Assembly (NCBI RefSeq): GCF_001263415.1
Contig: NZ_LGTE01000027.1
Span: 1 to 37,495 of the forward strand
DNA from: Thermincola ferriacetica
GTDB lineage: Bacteria > Bacillota > Thermincolia > Thermincolales > Thermincolaceae
DNA length: 37,495 nt
Direction: 5' to 3'
Shown: positions 1 to 37,495 of the stretch, piece by piece
Numbering within the stretch: the first letter of the stretch is position 1
Layout of the letters: every line of letters begins with the position of its first letter
Program-made: the position numbers and the translations under genes
The notes under the pieces: generated by a model
Seen by the model: only the letters and a program-made list of their open reading frames with translations
Told to the model about the DNA's origin: nothing
The model's database searches: none

Positions 1-54
1 TGTTGGTAGGCGTTGTACGGTGAAACAACCATTGCTTTAAGGAAAACAGAAGAC

Positions 55-278
55 ACCGCTATGGAGGTAAAACAATAAGTTGCGATTTGGTGGAGGGCGG
101 ATAGACAGTGTTAACGACAGTGAGGGCTTGAAATCGCTGTTTCCGGCACGGACGCCGGAAACCCGGCCACGAGTCACGGATGACGATTTGGCCGGGTTCA
201 GCGATTTCAACCGAACGGAGTCTACACTGTCTCCGCCCGTAACCTCGGAGCAACGGTTGTTTTTACCTCCATAGCGGT
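55..278. repeat. Long imperfect palindrome (multi-arm cruciform element)
   Basis: The 429 bases before tmcAL hold no convincing gene but hold a large symmetric structure. Outer arms at 55-75 and 257-278 are complementary apart from one extra T. Further in, 95-111 pairs with 224-238 with interruptions, and 128-139 pairs perfectly with 199-210. The centre carries two hairpins side by side: 140-147 with 154-161, and 162-169 with 189-196. Folded, this is a stem with two terminal arms. Short frames on both strands across it are what a palindrome produces. Function is unknown; a mobile miniature element, structured RNA or recombination site are all possible. Confidence 0.75.
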
Positions 279-429
279 TAGCGGACTTCCTGGCAAGGGT
301 TTGCAGCACAAAGCCCCCAGGTAGCGGAGGCACCCTCCTGCCCTGCCGTTACTCTGGGCAAAATTTGAGGTTTATAGTATAATTGGTTTAAATCTTGACC
401 GCATCAACCTGTAGGGAGGGTATTGCGCC

Positions 430-1677
430 ATGCGGGTAGTAGGCCTCGTTACCGAATATAACCCTTTTCATAACGGCCACCTGTTCCATCTGACGAAGGC
501 AAAAGAATTGGCCGAAGCTGAATACGCCCTTGCTGTTATGAGCGGACATTTCCTACAGCGGGGTGAACCGGCGCTGCTGGACAAATGGACCCGCGCCAGG
601 ATGGCTATAGCGGCAGGAGTCGACCTGGTACTGGAACTCCCGTATGTTTTTTCCAGCCGCAGCGCCAATGCCTTTGCTTGCGGAGCTGTAAGCATATTGC
701 ATGGTACGGGTATAGTCACCCATTTATGTTTTGGTAGTGAAGCAGGTAATATTGAACCGCTGGCCCAAATTGCCCGGCTTTACCTGCAGGAACCACCGGA
801 GCTTAGCGCGTTGATTAAAAAGCAGTTGAAATCAGGATTGATCTTACCCCTGGCCCAGACAAAAGCCCTGGCCGAATATTTGCACAGAAATAATATGGTA
901 GATCTGAAGCCGGAAATATTAAATAATCCCAACAATATTTTGGGCATCGAATACCTGCGCTGTTTAATGGCTCTAAACAGTCCCATCAAACCTTTAACAG
1001 TGCAAAGGATTGCTGCCGGGTATCACGACAGAAAATTCCGGGGCAGTTTTGCCAGCGCCACCGGCATTAGGGAGTTTTTGTTCACAAACCGGGATATTGA
1101 CAGTTTAAAAGACGTAATGCCGTCAACATCGCTGAAGATTCTAAAGGAAGAATTAAGCAAGGGGTATGGTCCCGTTAGCTGGGAAAACTTTTTTCCAATT
1201 CTGTTATATTGCTTAAGAACAGCGGATCCTGCCTGGTTAACCAATATTCTCGATATAACTGAGGGGCTGGAAAACAGAGTTTTAAGTTTGTTGGGGGAAG
1301 CAGCCTCTTTCCGGTCACTGGTAGAAAAAATCAAAACAAAAAGGTATACCTGGACAAGGATTCAGAGGGTGTTAAACTATATCCTGATGGAATATACCAA
1401 AGAGGATGCAGCATATTTTGACGAAAAAGGTCCCCAGTATATTAGGGTCCTTGCTGTTTCCGAAAAAGGCAGGTTGCTGCTGGCAAAAATGCGAAAAAAA
1501 GCGGCCCTGCCCCTCATTACCAGAGTAGCTCCTGCTTACAAAAAGGGCACGGCCTTGATGAAACGCATGTTGGATTACGACATCAAATCTTCAGACATAT
1601 ATACCCTTGGTTACGGAAATGCTGCAAAATTTGTAAAGGGCAGGGATTTTGTAACGGGTCCAATAGTGGTAAAATAA
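430..1677 (+). CDS. tmcAL: tRNA(Met) cytidine acetate ligase TmcAL (YlbM family)
   Basis: This is a cytoplasmic enzyme that uses ATP and acetate to make N4-acetylcytidine at the wobble position of elongator tRNA-Met. The N-terminus (GLVTEYNPFHNGH) carries the nucleotidyltransferase-fold HxGH-type ATP site. SGHFLQRGEPALLDKW and LELPYVFSSRSANAFA are further family blocks. The 415-residue length matches the Bacillus YlbM size. The ATG start has a GGGAGGG Shine-Dalgarno at 414-420, nine bases upstream, and a TATAAT at 378-383 may be its -10 element, without a clear -35. ylbJ follows on the same strand after 60 bases. The family assignment is firm; the function is from the family. Confidence 0.93.
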   Translation: MRVVGLVTEYNPFHNGHLFHLTKAKELAEAEYALAVMSGHFLQRGEPALLDKWTRARMAIAAGVDLVLELPYVFSSRSANAFACGAVSILHGTGIVTHLCFGSEAGNIEPLAQIARLYLQEPPELSALIKKQLKSGLILPLAQTKALAEYLHRNNMVDLKPEILNNPNNILGIEYLRCLMALNSPIKPLTVQRIAAGYHDRKFRGSFASATGIREFLFTNRDIDSLKDVMPSTSLKILKEELSKGYGPVSWENFFPILLYCLRTADPAWLTNILDITEGLENRVLSLLGEAASFRSLVEKIKTKRYTWTRIQRVLNYILMEYTKEDAAYFDEKGPQYIRVLAVSEKGRLLLAKMRKKAALPLITRVAPAYKKGTALMKRMLDYDIKSSDIYTLGYGNAAKFVKGRDFVTGPIVVK

Positions 1678-1737
1678 AGGAATACTCCCGCGGGCGCCTT
1701 TATATAATGGTATTAGTTTAAGCGCCGAGGTGCTGCC

Positions 1738-3030
1738 ATGATTGTTACCGCTTCTCTGGCTACCTGTATCACCCTGTTTTTCGCCAAATCTTTTACCAAA
1801 TCGGAAATAAAAGCTCGCCAGTTCTCACGCTACTTTTGGACGGCCTGCGTTATCTTTTTTATCGCCAGCATGGTAACTTACCCCAAGGAGGTTTACGAAG
1901 CCTCCGTACGCGGGCTAAAGGCCTGGTGGGATATAGTTTTCCCTGCCCTGCTGCCCTTTTTCATCGGCGCCGAACTTTTGATGGGGTTTGGCCTTGTCAG
2001 GTTCATGGGAGTTCTTTTAGAGCCTGTTATGCGCCCTCTTTTTAATGTACCCGGCTCAGGTTCCCTGGTAACGGCTATCGGGTATACTTCCGGTTTCCCT
2101 ATCAGTTCTTTTGTTACGGCTAAATTACGTAAAGAAGGGTTATGTACCAGGGGCGAAGCGGAGCGCCTCATGTCCTTCACCAACAACGCATCTCCCCTCT
2201 TCATGCTGGTAGCTGTATCCGTGGGTATGTTTAATAACCCTTCTTTGGGCATCCTATTAGCTACTACCCACTACCTGGCCAACCTTACCGTTGGTCTGGG
2301 GTTGCGCGCCTATTCCCGGAAAGAGCGGGAAACAACACCCTTCTATCCTTCTTCTGAACATCTTTTGAAAAGAGCCTTCCGGGAACTAAAAAAAGCCCAG
2401 GCCGAAGACACTCGCCCTTTCGGCAAACTCCTGGGAGACGCCATCGCCACCTCTGCAGACAAACTGCTCGTCATCGGGGGTTTCGTCATCATTTTTTCCA
2501 TTCTTATCAGTGTCTTAAAAGAAATCGGCTTTATGGGGTTATTGATTTCTGCTCTGAACTTTTTGTTTTCGCCCTTCGGCATCCACCCGGCCGCTTCCGC
2601 AGCCCTGGCGCAAGGGTTATTTGAAATTACCCTTGGCTGTAAAGCAGCCAGTGAATCGGCGGCACCCTTCATTCAGCAGATTACCGTAACCAGCGCCATC
2701 CTGGCCTGGAGCGGCCTGTCGGTACATGCCCAGGTAGCGAGCATGGTCAGCGATACCGACATAAGAATGCTGCCCTTTCTCATAGCCCGGTTTTTCCATG
2801 CCCTTATTGCCGCCGCTTATACTTACATTGTCATCTCCACTAACCTTTTTCCCATACATCAGGTTCAGCCTTCTTTCAAGCCATTGGACGCTGCCCTCCC
2901 TGTTTCCTGGCTGGGAGTATTCTATTCATCTTTAAAGTGGGGAACATTCGCCCTGCTGTCCTTAATTATCGTAGGCATTGCCTTCTCTATCCTTCGCTCG
3001 GTAAGGCTCTATCGGTTCAAGTACAGGTGA
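1738..3030 (+). CDS. ylbJ: Sporulation integral membrane protein YlbJ
   Basis: This is a polytopic inner-membrane protein of 430 residues with about eight to ten hydrophobic segments. It has the nucleoside-recognition (Gate)-like pattern seen in YlbJ: FPALLPFFIGAELLMGFG near residue 65 and SGFPISSFVTAKLRKEG near 117. In Bacillus ylbJ is made in the mother cell and is needed for normal spores; its substrate is not settled. It lies 60 bases after tmcAL, an arrangement I recall from other spore-forming Firmicutes. A TATAAT-like sequence at 1703-1708 lies in the gap, but no clear sigma-E promoter was found. The ATG has a modest GAGGTG site. Confidence 0.9.
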   Translation: MIVTASLATCITLFFAKSFTKSEIKARQFSRYFWTACVIFFIASMVTYPKEVYEASVRGLKAWWDIVFPALLPFFIGAELLMGFGLVRFMGVLLEPVMRPLFNVPGSGSLVTAIGYTSGFPISSFVTAKLRKEGLCTRGEAERLMSFTNNASPLFMLVAVSVGMFNNPSLGILLATTHYLANLTVGLGLRAYSRKERETTPFYPSSEHLLKRAFRELKKAQAEDTRPFGKLLGDAIATSADKLLVIGGFVIIFSILISVLKEIGFMGLLISALNFLFSPFGIHPAASAALAQGLFEITLGCKAASESAAPFIQQITVTSAILAWSGLSVHAQVASMVSDTDIRMLPFLIARFFHALIAAAYTYIVISTNLFPIHQVQPSFKPLDAALPVSWLGVFYSSLKWGTFALLSLIIVGIAFSILRSVRLYRFKYR

Positions 3031-3037
3031 GGCAATC

Positions 3038-3131
3038 GTTGCTCCGTAGCCATAGCTGCCGCTGGATGGTGCAATAACCGTTGTACCGTAGCCATAGCTG
3101 CCCGCAGCTTCGGCGCAACGGTTGTTGCACC
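3038..3131. repeat. Tandem and inverted repeat after ylbJ
   Basis: About 23 bases beginning CGTTGCTCCGTAGCC recur 42 bases later with small changes (3038-3061 and 3080-3104). The second copy lies inside a hairpin whose 16-base arms, 3068-3083 and 3116-3131, pair with one mismatch. The 12-mer GCAACGGTTGTT at 3115-3126 also occurs at 250-261 in the palindromic element before tmcAL, so the two elements look related and bracket tmcAL-ylbJ. The rest of the 3031-3513 gap holds a terminator near 3180, a short plus-strand fragment near 3410-3500 that reads like decayed coding sequence, and no gene I can support. Confidence 0.65.
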
Positions 3132-3170
3132 GTTTGCCTCCGACCGGCGAATAGCAAATGTTACATAATA

Positions 3171-3192
3171 AAAAAATGGCTATACCTAGCCA
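3171..3192 (-). terminator. Intrinsic terminator, minus direction
   Basis: Read on the minus strand, a six-base-pair stem (TGGCTA/TAGCCA) with a GGTA loop is followed by a run of U. It lies about 320 bases beyond the coiled-coil gene and probably ends the rsmD-coaD operon transcript. Confidence 0.6.
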
Positions 3193-3513
3193 CTTTGCCT
3201 TGTTTTATTGACTTACGACAATCTTTTTTAATAAAAGTATATCCATTTCATGTTTGTCTAGGCCTGTCCACGGCTTCGTTCAATTTTACCTCTTGCTCTG
3301 TATTACGTGCTACTTGTTCATATAGAGTATCTAATTTTCGGTTTCCACATTACATACCTTGCCCCTAAAAAACATTATAGGGCCTTTAGAGCCAAAACTT
3401 CAGCAATAAAACGCAAAGGAACCAAGGTACGCTTGTTTACCAGAGAAGGCTGGGTAGATAAAAACAGCAACGGCTTAATTGGCTTTGGCTACCCTGTAAA
3501 CAGCTTTGCTTGC

Positions 3514-4002
3514 CTAGGCGCTTTCCCTGGCCCCCTGTTCCTTTTCTGCCTGTTTCTGGGGCTGGGCCTGGAGTTCTGCCCGGCCAGACCTTACCTGCAG
3601 CAGGCTTTTTTCCAATATTTCCTCCACGTGTTTCAGCAGGTCATCAGAATACTGGTAAGCTCCTATCTTTATTTCCCTGGCTACCGCATTGGTTTGCTCT
3701 ACGATTGCCTGGGCCTGTTCCTGTGCTTGCTTGACAATCTCATCCTGGCCGGCCATTTTGGCAATTTCCTCTTTCGCCTCTTTGATAATTCGCTGCGCTT
3801 CCAATTTAGCTTCTTCCAGAATTTTTTCGCGCTCTAACACTATTGCCTTGGCTTGCCGCATTTCTTCCGGCAGGGAGGTACGGATGTGGTCGATCATATC
3901 CAAAATCAACTCATCATCTACCAGCACCTTACCGACCAATGGAAGTTTTGTGCTTTCCTCGATAACTTCCTCCAACTCATTTAAAACGTCAAGGATATCC
4001 AT
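3514..4002 (-). CDS. Coiled-coil protein resembling V/F-type ATPase stalk subunits
   Basis: This is a soluble, highly charged protein of 162 residues. Residues about 45-140 are almost continuous alpha-helical coiled coil rich in Ala, Glu, Lys and Gln (for example EEAKLEAQRIIKEAKEEIAK), like the b or E/H stalk subunits of rotary ATPases. No membrane segment and no catalytic motif are visible. Similar proteins next to coaD in Clostridia are usually annotated just as ATPase; I see no evidence that it belongs to an ATP synthase, since no other subunit gene is near. A GGGGGAG site sits six bases before the ATG. It is the last gene of the rsmD-coaD operon. Function unknown; a role in division or envelope organisation is possible but unproven. 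Confidence 0.75.
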   Translation of the reverse strand: MDILDVLNELEEVIEESTKLPLVGKVLVDDELILDMIDHIRTSLPEEMRQAKAIVLEREKILEEAKLEAQRIIKEAKEEIAKMAGQDEIVKQAQEQAQAIVEQTNAVAREIKIGAYQYSDDLLKHVEEILEKSLLQVRSGRAELQAQPQKQAEKEQGARESA

Positions 4003-4026
4003 CTTCTACTCCCCCTAAAGTATTAT

Positions 4027-4506
4027 TTATCGGGTAAATTTTTCTCGTAAGCGTTTCTCTACAAAAGGCGGGACAAAATCCCGTACGCAACCGCCATAAG
4101 CCGCTAATTCCCTGACTACACTTGAGCTGAGAAATGAAAAGTTAGGCTGGGTCATAAGGAAAACTGTTTCAATGCCTGGCTTTAGTTTCTTATTTGTCAA
4201 AGCCATCTGAAATTCGTTTTCAAAGTCCGAGATTGCTCGCAGACCTCTGATTATGGCGTGGGCTCCTTTCCGTTCCGCATAATCGACAGTTAAACCATAA
4301 AAGGAATCAACCTCTACGTTTGCATAACCGTGTAACACAGTATTAAGCATGTCCACTCGTTCTTCTATGGTGAACAGAGGCTGCTTCCGCGAATTTTTCG
4401 AAACGGCAACGATAACTTTGTCAAAAAATCGTGAAGCCCTTTCAATAATGTCCATATGACCGTATGTAATAGGATCAAAACTTCCCGGATATATTCCTAT
4501 TTTCAC
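4027..4506 (-). CDS. coaD: Pantetheine-phosphate adenylyltransferase CoaD
   Basis: CoaD transfers AMP from ATP to 4'-phosphopantetheine, the penultimate step of coenzyme A synthesis, in the cytoplasm. The nucleotidyltransferase HxGH motif is seen in GIYPGSFDPITYGHMDII at the N-terminus, and the second signature in the FSFLSSSVVRELA stretch, with IIRGLRAISDFENEFQ between. The longest frame starts at a TTG at 4524, but a GGAGGAGG lies inside it, eight bases before a GTG at 4506. That start gives 159 residues and aligns with known CoaD N-termini, so I chose it. It follows rsmD after about 31 bases, a common Firmicute pairing. Confidence 0.95.
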   Translation of the reverse strand: MKIGIYPGSFDPITYGHMDIIERASRFFDKVIVAVSKNSRKQPLFTIEERVDMLNTVLHGYANVEVDSFYGLTVDYAERKGAHAIIRGLRAISDFENEFQMALTNKKLKPGIETVFLMTQPNFSFLSSSVVRELAAYGGCVRDFVPPFVEKRLREKFTR

Positions 4507-4537
4507 TCCCGACGCCTCCTCCAATGCTCGTCCACCG

Positions 4538-5095
4538 TCACCATTTCGTTACCCCGTAGAAATTCAAAGCAATATTACCATATTTTTCGGTCCTGTATTT
4601 CTGCAGGCGCAGGACTCTCTCAGGAAGCTGATCCAGGGTACTGCTTTCTACGACTACGATACCGTCAGGTTTTATCAAATCAAATCGGCATATATTTTCC
4701 AAAGTGGAACGTTCAAAGTACTGTAGATAAGGCGGGTCCGCAAAAATTATATCAAACTTTTTTTGCCTTTTACCAAGTAAAGATAACGCGCGTTGCACAT
4801 CCTGCCGGTAGACTTCCCCAAAATCTGCTAACCCGGTATGTGCAAGATTCTCCAAAATAACTTTATATACACGGACATCCTTTTCAATAAAAACAGCTTC
4901 ACTGGCTCCCCTACTGAGAGCTTCGATGCCAATGCTTCCTGTTCCTGCAAACAAATCCAAAAAAACTGAATTAATTACTTTTTCGCCCAGAATATTAAAC
5001 AACGATTCTTTTACCCGGTCAGTCGTTGGCCTGGTATTCATCCCTCTAGGCGCCTTTAACTTACGTCCTTTGGCAATTCCGGTAATTACACGCAA
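4538..5095 (-). CDS. rsmD: 16S rRNA (guanine(966)-N2)-methyltransferase RsmD
   Basis: RsmD methylates G966 of 16S rRNA on the assembled small subunit using S-adenosylmethionine. The SAM-binding motif LDLFAGTGSIGIEALSRG and the amino-methyltransferase motif FADPPY are clear. The longest frame opens at an ATG at 5185, but that lies upstream of a likely -10 element (TATAAT, complement of 5142-5147), and its first 30 residues are unlike the family. I place the start at TTG 5095, giving the usual RVITGIAKGRKL beginning and 185 residues. An AAAGGA lies four bases ahead. It is the first gene of the rsmD-coaD-coiled-coil operon. Confidence 0.92.
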   Translation of the reverse strand: MRVITGIAKGRKLKAPRGMNTRPTTDRVKESLFNILGEKVINSVFLDLFAGTGSIGIEALSRGASEAVFIEKDVRVYKVILENLAHTGLADFGEVYRQDVQRALSLLGKRQKKFDIIFADPPYLQYFERSTLENICRFDLIKPDGIVVVESSTLDQLPERVLRLQKYRTEKYGNIALNFYGVTKW

Positions 5096-5230
5096 AGAAT
5101 CCTTTACACTCCCAAAATAGCAAATGTCAGAATAATATAAGATTATAACATAAATCTCCAAAAAAATCGAATTATTTATAACCAAAAATATCTGCTAAAG
5201 CCCGTATAAAAAGCCAAAATTTTGTTAAAC

Positions 5231-5357
5231 TACAAATAAATACTCATGTAAACCTGGAGGCAGGAGCTTCCCTCCCCCATTAGCAGCTCTTCCTCCGGTT
5301 TCTCCTCTCCCACCCACCGGAACGGTAAAAATGCTTCCGGTGGGTTAATTAATGAGT
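5231..5357. other. Structured intergenic region between rsmD and the glycosyltransferase
   Basis: The 391-base gap 5096-5486 has no gene. ACTCAT near 5231 and ATGAGT near 5352 can close a domain. Inside lies a perfect 10-base-pair hairpin, 5313-5322 with 5335-5344, with no U-run on either side and so not a standard terminator. A pyrimidine-rich stretch precedes it, and a weaker GGAGG/CCTCC pairing lies further left. It could be a leader RNA or a DNA-level signal; I do not recognise it. Confidence 0.35.
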
Positions 5358-5401
5358 TCATCACTTTTGTACATTTTTTCACAAATTTCTCGGTAATCCC
5401 C

Positions 5402-5430
5402 TTTACAGGGCACTCAAGATGTAATATTAT
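5402..5430 (+). promoter_or_regulatory. Sigma-A-type promoter for the glycosyltransferase operon
   Basis: TTTACA at 5402-5407 and TATTAT at 5425-5430 are separated by 17 bases, each one mismatch from consensus. Transcription would start near 5437, leaving a leader of about 50 bases before the TTG at 5487. Confidence 0.55.
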
Positions 5431-5486
5431 AGAGTAGATGAATTTTGACGATAACCAATTATGCCTGTTTTGGAGGGAACAACTCC

Positions 5487-6662
5487 TTGGCCTCGACAGA
5501 AATCAACAATCGACATATTATATGTATCTCATCCGTGGACTGGGATCCACTTTGGACCCGCAAACAGCAGGTAATGTCGAGATTACCTGAAAGTAATACT
5601 ATTCTATACGTCGAGCCCCCAATAACTTTATTATCCCCTTTTAAAGACCCTTCCATGTGGTCCAAATGGCGGGCTTGGTTTAAGGGTATCCGACCTTTGC
5701 CGGCACAAAAAAATATTTTTCTTTATTCTCCACCTGTGACCCTTCCTTTTGGGAACAAGTCCAGGTTGATTAACCGGATTAACCAGTGGTGGATTTCTTT
5801 ATTTTTAAAAAGAGTCATTTCTAAGCTGCGGATCAGAAATCCCATTCTCTGGACCTATATGCCCAATACGGCTGATTTATTAAATTACATAGAGCATGAC
5901 CTCCTCGTTTACGACTGCGTAGACGAACATTCAGAGTACACCGGTCTTATTAATAAACAGGTTATGATTGATATGGAACGAGACCTGATGGCCGAGTGCG
6001 ACATCGTATTTGTAACTGCCCCAGGCCTTTATGAGGATAAAAAGGCCTTTGCCAAAAACATTTACTATTTGCCGAATGCTGCGAATGTAGAGCATTTCAA
6101 TAAAGCCCTGGCGCCGGAAACAAAAATACCGCCGGACATCCGGAATATCCCCAAACCGATAGTGGGTTTTGTGGGTGTTATCCAGGACTGGATAGACCTG
6201 GATCTGATAAAGGCCATAGCCGTAAGATATCCCGAGTGGTCTGTAGTGTTGGTTGGCCCTGTTGGCGTAGGGGTCGATATTTCAGGCTTAGCTGCCCTGC
6301 CGAATGTTTATCTGCTGGGGCGTAAAGACATCAAAGATTTACCGGGATACCTAAAAGCCTTCGATTTATGTATCAACCCATTTAAATTAAACGCATTAAC
6401 AGACAAAGTCAGCCCGCTGAAATTTTATGAATACCTTGCTTCCGGCAAACCCATTGTCTCCGTGGATATGCCAGGGGTTCGTGAATTTTCTGATATAATC
6501 TACATAGCCCATAACAAAGAGGAATTTGTTGACTTTGTAAAAATGGCTATAAATACAGAAGATGAAGGTAAACAAAAGAAAAGGCTGGCCGCGGCAGCCC
6601 GGAATTCATGGGAAAGCCGCGTCAGGTTTATGATGGAGAAAATTAACCTTTGTTTTAAATAA
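5487..6662 (+). CDS. Glycosyltransferase, GT-B fold (TuaH/GT1-GT4-like)
   Basis: This is probably a cytoplasmic sugar transferase for a surface polysaccharide. The C-terminal half shows the GT-B nucleotide-sugar site pattern: PKPIVGFVGVIQDWIDLDLI, VYLLGRKDIKDLPGYLKAFD and VSPLKFYEYLASGKPIVS. The acidic-residue motif near KFYEYLASG is typical of GT1/GT4 enzymes. The longest frame starts at a TTG at 5445, but a GGAGGG at 5472-5477 sits nine bases before a second TTG at 5487, my chosen start, giving 391 residues. The UDP-sugar dehydrogenase follows after 30 bases, so the pair likely builds an acidic glycan. Donor and acceptor cannot be told from sequence. Confidence 0.82.
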   Translation: MASTEINNRHIICISSVDWDPLWTRKQQVMSRLPESNTILYVEPPITLLSPFKDPSMWSKWRAWFKGIRPLPAQKNIFLYSPPVTLPFGNKSRLINRINQWWISLFLKRVISKLRIRNPILWTYMPNTADLLNYIEHDLLVYDCVDEHSEYTGLINKQVMIDMERDLMAECDIVFVTAPGLYEDKKAFAKNIYYLPNAANVEHFNKALAPETKIPPDIRNIPKPIVGFVGVIQDWIDLDLIKAIAVRYPEWSVVLVGPVGVGVDISGLAALPNVYLLGRKDIKDLPGYLKAFDLCINPFKLNALTDKVSPLKFYEYLASGKPIVSVDMPGVREFSDIIYIAHNKEEFVDFVKMAINTEDEGKQKKRLAAAARNSWESRVRFMMEKINLCFK

Positions 6663-6691
6663 TTTCCTAATCTTTAAAAGGAGGAATTGTC

Positions 6692-8002
6692 GTGTCCAAC
6701 AGTTCTAAAAATGTGAAGGTGGCAATTTTCGGATTGGGTTTTGTGGGCCTCCCTCTGGCGCTAAGCTATGCCCTTAGAGGCTGCGAGGTTATCGGCGTCG
6801 ACGTAGACCCACACCTGGTTGACCAGCTCAACAACGGTATTACACATCATCTGGAAAAATACCACGATATACCAATTCAGCAAGTACTGAAGGATATGCT
6901 TGCTGCCAAAAGGTTCAGCGCCACTTTGGATGCCGGGCATGCCCTGAAAGAATGCAATAACTTTATTTTGACCATTGGCATCCCCGTAACAGATAAAGGC
7001 CATGATTTCAGTCACGTGGAATCCTGTTCACGCGCTGTTGCATCCGGCCTGAAACCCGGCGACCTGGTTATTGTTCGCAGCACCCTCATTCCGGGAATGA
7101 CCCGTAATTTCGTAAAACCCATTTTGGAAGAATCAGGTCTCAAGGCCGGGGAAGACTTCTATTTGGCCTATTCCTCAGAACGAATTGCCGAAGGCAAGGC
7201 CTTTGACGAGTTTGAAAACATGCCTACTCTGGTTAGCGGTATCAACGAAGCCAGCTTACAAAAAGCCATGGAATTGATGAGTATAGTAACCAAGGCAGAA
7301 CTGGTGCCGGCAAGTTCTTTCGAAGTAGTTGAATCAGCCAAAGTTATGGAAAACATCTCCCGTGATGTCAACATTGCCATGGTTAACGAGTTTGCGCGCT
7401 TTACCAAGGCCCTGGGCATTGATATCTTTGAAGTGATTAAAGTTGCCAATACCCATAAACGGGTAAAGCTATTAATTCCGGGCCCCGGTGTGGGAGGTTA
7501 TTGTATTCCCAACGCCCTTCATTACCTGGCGCCAAAAGCTGACGAGTTAGGCGTACCTTTGAAGCTTCTCAGAACCGCCAGAAAAATAAATGAGGAAGTT
7601 CCGGCTTTTGTGGCCAGTCTGGTAACAAAAAACCTGCCTGTACCACCCAGTAAGGCCAAAGTGGCAGCCCTGGGTATCGCCATGAAGGATTATTCCAGCG
7701 ACGACAGGCAAAGCCCGGCCCTTGACGTAATTAAGATACTGCTCAATTCCGGCATAAAAGTTGCTGCTTTTGACCCCGCTGTACCGTCAAAACATGCTTT
7801 TCAGGTGGATTCCCTGGAAGCTGCCGTCAAGGATGCCCATGGTATCATCGTACTGGCCAAACAAAACGGCATCGGATACAATAACTTTAAGCTCTTCAAC
7901 GAGCTGATGAGTAAAGTGGGCACACCCTTTATAGTCGATACGAAAAACCTGTATAACCGCGACGAAGTTGAGGCCGCCGGCTTCAAATTAGAATCCTTAT
8001 AG
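6692..8002 (+). CDS. Nucleotide sugar dehydrogenase (UDP-ManNAc dehydrogenase/WecC-like)
   Basis: This is an NAD-dependent enzyme that oxidises C6 of a UDP-hexose or UDP-HexNAc to the uronic acid in two steps. The Rossmann motif VAIFGLGFVGLPLA opens the protein. The catalytic cysteine lies in GPGVGGYCIPNALHYL, where most relatives have His before Cys. VMENISRDVNIAMVNEFARF resembles WecC/TviB-type UDP-HexNAc dehydrogenases more than UDP-glucose dehydrogenase, so the substrate is likely a UDP-HexNAc, though this is inference. The 436-residue length is normal. It starts at GTG with AAAGGAGG eight bases upstream. It is co-transcribed with the glycosyltransferase and ends at a shared terminator. 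Confidence 0.88.
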   Translation: MSNSSKNVKVAIFGLGFVGLPLALSYALRGCEVIGVDVDPHLVDQLNNGITHHLEKYHDIPIQQVLKDMLAAKRFSATLDAGHALKECNNFILTIGIPVTDKGHDFSHVESCSRAVASGLKPGDLVIVRSTLIPGMTRNFVKPILEESGLKAGEDFYLAYSSERIAEGKAFDEFENMPTLVSGINEASLQKAMELMSIVTKAELVPASSFEVVESAKVMENISRDVNIAMVNEFARFTKALGIDIFEVIKVANTHKRVKLLIPGPGVGGYCIPNALHYLAPKADELGVPLKLLRTARKINEEVPAFVASLVTKNLPVPPSKAKVAALGIAMKDYSSDDRQSPALDVIKILLNSGIKVAAFDPAVPSKHAFQVDSLEAAVKDAHGIIVLAKQNGIGYNNFKLFNELMSKVGTPFIVDTKNLYNRDEVEAAGFKLESL

Positions 8003-8006
8003 ACCA

Positions 8007-8040
8007 AAAACTTCACCGGCTGTTAAACCGGTGAAGTTTT
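8007..8040. terminator. Bidirectional terminator between the UDP-sugar dehydrogenase and nhaA
   Basis: A perfect 13-base-pair stem (8007-8019 with 8028-8040) is followed by T on the right and, read on the minus strand, by U on the left. The convergent genes share it, and the nhaA stop codon lies in its loop. Confidence 0.85.
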
Positions 8041-9261
8041 TTTATTTGGAAGCTCCCGACCTGCCAGCCGCAGAAAGATCATGCCTGCGGTTGCCGAAAC
8101 GGCCGAACCGGTAATAATAGCTATTTTTGCTGTTGATAATAAATCCGGATTGATAAAAGCCAGGCTGGCAATGAAGAGGGACATGGTAAACCCAATACCG
8201 CCGAGAATACCCGCACCGTATATATGACGCCAATGTACATCCCTTGGCAAAACAGCCAGTTTGGCCTTGACCATTATGTACGAGAAACCGGCAATGCCAA
8301 TCTGCTTACCCAAAAACAAACCCAGGATAATACCTAGGAAAACAGATGTTTTCAGTTGGCTTGCCAAATTACCCAAGTTAATCTCAACCCCTGCGTTAGC
8401 TAAAGCAAAAACCGGCATGATTAAATAAGTTACCCAAGGATGCAGAGAATGCTCCAGTTTATGCAGGACCGAGGCTTCCTGCGAATCAGATTCCACCGGA
8501 ATAAGCATGCCCAAAATCACCCCGGCAATGGTAGCATGTATCCCGGACTTCAGTATCGCCAGCCAAAAGACTCCGCCTAAGATCAGGTAAAAAGATATTT
8601 TCTGCACTTTTAATTTGCACCCAATAAATAAAATCAGCGCTACAATCAAAGCTGCCGCCAAAGCCTTTACAGATATATGGGCTGTATAAAATAAGGCTAT
8701 GACCAGGACCGCACCTATGTCGTCGACTATAGCCAGCGCGGTAAGAAACAACGCCAAATTCCGGGGAACGGATCTACCGACAAGAGAAATGCAACCTAAA
8801 GCAAAAGCGATGTCAGTGGCCATGGGAATTCCCCAGCCAGATATTGCATCACTGCCGGCGTTAAACCAAGTAAAAATTAAGGCGGGTACCACCATACCCC
8901 CAACAGCCGCCCCTACCGGTAAAGCAGCTTTTCGTATGGAACTTAGTTCCCCGGCCACAATCTCCCGCTTAATTTCCAGACCTACCACCAAGAAAAATAT
9001 TGCCATCAACCCGTCATTGATCCACAGAATTAACGGTTTTGACAGGGCAAGGCCATCAAAACCTATCGTAAATTTGGCTCCAAAAAGAGCATCATAAATC
9101 GGCTTCCAGGGTGAGTTGGCCCAGATCAAAGCAGCGACAGTGGCTATTAACAGAAGGATACCACCAGATGACTCCATTTTAAAAAATTCTTCAAACGGCC
9201 GGATAGCTTTGGCGGAAATAATTCTGATTGCTTTTATACCCTTTTTTGCTTTCCTGATCAC
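8023..9261 (-). CDS. nhaA: Na+/H+ antiporter NhaA
   Basis: NhaA exchanges cytoplasmic sodium or lithium for protons across the inner membrane and aids pH and salt homeostasis. The paired aspartates of transmembrane segment 5 are seen in ALAIVDDIGAVLVIALFYT. About twelve hydrophobic segments and the MATDIAFALG block fit the family. The longest frame opens at 9297, but GGAGGG lies six bases before a GTG at 9261, giving 412 residues. About 300 bases of leader precede it, holding a riboswitch-like structure and an intrinsic terminator, so expression is probably set by transcription attenuation. The gene stands alone and ends inside the terminator shared with its convergent neighbour. Confidence 0.95.
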   Translation of the reverse strand: MIRKAKKGIKAIRIISAKAIRPFEEFFKMESSGGILLLIATVAALIWANSPWKPIYDALFGAKFTIGFDGLALSKPLILWINDGLMAIFFLVVGLEIKREIVAGELSSIRKAALPVGAAVGGMVVPALIFTWFNAGSDAISGWGIPMATDIAFALGCISLVGRSVPRNLALFLTALAIVDDIGAVLVIALFYTAHISVKALAAALIVALILFIGCKLKVQKISFYLILGGVFWLAILKSGIHATIAGVILGMLIPVESDSQEASVLHKLEHSLHPWVTYLIMPVFALANAGVEINLGNLASQLKTSVFLGIILGLFLGKQIGIAGFSYIMVKAKLAVLPRDVHWRHIYGAGILGGIGFTMSLFIASLAFINPDLLSTAKIAIITGSAVSATAGMIFLRLAGRELPNKKTSPV

Positions 9262-9398
9262 GCAAATCCCTCCAAAAAGCAATTTTAAAATGAACAAAAG
9301 TCTCTATACGGAACTTAAAGGAAACTTTTATTGATATCCGGAAATCATGCTTTGAGGTTATCCACAATTTTACCTCAAAGCATAATTCCCTAGATATT

Positions 9399-9427
9399 AA
9401 AAAAGAGTAGTCTGAAAAAGACTACTC
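9399..9427 (-). terminator. Intrinsic terminator in the nhaA leader
   Basis: On the minus strand an eight-base-pair stem, GAGTAGTC with GACTACTC, a seven-base loop and six U residues form a standard terminator. It lies between the folded leader and the nhaA start, in the position of a riboswitch expression platform. Confidence 0.85.
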
Positions 9428-9437
9428 CCCCCTAGAA

Positions 9438-9544
9438 GTCGATTCCTTGCATCCCGGCTGCCGTAGATCAGCGGTCCTTGGCCCCACTGTATCCTAAGGC
9501 CCTTGGGCTTTAGCGCCCCCAGCTTTCACTGGGTTTACATCAAC
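9438..9544 (-). ncRNA. Riboswitch-like structured leader RNA upstream of nhaA
   Basis: The minus-strand leader folds into a closed domain. GUUGAU (complement of 9539-9544) pairs with AUCGAC (complement of 9438-9443). Inside are a hairpin CCCAG-UGAAAG-CUGGG, then GGCGCUAAAGCC, then GGGCCUUAGG, then GGGGCCAAGG, then a GCUG/CAGC hairpin and CCGGGAUGC. The order of the AAAGCC block, the GGGCCU block and the final GGCAGCCGG recalls the GEMM-I (cyclic-di-GMP) aptamer, but with an extra U in GCUAAAGCC. The antiporter gene makes a sodium-sensing class (the DUF1646 motif, Na+-I) an alternative. The class is not settled from sequence alone. The terminator follows directly. Confidence 0.65.
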
Positions 9545-9575
9545 ACTGAGAACATATGTTTTTTTTACAATCTTT

Positions 9576-9604
9576 ATTTTACTAAAATTCGCCCTTCCTG
9601 TCAA
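9576..9604 (-). promoter_or_regulatory. Sigma-A-type promoter for the nhaA leader
   Basis: On the minus strand TTGACA (9599-9604) and TAAAAT (9576-9581) are 17 bases apart. Transcription would begin near 9569, just ahead of the structured leader. Confidence 0.7.
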
Positions 9605-9610
9605 ACAAGT

Positions 9611-9639
9611 GTATAAATTGAGCTTAATTGGACATCTTA
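9611..9639 (+). promoter_or_regulatory. Forespore (sigma-F/sigma-G)-type promoter for gpr
   Basis: GTATA at 9611-9615 and CATCTTA at 9633-9639 are 17 bases apart and fit the GNATR and CATNNTA pattern of forespore sigma factors. It sits 28 bases before the gpr start. gpr is a known sigma-F/sigma-G gene in Bacillus. The -35 box of the nhaA promoter lies only seven bases away on the other strand. Confidence 0.65.
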
Positions 9640-9667
9640 TTTTTTAGTCAGGTAAAAGGAGGCTACC

Positions 9668-10654
9668 ATGAAAAGGAGCGAATTCTTAAAAAGATTTGGC
9701 ATTAAGCTTGATATGGCCGTGGAAGCCCATGATCTCATCAGAGGCGAAACAGGTCGGGAAATTCCCGGCGTAAAAATGGATAAACAAACCTTTTCCCAGG
9801 GGGAAATTACTGTTATTAACATCATGGAACCCTTGGGAGCCCAGATTATGGGTAAGCCAATCGGTACATACATTACTATAGATGCACCGGTTATCCGTGA
9901 AAACAACAAGCTTGCCCATAAAGAGGTTACCGCTAAGCTGGCCGAACAATTAGGTAGCATTTTAAACCTCAAACCGGAGGACAGCGCCCTCCTGGTAGGA
10001 TTAGGAAACTGGAACGCAACACCTGATGCACTGGGTCCTAGGGTTATTCATTATAGCCTGGCTACCAGGCACCTGCGCAAATACGGACCACAAGAGATAT
10101 TTGGCGTTCTCCGCCCGGTAAGCGCCCTGGCTCCGGGAGTACTAGGAATAACCGGGATAGAAACTGCGGAGATTATCAAAGGGGTTGTGGACAGAGTTCA
10201 GCCTAACCTGGTTATAGCTATTGATGCACTCGCAGCGCAAAGTGTAGAGAGAATCGGGACATCTATTCAGATAGCCAATACGGGCATCAACCCCGGCTCC
10301 GGTGTAGGCAATATCCGAGCCGGTATAACCCAGGAATTCTTGGGAGTACCCGTCATCGCTATCGGTGTGCCCACCGTAGTAAACGCTGCTACGATAGCAC
10401 AAAGCGTATTGGACCAATTTATGCAACAAATAAACCAAAATCCGGTACTGGCGAAAACTGTGGCTAATTTAAACCCGATCAGTGTCGATCAAGCTATTAA
10501 AAACGTTCTGCAGCCATATCAGGAAAACTTAATGGTAACACCAAAAGAAATTGATGATCTGATTAATAACATCGGAAAGATAATTGCCGCCGGTATCGGT
10601 CATGCGCTGCATCCTTCTGTCGCTCCTGAAGACCTGGAAATGCTCGTACACTAA
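9668..10654 (+). CDS. gpr: Spore germination protease GPR
   Basis: GPR is the endopeptidase that degrades small acid-soluble spore proteins in the first minutes of germination. It is made in the forespore as a zymogen and self-processed. The 328 residues carry the family blocks LLVGLGNWNATPDALGPRV, VSALAPGVLGITGIETAEII, PNLVIAIDALAAQ and the IQIANTGINPGSGVGN stretch. The ATG has an AAAGGAGG site and a forespore-type promoter upstream. Its substrate gene, a SASP with a matching cleavage sequence, lies next door in convergent orientation. The family is firm. Confidence 0.96.
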   Translation: MKRSEFLKRFGIKLDMAVEAHDLIRGETGREIPGVKMDKQTFSQGEITVINIMEPLGAQIMGKPIGTYITIDAPVIRENNKLAHKEVTAKLAEQLGSILNLKPEDSALLVGLGNWNATPDALGPRVIHYSLATRHLRKYGPQEIFGVLRPVSALAPGVLGITGIETAEIIKGVVDRVQPNLVIAIDALAAQSVERIGTSIQIANTGINPGSGVGNIRAGITQEFLGVPVIAIGVPTVVNAATIAQSVLDQFMQQINQNPVLAKTVANLNPISVDQAIKNVLQPYQENLMVTPKEIDDLINNIGKIIAAGIGHALHPSVAPEDLEMLVH

Positions 10655-10683
10655 AAAATCTGGCACAAGTCAATGCATAAAAC

Positions 10684-10704
10684 AGACGGGCTAAAAGCCC
10701 GTCT
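10684..10704. terminator. Hairpin between gpr and the SASP gene
   Basis: An eight-base-pair stem (AGACGGGC/GCCCGTCT) with a five-base loop lies between the two convergent stops. Only a weak U-run (UGUUUUA) follows on the minus strand, so termination of the SASP transcript is more likely than of gpr. Confidence 0.6.
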
Positions 10705-10720
10705 CGGTAATTACTTTAGC

Positions 10721-10942
10721 TTACTGCTGCTTACCTGCCAAAGACTGCTCGTAAGCAGTGATCATTTGTCTAACCATGTTACCACCAACGGCACCACAGT
10801 CCCTGGAGGAAATATGGCCCCAGTATCCGCCCTGGATCTGGTTTTGAACGCCTACCTGGGCAGCTATTTCATATTTGAACTGTTCCATAGCCTTTTGAGC
10901 TTGAGGTACTATCAAGCGGTTACTCTTTTGACCGGCTCCCAT
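10721..10942 (-). CDS. Small acid-soluble spore protein, alpha/beta type
   Basis: Alpha/beta-type SASPs coat and protect forespore DNA against UV and heat, and supply amino acids on germination. This 73-residue protein has the two conserved blocks: KYEIAAQVGV, which holds the Glu-Ile bond cut by GPR, and GAVGGNMVRQMI near the C-terminus. RDCGAVGG carries a cysteine just before the second block. The ATG has an AAAGGAGGTGA site. Its promoter region is a perfect inverted repeat with forespore-type elements. gpr, its protease, lies downstream on the opposite strand. Confidence 0.95.
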   Translation of the reverse strand: MGAGQKSNRLIVPQAQKAMEQFKYEIAAQVGVQNQIQGGYWGHISSRDCGAVGGNMVRQMITAYEQSLAGKQQ

Positions 10943-10970
10943 TTAAGTCACCTCCTTTTTGTTTGTCTGG

Positions 10971-11008
10971 TTCTAGTATAAGCTTGTATCAATACCCTTA
11001 TACTAGAA
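10971..11008. promoter_or_regulatory. Palindromic forespore promoter of the SASP gene
   Basis: The 12-base arms TTCTAGTATAAG (10971-10982) and CTTATACTAGAA (10997-11008) are exact inverted repeats with a 14-base centre. On the minus strand they give GTATA (-35, 10999-11003), 18 bases, then TATACTA (-10, 10974-10980), close to the sigma-G pattern, about 30 bases ahead of the SASP start. By symmetry the same elements occur on the plus strand, facing the hydrogenase gene. The arms could instead be an operator. Confidence 0.6.
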
Positions 11009-11056
11009 TGATTTACTTGGCCTGTTGTTAATTTCCATAGTGGTTATTTATATCGA

Positions 11057-11207
11057 TTAGATATCATATCCTGATTTTGATTTAAAACGTTTCCTTATCA
11101 ACAGTTTTTCAAGTAGGGAGCACTCAGACCCAGAGAGTTTTTTAATATTTCCTGTCAATATTTCCTGCTTTTTTTAATTGTTTTTTAACATCAATAATTT
11201 TCTTCAT
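11057..11207 (-). pseudogene. Small reading frame, apparently broken by a short duplication
   Basis: On the minus strand an AAGGAGGTG precedes an ATG at 11207. The frame runs 21 residues (MKKIIDVKKQLKKAGNIDRK, then Y) and stops at 11142. The ten bases AGGAAATATT occur twice, 13 bases apart, just before the stop. Removing one 13-base unit joins the start to a second open stretch ending at 11057, giving about 45 residues (continuing with GNIKKLSGSECSLLEKLL). So either a small gene was broken by a 13-base duplication, or the 21-residue peptide is the real product. I do not recognise the protein. The rest of the gap 11009-11371 is AT-rich, with no other gene seen. Confidence 0.35.
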
Positions 11208-11371
11208 CCTCACCTCCTTACTTTTATTTTCAACTTTAATAACAAAACTATGCTCTACAATTATTAGGTAAATTTTCAGGATTTGTGATTCAATTTCTTT
11301 TTCAATAATTTGACGTTTTTGCGGGAATAATACCGGTGAATGTTAATAAAATAAGGAAGTGATTTCGGGAT

Positions 11372-13150
11372 TTGATTACACTATCTATTGACGGTCAAAA
11401 AGTAGAAGTTGAACCAGGCACTTCAATTTTGGAAGCAGCCCGTTTAAATGGAATTTACATCCCCACCCTCTGTTATCTGAAAGAGTTAAATGAAATCGGG
11501 GCCTGCAGGGTTTGCCTGGTGGAAATAAAAGGCGCCCGAACACTACAACCGTCCTGTACTTATCCTGTAGCGCAGGGTATGGAAGTTTTTACTCATTCAC
11601 CGAGGGTAATTAAGGCCCGCAAGCTGGTTCTGGAATTATACCTGTCCAACCATCCTTTTGAATGCCTTACATGCGTAAGAAATCAGCGCTGCGAATTACA
11701 GTCCCTGGCTGAACGTTACCATGTGCGGCATTTAAAAGTGCATGGAGAATTAAAACGCTATCCTATCGATGACCAGTCACCGGCCATGGTGCGCGAGCCG
11801 TCCAAATGTGTCGTCTGCCGCCGCTGCATCAGGGTGTGTAAAGATGTGCAGGAAATTGGCATATACCAGTTGGTCGAGCGGGGATTTGATACAGTTGCCT
11901 CACCGGCTTTTAAGAAAAGCCTGGCAGAAACCCCTTGCATTTACTGTGGCCAGTGCTTACAGCTTTGCCCGACTGCAGCTATTCACGAAAAAGAGGACTT
12001 GGAAGCTGTCTGGCGGGCCCTGGCTGATCCTGAGAAACATGTGGTTATCCAGACAGCGCCCTCAATCAGAGGCACCCTTGGCGAAGGCTTCGGCATGCCG
12101 GCAGGCTCCTTGGTAACAGGAAAAATGGTAGCAGCTTTAAAGAAACTTGGCTTTGCCAAGGTCTTTGATGATTGTTTCGGAGCGGACATAGTTTGTATTG
12201 AAGAAGGAGCAGAACTTATTCACCGTCTGGAAAACGGCGGCCCGCTGCCGCAGTTTACCTCCTGCTGTCCCGGGTGGCTGCGCTTTGCCCTGTTGTTTTA
12301 TCCCGAATTAATTCCACACATATCCAGCGTGAAATCACCTCAGCAGGTTTTTGGCGCCCTGTTGAAAACCTATTACGCTAAGCAAAGCGGCATCGACCCG
12401 AAAAAAATATTCAGCGTATCTGTCATGCCATGTGTGGCTAAAAAATGGGAACGGCAAAGAAAGATAGGGACTCATGACAGCGGGTATCAGGATGTAGATG
12501 TGGTACTAACCACACGGGAACTTATTCAGATGCTGCGCAGTGCCGGAATCAACCTTGCCGAGTTGCCTGATGAGGAATTTGACAACCCAATGGGCTATGC
12601 ATCCGGCGCAGGCATCGTTTTTGGTTCGGGCGGTGGAGTATTAGAAGGTGTAATGCGGACCGTTTACGAAAAAATGACAGGCAAAAAGCTGCAAACACCA
12701 GCCTTTAAAGAAGTGCGGACTTTGGAAAAAATTCGAGAGGCAGAAATTGACATAGGAGGTAGATTATTGAAATGCGCCACTGTGCGGACAACCGGGGAAA
12801 CACGCCGTTTAATTGATAAACTAAAACGCGGGGAAGCACACTATGATTTTGTTGAAGTCATGGCCTGCCCCGGCGGCTGCGTCGGCGGCGGAGGGCAGCC
12901 CGTATACCCCGGCCTGGACCAATGGGACCAACAACTGAAACAACGTTACAAGAGGGCTGATGCTCTCTTTGAACAGGATAACTTAAAAAAATACAGGACA
13001 GCCCATGATAACCCGTGGATTAAAAAATTATACGAAGAATTCCTCGGTGAACCCCACGGTGAAATGTCCAAAAAACTTATTCATACATCTTATACAGAAA
13101 TACCTCTGTACAATCTGGAAGGCACCGCTTCCAGTGTAGACCAAGGGTGA
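11372..13150 (+). CDS. hydA: [FeFe] hydrogenase catalytic subunit (CpI-like, group A)
   Basis: This enzyme makes or oxidises H2 using ferredoxin-type electrons in the cytoplasm. From the N-terminus it has a plant-type [2Fe-2S] domain (Cys34, 45, 48, 62), a His-Cys3 [4Fe-4S] site (His94, Cys98, 101, 107), a two-cluster ferredoxin domain (Cys146-149-152-156 and Cys189-192-195-199), then the H-cluster domain. All three H-cluster signatures are intact: FTSCCPGW, MPCVAKKWE and VEVMACPGGCVGGGGQP. Length (592) is close to Clostridium CpI. The start is TTG with an AGGAAGTG about ten bases upstream. No maturases or bifurcating partner subunits lie in this window, so a monomeric ferredoxin-linked enzyme is likely. 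Confidence 0.94.
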   Translation: MITLSIDGQKVEVEPGTSILEAARLNGIYIPTLCYLKELNEIGACRVCLVEIKGARTLQPSCTYPVAQGMEVFTHSPRVIKARKLVLELYLSNHPFECLTCVRNQRCELQSLAERYHVRHLKVHGELKRYPIDDQSPAMVREPSKCVVCRRCIRVCKDVQEIGIYQLVERGFDTVASPAFKKSLAETPCIYCGQCLQLCPTAAIHEKEDLEAVWRALADPEKHVVIQTAPSIRGTLGEGFGMPAGSLVTGKMVAALKKLGFAKVFDDCFGADIVCIEEGAELIHRLENGGPLPQFTSCCPGWLRFALLFYPELIPHISSVKSPQQVFGALLKTYYAKQSGIDPKKIFSVSVMPCVAKKWERQRKIGTHDSGYQDVDVVLTTRELIQMLRSAGINLAELPDEEFDNPMGYASGAGIVFGSGGGVLEGVMRTVYEKMTGKKLQTPAFKEVRTLEKIREAEIDIGGRLLKCATVRTTGETRRLIDKLKRGEAHYDFVEVMACPGGCVGGGGQPVYPGLDQWDQQLKQRYKRADALFEQDNLKKYRTAHDNPWIKKLYEEFLGEPHGEMSKKLIHTSYTEIPLYNLEGTASSVDQG

Positions 13151-13228
13151 GGGCTGTATCACGTTTTTCCGAGATTTGGGCCAGCAACGGTTTACCAGGT
13201 TTAAACATTGCATGGCCTGCGAAACAAT

Positions 13229-14152
13229 CTACTTATTGTGGCAAGCCTGGCAGACGCCCCGCTCATTCATCCTCAACAGTGCTGACGAGGTGGAAGTACC
13301 GCCGTTAGACCGGGTCCAGGTTATGGTTGAGACCTTTTCCGTACCATGGGCATAATGGCAGGTCATACAGGAAACCACGCCTGGGTTAGTGCCGTTCTTT
13401 TCTAAAGGTAAGCCGTTATTTGGATTGTAGTTCGGCAAGGTTGACGGATCCATACCCACCCGGTGCCGTTTGTAACTCGTATAAATACCGGTGTTGATAT
13501 CACCTGAACCGGCAGTGGTAACATTAAAGTCAGTATGGCAGGCCCCGCAAAAGTCATTAAAACCGGAGTTGTATTCTACAGTTTCATCACCCAAAGGATT
13601 CGTTACAGTAAGGGTTGGCGCCAATCCCGTTACTCCGTTAACCGTGGAAAGTAGTTGTCTTGAGTTAGGAGTTCCATGGGGGTCATGACAGTTACTGCAT
13701 GATTTGGTAAAAGTCGTATTGGGGTCTCCGCCGGGAGCGCCGGTTACACTTTGACTTTTCACATCATGGGCAGATGTTACAGGAGCCATTTGGTAAGTGG
13801 CTAAATCACCTTCTACTGTTACCACATTGATAAAACCACCGCCGGAAGCCCGGTAAACAACCGGGTTTCCTGCTGCGTCTGTGGTTCTGATAGCGCCGTT
13901 TACAACATCATATTTGCTGGCCCCACCCAACTTATGGCAAAAGACGCAGGTTTCATAAACAGAGTTATCCACCCCATCCAGGGTGAAAGCGATCAGGTTC
14001 GGCGCTTGAGCGGTATGGGTACTGTGGCATTGGCCGCAGGCATTGGTATCAGCGGAGTAGTTGCCGTGGGGACCGTTGGTGGAAGCCACTGCTATACCTG
14101 TGCCAAGCAGAAAAGAAACAATCACGGTCAAAGAAAATGCTAATTTCCGCAA
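13229..14152 (-). CDS. Secreted hexaheme c-type cytochrome
   Basis: This exported electron carrier has six CxxCH heme sites: CGQCH, CVFCH, CSNCH, CGACH, CMTCH and CQACH, near residues 39, 69, 152, 202, 262 and 301 from my start. A signal peptide (about residues 1-24, LAFSLTVIVSFLLGTGIAVA) is present with no second membrane anchor. CHDPHGT and CHYAHGTE resemble the paired-CXXCH cytochromes of metal-reducing bacteria. The longest frame starts at TTG 14170; GGGGGGAG lies just before a second TTG at 14152, which I prefer (308 residues). It is the last gene of the TPR-NHL-cytochrome operon. Electron partner unknown. Confidence 0.88.
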   Translation of the reverse strand: MRKLAFSLTVIVSFLLGTGIAVASTNGPHGNYSADTNACGQCHSTHTAQAPNLIAFTLDGVDNSVYETCVFCHKLGGASKYDVVNGAIRTTDAAGNPVVYRASGGGFINVVTVEGDLATYQMAPVTSAHDVKSQSVTGAPGGDPNTTFTKSCSNCHDPHGTPNSRQLLSTVNGVTGLAPTLTVTNPLGDETVEYNSGFNDFCGACHTDFNVTTAGSGDINTGIYTSYKRHRVGMDPSTLPNYNPNNGLPLEKNGTNPGVVSCMTCHYAHGTEKVSTITWTRSNGGTSTSSALLRMNERGVCQACHNK

Positions 14153-14172
14153 AAGACTCCCCCCGTTCAAAT

Positions 14173-15126
14173 TTATTTTTCAAATACAGAAATACGCTTG
14201 TTTTTAGTTTCCACAACATATAGCCTGCCGGCGGCATCTATCAATATATCATTGGGAAGCCCCAACTGACCGTTTTCTTTGCCGGGGCCACCTAAGGAAT
14301 AAAGCGCTTCGCCATCCCCGTTATATGCATAAATAGTTCCAGTCAAAGGTGCAGTAGCATAAATAATACCTTTGGCATCAATAGCTACCCCCCTGACAGT
14401 TGTAATACCTCCTACCCGGTCATCTTTGCCGCCTATTGTTTTTAAATATCGCCCGTTTTTATTAAAAACGACAATTCTGTTATTTCCGGAATCGGCTACA
14501 TATAAATTTCCAGCCTTATCAACAGCCATACCATGCGGATATTTCAGTTGGCCTCGCCCGGTGCCGAAACTACCCATAGTCCTTATAATTCTCCGCTGCG
14601 GTAAATCACAGACCAGAATTCTGCTTTGATATACATCTGCAATATACAGATATTTACCGTCAACCAGCAAACCACCCGGAACCATACCTTTTTGCCCTTT
14701 AATTTTCAAGGTTCCCAACTGTTTGCCCGTTTTCGAAAAGATCACTATTTGTCCGGTACCCATATCGCTTACATAGAAATTACCGCCATACAGGGCTATG
14801 CCATAAGGCGACCGAAGCCTGCCAAATACTCCGGCCAGGCGCCCCCCCAAACCAAAAACTTTAATGTTGCCGGCATCCTGATCAACCACATAAATTCCTT
14901 TTTCACGTATAACTGCCGTAACCGGATATTGCAGCAAAACTCCCGATTTGGCATCTCCATACATAGCAAATTTAAACCCGGGAGTAGACATTTTTTTCTG
15001 CTGAGGCCCCATAAAATCAGTAACCTGGTTAATCAGATTAATATTATTCAAATACAAAAAGGAAAAGCCGATAAGGCAGATCAGCCCTATTGACAAAACC
15101 GTGTTGATTAAGGTTTTCTTTTTCAT
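14173..15126 (-). CDS. Membrane-anchored NHL-repeat beta-propeller protein
   Basis: One N-terminal membrane segment (about residues 8-28) anchors a propeller outside the cell. From about residue 70 onward there are some six NHL-type repeats, seen in SPYGIALYGGNFYVSDMGTG, YPHGMAVDKAGNLYVADSGN and LPNDILIDAAGRLYVVETKN. NHL propellers bind proteins or other ligands and are usually not catalytic; no heme motif is seen. The hexaheme cytochrome follows after about 20 bases, and the TPR protein precedes it by 30. Scaffold or sensor for the cytochrome is a reasonable guess from context. The ATG has only a distant AAAGGGTGG site. Confidence 0.85.
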   Translation of the reverse strand: MKKKTLINTVLSIGLICLIGFSFLYLNNINLINQVTDFMGPQQKKMSTPGFKFAMYGDAKSGVLLQYPVTAVIREKGIYVVDQDAGNIKVFGLGGRLAGVFGRLRSPYGIALYGGNFYVSDMGTGQIVIFSKTGKQLGTLKIKGQKGMVPGGLLVDGKYLYIADVYQSRILVCDLPQRRIIRTMGSFGTGRGQLKYPHGMAVDKAGNLYVADSGNNRIVVFNKNGRYLKTIGGKDDRVGGITTVRGVAIDAKGIIYATAPLTGTIYAYNGDGEALYSLGGPGKENGQLGLPNDILIDAAGRLYVVETKNKRISVFEK

Positions 15127-15156
15127 GACTTTGGGTTGCCACCCTTTCCCCCATTA

Positions 15157-15804
15157 TTATAGTTTTTTCAATGCCTCTTTTGCCTTATCCATATGTGGGT
15201 CAAACTTCAAAGCCCGGTTATAGTACTCCCGAGCTTGGGCATCATCGCCCTGTTTCTCATAAACCCTGCCGAACTGGAACATCAAATCGGCATTGGTCGG
15301 ATAGTATTTTTCCACCAGCCTGAATTCTGCCAATGCTTTTTCATACAAGCCTTTTTCTGCATACACATAGCCCAGAGTCGCTCTGGCTTTGAGGTCTTCA
15401 GGGCGCTTTCGTTTTATTTGTTCCAATATTTTTTTAGCTTCATCAATTTTTCCAACCTGGATTTTCAGCAAGGCCAGGTTGTATTGGGCTGAGATATTAT
15501 TTCTATCCAAATTCAATGCAGCAAGATACTCCCGTTCAGCCAGAGTATACTGCTTTTTCTGCATGTATACCCATCCGAGATCGATATGGGCCTGGGGGTC
15601 GTCGGGATTTTGTTCAACCTGGGCAATTCCCCGCCTATAATCGATATCTAACTTAGATACAGGGTTCCCCCCATCCCAAAAGTACATATGCCCGATTAAC
15701 AAACCGGTACCGATAAATACAATAACTGATAGTATAATGATGAGGATGGCAACTTTGATACTGACTACGTCTTTTGCGGCGGATTCTTGGTTCACTGCTG
15801 CCAA
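15157..15804 (-). CDS. Membrane-anchored TPR-repeat protein
   Basis: A single membrane segment (about residues 17-39) is followed by roughly four to five tetratricopeptide repeats, seen in PQAHIDLGWVYMQKKQYTLA, SAQYNLALLKIQVGKIDEA, KARATLGYVYAEKGLYEKA and ADLMFQFGRVYEKQGDDAQA. TPRs mediate protein contacts. Being first in the operon with the NHL protein and the hexaheme cytochrome, it may help assemble or hold the exported cytochrome; CcmH/NrfG-type TPR proteins act in heme attachment, but that is only an analogy. It starts at TTG with AAGGGG eight bases upstream. The length is 215 residues. Confidence 0.83.
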   Translation of the reverse strand: MAAVNQESAAKDVVSIKVAILIIILSVIVFIGTGLLIGHMYFWDGGNPVSKLDIDYRRGIAQVEQNPDDPQAHIDLGWVYMQKKQYTLAEREYLAALNLDRNNISAQYNLALLKIQVGKIDEAKKILEQIKRKRPEDLKARATLGYVYAEKGLYEKALAEFRLVEKYYPTNADLMFQFGRVYEKQGDDAQAREYYNRALKFDPHMDKAKEALKKL

Positions 15805-15832
15805 AGCTAAAACCCCTTCTTTAAAAATATTT

Positions 15833-15878
15833 AATTTCTAATTTTTATAATTCATAATTTCTAATTTTTATAATTCAT
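15833..15878. repeat. Perfect tandem duplication of 23 bases
   Basis: Two exact AT-only-looking units beginning AATTTCTAATTTTTATAATT lie head to tail (15833-15855 and 15856-15878) just upstream of the TPR gene. A TATAAT for the minus strand is near 15887-15892, so the repeats fall in the 5' leader of that transcript. Confidence 0.8.
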
Positions 15879-15947
15879 TCTTTCAAATTATACACCCTAC
15901 TTAAGAATCCTTTTTTACACTCCCTTGTATTTACTGGCATAAATGTT

Positions 15948-15975
15948 TGGCCGATGGCAAAAAAGCCATCGGCCA
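15948..15975. repeat. Perfect 11-base-pair hairpin without U-run
   Basis: TGGCCGATGGC and GCCATCGGCCA flank six A. No U-run follows on either strand, so this is not a standard terminator. It lies in the 322-base gap 15805-16126 between the recG stop and the TPR gene start. That gap also has the 23-base tandem repeat and the inverted repeat next to recG, and no gene. Confidence 0.6.
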
Positions 15976-16067
15976 GGAAAATAACAGTGCTAATTTCTAT
16001 AATTTTTTAACAATAGAGGTAATAGTCTTAAACTTTTTCCTGAAATTACATACCTGCCGCTGTCTAC

Positions 16068-16126
16068 TGCCCCTTCAAGTAACGTATGCCCGTTTTGCTT
16101 ACTTTTCAGCTTTACTTGAAGGGGCA
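16068..16126 (-). terminator. Inverted repeat at the recG 3' end
   Basis: Fifteen-base arms (16068-16082 and 16112-16126) are perfectly complementary around a 29-base loop and directly abut the recG stop codon. There is no U-run, so it may act as a Rho-independent-like or 3'-protecting stem, or be a repeat. Confidence 0.45.
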
Positions 16127-18553
16127 CTAGCTGATATTGATAAAATGGTACTTATTCTTAAATTTTTCCACCATTAGTTTTTTCAACTCACTATGTTCTG
16201 GCAGGGACAAAGCCGGGTCCTTTTCAATAATTTCAAAAGAGGTTACCCTTGCCATCTCCAATATTTTAACATCCCTTACAATATCAGCAATTTTTAAATC
16301 TGGCAGCCCCGATTGCCTGGTTCCGAAAAAATCGCCGGGGCCGCGCAGTTTCAGGTCTTCTTCCGCTATTTTAAACCCGTCCGTGAAAGCCTGCATTATC
16401 TGCATACGGGCTTTGCCTTCGTCAGTCTTGGGATCAGCCAGAAGGATGCAGTAAGATTGATGCGACCCTCTACCCACTCTGCCGCGCAGTTGGTGCAACT
16501 GAGCCAGCCCAAAACGTTCTGCATCTTCTATAACCATCACTGTGGCATTGGGGACATTTACACCTACCTCTATAACCGTTGTGGCTACCAAAATATCGAT
16601 CTTGCCATCACGAAAGGCCTTCATAACCTGCTCTTTTTCGTCGGCTTTCATCCGCCCGTGCAGAAGGCCAATCCGCAAGTCAGGAAATACAACCTGGGCC
16701 AACCTGTCTGCCGTTTCAACGGCCGCTTCCACATCCAGTTTATCACTTTCTTCCACCAGAGGACATACAAAATATGCCTGACGCCCTTCCTTTACCTGCT
16801 GTCTGATAAATTCGTACATACGCTGCCGTTTATTCTCCGTCACCCAAAAGGTCTTTACCGGCTGCCGGCCTGGCGGAAGTTCGTCAATTACGGATACATC
16901 AAGATCGCCATATACGGTCATAGCCAGAGTCCTCGGGATAGGAGTCGCTGTCATTACCAGCACATCGGGATAATGCCCCTTTTGCTGGAGCCTAGCTCTC
17001 TGCTTGACGCCGAATCTGTGTTGTTCATCGGTAATGGCCAATCCCAGTTTCTGAAATACTACTTCGTCCTGAATGACAGCATGGGTCCCAATAACTATAT
17101 CAGTTCTCCCTTGGCTGATATCCTGGAGTACAGCTTCCTTTTCCTTGTTGCTGATGCTCCCCGTAAGGAGGGACACCTTAACCCCCAGTGGAGCAAATAA
17201 TTCCCTGAGCCCCAGATAATGCTGTTCCGCCAATATTTCCGTGGGCGCCATCAAAACACCCTGGTAGCCACTTTCTACAGTCTTGATCAAAGCAGCGGCA
17301 GACACAATTGTTTTACCCGAACCCACATCACCCTGTAAAAGTCGGTTCATCGGTTTCGGACTTTCCATGTCACGATATATACTTTCCAGCACTCTCTGTT
17401 GCGCCTTGGTCAGCGGAAAAGGAAGGTTATCCATAAACCTTTTCATCAATGGGCCGTGTTTTTTATGGGCAATACCTCGTACTTTACGCAATTGAGAAAT
17501 CTTCATGGAAGCCAGGCCCAACTGCAGCACAAGCAGTTCGTCAAATGCCAGGCGCCTACGGGCTTCTTCAATACAGTTCCAATCTTCCGGAAAGTGAATG
17601 TTCCGGAGGGCCTCATTAATGCTAGGCAGGTCATACCGCCGCCTTATGCTGTCCGGTAAAGGCTCCTCCAGCCGATCCCCAAAAGAATCAATAAGGTTTT
17701 TCATAATGGTCCTGAAAACCCGCTGCGGTAGCCCTTCGGTAACGGAATATACAGGAACAATCCGGCCAACGTGCACATTATCGGAATCATCCACCACTTC
17801 AAAATCAGCGACCGTTATCTGCACTTGACCGAATTTTTTATCCACTTTGCCGGAAACTATCAGTTCCTTCCCTGGTATAAGCTGTTTTTTTACATAAGGT
17901 TGGTTAAACCAAACGGCATATCCTATGCCTGTTGCATCGCGCAAAGCGGCCTTTATAATCGTTAAACCGCGGCGCGGCTTAATTTCCTGCATACCGACGA
18001 TAATACCGCTAGCCGTTTCCGTTTCCCCATGGGCAAGCATATAAAAAGGCTTCAATTGGCTCCTGTCTTCATAACGGCGCGGTATGTAGTAAAACAAGTC
18101 GGTTATACTGTAAATGCCCAATTTGTTTAGCAGTCTAACCCTTTTGGGCCCGATGTTTTTTAAGTACTGTAAAGATTGATTTTCCAGGGCATCGTTTACC
18201 GGTTTTTCCGTTTCCCGACCGTTAACCTGTTCAACCACAGGCGGTTTTTCCTTCCGCTCTTTGCCAGCTTCAGCATTAACGGCAGCTTTAACCTGTCCTA
18301 AAACTGTCAATCCATACTCCACCATCTTTTTTCTTTCCTCTTTGTCCTTGGCCACATACTCCCGGAACAAAGGGACAAGAACTGTCAAATTATGCCGGGC
18401 AAGCTCGTTTTCACACGAATCACAGGCCTTTTGGGCACATTTTATGATAAATGTACTAAAACCGCCCATAACGGCGGTATCAAGACAGCCCATTTTCAGT
18501 TCTACCTGCATGGCCTGTGCCATATTTTGCAGTATTCCGGACAGAGTCATCAT
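16127..18553 (-). CDS. recG: ATP-dependent DNA helicase RecG with N-terminal extension
   Basis: RecG remodels stalled forks and Holliday junctions. The wedge domain and the superfamily-2 helicase motifs are intact: LLQGDVGSGKT (Walker A), TDEQHRFG, MTATPIPRT, VIEVGVNVPNA and LHQLRGRVGRG. The core starts at about LQYLKNIGPKRVRLLNKLGI. Before it lie about 125 extra residues with four cysteines (C-x15-C-x4-C-x2-C) and then a charged linker, so the protein is 808 residues against about 680 in Bacillus. Thermotoga RecG also has an N-terminal extension. The start is the ATG at 18553 with a GGAG five bases upstream, not the longest frame. It is last in the yloU-fakA-degV-recG operon. Confidence 0.94.
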   Translation of the reverse strand: MMTLSGILQNMAQAMQVELKMGCLDTAVMGGFSTFIIKCAQKACDSCENELARHNLTVLVPLFREYVAKDKEERKKMVEYGLTVLGQVKAAVNAEAGKERKEKPPVVEQVNGRETEKPVNDALENQSLQYLKNIGPKRVRLLNKLGIYSITDLFYYIPRRYEDRSQLKPFYMLAHGETETASGIIVGMQEIKPRRGLTIIKAALRDATGIGYAVWFNQPYVKKQLIPGKELIVSGKVDKKFGQVQITVADFEVVDDSDNVHVGRIVPVYSVTEGLPQRVFRTIMKNLIDSFGDRLEEPLPDSIRRRYDLPSINEALRNIHFPEDWNCIEEARRRLAFDELLVLQLGLASMKISQLRKVRGIAHKKHGPLMKRFMDNLPFPLTKAQQRVLESIYRDMESPKPMNRLLQGDVGSGKTIVSAAALIKTVESGYQGVLMAPTEILAEQHYLGLRELFAPLGVKVSLLTGSISNKEKEAVLQDISQGRTDIVIGTHAVIQDEVVFQKLGLAITDEQHRFGVKQRARLQQKGHYPDVLVMTATPIPRTLAMTVYGDLDVSVIDELPPGRQPVKTFWVTENKRQRMYEFIRQQVKEGRQAYFVCPLVEESDKLDVEAAVETADRLAQVVFPDLRIGLLHGRMKADEKEQVMKAFRDGKIDILVATTVIEVGVNVPNATVMVIEDAERFGLAQLHQLRGRVGRGSHQSYCILLADPKTDEGKARMQIMQAFTDGFKIAEEDLKLRGPGDFFGTRQSGLPDLKIADIVRDVKILEMARVTSFEIIEKDPALSLPEHSELKKLMVEKFKNKYHFINIS

Positions 18554-18592
18554 AACCACTCCAAATAACCTGTACGCTACAAGCGCCAACTT

Positions 18593-19441
18593 TCAAAAAC
18601 TGTAGCAAATAACCCCTACAATACCCGGCCCTCCGTGGGCTCCAACAACACATCCCAGTTGCGCTCTTACCGTTTCCTCAAACAGCACTTCTGACTTGAT
18701 TTTGTTGTAGAAAGTATCAAACAGCTCCATATCAGTGCCGTAAACAAAGGCGCAGGATACGGGGTTTTTACCGAACTCTTCATTAATGCTGTCCGTAATC
18801 ACCTGTATTGCTTTATTTAATCCACGGACTTTATCGTAGGGACTTATAAAACCGTCATTAAAGGTGAGTATAGGTTTTATATGCAACAGGGTACCCAGCA
18901 AAGACTGAGCCTTGCCGATGCGACCACCTCTCTGCAGATAATCCAGCGTATCAACCAAAAAATAAGTCCTGGTTTTTTCTATCATATGGTCAATAATTTT
19001 CAATACTTCTTCTTTATCTTTTCCTGCCCGGGCAGCTTTGGCCGCTTCAAGAACAATAACCCCTAAAGCCAGGCTGACCATTTTGGAATCAACAACCTCT
19101 ATTTTCTCTTCATTGACCATGGATTTGGCCAATCGGGCGGAATGAACCGTACCGCTCATCTGAGCCGATAAATGTATAGATATAATATGGGCGTCAGGTT
19201 GCTCCTGCAAAATTCTTTCGTAAACATCCGTAAATTCTCCGGGCGCAGGCTGAGAAGTGGTAGGCACTGTTCCGGAAGACTCCATTTTCCGGATGAATTC
19301 ACCGAAAGTAATGTCCACGCCGTCTCTATAAACTTCGTCCCCAAACATTACCTTGAGCGGAACCACTTCTATACCGTATTGGTGCAAAACCTGCGGCGGC
19401 AGGTCTGCGGTACTGTCAGTTACAATCACTAAATCAGCCAT
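18593..19441 (-). CDS. DegV family fatty acid-binding protein (FakB-like)
   Basis: DegV proteins bind a fatty acid and present it to the kinase FakA for phosphorylation. The N-terminal ADLVIVTDSTADLP, the TTSQPAPGEF block, IHLSAQMSGTVHSARLA and the YFLVDTLDYLQRGGRIGKAQS block are typical. Length (282 from the ATG at 19441) is normal. A GTG five codons upstream is possible but has no room for a ribosome site. fakA precedes it by about 19 bases, so the two are almost surely functional partners. Which fatty acid it prefers cannot be read from sequence. Confidence 0.92.
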   Translation of the reverse strand: MADLVIVTDSTADLPPQVLHQYGIEVVPLKVMFGDEVYRDGVDITFGEFIRKMESSGTVPTTSQPAPGEFTDVYERILQEQPDAHIISIHLSAQMSGTVHSARLAKSMVNEEKIEVVDSKMVSLALGVIVLEAAKAARAGKDKEEVLKIIDHMIEKTRTYFLVDTLDYLQRGGRIGKAQSLLGTLLHIKPILTFNDGFISPYDKVRGLNKAIQVITDSINEEFGKNPVSCAFVYGTDMELFDTFYNKIKSEVLFEETVRAQLGCVVGAHGGPGIVGVICYSF

Positions 19442-19460
19442 ATGTTCATACCCCACGTCC

Positions 19461-21116
19461 TTATTCCACGGAAATCAGGAAGTAATAAAGCGGTTGACCG
19501 CCGTAATGACATTCTATCTCTAAATCAGGGAATTCTTCCCGCAGTTGAGCAACAATACTTGCAGCCAGTTCCTCATCTACGCCTTCCCCACTGTATAAAG
19601 TAACTATCTCCGCATCATCGTTTATGATATTCCGCAAAAGATTGCATGTTACCTGGGCTAAATCAGCGCCAACTGCTAAAATTTGATCATTTACTATTCC
19701 TATTATGTCTCCTTTGTTGATTCTTCTCTCACCTATACATGTATCCCGTACGGCATAAGTGACTTCCCCGGTAATCATACTTTCCGCCGCTTTCAACATG
19801 CGAGCTGTATTTGTTTCCTTATCCTTTTCGGGTTGAAAAGCCACCAGTGCAGCAATGCCCTCGGGTGCTGTCTTTGTCGGGATTACTTCCACCTTCCGTC
19901 CGGAAAGTTTCGCCGACTGCCGGGCTGTCAAAATGACGTTTCCGTTGTTGGGCAATATATAAACTAAATCAGCATCTATCTCTTCAATTGCCTTCACCAG
20001 TTCTTCCGTACTGGGATTATTGGTTTGACCGCCGGAAACAATCCGGTCAACCCCCAGGCTGTAAAACAGTTGTTCCAGACCGGTCCCCGTACTTACAGCT
20101 AAAAAACCATAAGGTTTTTTTGTCGTTGGGCCGGCCTTTTCAGACCTACCGGCGCTGGCGGAATCCTGGACAGATATTCCCTTCTTTTTGGCCTGGGAAA
20201 TCATGTTTTCAATCTTTATATTTTCCAGAGCTCCAAATTCCAAACACCTCTCCAATACCTGCCCGGGGTGGTTGGAATGAATATGTACCTTAACAGTACC
20301 TCTTTCTCCTACCACCAAAAGGCTGTCACCCAAGTCAGCAAGCCGGTTACGGATTTGAGCCGGTTGCCCGGCCCCGCCGGTGATAATAAGCTCTGTACAA
20401 TAAGCAAATTCTATAATTTCGTTTTCTCTTGGACGCAAGCCGGAAGCCGCATTCTTGCGGACTTTTTCTTCTGTAGCCGGTTCATGGGCAGTAATCCCCC
20501 TTCCCATTAGCCCCTGTAGCATGCCTTCAAGAAACAGGACCCAACCCTTGCCTCCGGCATCAACAACTCCGGCCTGCTTTAAAACCGCAAGCAGCTTTGG
20601 TGTCTCCGCGAGAGCAATATTGGCTTTATCTATCGTCTCCTGTAAAACGAAAATCAAATCATCAGACCTTCTGGCAGCCTCAACAGCGCCTTTGGCCGCA
20701 TCCCTGGCCACAGAGAGAATCGTCCCTTCCATGGGCTTCATCACGGCTTTATAAGCTGTGTTGGCTCCATTATCCAAAGCCTGGGCAAATACTTTTGCGC
20801 CAACTTTATCCATTAAATTAAGTTTCTTAGCCATCCCTCTGATTAACTGGGATAGAATAACCCCCGAGTTGCCCCTGGCCCCCATCAAGCTTCCTCTGGC
20901 TGCGGCTTCAGCAATCATCCCGATTGAGGAGCTGTCAACCGCCCGGATTTCATTTACTGCCGACGCTAATGTAAGAGCCATATTGGTGCCGGTATCTCCG
21001 TCAGGGACCGGGAAAACATTCAGGGCATCAACCCGCTCTTTATTTGTTTCTATGTTACGGGCGCCGCAAAGGAGCATCTCTTTAAACCTGGCCCCATCCA
21101 AAACGGTAATCTCCAC
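19461..21116 (-). CDS. fakA: Fatty acid kinase subunit FakA (DAK2 domain, YloV family)
   Basis: FakA phosphorylates FakB-bound fatty acids with ATP, feeding the PlsX/Y route of phospholipid synthesis. The N-terminal DAK2-type kinase domain shows NVFPVPDGDTGTNMALTL (metal and ATP site) and RGSLMGARGNSGVILSQL. A middle domain and a C-terminal YloV domain follow (551 residues). The start is GTG 21116 with an AAGGAGGAG upstream. yloU precedes it by 12 bases and the DegV partner follows, so the operon gives a complete kinase-carrier pair. Confidence 0.92.
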   Translation of the reverse strand: MEITVLDGARFKEMLLCGARNIETNKERVDALNVFPVPDGDTGTNMALTLASAVNEIRAVDSSSIGMIAEAAARGSLMGARGNSGVILSQLIRGMAKKLNLMDKVGAKVFAQALDNGANTAYKAVMKPMEGTILSVARDAAKGAVEAARRSDDLIFVLQETIDKANIALAETPKLLAVLKQAGVVDAGGKGWVLFLEGMLQGLMGRGITAHEPATEEKVRKNAASGLRPRENEIIEFAYCTELIITGGAGQPAQIRNRLADLGDSLLVVGERGTVKVHIHSNHPGQVLERCLEFGALENIKIENMISQAKKKGISVQDSASAGRSEKAGPTTKKPYGFLAVSTGTGLEQLFYSLGVDRIVSGGQTNNPSTEELVKAIEEIDADLVYILPNNGNVILTARQSAKLSGRKVEVIPTKTAPEGIAALVAFQPEKDKETNTARMLKAAESMITGEVTYAVRDTCIGERRINKGDIIGIVNDQILAVGADLAQVTCNLLRNIINDDAEIVTLYSGEGVDEELAASIVAQLREEFPDLEIECHYGGQPLYYFLISVE

Positions 21117-21128
21117 TCCGTCTCCTCC

Positions 21129-21485
21129 TTAGCCGCCGTTACTGACCCTGACCCCTTGAACATTTACATTTATGGCTCTGGTCTCAAGGTCCGTGTACTT
21201 ACTCAGGCTGTACTTTACTCTTTCCATTACATTCTTGGCTACTTCCGCAATATTTACCCCATAACTTACTATAATGTAAAGGTCTACCGTCACTTGAGAA
21301 CCTTCAAGCTTGACCTGCACCCCTTTGGTCAGGTCTTCTCTGCCAAGCAGTTGGGCAATGCCGTCTTTTAGTTTTCTTGCGGCCATACCGACTATTCCGT
21401 AGCATTCAACAGCAGCTGCCCCGGCAATAGTGGCAATAACTTCTTCGGAAATATTGACATTGCCTAATTTATCTTTATCACCCAT
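21129..21485 (-). CDS. yloU: Asp23/Gls24 family protein YloU
   Basis: This is a small protein of 118 residues with the Asp23/Gls24 fold, seen in GNVNISEEVIATIAGAAAVECYGIVGMAA and VKLEGSQVTVDLYIIVSYGVNIAEVAKNVM. In staphylococci the family is membrane-linked and affects envelope stress; in other Firmicutes it sits before fakA, as here. The longest frame begins 27 codons earlier, but the ATG at 21485 has an AAGGGTGG site and the typical family start, and the extra residues are hydrophobic filler. The exact role is unknown. Confidence 0.9.
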   Translation of the reverse strand: MGDKDKLGNVNISEEVIATIAGAAAVECYGIVGMAARKLKDGIAQLLGREDLTKGVQVKLEGSQVTVDLYIIVSYGVNIAEVAKNVMERVKYSLSKYTDLETRAINVNVQGVRVSNGG

Positions 21486-21545
21486 ATTCGCCCACCCTTT
21501 CATAATTTCAAACATTTGCAGGGGGATAGAAAAACCCAGTCTATT

Positions 21546-21571
21546 AAAAAAAAAGAGGAATAACATCCCTC
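21546..21571 (-). terminator. Intrinsic terminator after the DUF1858 gene
   Basis: On the minus strand GAGGGA pairs with TTCCTC (one G-U) across five bases, followed by nine U. It separates the DUF1858 gene from yloU. Confidence 0.7.
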
Positions 21572-21580
21572 ATCCGGTAC

Positions 21581-21784
21581 TTAGGTTTCTTTTTCTCGTA
21601 GTAAATCATTCAATTCTTTTAATAGGGCATCCAAATCTATACCGTGCATCAGAGCACCGGCCTCTATGGATTCCTGCACAGCGCCCATACAGCTCAAGCA
21701 ACCCATGCCATGTTTTTTGAACACTTCCCTGGCTTTTGGATGAGCTTGCAATGCGCTCATTATTGACATATCCTTAGTAAACAT
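21581..21784 (-). CDS. DUF1858 / hybrid-cluster-protein-associated redox disulfide domain protein
   Basis: This 67-residue single-domain protein has a CxxC (GMGCLSCMG) after a short helix, matching the DUF1858 redox-disulfide family, often found with hybrid cluster proteins or nitrogen-oxide detoxification genes. Here none of those lie near, so it may be a general thiol or metal-binding module. The ATG has an AAAGGGGG. A terminator follows, so it is probably its own transcript. A short palindrome (CTTTGATCTTTAAATCAAG, near 21796) sits just upstream and could be an operator. Confidence 0.85.
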   Translation of the reverse strand: MFTKDMSIMSALQAHPKAREVFKKHGMGCLSCMGAVQESIEAGALMHGIDLDALLKELNDLLREKET

Positions 21785-21878
21785 TCTGGGCCCCCTTTGA
21801 TCTTTAAATCAAGCAGGTTAACCAAATAATTATTGGAACATTATTGTTATTTCTACATTTATTTATGTAAATCCTGCC

Positions 21879-21907
21879 TTGCCAAACCCACTTTTTTTTG
21901 GTATAAT
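21879..21907 (+). promoter_or_regulatory. Sigma-A-type promoter of rpmB
   Basis: TTGCCA at 21879-21884 and TATAAT at 21902-21907 are separated by 17 bases. The rpmB ATG follows 37 bases downstream. Confidence 0.8.
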
Positions 21908-21943
21908 ATAAAAGTTACTGAAAGGAAAAGGAGGTGGAACTCC

Positions 21944-22132
21944 ATGGCCAAGTGCGATATATGCGGAAAAGGAATTTCTACCGGCATTAAACTAAGCCAT
22001 TCCCATATCCGTACCAAAAGGACCTGGTCTCCGAATGTGCAGAAAGTTCGGGCTTTGGTAAACGGAGCGCCTAAAAAAATAAATGTTTGTACCAGATGTT
22101 TAAGATCTGGCAAAGTGCAAAGAGCCATTTAA
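21944..22132 (+). CDS. rpmB: 50S ribosomal protein L28
   Basis: L28 is a small protein of the large ribosomal subunit (62 residues). Two CxxC pairs, CDICGK near the start and CTRCLR near the end, show the zinc-ribbon (C-plus) form. SHIRTKRTWSPNVQKVR is the family core. AAAGGAGGTGG lies before the ATG. It is a single-gene unit with a clear promoter before and terminator after. A longer frame upstream is not real, because it begins before the promoter. Confidence 0.97.
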   Translation: MAKCDICGKGISTGIKLSHSHIRTKRTWSPNVQKVRALVNGAPKKINVCTRCLRSGKVQRAI

Positions 22133-22161
22133 AAAGGATTTGCTTTACCAAATCCTTTTTT
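22131..22161. terminator. Terminator between rpmB and hslO
   Basis: An 11-base-pair stem (AAAAAGGATTT with AAATCCTTTTT) and an eight-base loop end in T on the plus strand, and A/T symmetry lets it work for the minus strand too. Confidence 0.85.
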
Positions 22162-22171
22162 TATGCCCTTT

Positions 22172-23059
22172 TTACTTCAAGGAAACTGCCGCCTCCTTAA
22201 TCTTTTCCAGTTCATGCCGGTTGAACCGGTATACTTCGCCGCAGAAATGACATTTCACTTCCGCCTCTCCTTCCAGCGCCAGTATTGATTCGATTTCCTC
22301 CTTCCCCAGGCTGATAAGTACAGTTTCCAATCGTTCCCGTGAACATTTGCAGTTAAATCTTAATTCGGTTTCTTCCAGTTGTTTAAAATCAAGATGCCCT
22401 AAAATTTCTTCCAATATACGCCTAGGTCCCCAGCCAAGGGATACCAATGTACTTATAGGCTGCAGGCTGTATATTATATTTTCAATTTCTTCTATCTGTT
22501 CATCTTTTACGCCTGGCATAAGCTGGATGAGGTAGCCCCCGGAACTCTGCACCGTCCCATCAGGGTTTACCAATACTCCTAAATTAACAGCCGAAGGTAC
22601 CTGTTCAGAAACCAGAAAATACGCGGCCAGGTCATCACCTATTTCCCCTGTTCGCAAAGGCACGCTTCCTGTATAGGGTTCTTTTAATCCCAAATCTTTA
22701 GTGATATGCAAAAAACCATTTTTTCCTACAGCTAAACCAACATCAAGTTTCCCGGGACCGGCCGGAGGAAGGTTGATCTCGGGATTCTGCACGTAACCCC
22801 GGATATTCCCATGCGCATCGGCTGTAGCCACAATGGCCCCTAAAGGTCCGTCTCCTAACACCCGTAGCGTAACCGTATCATGCTCTTTTAAGCCGGAAGT
22901 CAACAGGGCCGCCCCAGTCAAAACCCGGCCAAGAGCAGCCGTAGCCGTCGGTTCCGTCTTATGCCTGACCCTGGCTTCTTCCACCAAACCTGTGGTAACT
23001 GCCGCACAGGCTCTTATCAACCCACCGGCGGCTACACCTCTGACCATTAAGTCGTCCAA
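22172..23059 (-). CDS. hslO: Redox-regulated chaperone Hsp33
   Basis: Hsp33 is a cytosolic holdase that is activated when oxidants release its zinc. The zinc-binding switch is intact near the C-terminus: CKC and, later, CHFC, as in the CxC...CxxC pattern. Family blocks such as ALGRVLTGAALL and DLAAYFLVSEQVPSAVNLGVLV are present. I chose TTG 23059 as start because GAGGTG precedes it by six to seven bases and the protein then begins DDLMVRGVAAGG, matching the Bacillus protein (295 residues); a GTG nine bases upstream overlaps the ribosome site. yfcE precedes it closely. Confidence 0.95.
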   Translation of the reverse strand: MDDLMVRGVAAGGLIRACAAVTTGLVEEARVRHKTEPTATAALGRVLTGAALLTSGLKEHDTVTLRVLGDGPLGAIVATADAHGNIRGYVQNPEINLPPAGPGKLDVGLAVGKNGFLHITKDLGLKEPYTGSVPLRTGEIGDDLAAYFLVSEQVPSAVNLGVLVNPDGTVQSSGGYLIQLMPGVKDEQIEEIENIIYSLQPISTLVSLGWGPRRILEEILGHLDFKQLEETELRFNCKCSRERLETVLISLGKEEIESILALEGEAEVKCHFCGEVYRFNRHELEKIKEAAVSLK

Positions 23060-23073
23060 AGGTATCACCTCTG

Positions 23074-23625
23074 TTACAAAGTTAATTTCGTTAATTCTTG
23101 CCCCGAATCAATAGAAATAATTACCACTTCCTGTTCCCCTATGACTGCCACTGTGGGTGGGTTATTTTCTTTGGGCAGGGAACAACTTCCGGGGTTTAAA
23201 TAAATTGTTTCCCCAATTTTCTCCAGACTTGGTACATGGGTATGGCCACTGATGAAAAACCGTAGGTTATAATACCGGGCAAGCTGCAGCATTTCTTCCC
23301 GGTTCATATCAGCCCCATGAACAGCCAAAATGTTCCGACCTTCAATAAAAGCAAAAACATAGGGAGAATGAATCGGATATTTGATTAACATTTGGTCCAC
23401 ATCTGCATCGCAATTCCCTTTAGCAAAGAGCAACGGAATCGGGCTGGCGTTTATTTCTTCCGCCAGCGCCTGCGGGTTATACCCAGCTACAATAGGGTTT
23501 CTTGGCCCATGATAGAGAATGTCGCCGGCATGAATAATAACGTCCACGCCTTTTAAAGGTCCGTTAATTGATTTGCGCCAGGCTTCAACATCCCCGTGGG
23601 TATCGCTGATTACGCCAATTATCAT
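23074..23625 (-). CDS. yfcE: YfcE/MJ0936-type metallophosphodiesterase
   Basis: This calcineurin-like phosphodiesterase of 183 residues has all metal-site motifs: SDTHGD, GDI, AKGNCD, VHGAD and SGHTHVP. YfcE enzymes hydrolyse phosphodiesters such as bis-pNPP in vitro, with unclear natural substrates. Its ATG overlaps the stop of the upstream phosphatase-fold gene (ATGA), so they are translationally coupled. Context links it to the envelope cluster and to hslO after it. Confidence 0.9.
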   Translation of the reverse strand: MIIGVISDTHGDVEAWRKSINGPLKGVDVIIHAGDILYHGPRNPIVAGYNPQALAEEINASPIPLLFAKGNCDADVDQMLIKYPIHSPYVFAFIEGRNILAVHGADMNREEMLQLARYYNLRFFISGHTHVPSLEKIGETIYLNPGSCSLPKENNPPTVAVIGEQEVVIISIDSGQELTKLTL

Positions 23626-25880
23626 TGTTCCACCTCACCACCAAACATCCGGTCAATGACCATGGCAAATAAAGGAGCCGTTCCGTAAATAATCAGGATG
23701 GCAGCCGCAACAACTCCCGAATCATTGAATAACAAAGCACCAATACTACCGGCAATAATTGCTTTTAAAAATTTGAAAAATATCGGATTCTCTGTTTGTA
23801 GGAATTCCATTTCATCCTTTAGCCAGCGCCACAATAATAAAATAGAAATCAAACCCGAAAAATAGACCCAGCTCCAGGTAGTTCCGTGCAATAGCCGCCA
23901 GTTAACCTCCCATTTTCTGGCGATGATATTAAGGGCTTCCTGTAAGCCGCCTTCAGCTAAAAGGTTCATGGTCCGCCCAATATGGGACTGGTGTTCCGGG
24001 CTTCTGGACATATCAAAGAAAAGAAACCCTGTAAACAGTATGCCCAATAATGCAAAAAGAAGAGCAAAGACCTTAAAGTTGATTTTTATATCAAAGAGCA
24101 AAACCACCGCTACCGCAAACCCGATTAAGGCAGCGATTGTACCGCCCACGTTGGTCCCCAGATTGGGAGCCATCATTACGTAGACCGTAATCAGCATAAA
24201 TAAAACTGATACTGCCCGGCGCTTTTTCGTCATCGTACCGGGCCAGGTGCCTAACCCCATTAACAAAGAACCGATGAGGACTCCCATATATTCATTGCCT
24301 ATACCGTAAAACCTGGCCCCGGACATGGGGTCGTAACTTAAAGGGCTTGTTTTGTTCAATATGCCTCCGGCAAACATATCCAGGATAATGATCAAGGTCG
24401 TAAATGAACCTGCTATAGCAAAAGCCCACAGGCCTTTGTTACCGGCCAATCTTTTCCCTAAGATGAAAGCAATGCTTAATCCTGCCGTCAGGGCAATGAC
24501 TTCCGCCACAGAGCTGATGACGGTAGGCTGGGGAAAAAAATACAGCAGGAGCATGGCTAATGGCGCTATCGTTACGGCCAACAGCAATGGCTTGATGTGC
24601 CTCAGGTACTTAAATTTCAGGTAAATACCGGCTGCGGATACCAAAGTAAGAATCAGGGCAAAATTTATAAAGCCTTTAACAATAGGGTAACGGGCATTAA
24701 AGGTCCGGACTATGTCCCGGTTCATTTTAATCAATGTATCTATCACTTTTTCCGAATGAACAGACTGTAACGGCTGGCCATTTAGTTGCACACTGGTCCC
24801 ATCCATGGGAATCCGCAGTGGCAGGTTATAAAACTGCAACACTGTAGGCACGATATCTGTGTTGCTGATTAACCCCGTTCTCTTAGTGGTTGGAGACTCC
24901 AATATTCCCGGCCTGAACCCTTTTCCGGCAATTATCACCGGCGTCAGGTAATTCCGTTCCTCCATAGCCTGCGCTGACGGTCCCGGAGACAACAAAATAA
25001 CCAGGTCGTTGGAAAAGTCTATTTGCTTGCATAAAGCACCAATAAAATTGTCTGCTTTGGCCAAAACATCCTTTCTTTTTGCGATAACAATTTCAGGCAA
25101 TAAAGACGATGAAGCCAAATCCAGTCTCGCCGTATCCCCCAAATCCAAAACTATCAAATCAGCTTTCTTTTTTAATTCTTTGTAGTCTGCGAGCATCTTC
25201 TTATAGTCGGTACTTCTGCCAAAAACGGACTTTTTATCTCTGACCAGCAGTCTGGGGCTAACATCACCGTAATCGACCAGGCCGTTCCTGTCCATGGCAA
25301 TAGTAGCAACCTGCCGAAAAAAACTTTCATTTGTATCGCTATTCCCCAAAACAGCCGTCCTCAAACCGGCGGCATGTAGAGCCGTGCCTAAACCACCGAC
25401 AGCATAATCATACTTTAATTCCTTGTTATAATTCCATATTTCAGCTATGCCAATATGTAATACACTGCCTTTGCCAGGTTTTATCCCCGTTCTGACTTCG
25501 TATTCCTGGGCTGCGGGAGCGTGACTCTGCGGCTCTATTTCACTCTCGTTAAAAGCCATTACCCCTGAATACCCTGCCTGAATTTTTGCCCCGGCGCCAA
25601 TAGTGGCATATGTATTGGGAGATATGCGGGCAGCTCCGCTGGCTGGGTTGGTCGTCATCAGGCCGGCAGCCCCCCTGCTAACCAGGTTCATAATATTGGG
25701 AACTGAAGCCTGCACCAAATCCTGCATAGAAATTTTATCCATAACTACTATGGTCACATTTCCCTTATGTTTTTCCGGAAGGGCTTCGGCAAAGACCGGT
25801 AGGCCAAAAACCAAAATAATCACCATGATTACCTGAATGCTGACCAGGCGAAGTATTCTTTTATTTCCTCTGCTTTCCAA
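23622..25880 (-). CDS. Alkaline-phosphatase-fold ectodomain plus polytopic membrane protein (paralogue A)
   Basis: This large envelope protein of about 752 residues is not a characterised family to me. A signal segment is followed by an alkaline-phosphatase/sulfatase-type domain: IVVMDKISMQDL (possible metal Asp), ISPNTYATIGAG (possible Thr nucleophile), LGNSDTNESF, LIVLDLGDTARLD and SNTDIVPTVL. Where active enzymes usually have an Asp-His pair it reads LLSPGPS. About ten membrane segments follow, with RFYGIGNEYMG, GTNVGGTIAAL and LFNDSGVVAA shared with paralogue B. I chose TTG 25880 (AAAGGGGA seven bases upstream) over the 25931 frame. It overlaps yfcE and follows a GT4 gene, so a role in an envelope polymer is plausible. 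Confidence 0.75.
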   Translation of the reverse strand: MESRGNKRILRLVSIQVIMVIILVFGLPVFAEALPEKHKGNVTIVVMDKISMQDLVQASVPNIMNLVSRGAAGLMTTNPASGAARISPNTYATIGAGAKIQAGYSGVMAFNESEIEPQSHAPAAQEYEVRTGIKPGKGSVLHIGIAEIWNYNKELKYDYAVGGLGTALHAAGLRTAVLGNSDTNESFFRQVATIAMDRNGLVDYGDVSPRLLVRDKKSVFGRSTDYKKMLADYKELKKKADLIVLDLGDTARLDLASSSLLPEIVIAKRKDVLAKADNFIGALCKQIDFSNDLVILLSPGPSAQAMEERNYLTPVIIAGKGFRPGILESPTTKRTGLISNTDIVPTVLQFYNLPLRIPMDGTSVQLNGQPLQSVHSEKVIDTLIKMNRDIVRTFNARYPIVKGFINFALILTLVSAAGIYLKFKYLRHIKPLLLAVTIAPLAMLLLYFFPQPTVISSVAEVIALTAGLSIAFILGKRLAGNKGLWAFAIAGSFTTLIIILDMFAGGILNKTSPLSYDPMSGARFYGIGNEYMGVLIGSLLMGLGTWPGTMTKKRRAVSVLFMLITVYVMMAPNLGTNVGGTIAALIGFAVAVVLLFDIKINFKVFALLFALLGILFTGFLFFDMSRSPEHQSHIGRTMNLLAEGGLQEALNIIARKWEVNWRLLHGTTWSWVYFSGLISILLLWRWLKDEMEFLQTENPIFFKFLKAIIAGSIGALLFNDSGVVAAAILIIYGTAPLFAMVIDRMFGGEVEQ

Positions 25881-25943
25881 TTCGACATCCCCTTTGAGAA
25901 AAGTTTTAAGCAACTGGGCCCAAAACAACATTTGTAATCCGGC

Positions 25944-27092
25944 TCATTTAACCTGTAAACCTTTAAACAGACTTATATAAAGTTCTTCTGTTTTCCTTAT
26001 CATATTTTCCAGACTGAACTTATCTTTAGCCGTCCGTCTTCCTGCCCTTCCCATCCGTTCTCTCAAAGCCGGGTCATCCAGGAGGTTTTTGATTGCGGAA
26101 GCAAGAATCGCCGGGTCCCCTGGCGGCACAAGAACCCCTGTTTTCCCATGTTCCACAACTTCCGGTAAGCCTCCTACCCTGCTGGCTACGACAGGTTTAC
26201 CCGCGGCCAGCGCTTCAATGGCAGTGATAGAAAGTCCTTCCGATATAGAAGGAATTATAAATATGTCAAAAATTTGTAAAATTTCCTTTATGTTTTGACA
26301 GTATCCGGGAAAACAAACTTTACCTGATAACCCCAGTTGCTCTGCTTGGCGCTCCAGGTCTGGACGCAGGGGGCCATCGCCTGCTATGAGAAAACCGGCG
26401 TTCACCGTTTCTCCCAATATAGCAATCGCTTCCAGTAAAAAGGGCAGGCCTTTCTGAGGAGCCATCCTGGCCACAGTTCCAATCACCGGTTTTTCGGGGT
26501 CCAGCCCCAGTTGAGTCTTAATCTTTTTTTTATCAACGGTAAGGTCAAAAGATTCTGTATCTATCCCGTTGTATACGCAAACAACCTTTTCCGCAGGCAC
26601 TCGGAACTTTTCAATGTACTCTTTTCTCAAGGCCGATGAAACGGTAATAACACAATCGGTCACCCGGCCCAAAAACTGCTCGCCCTTCGTAAAGACAATC
26701 TTTTTGGCTAAGGAATATTTATCATCTACCACAAAATTATGAGCTGTCAAAATAACCAAAGGAACCTTGGCCGTGGCTGCAGCCAACCTGCCTACCAACC
26801 CGGCCTTGGAACCGTGACAATGTATGATGGTAAATCCTTCCGCCTGGCAAAGGTTTTTAATAGCTTTGCAAGACCTGATATCCTCCCCGGGATTAATGGG
26901 GCCCACCAGTGGTATATTATGAACCTCAATCCCCAGTTTTCTCAACTCTGTTTCTATACTGCTATTACCCGGGCAAGCCACGTGAATATGGAACCTGTTT
27001 TTGTCCAATCCTTTGAGCAGGGATAACAGGTGTTCCTTCATTCCACCTTCGGCCGGGCGGATAACATGTAAAATTTTTATTGGCTGTAACAA
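25944..27092 (-). CDS. GT4 family glycosyltransferase
   Basis: This is a cytoplasmic GT-B enzyme of 382 residues that transfers sugar from a nucleotide donor. The N-terminal ILHVIRPAEGGMKEHLLSLL and the IIHCHGSKAGLVGR acceptor-side block precede the GT4 donor site: VIGTVARMAPQKGLPFL and the E-x7-E motif PSISEGLSITAIEALAAGKP. It starts at TTG with GAGGTGG eight bases upstream. It lies between the L,D-transpeptidase and paralogue A, suggesting glycan synthesis for the envelope. Donor and product are unknown. Confidence 0.88.
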   Translation of the reverse strand: MLQPIKILHVIRPAEGGMKEHLLSLLKGLDKNRFHIHVACPGNSSIETELRKLGIEVHNIPLVGPINPGEDIRSCKAIKNLCQAEGFTIIHCHGSKAGLVGRLAAATAKVPLVILTAHNFVVDDKYSLAKKIVFTKGEQFLGRVTDCVITVSSALRKEYIEKFRVPAEKVVCVYNGIDTESFDLTVDKKKIKTQLGLDPEKPVIGTVARMAPQKGLPFLLEAIAILGETVNAGFLIAGDGPLRPDLERQAEQLGLSGKVCFPGYCQNIKEILQIFDIFIIPSISEGLSITAIEALAAGKPVVASRVGGLPEVVEHGKTGVLVPPGDPAILASAIKNLLDDPALRERMGRAGRRTAKDKFSLENMIRKTEELYISLFKGLQVK

Positions 27093-27212
27093 ATACTATC
27101 CACCTCGGGTAATACAGAATGGGCGATTGGCACAAGCCGCCGCCCATCATATCTTGTTCTTATCATATTCTACCAAATTCCTCCGAATCCTCCAACTCTT
27201 TTCTTAAGCCAG

Positions 27213-28169
27213 TTATAAACCTATCGCAGGGTATATATCTATATCAATTTCCCCGGTAACAGGAAAATCGTGATCTTTTTGAAACTTTTTTACCGCTGCT
27301 ATAGTAGCCGGCCCATAAATGCCGTCAGGTGCACTTTTCAGATATCCCAACTCTCTAAGCTTTTGCTGGACCTGGTAGACATCTGAGCCCTTATAGCCCC
27401 TGCGGATAACAAGCCGGTCTTCATAACGCACCGGAAATACCTGGCCTATTACCGTTACCCTTGTTCCGGGCTTTACCCATTCATATAATTCTTCCACATC
27501 GCGGTTAAACATTCTGATGCATCCATGACTGGCTTTGCTGCCGATGGACCAGGGTTTATTCGTCCCGTGAATACCGAACAGACCCCATGGCACACTTAGT
27601 CCCAGCCACCTTGTACCAAATCCCGTTCCCCAGTTTTTTGCCTTTCTGACGATTCTCCACTCCCCTACCGGGGTAGGAGTTTTGTTTCTTCCGACGGCAA
27701 CCCGGTACGTCTTAAATACCTTATCATCGTCATATACAATCAATGTCCTGGTTTTAATATGCACTTCCAGTCTTACCTCTCCTTTCGGCCCCTTGGTCCT
27801 GGTTTTGGTAGCCAAAGGCAGTTCAAAATATTTTTTCAATACACGTAAGGTAGCAACATTAATACTCCCGTTTACAGGAAGTTTGTTGCTTCGTTGAAAC
27901 TTTTTTACTGCGTTATAGGTTTGCAGGCCATATACGCCATCCAGTTCTCCCCTGTAAAACCCAAGGTACTGCAGCGCCTGCTGAAAATCCCTGACTTCGC
28001 TGCCGGAAAAAGGCGGTTTTTTCAGGTATAAAGCACGAACGGAACACTCGTCCGGACAGCATGGCGGATTATGCAAAGCATAGCATGCCTCGCCAGAAAA
28101 AAACCAGATTAAAGTGGCAAGTAAAAAAAAGGCAATGCCTTTCCCGGCAGGAAAACTATACCTAGACAC
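27213..28169 (-). CDS. L,D-transpeptidase with two peptidoglycan-binding domains
   Basis: This exported enzyme cross-links or anchors to peptidoglycan. After a signal segment (near residues 8-27) comes a PGB-1 domain (VRDFQQALQYLGFYRGELDG), then the YkuD catalytic domain with GIHGTNKPWSIG and SHGCIRMFN (Cys about 217 and His 215 from my start), then a second PGB domain (VYQVQQKLRELGYLKSAPDG). Domain order PGB-YkuD-PGB is unusual but known. GTG 28169 with AGGAGGTGG eight bases upstream is the start (318 residues). Three cysteines lie just after the signal (CCPDEC), perhaps disulfide-forming. It sits between paralogue B and the GT4. Confidence 0.9.
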   Translation of the reverse strand: MSRYSFPAGKGIAFFLLATLIWFFSGEACYALHNPPCCPDECSVRALYLKKPPFSGSEVRDFQQALQYLGFYRGELDGVYGLQTYNAVKKFQRSNKLPVNGSINVATLRVLKKYFELPLATKTRTKGPKGEVRLEVHIKTRTLIVYDDDKVFKTYRVAVGRNKTPTPVGEWRIVRKAKNWGTGFGTRWLGLSVPWGLFGIHGTNKPWSIGSKASHGCIRMFNRDVEELYEWVKPGTRVTVIGQVFPVRYEDRLVIRRGYKGSDVYQVQQKLRELGYLKSAPDGIYGPATIAAVKKFQKDHDFPVTGEIDIDIYPAIGL

Positions 28170-28236
28170 GATAAGGGCCACCTCCTAAACTCGATTATAT
28201 TTTTTCAGCAAAGGTAGCGCCCTATACACGGTTTAT

Positions 28237-30393
28237 TTAGTTTTTACTCAAGATTCCATAAGGGAGTAAAAAGTACGTATATAACATCGCCGTGGCTATT
28301 ACCCCGGTATCATTAAAGAGAAACGCAATTAAACCACCAAAGAAAAAAATACTCATACTGCTGGCTAAAACCGGGTATTTTGCCTCAAAAGACCCTATCC
28401 ACATATCTTTTTTCTTAAACAATCTGTAAAAAATTATATATTCTGCGGCCAGAATTATATTGTACGGCGGTATCGCTGTAATTAAAGCGAAAAGTCGCAG
28501 TTTAGATATAAGCAACTCAGAAAACTTGCTCGTAAAACCGGTAGTCAGCAAAGCCCTGATGGCTTTACCGGCATGGGTCTTAGGCGGGTCAAACAAAGAA
28601 TCCATATAGGCGATGCCTACCTCAACGATAAATACCAGGCATACTACATAAATAACTTTTCGCCAGGTTAAGGGCTTTTGGCTTATAAACTGAAGAGCAA
28701 TTAAAACTGTAACAGACAGGGCAGCAATAGTTCCGCCAACATTGGCCCCAAAAAGCGGCGATAAGGACAAAACAACTACCGAAGGACCGACTAACAACAA
28801 AAGGTTTTTCACCCAGGAACTTAAACCCGTCCACTGGTTAAGGGAAAACAATCCCATTAAAGTAGACCCAAGCAGTATTCCCATTGCGTCATTATTAATT
28901 CCGTAATACCTGCCGCCTAAAAAAACATCGTCAAATCCCAGGGGAGAATTCAACAAAAAAGAAGGAGCCCAGAAAAGGTAACTGAGCAAAACCAGGGAGG
29001 TTCCCAGGGTAGAAAATAACAGTATGTATTCCATTCTCCGCAACAGGTTAACCAGCAGCAAGCTAAGCACAACAGAAATAAGCAGAATGGTAACTGATTC
29101 TATAATAAAATGCCGAAAAGGCAGCAGCGGGCCCGTAACAAATACAGTCAACGGAAAAGTCAGGGCCAGTGTAACAAATATCCGCTTGGCGTCTTCGCTT
29201 ATTCGGAAAAACCTTGCCAGAGAGGGAACATATAAAAACACAAAAGATAACACCACCAAAACCACGTAAAACCCGTGAGATATGAAGCGGCCCCAACGCA
29301 GGTTATAAAATTTACGTTCTTTCTTTTCTATAGTCAAAAGGCTATTCTTTGTGGGGGTATCTTTTATATTTCTATACTCCATGGGTTCTCCGATGAATTC
29401 CCCTTTTTGGCCAGTCAGATAATGAAAAACAGTTGGTGCAAAATCTATGTTGGCCACTACCGCTTCCCTTCTGGTCGTATTGGAAATCAGCAGTCCTGAT
29501 TCTTTGGTTCCTGTAGATACAATAACCGGTGTCAAGCTGGTATTTCCGTTGGCAATAGAAGTTTTCGATGCGTTAGGGACTATCACCATCACCATGGTAT
29601 TTTTCCGGTCCACATAGCGCAGGAATTTGCCGATAAAAGCATCGGCTCTGGCCAACGCCTTGGCCCGTTCAGCAAAAACGTTGTCAATAGAATCGTAATG
29701 CTCGTCAATTCGTGTTGTATCCCCAAAATCTATGAACAAAATGTCTGTTTTAGGCAAAAACCTTGCGGCCTCTCTTAAAAGTACACCTTCATTGGTCCTG
29801 ATTTTTCCCGGAAATAACGGGTCGCGTGTCAGCAGTTTCGAGCCTATATATCCCATGGGAACAGTTCCGTTCTCATCCATAGCTATCAGCGCCGCTTCCC
29901 TGTGTTGCACATTTGTATCGGCGTTACCGATTAAAGCTACTTTTAGCCCCAGTCTTTTCGCCATCCAACCGAATTGACCTGCCCGATAATTAGGCAAATC
30001 CTGTTCAATTTGGGCCTTGAGTTTTTCTATATCATTCACTATGAGCCTGCCGTTTTTAGAATAAACGTTTTGGCCGGTCAGATCTGGAGCATTGGCCCGA
30101 ACACCTACGCCCAGAGAAAAATAACCACTTTCCATGTTTACCCGGCTCATACCCCTGGTTTTGGTATTCATCAAACCAATGAATCCATGGTCAATCATGT
30201 GTTTTAAATTTGGTACATTGGCGCTGCGCAAGTCGTCCCAACTAATTGCATCCAGGATAAAAACAACAACCTTTCTGGCCGGCGCCTTTTCACGTACCGC
30301 CGCCGATGCTTGGGCAAGGCTAGGCTGGACAGCCTGCAGCATAAAACTAAGCCCAAAAATAATGGCTAATAGCACATATTTGAGTCTTTCCAT
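28237..30393 (-). CDS. Alkaline-phosphatase-fold ectodomain plus polytopic membrane protein (paralogue B)
   Basis: This is the paralogue of the protein at 23622-25880, about 718 residues with the same layout. A signal peptide (ERLKYVLLAIIFGLSFMLQA) leads into a phosphatase-type ectodomain with VFILDAISWDDL, IGNADTNVQH, ILFIDFGDTTRID and IDFAPTVFHYL. The nucleophile region reads NMESGYFSLGVG, so the Thr seen in paralogue A is not at the same place, and the usual Asp-His region is VPNASKTS. The C-terminal membrane domain keeps RYYGINNDAMG, GANVGGTIAAL and LFNDTGVIA. I chose the ATG at 30393 (AAAAGGAAA about eight bases upstream) over 30459. It is first in the envelope cluster. Function unknown; it may be non-catalytic. 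Confidence 0.75.
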   Translation of the reverse strand: MERLKYVLLAIIFGLSFMLQAVQPSLAQASAAVREKAPARKVVVFILDAISWDDLRSANVPNLKHMIDHGFIGLMNTKTRGMSRVNMESGYFSLGVGVRANAPDLTGQNVYSKNGRLIVNDIEKLKAQIEQDLPNYRAGQFGWMAKRLGLKVALIGNADTNVQHREAALIAMDENGTVPMGYIGSKLLTRDPLFPGKIRTNEGVLLREAARFLPKTDILFIDFGDTTRIDEHYDSIDNVFAERAKALARADAFIGKFLRYVDRKNTMVMVIVPNASKTSIANGNTSLTPVIVSTGTKESGLLISNTTRREAVVANIDFAPTVFHYLTGQKGEFIGEPMEYRNIKDTPTKNSLLTIEKKERKFYNLRWGRFISHGFYVVLVVLSFVFLYVPSLARFFRISEDAKRIFVTLALTFPLTVFVTGPLLPFRHFIIESVTILLISVVLSLLLVNLLRRMEYILLFSTLGTSLVLLSYLFWAPSFLLNSPLGFDDVFLGGRYYGINNDAMGILLGSTLMGLFSLNQWTGLSSWVKNLLLLVGPSVVVLSLSPLFGANVGGTIAALSVTVLIALQFISQKPLTWRKVIYVVCLVFIVEVGIAYMDSLFDPPKTHAGKAIRALLTTGFTSKFSELLISKLRLFALITAIPPYNIILAAEYIIFYRLFKKKDMWIGSFEAKYPVLASSMSIFFFGGLIAFLFNDTGVIATAMLYTYFLLPYGILSKN

Positions 30394-30522
30394 AAAGAAA
30401 TTTCCTTTTAAAAAATGATGCACTGGAAAACACCTCTCAGAATAAACCGGCCGTTTCATAACCTCTGATAATTTTTACCATCAAAACCATCTTTATGTAT
30501 TGAGTATATCAAAACCCGTACC

Positions 30523-30558
30523 AAAAATGTAGATGCCTGCAGTTCTGCAGCCATCTAC
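30523..30558 (-). terminator. Intrinsic terminator of the HDOD gene
   Basis: On the minus strand a 14-base arm (GTAGATGGCTGCAG) pairs with its mirror 30529-30542 with one C-C mismatch and a two-base centre, then five U. It overlaps the HDOD stop codon. Confidence 0.75.
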
Positions 30559-31394
30559 AAGAGGATTTCGGATGTTACTCTTTTTCCCACTTCTGAAGCA
30601 AGCTCGGTAACTTTATCAAAAGAATAATTCATTCTTGAAAGCACCTTGTTATCCAAATGAAAATCCTTGTCATTGCCTAACCCAAAGCCAGCGATTACCG
30701 CAGCAGCATTAGCCAGGTGCACAATGCAGGTCAGGTCTGGATGATTCAGGGCAGCAAAAGGGTCATGATGGTAACCAATTGGCTCAACCAGGCAATCTGG
30801 TAAATTCCATTTCTCAGCCAGTAAATCTCCGACCACACTATGGTCAAACTCAAGCACTTCCCGCTCTGCCTGTAAAAAACTTTTATCAGTTTCACCGGCG
30901 AGCCTCATCACTTCTAAATATTCCTTTGTCATTAGGCTGTTCAGTATCATTTTACCTATGTCGTGCAACAGTCCGGCCACGAAGGCCTGTTCAACGTACT
31001 CAAATCCCAGTTTTGCGGCTAAAATCTTGGAAGCGGTCGCCGTAGCTATGGAGTGTTTCCATATTTGTTCCGGCGCCAGGACTTTTTTCTGGCCCAGGCC
31101 ACCAAGTGTTTTATAAACCGAAACACCCAATACTATTGTACGCAATGTCTGCAGCCCCAAAATAGTTACTGCTTCCGTTATAGTGGCCACCTGCCTCGGC
31201 AGACCGTAGTAGGCCGAATTTACCAGGCGCAAAACTTTTGTAGTCAGTACCTGGTCCTGCGAAATCAGTTTACAGATGTCCTGTGGCTTAGAATCAGGAT
31301 TATCTATTAACTCTAAAACCCTTGTTGTTACGTGAGGCAATGCGGGTAAAGCGCCAACTTTCCTCATGGCCATGGCTAAAGTTAGTTGGTCCAA
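30555..31394 (-). CDS. HDOD domain signalling protein
   Basis: HDOD proteins are relatives of HD phosphohydrolases found in bacterial signalling, often with no clear activity. This one (279 residues) shows ALPHVTTRVLELI, ISQDQVLTTKVLRLVNSAYY, GLQTLRTIVLGVSVY and AGLLHDIGKMIL, and later FDHSVVGDLLAEKWNLP. The HD-like HDIGK and the HHD motif YHHDPFAAL remain. I chose TTG 31394, four bases after AGGAGGGGA. A TGGTATAAT extended -10 (complement of 31445-31453) lies upstream. It is a single-gene unit and faces the tRNA gene. Confidence 0.88.
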   Translation of the reverse strand: MDQLTLAMAMRKVGALPALPHVTTRVLELIDNPDSKPQDICKLISQDQVLTTKVLRLVNSAYYGLPRQVATITEAVTILGLQTLRTIVLGVSVYKTLGGLGQKKVLAPEQIWKHSIATATASKILAAKLGFEYVEQAFVAGLLHDIGKMILNSLMTKEYLEVMRLAGETDKSFLQAEREVLEFDHSVVGDLLAEKWNLPDCLVEPIGYHHDPFAALNHPDLTCIVHLANAAAVIAGFGLGNDKDFHLDNKVLSRMNYSFDKVTELASEVGKRVTSEILL

Positions 31395-31444
31395 ACTATC
31401 CCCTCCTGTAGGCTGCACCGAACGAGGTATAAATACACATATTC

Positions 31445-31453
31445 ATTATACCA
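31445..31453 (-). promoter_or_regulatory. Extended -10 promoter of the HDOD gene
   Basis: The minus strand reads TGGTATAAT here, with the TG extension of a sigma-A -10 element. No good -35 box was seen. Transcription would begin near 31438, giving a leader of about 45 bases. Confidence 0.5.
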
Positions 31454-31496
31454 TATCCAAAAATAACGTTTATATAAATTTTTATGTAGCAAAACA

Positions 31497-31522
31497 AAAG
31501 CCCGCTCCAAGATGCGGGTTTT
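31497..31522 (-). terminator. Terminator after tRNA-Pro
   Basis: On the minus strand AAAACCCGC pairs with GCGGG(C)TTTT across about eight bases and is followed by UUUUGUUUU, about 65 bases beyond the tRNA 3' end. Confidence 0.6.
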
Positions 31523-31588
31523 AGAAATGGTCTATAATAATTATGTTATTTATGTTTTGTTTAATTAACCATTAACATCATTGTTAAA

Positions 31589-31666
31589 TGGTCGGAGCGA
31601 CACGACTTGAACGTGCGACCTCTACCACCCCAAGGTAGCGCTCTACCAAACTGAGCTACGCCCCGA
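31589..31666 (-). tRNA. tRNA-Pro, anticodon GGG
   Basis: The minus strand folds into a full cloverleaf: acceptor arms TCGGGGC and GCTCCGA (one G-U), a D-arm GTAGCTCAG...GAGC, anticodon stem CTACC/GGTAG with loop TTGGGGT so the anticodon is GGG (codon CCC), and T-arm with GTTCAAG. The 3' CCA is encoded. A perfect consensus promoter lies just upstream. Confidence 0.95.
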
Positions 31667-31680
31667 TCCGACTAACCTTT

Positions 31681-31709
31681 ATTATAACTTCACCTTCATA
31701 CATTGTCAA
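31681..31709 (-). promoter_or_regulatory. Consensus sigma-A promoter of tRNA-Pro
   Basis: On the minus strand TTGACA (31704-31709) and TATAAT (31681-31686) match consensus exactly with 17 bases between them. The tRNA 5' end is 14 bases past the -10. Confidence 0.9.
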
Positions 31710-31868
31710 GTAAAATAAGCGGTTTTCCGGTAGACATTTTATTGCACAGATGGCAAATAAAATTCTATGTTGTATTGCTCACTGAATCATTTTCACTAGT
31801 AAAAGGAGGATAATTTTGCCAAGTAGTCGAAATTTGTTTTATTGTGTTCTTATATATCGTGGGAGTGA

Positions 31869-33179
31869 ATGCAGTTGTGGAAACAGGAAATTATTGACAG
31901 TGTAGAAGTACGCCTCATAATTCAAACAACCGTTTTTACATTGTCACTGGTAGCATGGCAGTTGGTTTACTTTGAACACCGGCAGAACAACAAGCCCTTT
32001 TATTCCTATATGAATATTGCCTTTGGCGCCATGCTTCTGCAAAATATTTTTATGTTGACAGTTTTCCTGGCCAGCCTTATTTTGCAAGTTCAACTGCCCG
32101 AAGTTTTTATACCCATCTTCGACCACTTTCTAAAAATTATTAACATTATCTACCTTACAGCAGCTTTTCTTTGTACCTTTGTGAAATCAAATACTGTTGT
32201 CCGACGTTTCATTAAAATAAGCCTGGGATTGATTATTCTCTTGTTACCGTTAATTTGGTGGCCCTGGTATCAATATCAACTGGATTTTCCAGGCCGGGGT
32301 TTTGCTTATTTCGGCGGCGACCTCTTTATTGAACAGGCTATAACGGCGCTATGTTTTTTCCTTATCTATTTTGTAATCAAATCCCCTTTAAATAACAAAA
32401 ATGGTTTTCTAATGGCTGTCGTTATCCTGGCTGCAAAACAAATTTTACACATCGCCAACATTCTTCTGTCATATAACACTATTCCTTCCGTTCTCCTTGT
32501 TGAGAGACTTCTTCCCGTCTTGTTCTTTTATTTTATAATAATTTCGATACACAAAGAAATTCTTTCCAAACTTAAAAAGGCCCGGCTAGAGCGAAACCTG
32601 TTCAAGAAACAATTAAACAAAGAAGCAATCAGCGCTTTGGTTTATTCATTGGAAGCAAAAGACGAATATACCAAAGGCCACTCGGAGCGGGTCGCCGAAT
32701 ATGCCCTTGCTATCGGCCAAAGTCTTAACTTAAATCAACGGGAAATGGAAATGCTATATTATGGCGCTTTACTCCATGATATCGGAAAAATTGGTGTCAC
32801 AGAAACCATTCTTAACCATCCTAGCAACCTGAACAGTCAACAGATGGATTTAATAAAAAAACACCCAGAAACCGGCGCCCATATTATTTCAAAAATAGAA
32901 CCCCTGCGCGAAGTGGCGCCGGCAGTTAGACACCACCATGAATGGTACAACGGAACCGGTTACCCAGACAGACTTAAAAGTGAAGAAATACCGCTGCATG
33001 CCCGCATTATTGCCATTGCTGACGCCTTAGATGCCATGGCCAGCGATCGGGTTTATCGTCCGGCTTTATCTTCCGAAATAATATTAGAGGAGCTAAAGAA
33101 AAGCGCCGGAACCCAATTTGACCCCAAAATAATCAAAAGCTTTTTGGAAACCGTTCCCTTAAAAAACCGGCAAAAGTAA
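31869..33179 (+). CDS. Membrane-bound HD-GYP phosphodiesterase
   Basis: HD-GYP domains hydrolyse cyclic di-GMP. About seven membrane segments (residues 15-225) are followed by a short coiled linker and the HD-GYP domain, with YTKGHSERVAEYA, YGALLHDIGKIGVTE, HHHEWYNGTGYPD (GYP motif) and DALDAMASDRVYRPAL all intact, so it is probably active. The membrane part resembles unnamed 7TM sensor domains of signalling proteins, input unknown. The ATG at 31869 has GGGAG only three bases upstream; a TTG six bases further in has better spacing. No operon partner is apparent. The gap 31720-31868 has no other gene. Confidence 0.9.
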   Translation: MQLWKQEIIDSVEVRLIIQTTVFTLSLVAWQLVYFEHRQNNKPFYSYMNIAFGAMLLQNIFMLTVFLASLILQVQLPEVFIPIFDHFLKIINIIYLTAAFLCTFVKSNTVVRRFIKISLGLIILLLPLIWWPWYQYQLDFPGRGFAYFGGDLFIEQAITALCFFLIYFVIKSPLNNKNGFLMAVVILAAKQILHIANILLSYNTIPSVLLVERLLPVLFFYFIIISIHKEILSKLKKARLERNLFKKQLNKEAISALVYSLEAKDEYTKGHSERVAEYALAIGQSLNLNQREMEMLYYGALLHDIGKIGVTETILNHPSNLNSQQMDLIKKHPETGAHIISKIEPLREVAPAVRHHHEWYNGTGYPDRLKSEEIPLHARIIAIADALDAMASDRVYRPALSSEIILEELKKSAGTQFDPKIIKSFLETVPLKNRQK

Positions 33180-33183
33180 TCAA

Positions 33184-33203
33184 GCCTCTTCACATGAAGA
33201 GGC
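33184..33203. terminator. Hairpin between the HD-GYP gene and thrB
   Basis: An eight-base-pair stem (GCCTCTTC/GAAGAGGC) with a four-base loop lies between the convergent stops of the HD-GYP gene and thrB. U-runs are weak on both strands. Confidence 0.55.
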
Positions 33204-33222
33204 CAGATTTTCAGGGTCTGTC

Positions 33223-34131
33223 TTATAAAGAGATTTTTTCCAATGCAGTAGCTCCTACTGGGTTGGGCTCAAGTTCCACAACCCTGCACCGGACTCCGTT
33301 GGCCGCAAAAGTATCTTTCATAACCTTGGCAATTAAGCCGATATTTTCATCGCAAAAACCTATTAACGTAGGTCCGGCACCGCTCAATGCCACCCCTTTG
33401 GCTCCGGCTAACTTCGCGGCCGCAAAAACCTTTTTCATCCCCGGAATTAAGTTGGCTCGGTACGGTTGATGCAAACGGTCGTCCAGGCCAATACTCAGGA
33501 GGTCGAAGTCCCCTCTCATTAAAGCAGCGACTAAAATAGCCGTTCTGCTGAGGTTAAAAACTGCATCTTCCATAGAAACATTCTGAGGCAAAACTTCCCG
33601 AGCAGCCTTAGTGGACAGTTGAAAATCAGGAATTGCCACCACACATTTCATCCCGGCCGGAGGTTGAATTTTAACAGTTTTAATATCATCGTCTTCTTTT
33701 GCAGATACAACAATACCTCCCAGCAGGGCGGGCGCCACATTGTCCGGATGCCCTTCAATGGCCGTTGCCACGTTGAGCAGTTCTTTTTCTGACAGAGGCG
33801 ATCCAACCAACATATTAGCAGCGATAAGCCCGCCAACAGTAGCCGCCGCACTGCTGCCTAACCCCCTGGCCAAAGGGATATTATTAGTTAATTTAATACG
33901 TAAACCGGCAGGTTTACGGTCAACGATTTTAAACACCCGTTCAGCGGCCAAATATACAATGTTACTTTTATCGCGGGGTATTTTATCTGCTCCATCTCCC
34001 TCAACGTCAATAACGACCCCCTGCTCTATGGCTTCCATCTCCACAAAATTATAAAGTTTTAATGCCATGCCCACACAATCAAAACCAGGTCCCATATTTG
34101 CCGTAGTAGCGGGAACTTGAACACGGATCAT
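33223..34131 (-). CDS. thrB: Homoserine kinase
   Basis: Homoserine kinase phosphorylates homoserine with ATP in threonine synthesis. It is a GHMP kinase of 302 residues: VPATTANMGPGFDCVGMAL at the start, NNIPLARGLGSSAAATVGGL (ATP-binding motif) and KGVALSGAGPTLIGF near the end. The ATG follows the hom stop by two bases, and its GGAGAA site lies in the last hom codons, so the two are translationally coupled. Last of the pheB-hom-thrB operon. Confidence 0.96.
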   Translation of the reverse strand: MIRVQVPATTANMGPGFDCVGMALKLYNFVEMEAIEQGVVIDVEGDGADKIPRDKSNIVYLAAERVFKIVDRKPAGLRIKLTNNIPLARGLGSSAAATVGGLIAANMLVGSPLSEKELLNVATAIEGHPDNVAPALLGGIVVSAKEDDDIKTVKIQPPAGMKCVVAIPDFQLSTKAAREVLPQNVSMEDAVFNLSRTAILVAALMRGDFDLLSIGLDDRLHQPYRANLIPGMKKVFAAAKLAGAKGVALSGAGPTLIGFCDENIGLIAKVMKDTFAANGVRCRVVELEPNPVGATALEKISL

Positions 34132-34133
34132 TG

Positions 34134-35447
34134 TTATTCTCCTTCTACTCTAATTACATTGCTTACTTCTTCTACTATAGATAACCCTGCAATTATTTTC
34201 AAGGCATCCTGAATGTTTTTTTCCATAACTTCATGCGTTACCCAGACTATTTCAGCAATTTTCCCTATATTGCGTTTCTGAATAACGGAAGCCACACTAA
34301 CTTCTTGGTTACCGAATACACTGGCAATAGCGGCCAAAACCCCTGGACGGTCTAAAACTTTGAGCCGTATATAATATTTGGCCTGCGTCTCGCCCATATC
34401 TTTAATTTGCTTTTTCTCAAAACAACTACAACCGGCCCGGTCGAAACAGGTACAGCCTATTCTGCCCGGAACACCTTTAATTATGTTGCGGGCTGCATCA
34501 ATAATATCTCCAACCACTGCACTGGCCGTGGGCAGTTCACCGGCTCCCCGCCCATAAAACATAGCTTCGCCCAAAGCGTCCCCTTTGACAAAAATTGCGT
34601 TGAATACGTCATTGACAGACGCCAGGGGATGGTTAACCGGAATCATTGTGGGATGTACCCTGACTTCAATTTTTCCGTCAGTTTCTTTCCCTATAGCCAA
34701 TAACTTGACCACAAAATTCAATTCTTTGGCATATTCTATATCCCGGGCAGTAATCTTACTAATGCCCTCAACATAAACATCGTCAAAAGATACCCTGGCA
34801 TTAAACGCAATTGAGGCAAGAATGGCTAATTTTCTGGCGGCATCCAGACCTTCCACATCAGAAGTGGGGTCTGCTTCTGCATATCCCTTGGCCTGGGCTT
34901 CTGCCAAGACCTCTTTATAACTGGAACCCTCGTTGGTCATTTTTGTAAGCATATAATTCGTGGTTCCGTTTACAATTCCGTAAATTGCTTCAATTTTATT
35001 CCCGGCAAGGCATTCTTTTAGCGGTCTGATGATTGGTATGCCACCGCCAACGCTGGCTTCAAAAAGCAGGTCACAGTTATTGGCCTCAGCCAGTTCATAG
35101 AGTTCCCGCCCCTGAACAGCCAGCAGGTCCTTATTTGCGGTTACCACACTTTTTCCCGCTTTTAATGCTTTATGTATGAATTCTCCGGCAACCTCAATGC
35201 CGCCGATTACCTCAACAACTATTTTAATTTCAGGGTCATCAATAATATCGTTTATGTCAGTAGTTATGATCTCAGCCGGAACACCGGCTGCCACAGCCTT
35301 TTCCTTATCCCTTTCCAAAACACGTTTAACGGTAATATCTGCTCCTACTTTTTTCTGAATGTTATCCCTATTCTTAGCCAAAACCTTCCATACGCCGCCA
35401 CCTACTGTTCCACAGCCCAGCAATCCTATTTTTATTTCTCTCTCCAT
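34134..35447 (-). CDS. hom: Homoserine dehydrogenase with C-terminal ACT domain
   Basis: This NAD(P)-dependent enzyme reduces aspartate semialdehyde to homoserine, the branch point to threonine and methionine. The Rossmann motif IGLLGCGTVGGGVWKVL opens it, and VVTANKDLLA, YGIVNGTTNYMLTKM and GYAEADPTSDVEGLDAARKLAIL are the catalytic blocks. A C-terminal ACT domain (YYIRLKVLDRPGVLAAIASVF) gives feedback control, in the 437-residue length typical of Firmicutes. The stretch CTCFDRAGCSCFEKKQ before the ACT domain is cysteine-rich and unusual. The ATG has GGAGGGAAGA upstream. Confidence 0.96.
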   Translation of the reverse strand: MEREIKIGLLGCGTVGGGVWKVLAKNRDNIQKKVGADITVKRVLERDKEKAVAAGVPAEIITTDINDIIDDPEIKIVVEVIGGIEVAGEFIHKALKAGKSVVTANKDLLAVQGRELYELAEANNCDLLFEASVGGGIPIIRPLKECLAGNKIEAIYGIVNGTTNYMLTKMTNEGSSYKEVLAEAQAKGYAEADPTSDVEGLDAARKLAILASIAFNARVSFDDVYVEGISKITARDIEYAKELNFVVKLLAIGKETDGKIEVRVHPTMIPVNHPLASVNDVFNAIFVKGDALGEAMFYGRGAGELPTASAVVGDIIDAARNIIKGVPGRIGCTCFDRAGCSCFEKKQIKDMGETQAKYYIRLKVLDRPGVLAAIASVFGNQEVSVASVIQKRNIGKIAEIVWVTHEVMEKNIQDALKIIAGLSIVEEVSNVIRVEGE

Positions 35448-35479
35448 CTAATCTTCCCTCCTATGAAATATTGCATTTA

Positions 35480-35932
35480 TTATTCTTGCCCTATCAACTC
35501 TACCTTTTTTACACCTTTTATTAAACCCAGAGATTGCAACAAGGTATCTACAGAAACAACCATACCGGCTGTTTCAATAGAAAGAGTGACGTTTGCAACC
35601 CCCTGCAGCGGAATTCCCTGATGAATAGTCAGGATACTGCCTTGTTCGGCCGCTATCGTATTAAGTACCGTGGATAAAACTCCCTTTCTATGCTCTAACA
35701 GTAGAGCAATAGTGATTATTTTGTCTCGAACAGCCCGAAAAAAAGGGAAAACGCCGTCTTTATATTTGTAAAAAGCGCTGCGGCTGAGACCCACTTTTTC
35801 GACAGCTTCATGAACTGTCTCTACCTCCCCCCGCGCCAACATCTCCTTGGCTTCTGCTGTTTTCAGTATGGCGCTGGGAAGAATATCTTCGGCAACGATA
35901 TAATATTTTTGGCTGGTCTTGGTATTGTCCAT
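35480..35932 (-). CDS. pheB: ACT domain protein PheB (UPF0735)
   Basis: PheB-family proteins (150 residues) have an N-terminal DNA-binding-like helix region, VHEAVEKVGLSRSAFYKYKD, and a C-terminal ACT domain (ITIALLLEHRKGVLSTVLNTIAAEQGS). They commonly precede hom-thrB in Firmicutes, as here, and likely sense an amino acid, but their role is not proven; the helix-turn-helix-like segment hints at regulation. The ribosome site GGAGAGAGGA is farther from the ATG than usual. A promoter lies upstream. A gap of about 32 bases separates it from hom. Confidence 0.9.
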   Translation of the reverse strand: MDNTKTSQKYYIVAEDILPSAILKTAEAKEMLARGEVETVHEAVEKVGLSRSAFYKYKDGVFPFFRAVRDKIITIALLLEHRKGVLSTVLNTIAAEQGSILTIHQGIPLQGVANVTLSIETAGMVVSVDTLLQSLGLIKGVKKVELIGQE

Positions 35933-35987
35933 GTCTAATCAATGTCCTCTCTCCATGTACACTTATCCTTCCTGCGTAGACATTTAG

Positions 35988-36017
35988 ATTATAACATCAA
36001 TTGGGATAATATTTCAA
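35988..36017 (-). promoter_or_regulatory. Sigma-A-type promoter of pheB-hom-thrB
   Basis: On the minus strand TTGAAA (36012-36017) and TATAAT (35988-35993) are 18 bases apart. The leader to pheB would be about 50 bases, with no sign of an attenuator or T-box. Confidence 0.65.
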
Positions 36018-36161
36018 TATAATTTTTTTGCCTGCAATGATTATTTTTATTGGGGAAAAATTCAACCTAGGGAATCAAGCAGGAAATCCAGACCAATTGG
36101 CAGAAACTCTTTTTAAGGAATTTTAATAAATAGAAATGCTTTTTCCGTAGGGGGTATGTTT

Positions 36162-37397
36162 GTGCAAAATAAAGGCTGGCAACAAATTGAATTGCAGAAA
36201 GTTACTATCGATGGGTCCAACTGGGTATGCCATGAGAATAAAGAAGCATTTTGGGGAGTAATTGAGCAGTCTGACGGGTCCTGGGCTATTTTAATCGATT
36301 GCCCTGCGGGCTTTTTATCCAGTGATCAGGTAACATTGTTGGCTGAAATTATTTCTGACGAAGGCCTGGGCATTAAACTGACCGGGCGCCAAGCGCCGAT
36401 ACTGCTACTCCCGCAACACAAGGTGGCAGGAGCACTGGAAAAATTAAAAGCTAACGGAATAAAAATAGGTTATCTCCACAAAACTCTGCGTAACGTAAAA
36501 GCATGTATCGGCAGCAGGGGCTGTAAAAATGCCAAAACATATGACGCCGTAGAACTGGCCCGTAATATTTCCAACAAATTTTACGGGGTGAAACTACCCT
36601 GGGACTTTAAAATAGGTATCTCCGGATGTCCCAGAAACTGCGGTTCTGCCACCTGCCAATCTTTGGGCCTGATAGAAGAACACGACGGTTTTACGGTTTA
36701 TCTCGGTGGTTCCGAAAACGCGCACACACAATTCCACGGCAAACCAGTCGCTCGCGGCGTTCCGGAAGAAAAGATAGACGATGTCATTGCAACTGTACTA
36801 AAATGCTACATCTGGGCTGCTGAAGATATTCGGAAAAACAAACTTCTGCAGGGCCATCCCCGTTTTTACGATATCTTTAAAAGATACGGAGAAGCATTTT
36901 TTATTGATGCTATCAACACCACATTAGGGCAAGATACACCGGTTAATGTCAATATTATTTCTGATAAGGCAGATGCTGCCCCGACGTTTATTAAAGCCCT
37001 GCCCGGCTTTAACAGGGCTAACATTTTTACTGCCTTTATGGTTTTGGACAAACTTTGCGGCCATTGTACAGAATGTAAAAAATATAAATGCCATCTGTTT
37101 ATTGCCAAGGAATGCCTCACTGAGGCAGCCAGAACCGGCAAAAAATTTTTGCCTGATATACCGAATGATATGATACAACTCATCCATGCCCTTCCCCTGC
37201 CCACAGATTTGTTCGAACAGTTTAAATTACACGATGCTTTTCACTCAATCAGAGAGGTATGCGACCAGTGTCATATCACTGAACACGATTCTCTATGTGC
37301 TGTCAACATCGCGCTGACTGCCATAGGCTGCCTTATCTGGGGAAGCAAGTATGAAACGCCCAAGGATATTGAACTTCGCATTCTACTGAACAAATAA
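36162..37397 (+). CDS. Siroheme/[4Fe-4S] nitrite-sulfite reductase-like protein with extra C-terminal cysteines
   Basis: The canonical siroheme-[4Fe-4S] motif is intact: C-x5-C (CIGSRGC) and C-x3-C (CPRNC), near residues 115-160. Before it lies a single NIR/SIR ferredoxin-like half domain; the second half domain of large sulfite reductases is absent, as in small assimilatory-type enzymes. The C-terminal 110 residues add two clusters: CGHCTECKKYKC (C-x2-C-x2-C-x4-C, ferredoxin-like spacing) and C-x2-C-x8-C-x10-C. I do not recognise that region. The GTG at 36162 has a GGGGG seven bases upstream; an ATG six bases earlier abuts it (411 residues). No neighbour explains its role; sulfite or nitrite as substrate is from family only. 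Confidence 0.82.
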   Translation: MQNKGWQQIELQKVTIDGSNWVCHENKEAFWGVIEQSDGSWAILIDCPAGFLSSDQVTLLAEIISDEGLGIKLTGRQAPILLLPQHKVAGALEKLKANGIKIGYLHKTLRNVKACIGSRGCKNAKTYDAVELARNISNKFYGVKLPWDFKIGISGCPRNCGSATCQSLGLIEEHDGFTVYLGGSENAHTQFHGKPVARGVPEEKIDDVIATVLKCYIWAAEDIRKNKLLQGHPRFYDIFKRYGEAFFIDAINTTLGQDTPVNVNIISDKADAAPTFIKALPGFNRANIFTAFMVLDKLCGHCTECKKYKCHLFIAKECLTEAARTGKKFLPDIPNDMIQLIHALPLPTDLFEQFKLHDAFHSIREVCDQCHITEHDSLCAVNIALTAIGCLIWGSKYETPKDIELRILLNK

Positions 37398-37412
37398 AAG
37401 AATTTAAAACAA

Positions 37413-37445
37413 GAAAAGCACTTGGTTTTAAGCCAAGTGCTTTTC
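37413..37445. terminator. Terminator between the siroheme gene and the rRNA operon
   Basis: A 13-base-pair stem (37413-37425 with 37433-37445) with a seven-base loop separates the two convergent units. The plus side ends in TTTTC inside the stem; on the minus side TTTTCTTGTTTT follows, so it most likely ends the 5S transcript. Confidence 0.75.
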
Positions 37446-37453
37446 ATATAAAG

Positions 37454-37495
37454 ATCCGGCAACGACCTACTCTCCCAGGCGGTCCCCCGCCAGCT
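37454..37495 (-). rRNA. rrf: 5S rRNA, 3' end only
   Basis: The minus strand reads AGCTGGCGGGGGACCGCC followed by TGGGAGAGTAGGTCGTTGCC, the conserved 3' arm of 5S rRNA (GAGAGUAGG and the GGCGG/CCGCC stem region). The 5' part lies beyond the window edge, so an rRNA operon on the minus strand is expected to the right. Confidence 0.85.

Follow-up and report, generated by a model that had tools for sequence, protein, structure and literature searches.

The 37,495-nt stretch of the Thermincola ferriacetica genome analyzed here (hereafter, the window) carries a Na+/H+ antiporter gene, nhaA, behind a long leader that resembles a GEMM-I riboswitch, which raises the question of what kind of RNA precedes this gene and to which signal it would respond. 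The initial annotation had described a promoter, a closed domain, a terminator and nhaA, following one another on the minus strand. All of these elements are present and had been placed correctly: the promoter at 9604–9576, a GEMM-I-like three-helix domain at 9548–9445, the terminator at 9427–9405, and the nhaA start at 9261. The leader very probably belongs to a riboswitch-type regulatory subclass, which is derived from GEMM-I and serves cation/proton antiporter genes.

Parts of the nhaA leader and its placement in Rfam

All parts of the leader lie on the minus strand. The sigma-70-type promoter consists of TTGACA (9604–9599), a 17-nt spacer and TAAAAT (9581–9576); a consensus scan gave 11 of 12 matching positions, and one site of this grade is also expected by chance in the region. 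In the aptamer domain, P1 is formed by GUUG (9544–9541) and its partner CAAG (9449–9446), where C9449 is the equivalent of C92, and the helix has the form GUUR/YAA across the variant set described below. The J1/2 linker AU (9540–9539) holds the equivalent of G20, which is U in the window. P2 (9538–9513) comprises GU/GC base pairs and a CCCAGU-GAAA-GCUGGG hairpin, all six pairs of which show compensatory changes in the variant set. A single U (9512) is inserted between the equivalents of C46 and A47, and P3, with a variable tip, occupies 9509–9451. A candidate antiterminator (9440–9420), whose arrangement is common to the variant set, is made of GACUUCU (9440–9434), a G run and AGUAGUC (9426–9420). 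The intrinsic terminator GAGUAGUC-UUUUUCA-GACUACUC (9427–9405) is a hairpin followed by six T, with the U tract reaching 9399.

A ribosome binding site, GGAGGG (9273–9268), precedes the probable GTG start codon (9261–9259) of nhaA (9261–8023), the product of which scores well over the cut-offs of NF007111 (481.6 bits) and TIGR00773 (428.3 bits). The next gene is convergent, and nhaA is therefore a single, stand-alone gene, as initially annotated. Upstream of the leader, gpr (spore germination protease) is divergently oriented. The region that separates the terminator from the start of nhaA contains a partly palindromic repeat of about 100 bases (9405–9300), reminiscent of a MITE or a REP-type element. 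Some 18 good copies of it were counted in the host genome, including one that follows the GEMM-I leader L008.

At gathering thresholds, no Rfam family was reported at the leader. The initial annotation had proposed a scan for c-di-GMP-I, DUF1646, nhaA-I and nhaA-II, and only the first of these responded: at lax thresholds over a 391-base stretch, the sole sensible match was to the c-di-GMP-I clan (RF01051; 34.9 bits, marginally below the cut-off of 35; E-value, 2.5e-05), while Na+-I (DUF1646), nhaA-I and nhaA-II remained unmatched up to an E-value of 10. Among the options left side by side in that annotation, a variant GEMM is thus retained and a Na+-I (DUF1646) riboswitch is not. The known antiporter-linked cation riboswitches Na+-I, Li+-I, Li+-II and Na+-II have other architectures (PMC9337991, PMC9646797), and that of Na+-I is limited to two extended helices, P1 and P2 (PMC9337991). 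Although these RNAs likewise regulate genes of cation transport, nhaA and nhaD among them, they differ from the window leader in architecture and conserved sequences, and membership in Na+-I, Li+-I (nhaA-I) and Li+-II (nhaA-II) is rejected since their Rfam models do not match.

The P2/P3 two-hairpin architecture with its junction was found in the window leader as well as in its relatives; other members score 43–71 bits against RF01051. The window leader, the P3 of which carries a G–A mismatch, has the lowest Rfam score among the copies examined, and both facts weigh against the favored account. The P2 loop, which in c-di-GMP-I is a GNRA loop that docks into a P3 receptor, reads GAAA in the window leader and in the majority of copies, AAAA in genomes G004 and G006, and UAAA in G385. 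Further likenesses to c-di-GMP-I are this mostly GAAA-type loop, a conserved C44-like residue, AAAG after the junction, and a terminator-type platform. In contrast to c-di-GMP-I, the subclass has a pyrimidine between C46 and A47, a fixed GUUR/YAA P1, relaxed positions 20 and 92, a single shared expression platform, and only cation/proton antiporter genes downstream. The usual c-di-GMP-I spacing of the G20, A47 and C92 contacts is absent from the window leader, where a base is inserted before A47.

Two other offshoots of GEMM-I were considered. The cGAMP riboswitch (GEMM-Ib) resembles the subclass in having its own gene set, but its change is G20A without an insertion, and A20 is not what was found here: position 20 is U in the window, and G, U or A in the subclass. 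The c-di-GMP-I-GGC family (RF03167; at least 59 bits) also has a changed core residue, G47 in its model, whereas the subclass keeps A47 with a base inserted before it, and RF01051 is the better match. The window leader has all the marks of the subclass, i.e., the inserted pyrimidine before A47, the GUUR/YAA P1 and an antiporter gene downstream.

None of the 14 ordinary GEMM-I copies found above the cut-off in the host genome has the insertion. Two of the ordinary host copies (L008 and L012) have A at position 20, a mark of cGAMP-type riboswitches, and at L003 (1501–1874) of the host genome a GEMM-I copy and a purine riboswitch are found within about 170 bases of one another, on opposite strands.

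Relatives of the leader and the genes behind them

Close nhaA genes (51–53% identity) are present in two genomes (G004 and G006) that share the order but represent other genera, and each of these genes is preceded by a variant leader in which the aptamer domain (9548–9445 in the window) is conserved and compensatory changes occur in P2 and P3. In the three nhaA leaders of the order, P3 has a YAA/G internal loop in place of the bulged A. The description of the region as a riboswitch-like leader for nhaA is supported by these two relatives and their covariation.

A covariance model (R1) built from these three nhaA leaders gave these leaders 112–124 bits, whereas no ordinary GEMM-I copy of the order exceeded 46 bits. 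When 398 genomes of the phylum were searched with R1, a middle group (47–61 bits) appeared, with the inserted U and the shared P1 and terminator platform. A first sequence pattern, GTAAAC...GGCGCTAAAG, was too narrow and recovered only the three nhaA leaders. A gene-blind pattern (AAAC, 8–24 bases, GGNCGCTAAAGYY) applied to the same 398 genomes gave 18 hairpin-forming matches in 14 genomes, all of them before antiporters. A second model (R2), built from these 18 matches, gives the window aptamer 94.7 bits; the search with it took in another two orders, with 74 and 80 genomes. In total, the pattern and covariance-model searches of about 540 phylum genomes yielded 58 aptamers with an inserted pyrimidine, found in 47 genomes and eight families. 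The inserted U (9512) pointed out in the initial annotation is real, and is a conserved mark of a subclass that is tied to antiporter genes. Of the 58 aptamers, 55 have U and three have C as the added base, which all of the 56 canonical copies lack. One more aptamer (L358, genome G524), which precedes a CitMHS-type antiporter gene, is ambiguous and intermediate in form: either U replaces A47, or an insertion is combined with a deletion.

Covariation was assessed in 62 aligned matches (60 distinct, 58 with the insertion). This alignment, fitted to the model and thus favoring structure, has 98.4% of cells paired, with changes on both sides in 13 out of 21 pairs and 115 double-change cells, compared with 27 in shuffles and no more than 48 in slid versions. 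The independent alignment of 18 sequences gave a like picture (96.8% paired; 29 double changes versus 9). Absence of covariation in relatives had been named in the initial annotation as part of what would refute its proposal; the covariation that is present favors a structured RNA. The fold energy of the leader is unremarkable (z, −1.76) and is weak evidence alone; it is the comparative data, i.e., variant leaders in other genera together with covariation, that carry the case for the observation. The P1 sequence is also fixed within the subclass, as GUU(G/A) with (C/U)AA, while ordinary copies have no fixed P1 sequence.

All of the 58 inserted-pyrimidine leaders precede a cation/proton antiporter gene. 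The gene products are CitMHS/MamN-like in 28 cases, NhaB in 22, NhaA in seven (two clades), and CPA2 (PF00999) in one. The two NhaB proteins scanned match NF007093 with about 797–799 bits. The CitMHS-type proteins belong to PF03600 and have MamN as the nearest NCBIfam model, with scores under its cut-off; they are putative cation/proton antiporters, related to ArsB and NhaD. In contrast, no antiporter gene of these kinds lies within 1500 nt of any of the 56 ordinary GEMM-I copies, which come from the host, its order and the phylum, and antiporter genes are absent also at the three R2 matches without the insertion. Fisher's test gives a value of 6.6e-34, which is not a true probability because the leaders are related. 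More telling is the diversity of the genes: the variant precedes antiporters of at least four families that are non-homologous or only distantly related, and none of these families has the ordinary form. In one genome (G415), a variant leader, a CitMHS-type antiporter gene and a gene for the beta subunit of a Na+-translocating decarboxylase form one apparent operon (L366), and five related genomes (L361–L365) each have two consecutive leader–NhaB units.

Outside the phylum, the survey covered 80 nhaA loci, viral contigs and one plasmid search. None of the 80 nhaA loci of other phyla has a variant leader, 58 pattern matches in viral contigs include no convincing GEMM structure, and the plasmid records gave a single short, weak match. 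The variant subclass appears not to have been separated previously from the c-di-GMP switch, and to control antiporters by transcription termination. A literature search, with subscription journals thinly covered and novelty accordingly unproven, found no paper linking GEMM or c-di-GMP riboswitches to sodium antiporters. Public annotation files most RNAs of the subclass as c-di-GMP-I; if their ligand differs, sodium antiporters would be wrongly placed in the c-di-GMP regulon of many bacteria.

A separate array was seen in genome G507 (L360, 1368–1781), where a GEMM-I copy with a GUUG-type P1 and without the insertion is flanked by two molybdenum-cofactor riboswitches (RF01055). The gene downstream of this array looks like a hydrogenase small subunit.

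The aptamer core and candidate ligands

In the Vc2 aptamer, c-di-GMP is held by G20, A47 and C92 (PMC4744006). Ordinary GEMM-I copies have G at position 20 in 48 out of 56 cases, A at position 47 in all 56, and C at position 92 in 51 out of 53. Among the 58 leaders of the subclass, position 20 (which directly precedes G21) holds G in 44 cases, U in nine and A in five, and position 92 is C in 49. The J1/2 linker of the variant set reads GG (30), G (14), GU (6), AU (3), GA (3) or AA (2). As regards the 19–92 pair, A–U stands for G–C in four leaders and G–U in one, with the base missing in two and A in one; these replacements likely reflect one or few evolutionary events.

The fold is c-di-GMP-I-like, with P2, P3 and a junction pocket, and the pyrimidine is inserted beside the residue that stacks between the two bases of c-di-GMP; P1 is now a fixed GUUR/YAA helix. 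In the proposed arrangement, the inserted pyrimidine would pair with position 20, and position 92 with the P1 strand. Position 20 and the inserted base can pair in 49 of the 58 leaders (G–U or G–C in 44, A–U in five), and the other nine have U–U. Two such intramolecular pairs would occupy the places of G20–Gα and C92–Gβ around A47, i.e., the RNA would fill its own ligand site. A dinucleotide would hardly fit into a site filled in this way, which would suit a small ligand. A ligand other than c-di-GMP is probable in our opinion, and the domain may answer most likely to Na+, or else to another signal of salt or pH load. The assignment to Na+ itself is tentative, its chances being slightly short of even. 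It is also possible, though we propose it with some reserve, that the GEMM-I scaffold, known for cyclic dinucleotides alone, has come to sense Na+ (or another monovalent cation or pH) directly, with the guanine sites filled by its own bases, the ion bound in the junction pocket, and antiporter genes of several unrelated families switched on. The ligands of earlier riboswitch variants are for the most part chemically related to that of the parent class, which counts against Na+. If the ligand does differ, this would be a rare instance of a scaffold that gave up a nucleotide for a signal of unrelated chemistry, marked mainly by the insertion of one base, and if it is Na+, a further class of RNA for intracellular sodium would be added to the few such sensors known.

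The same positions can be read in favor of c-di-GMP. The G before G21 and C92 are retained in most members, so the contacts with c-di-GMP could survive; A47-like residues are also present, most leaders exceed the RF01051 cut-off, and the host encodes 17 GGDEF matches beside its ordinary GEMM-I copies. The leaders would then be ordinary c-di-GMP-I riboswitches in ligand terms, with the inserted base tolerated or tuning affinity, and this messenger would control the antiporters and be tied to sodium and pH balance. We consider this somewhat unlikely, as the downstream genes separate the inserted from the ordinary copies completely, the insertion adjoins A47, the P1 sequence is fixed (which it is not in ordinary copies), and a minority of leaders have U or A at positions 20 and 92, or a paired or missing base there.

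A different nucleotide messenger (c-di-AMP or cGAMP, for instance) is an unlikely ligand, even though GEMM-I variants that have changed to cGAMP are already known (PMC7266159) and a G20A/C92U mutant of Vc2 was reported to bind c-di-AMP (PMC9049102). The combination of A20 with U92 does not describe the subclass, where position 92 mostly remains C and covaries with position 19. As for physiology, ion and osmotic balance are usually signaled by c-di-AMP, and antiporters would fit its regulon. The GGDEF proteins of the host were examined for a Hypr-type motif in connection with cGAMP and gave no support: none was clearly seen, and the motifs that were read keep the usual Asp, with the exception of one Asn.

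The expression platform

After P1, all main groups of the subclass have an (A)ACUUCU-like strand, a G run and AGUAGU. The antiterminator hairpin (about −6 kcal/mol) is predicted to form before the 3' arm of the terminator exists, with a probability above 0.5 in 42 out of 55 leaders. For 53 of the 55, termination is predicted once the leader is complete (mean predicted terminator energy, −19 kcal/mol), and therefore the switch must act during transcription.

Nearly invariable termination of the full-length leaders could also be expected of a constitutive or protein-binding attenuator that descends from GEMM-I and does not switch with a ligand. Such a leader is very improbable here, since the aptamer core is the best-conserved part, as in riboswitches, and the P2 loop and the P2 and P3 helices are kept. 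In the ligand-responsive reading, which we prefer, ligand binding would bias the nascent RNA between the antiterminator hairpin (GACUUCU/AGUAGUC) and the terminator, and would in this way set the transcription of nhaA. For an exporter, an ON switch is the direction to expect, on physiological grounds only. One candidate for the step that couples P1 to the platform was a long-range pairing of the P1 strand with the antiterminator strand, and it would have accounted for such a switch; it performed no better than in shuffled sequence. For the account as a whole, i.e., a dedicated antiporter subclass with a self-filled pocket, Na+ or a salt/pH signal as the ligand, and switching at the terminator, we judge the chances to be evenly balanced.

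The ambiguous aptamer L358 has an antiterminator sequence that differs from that of the set and is common to L357 and L360.
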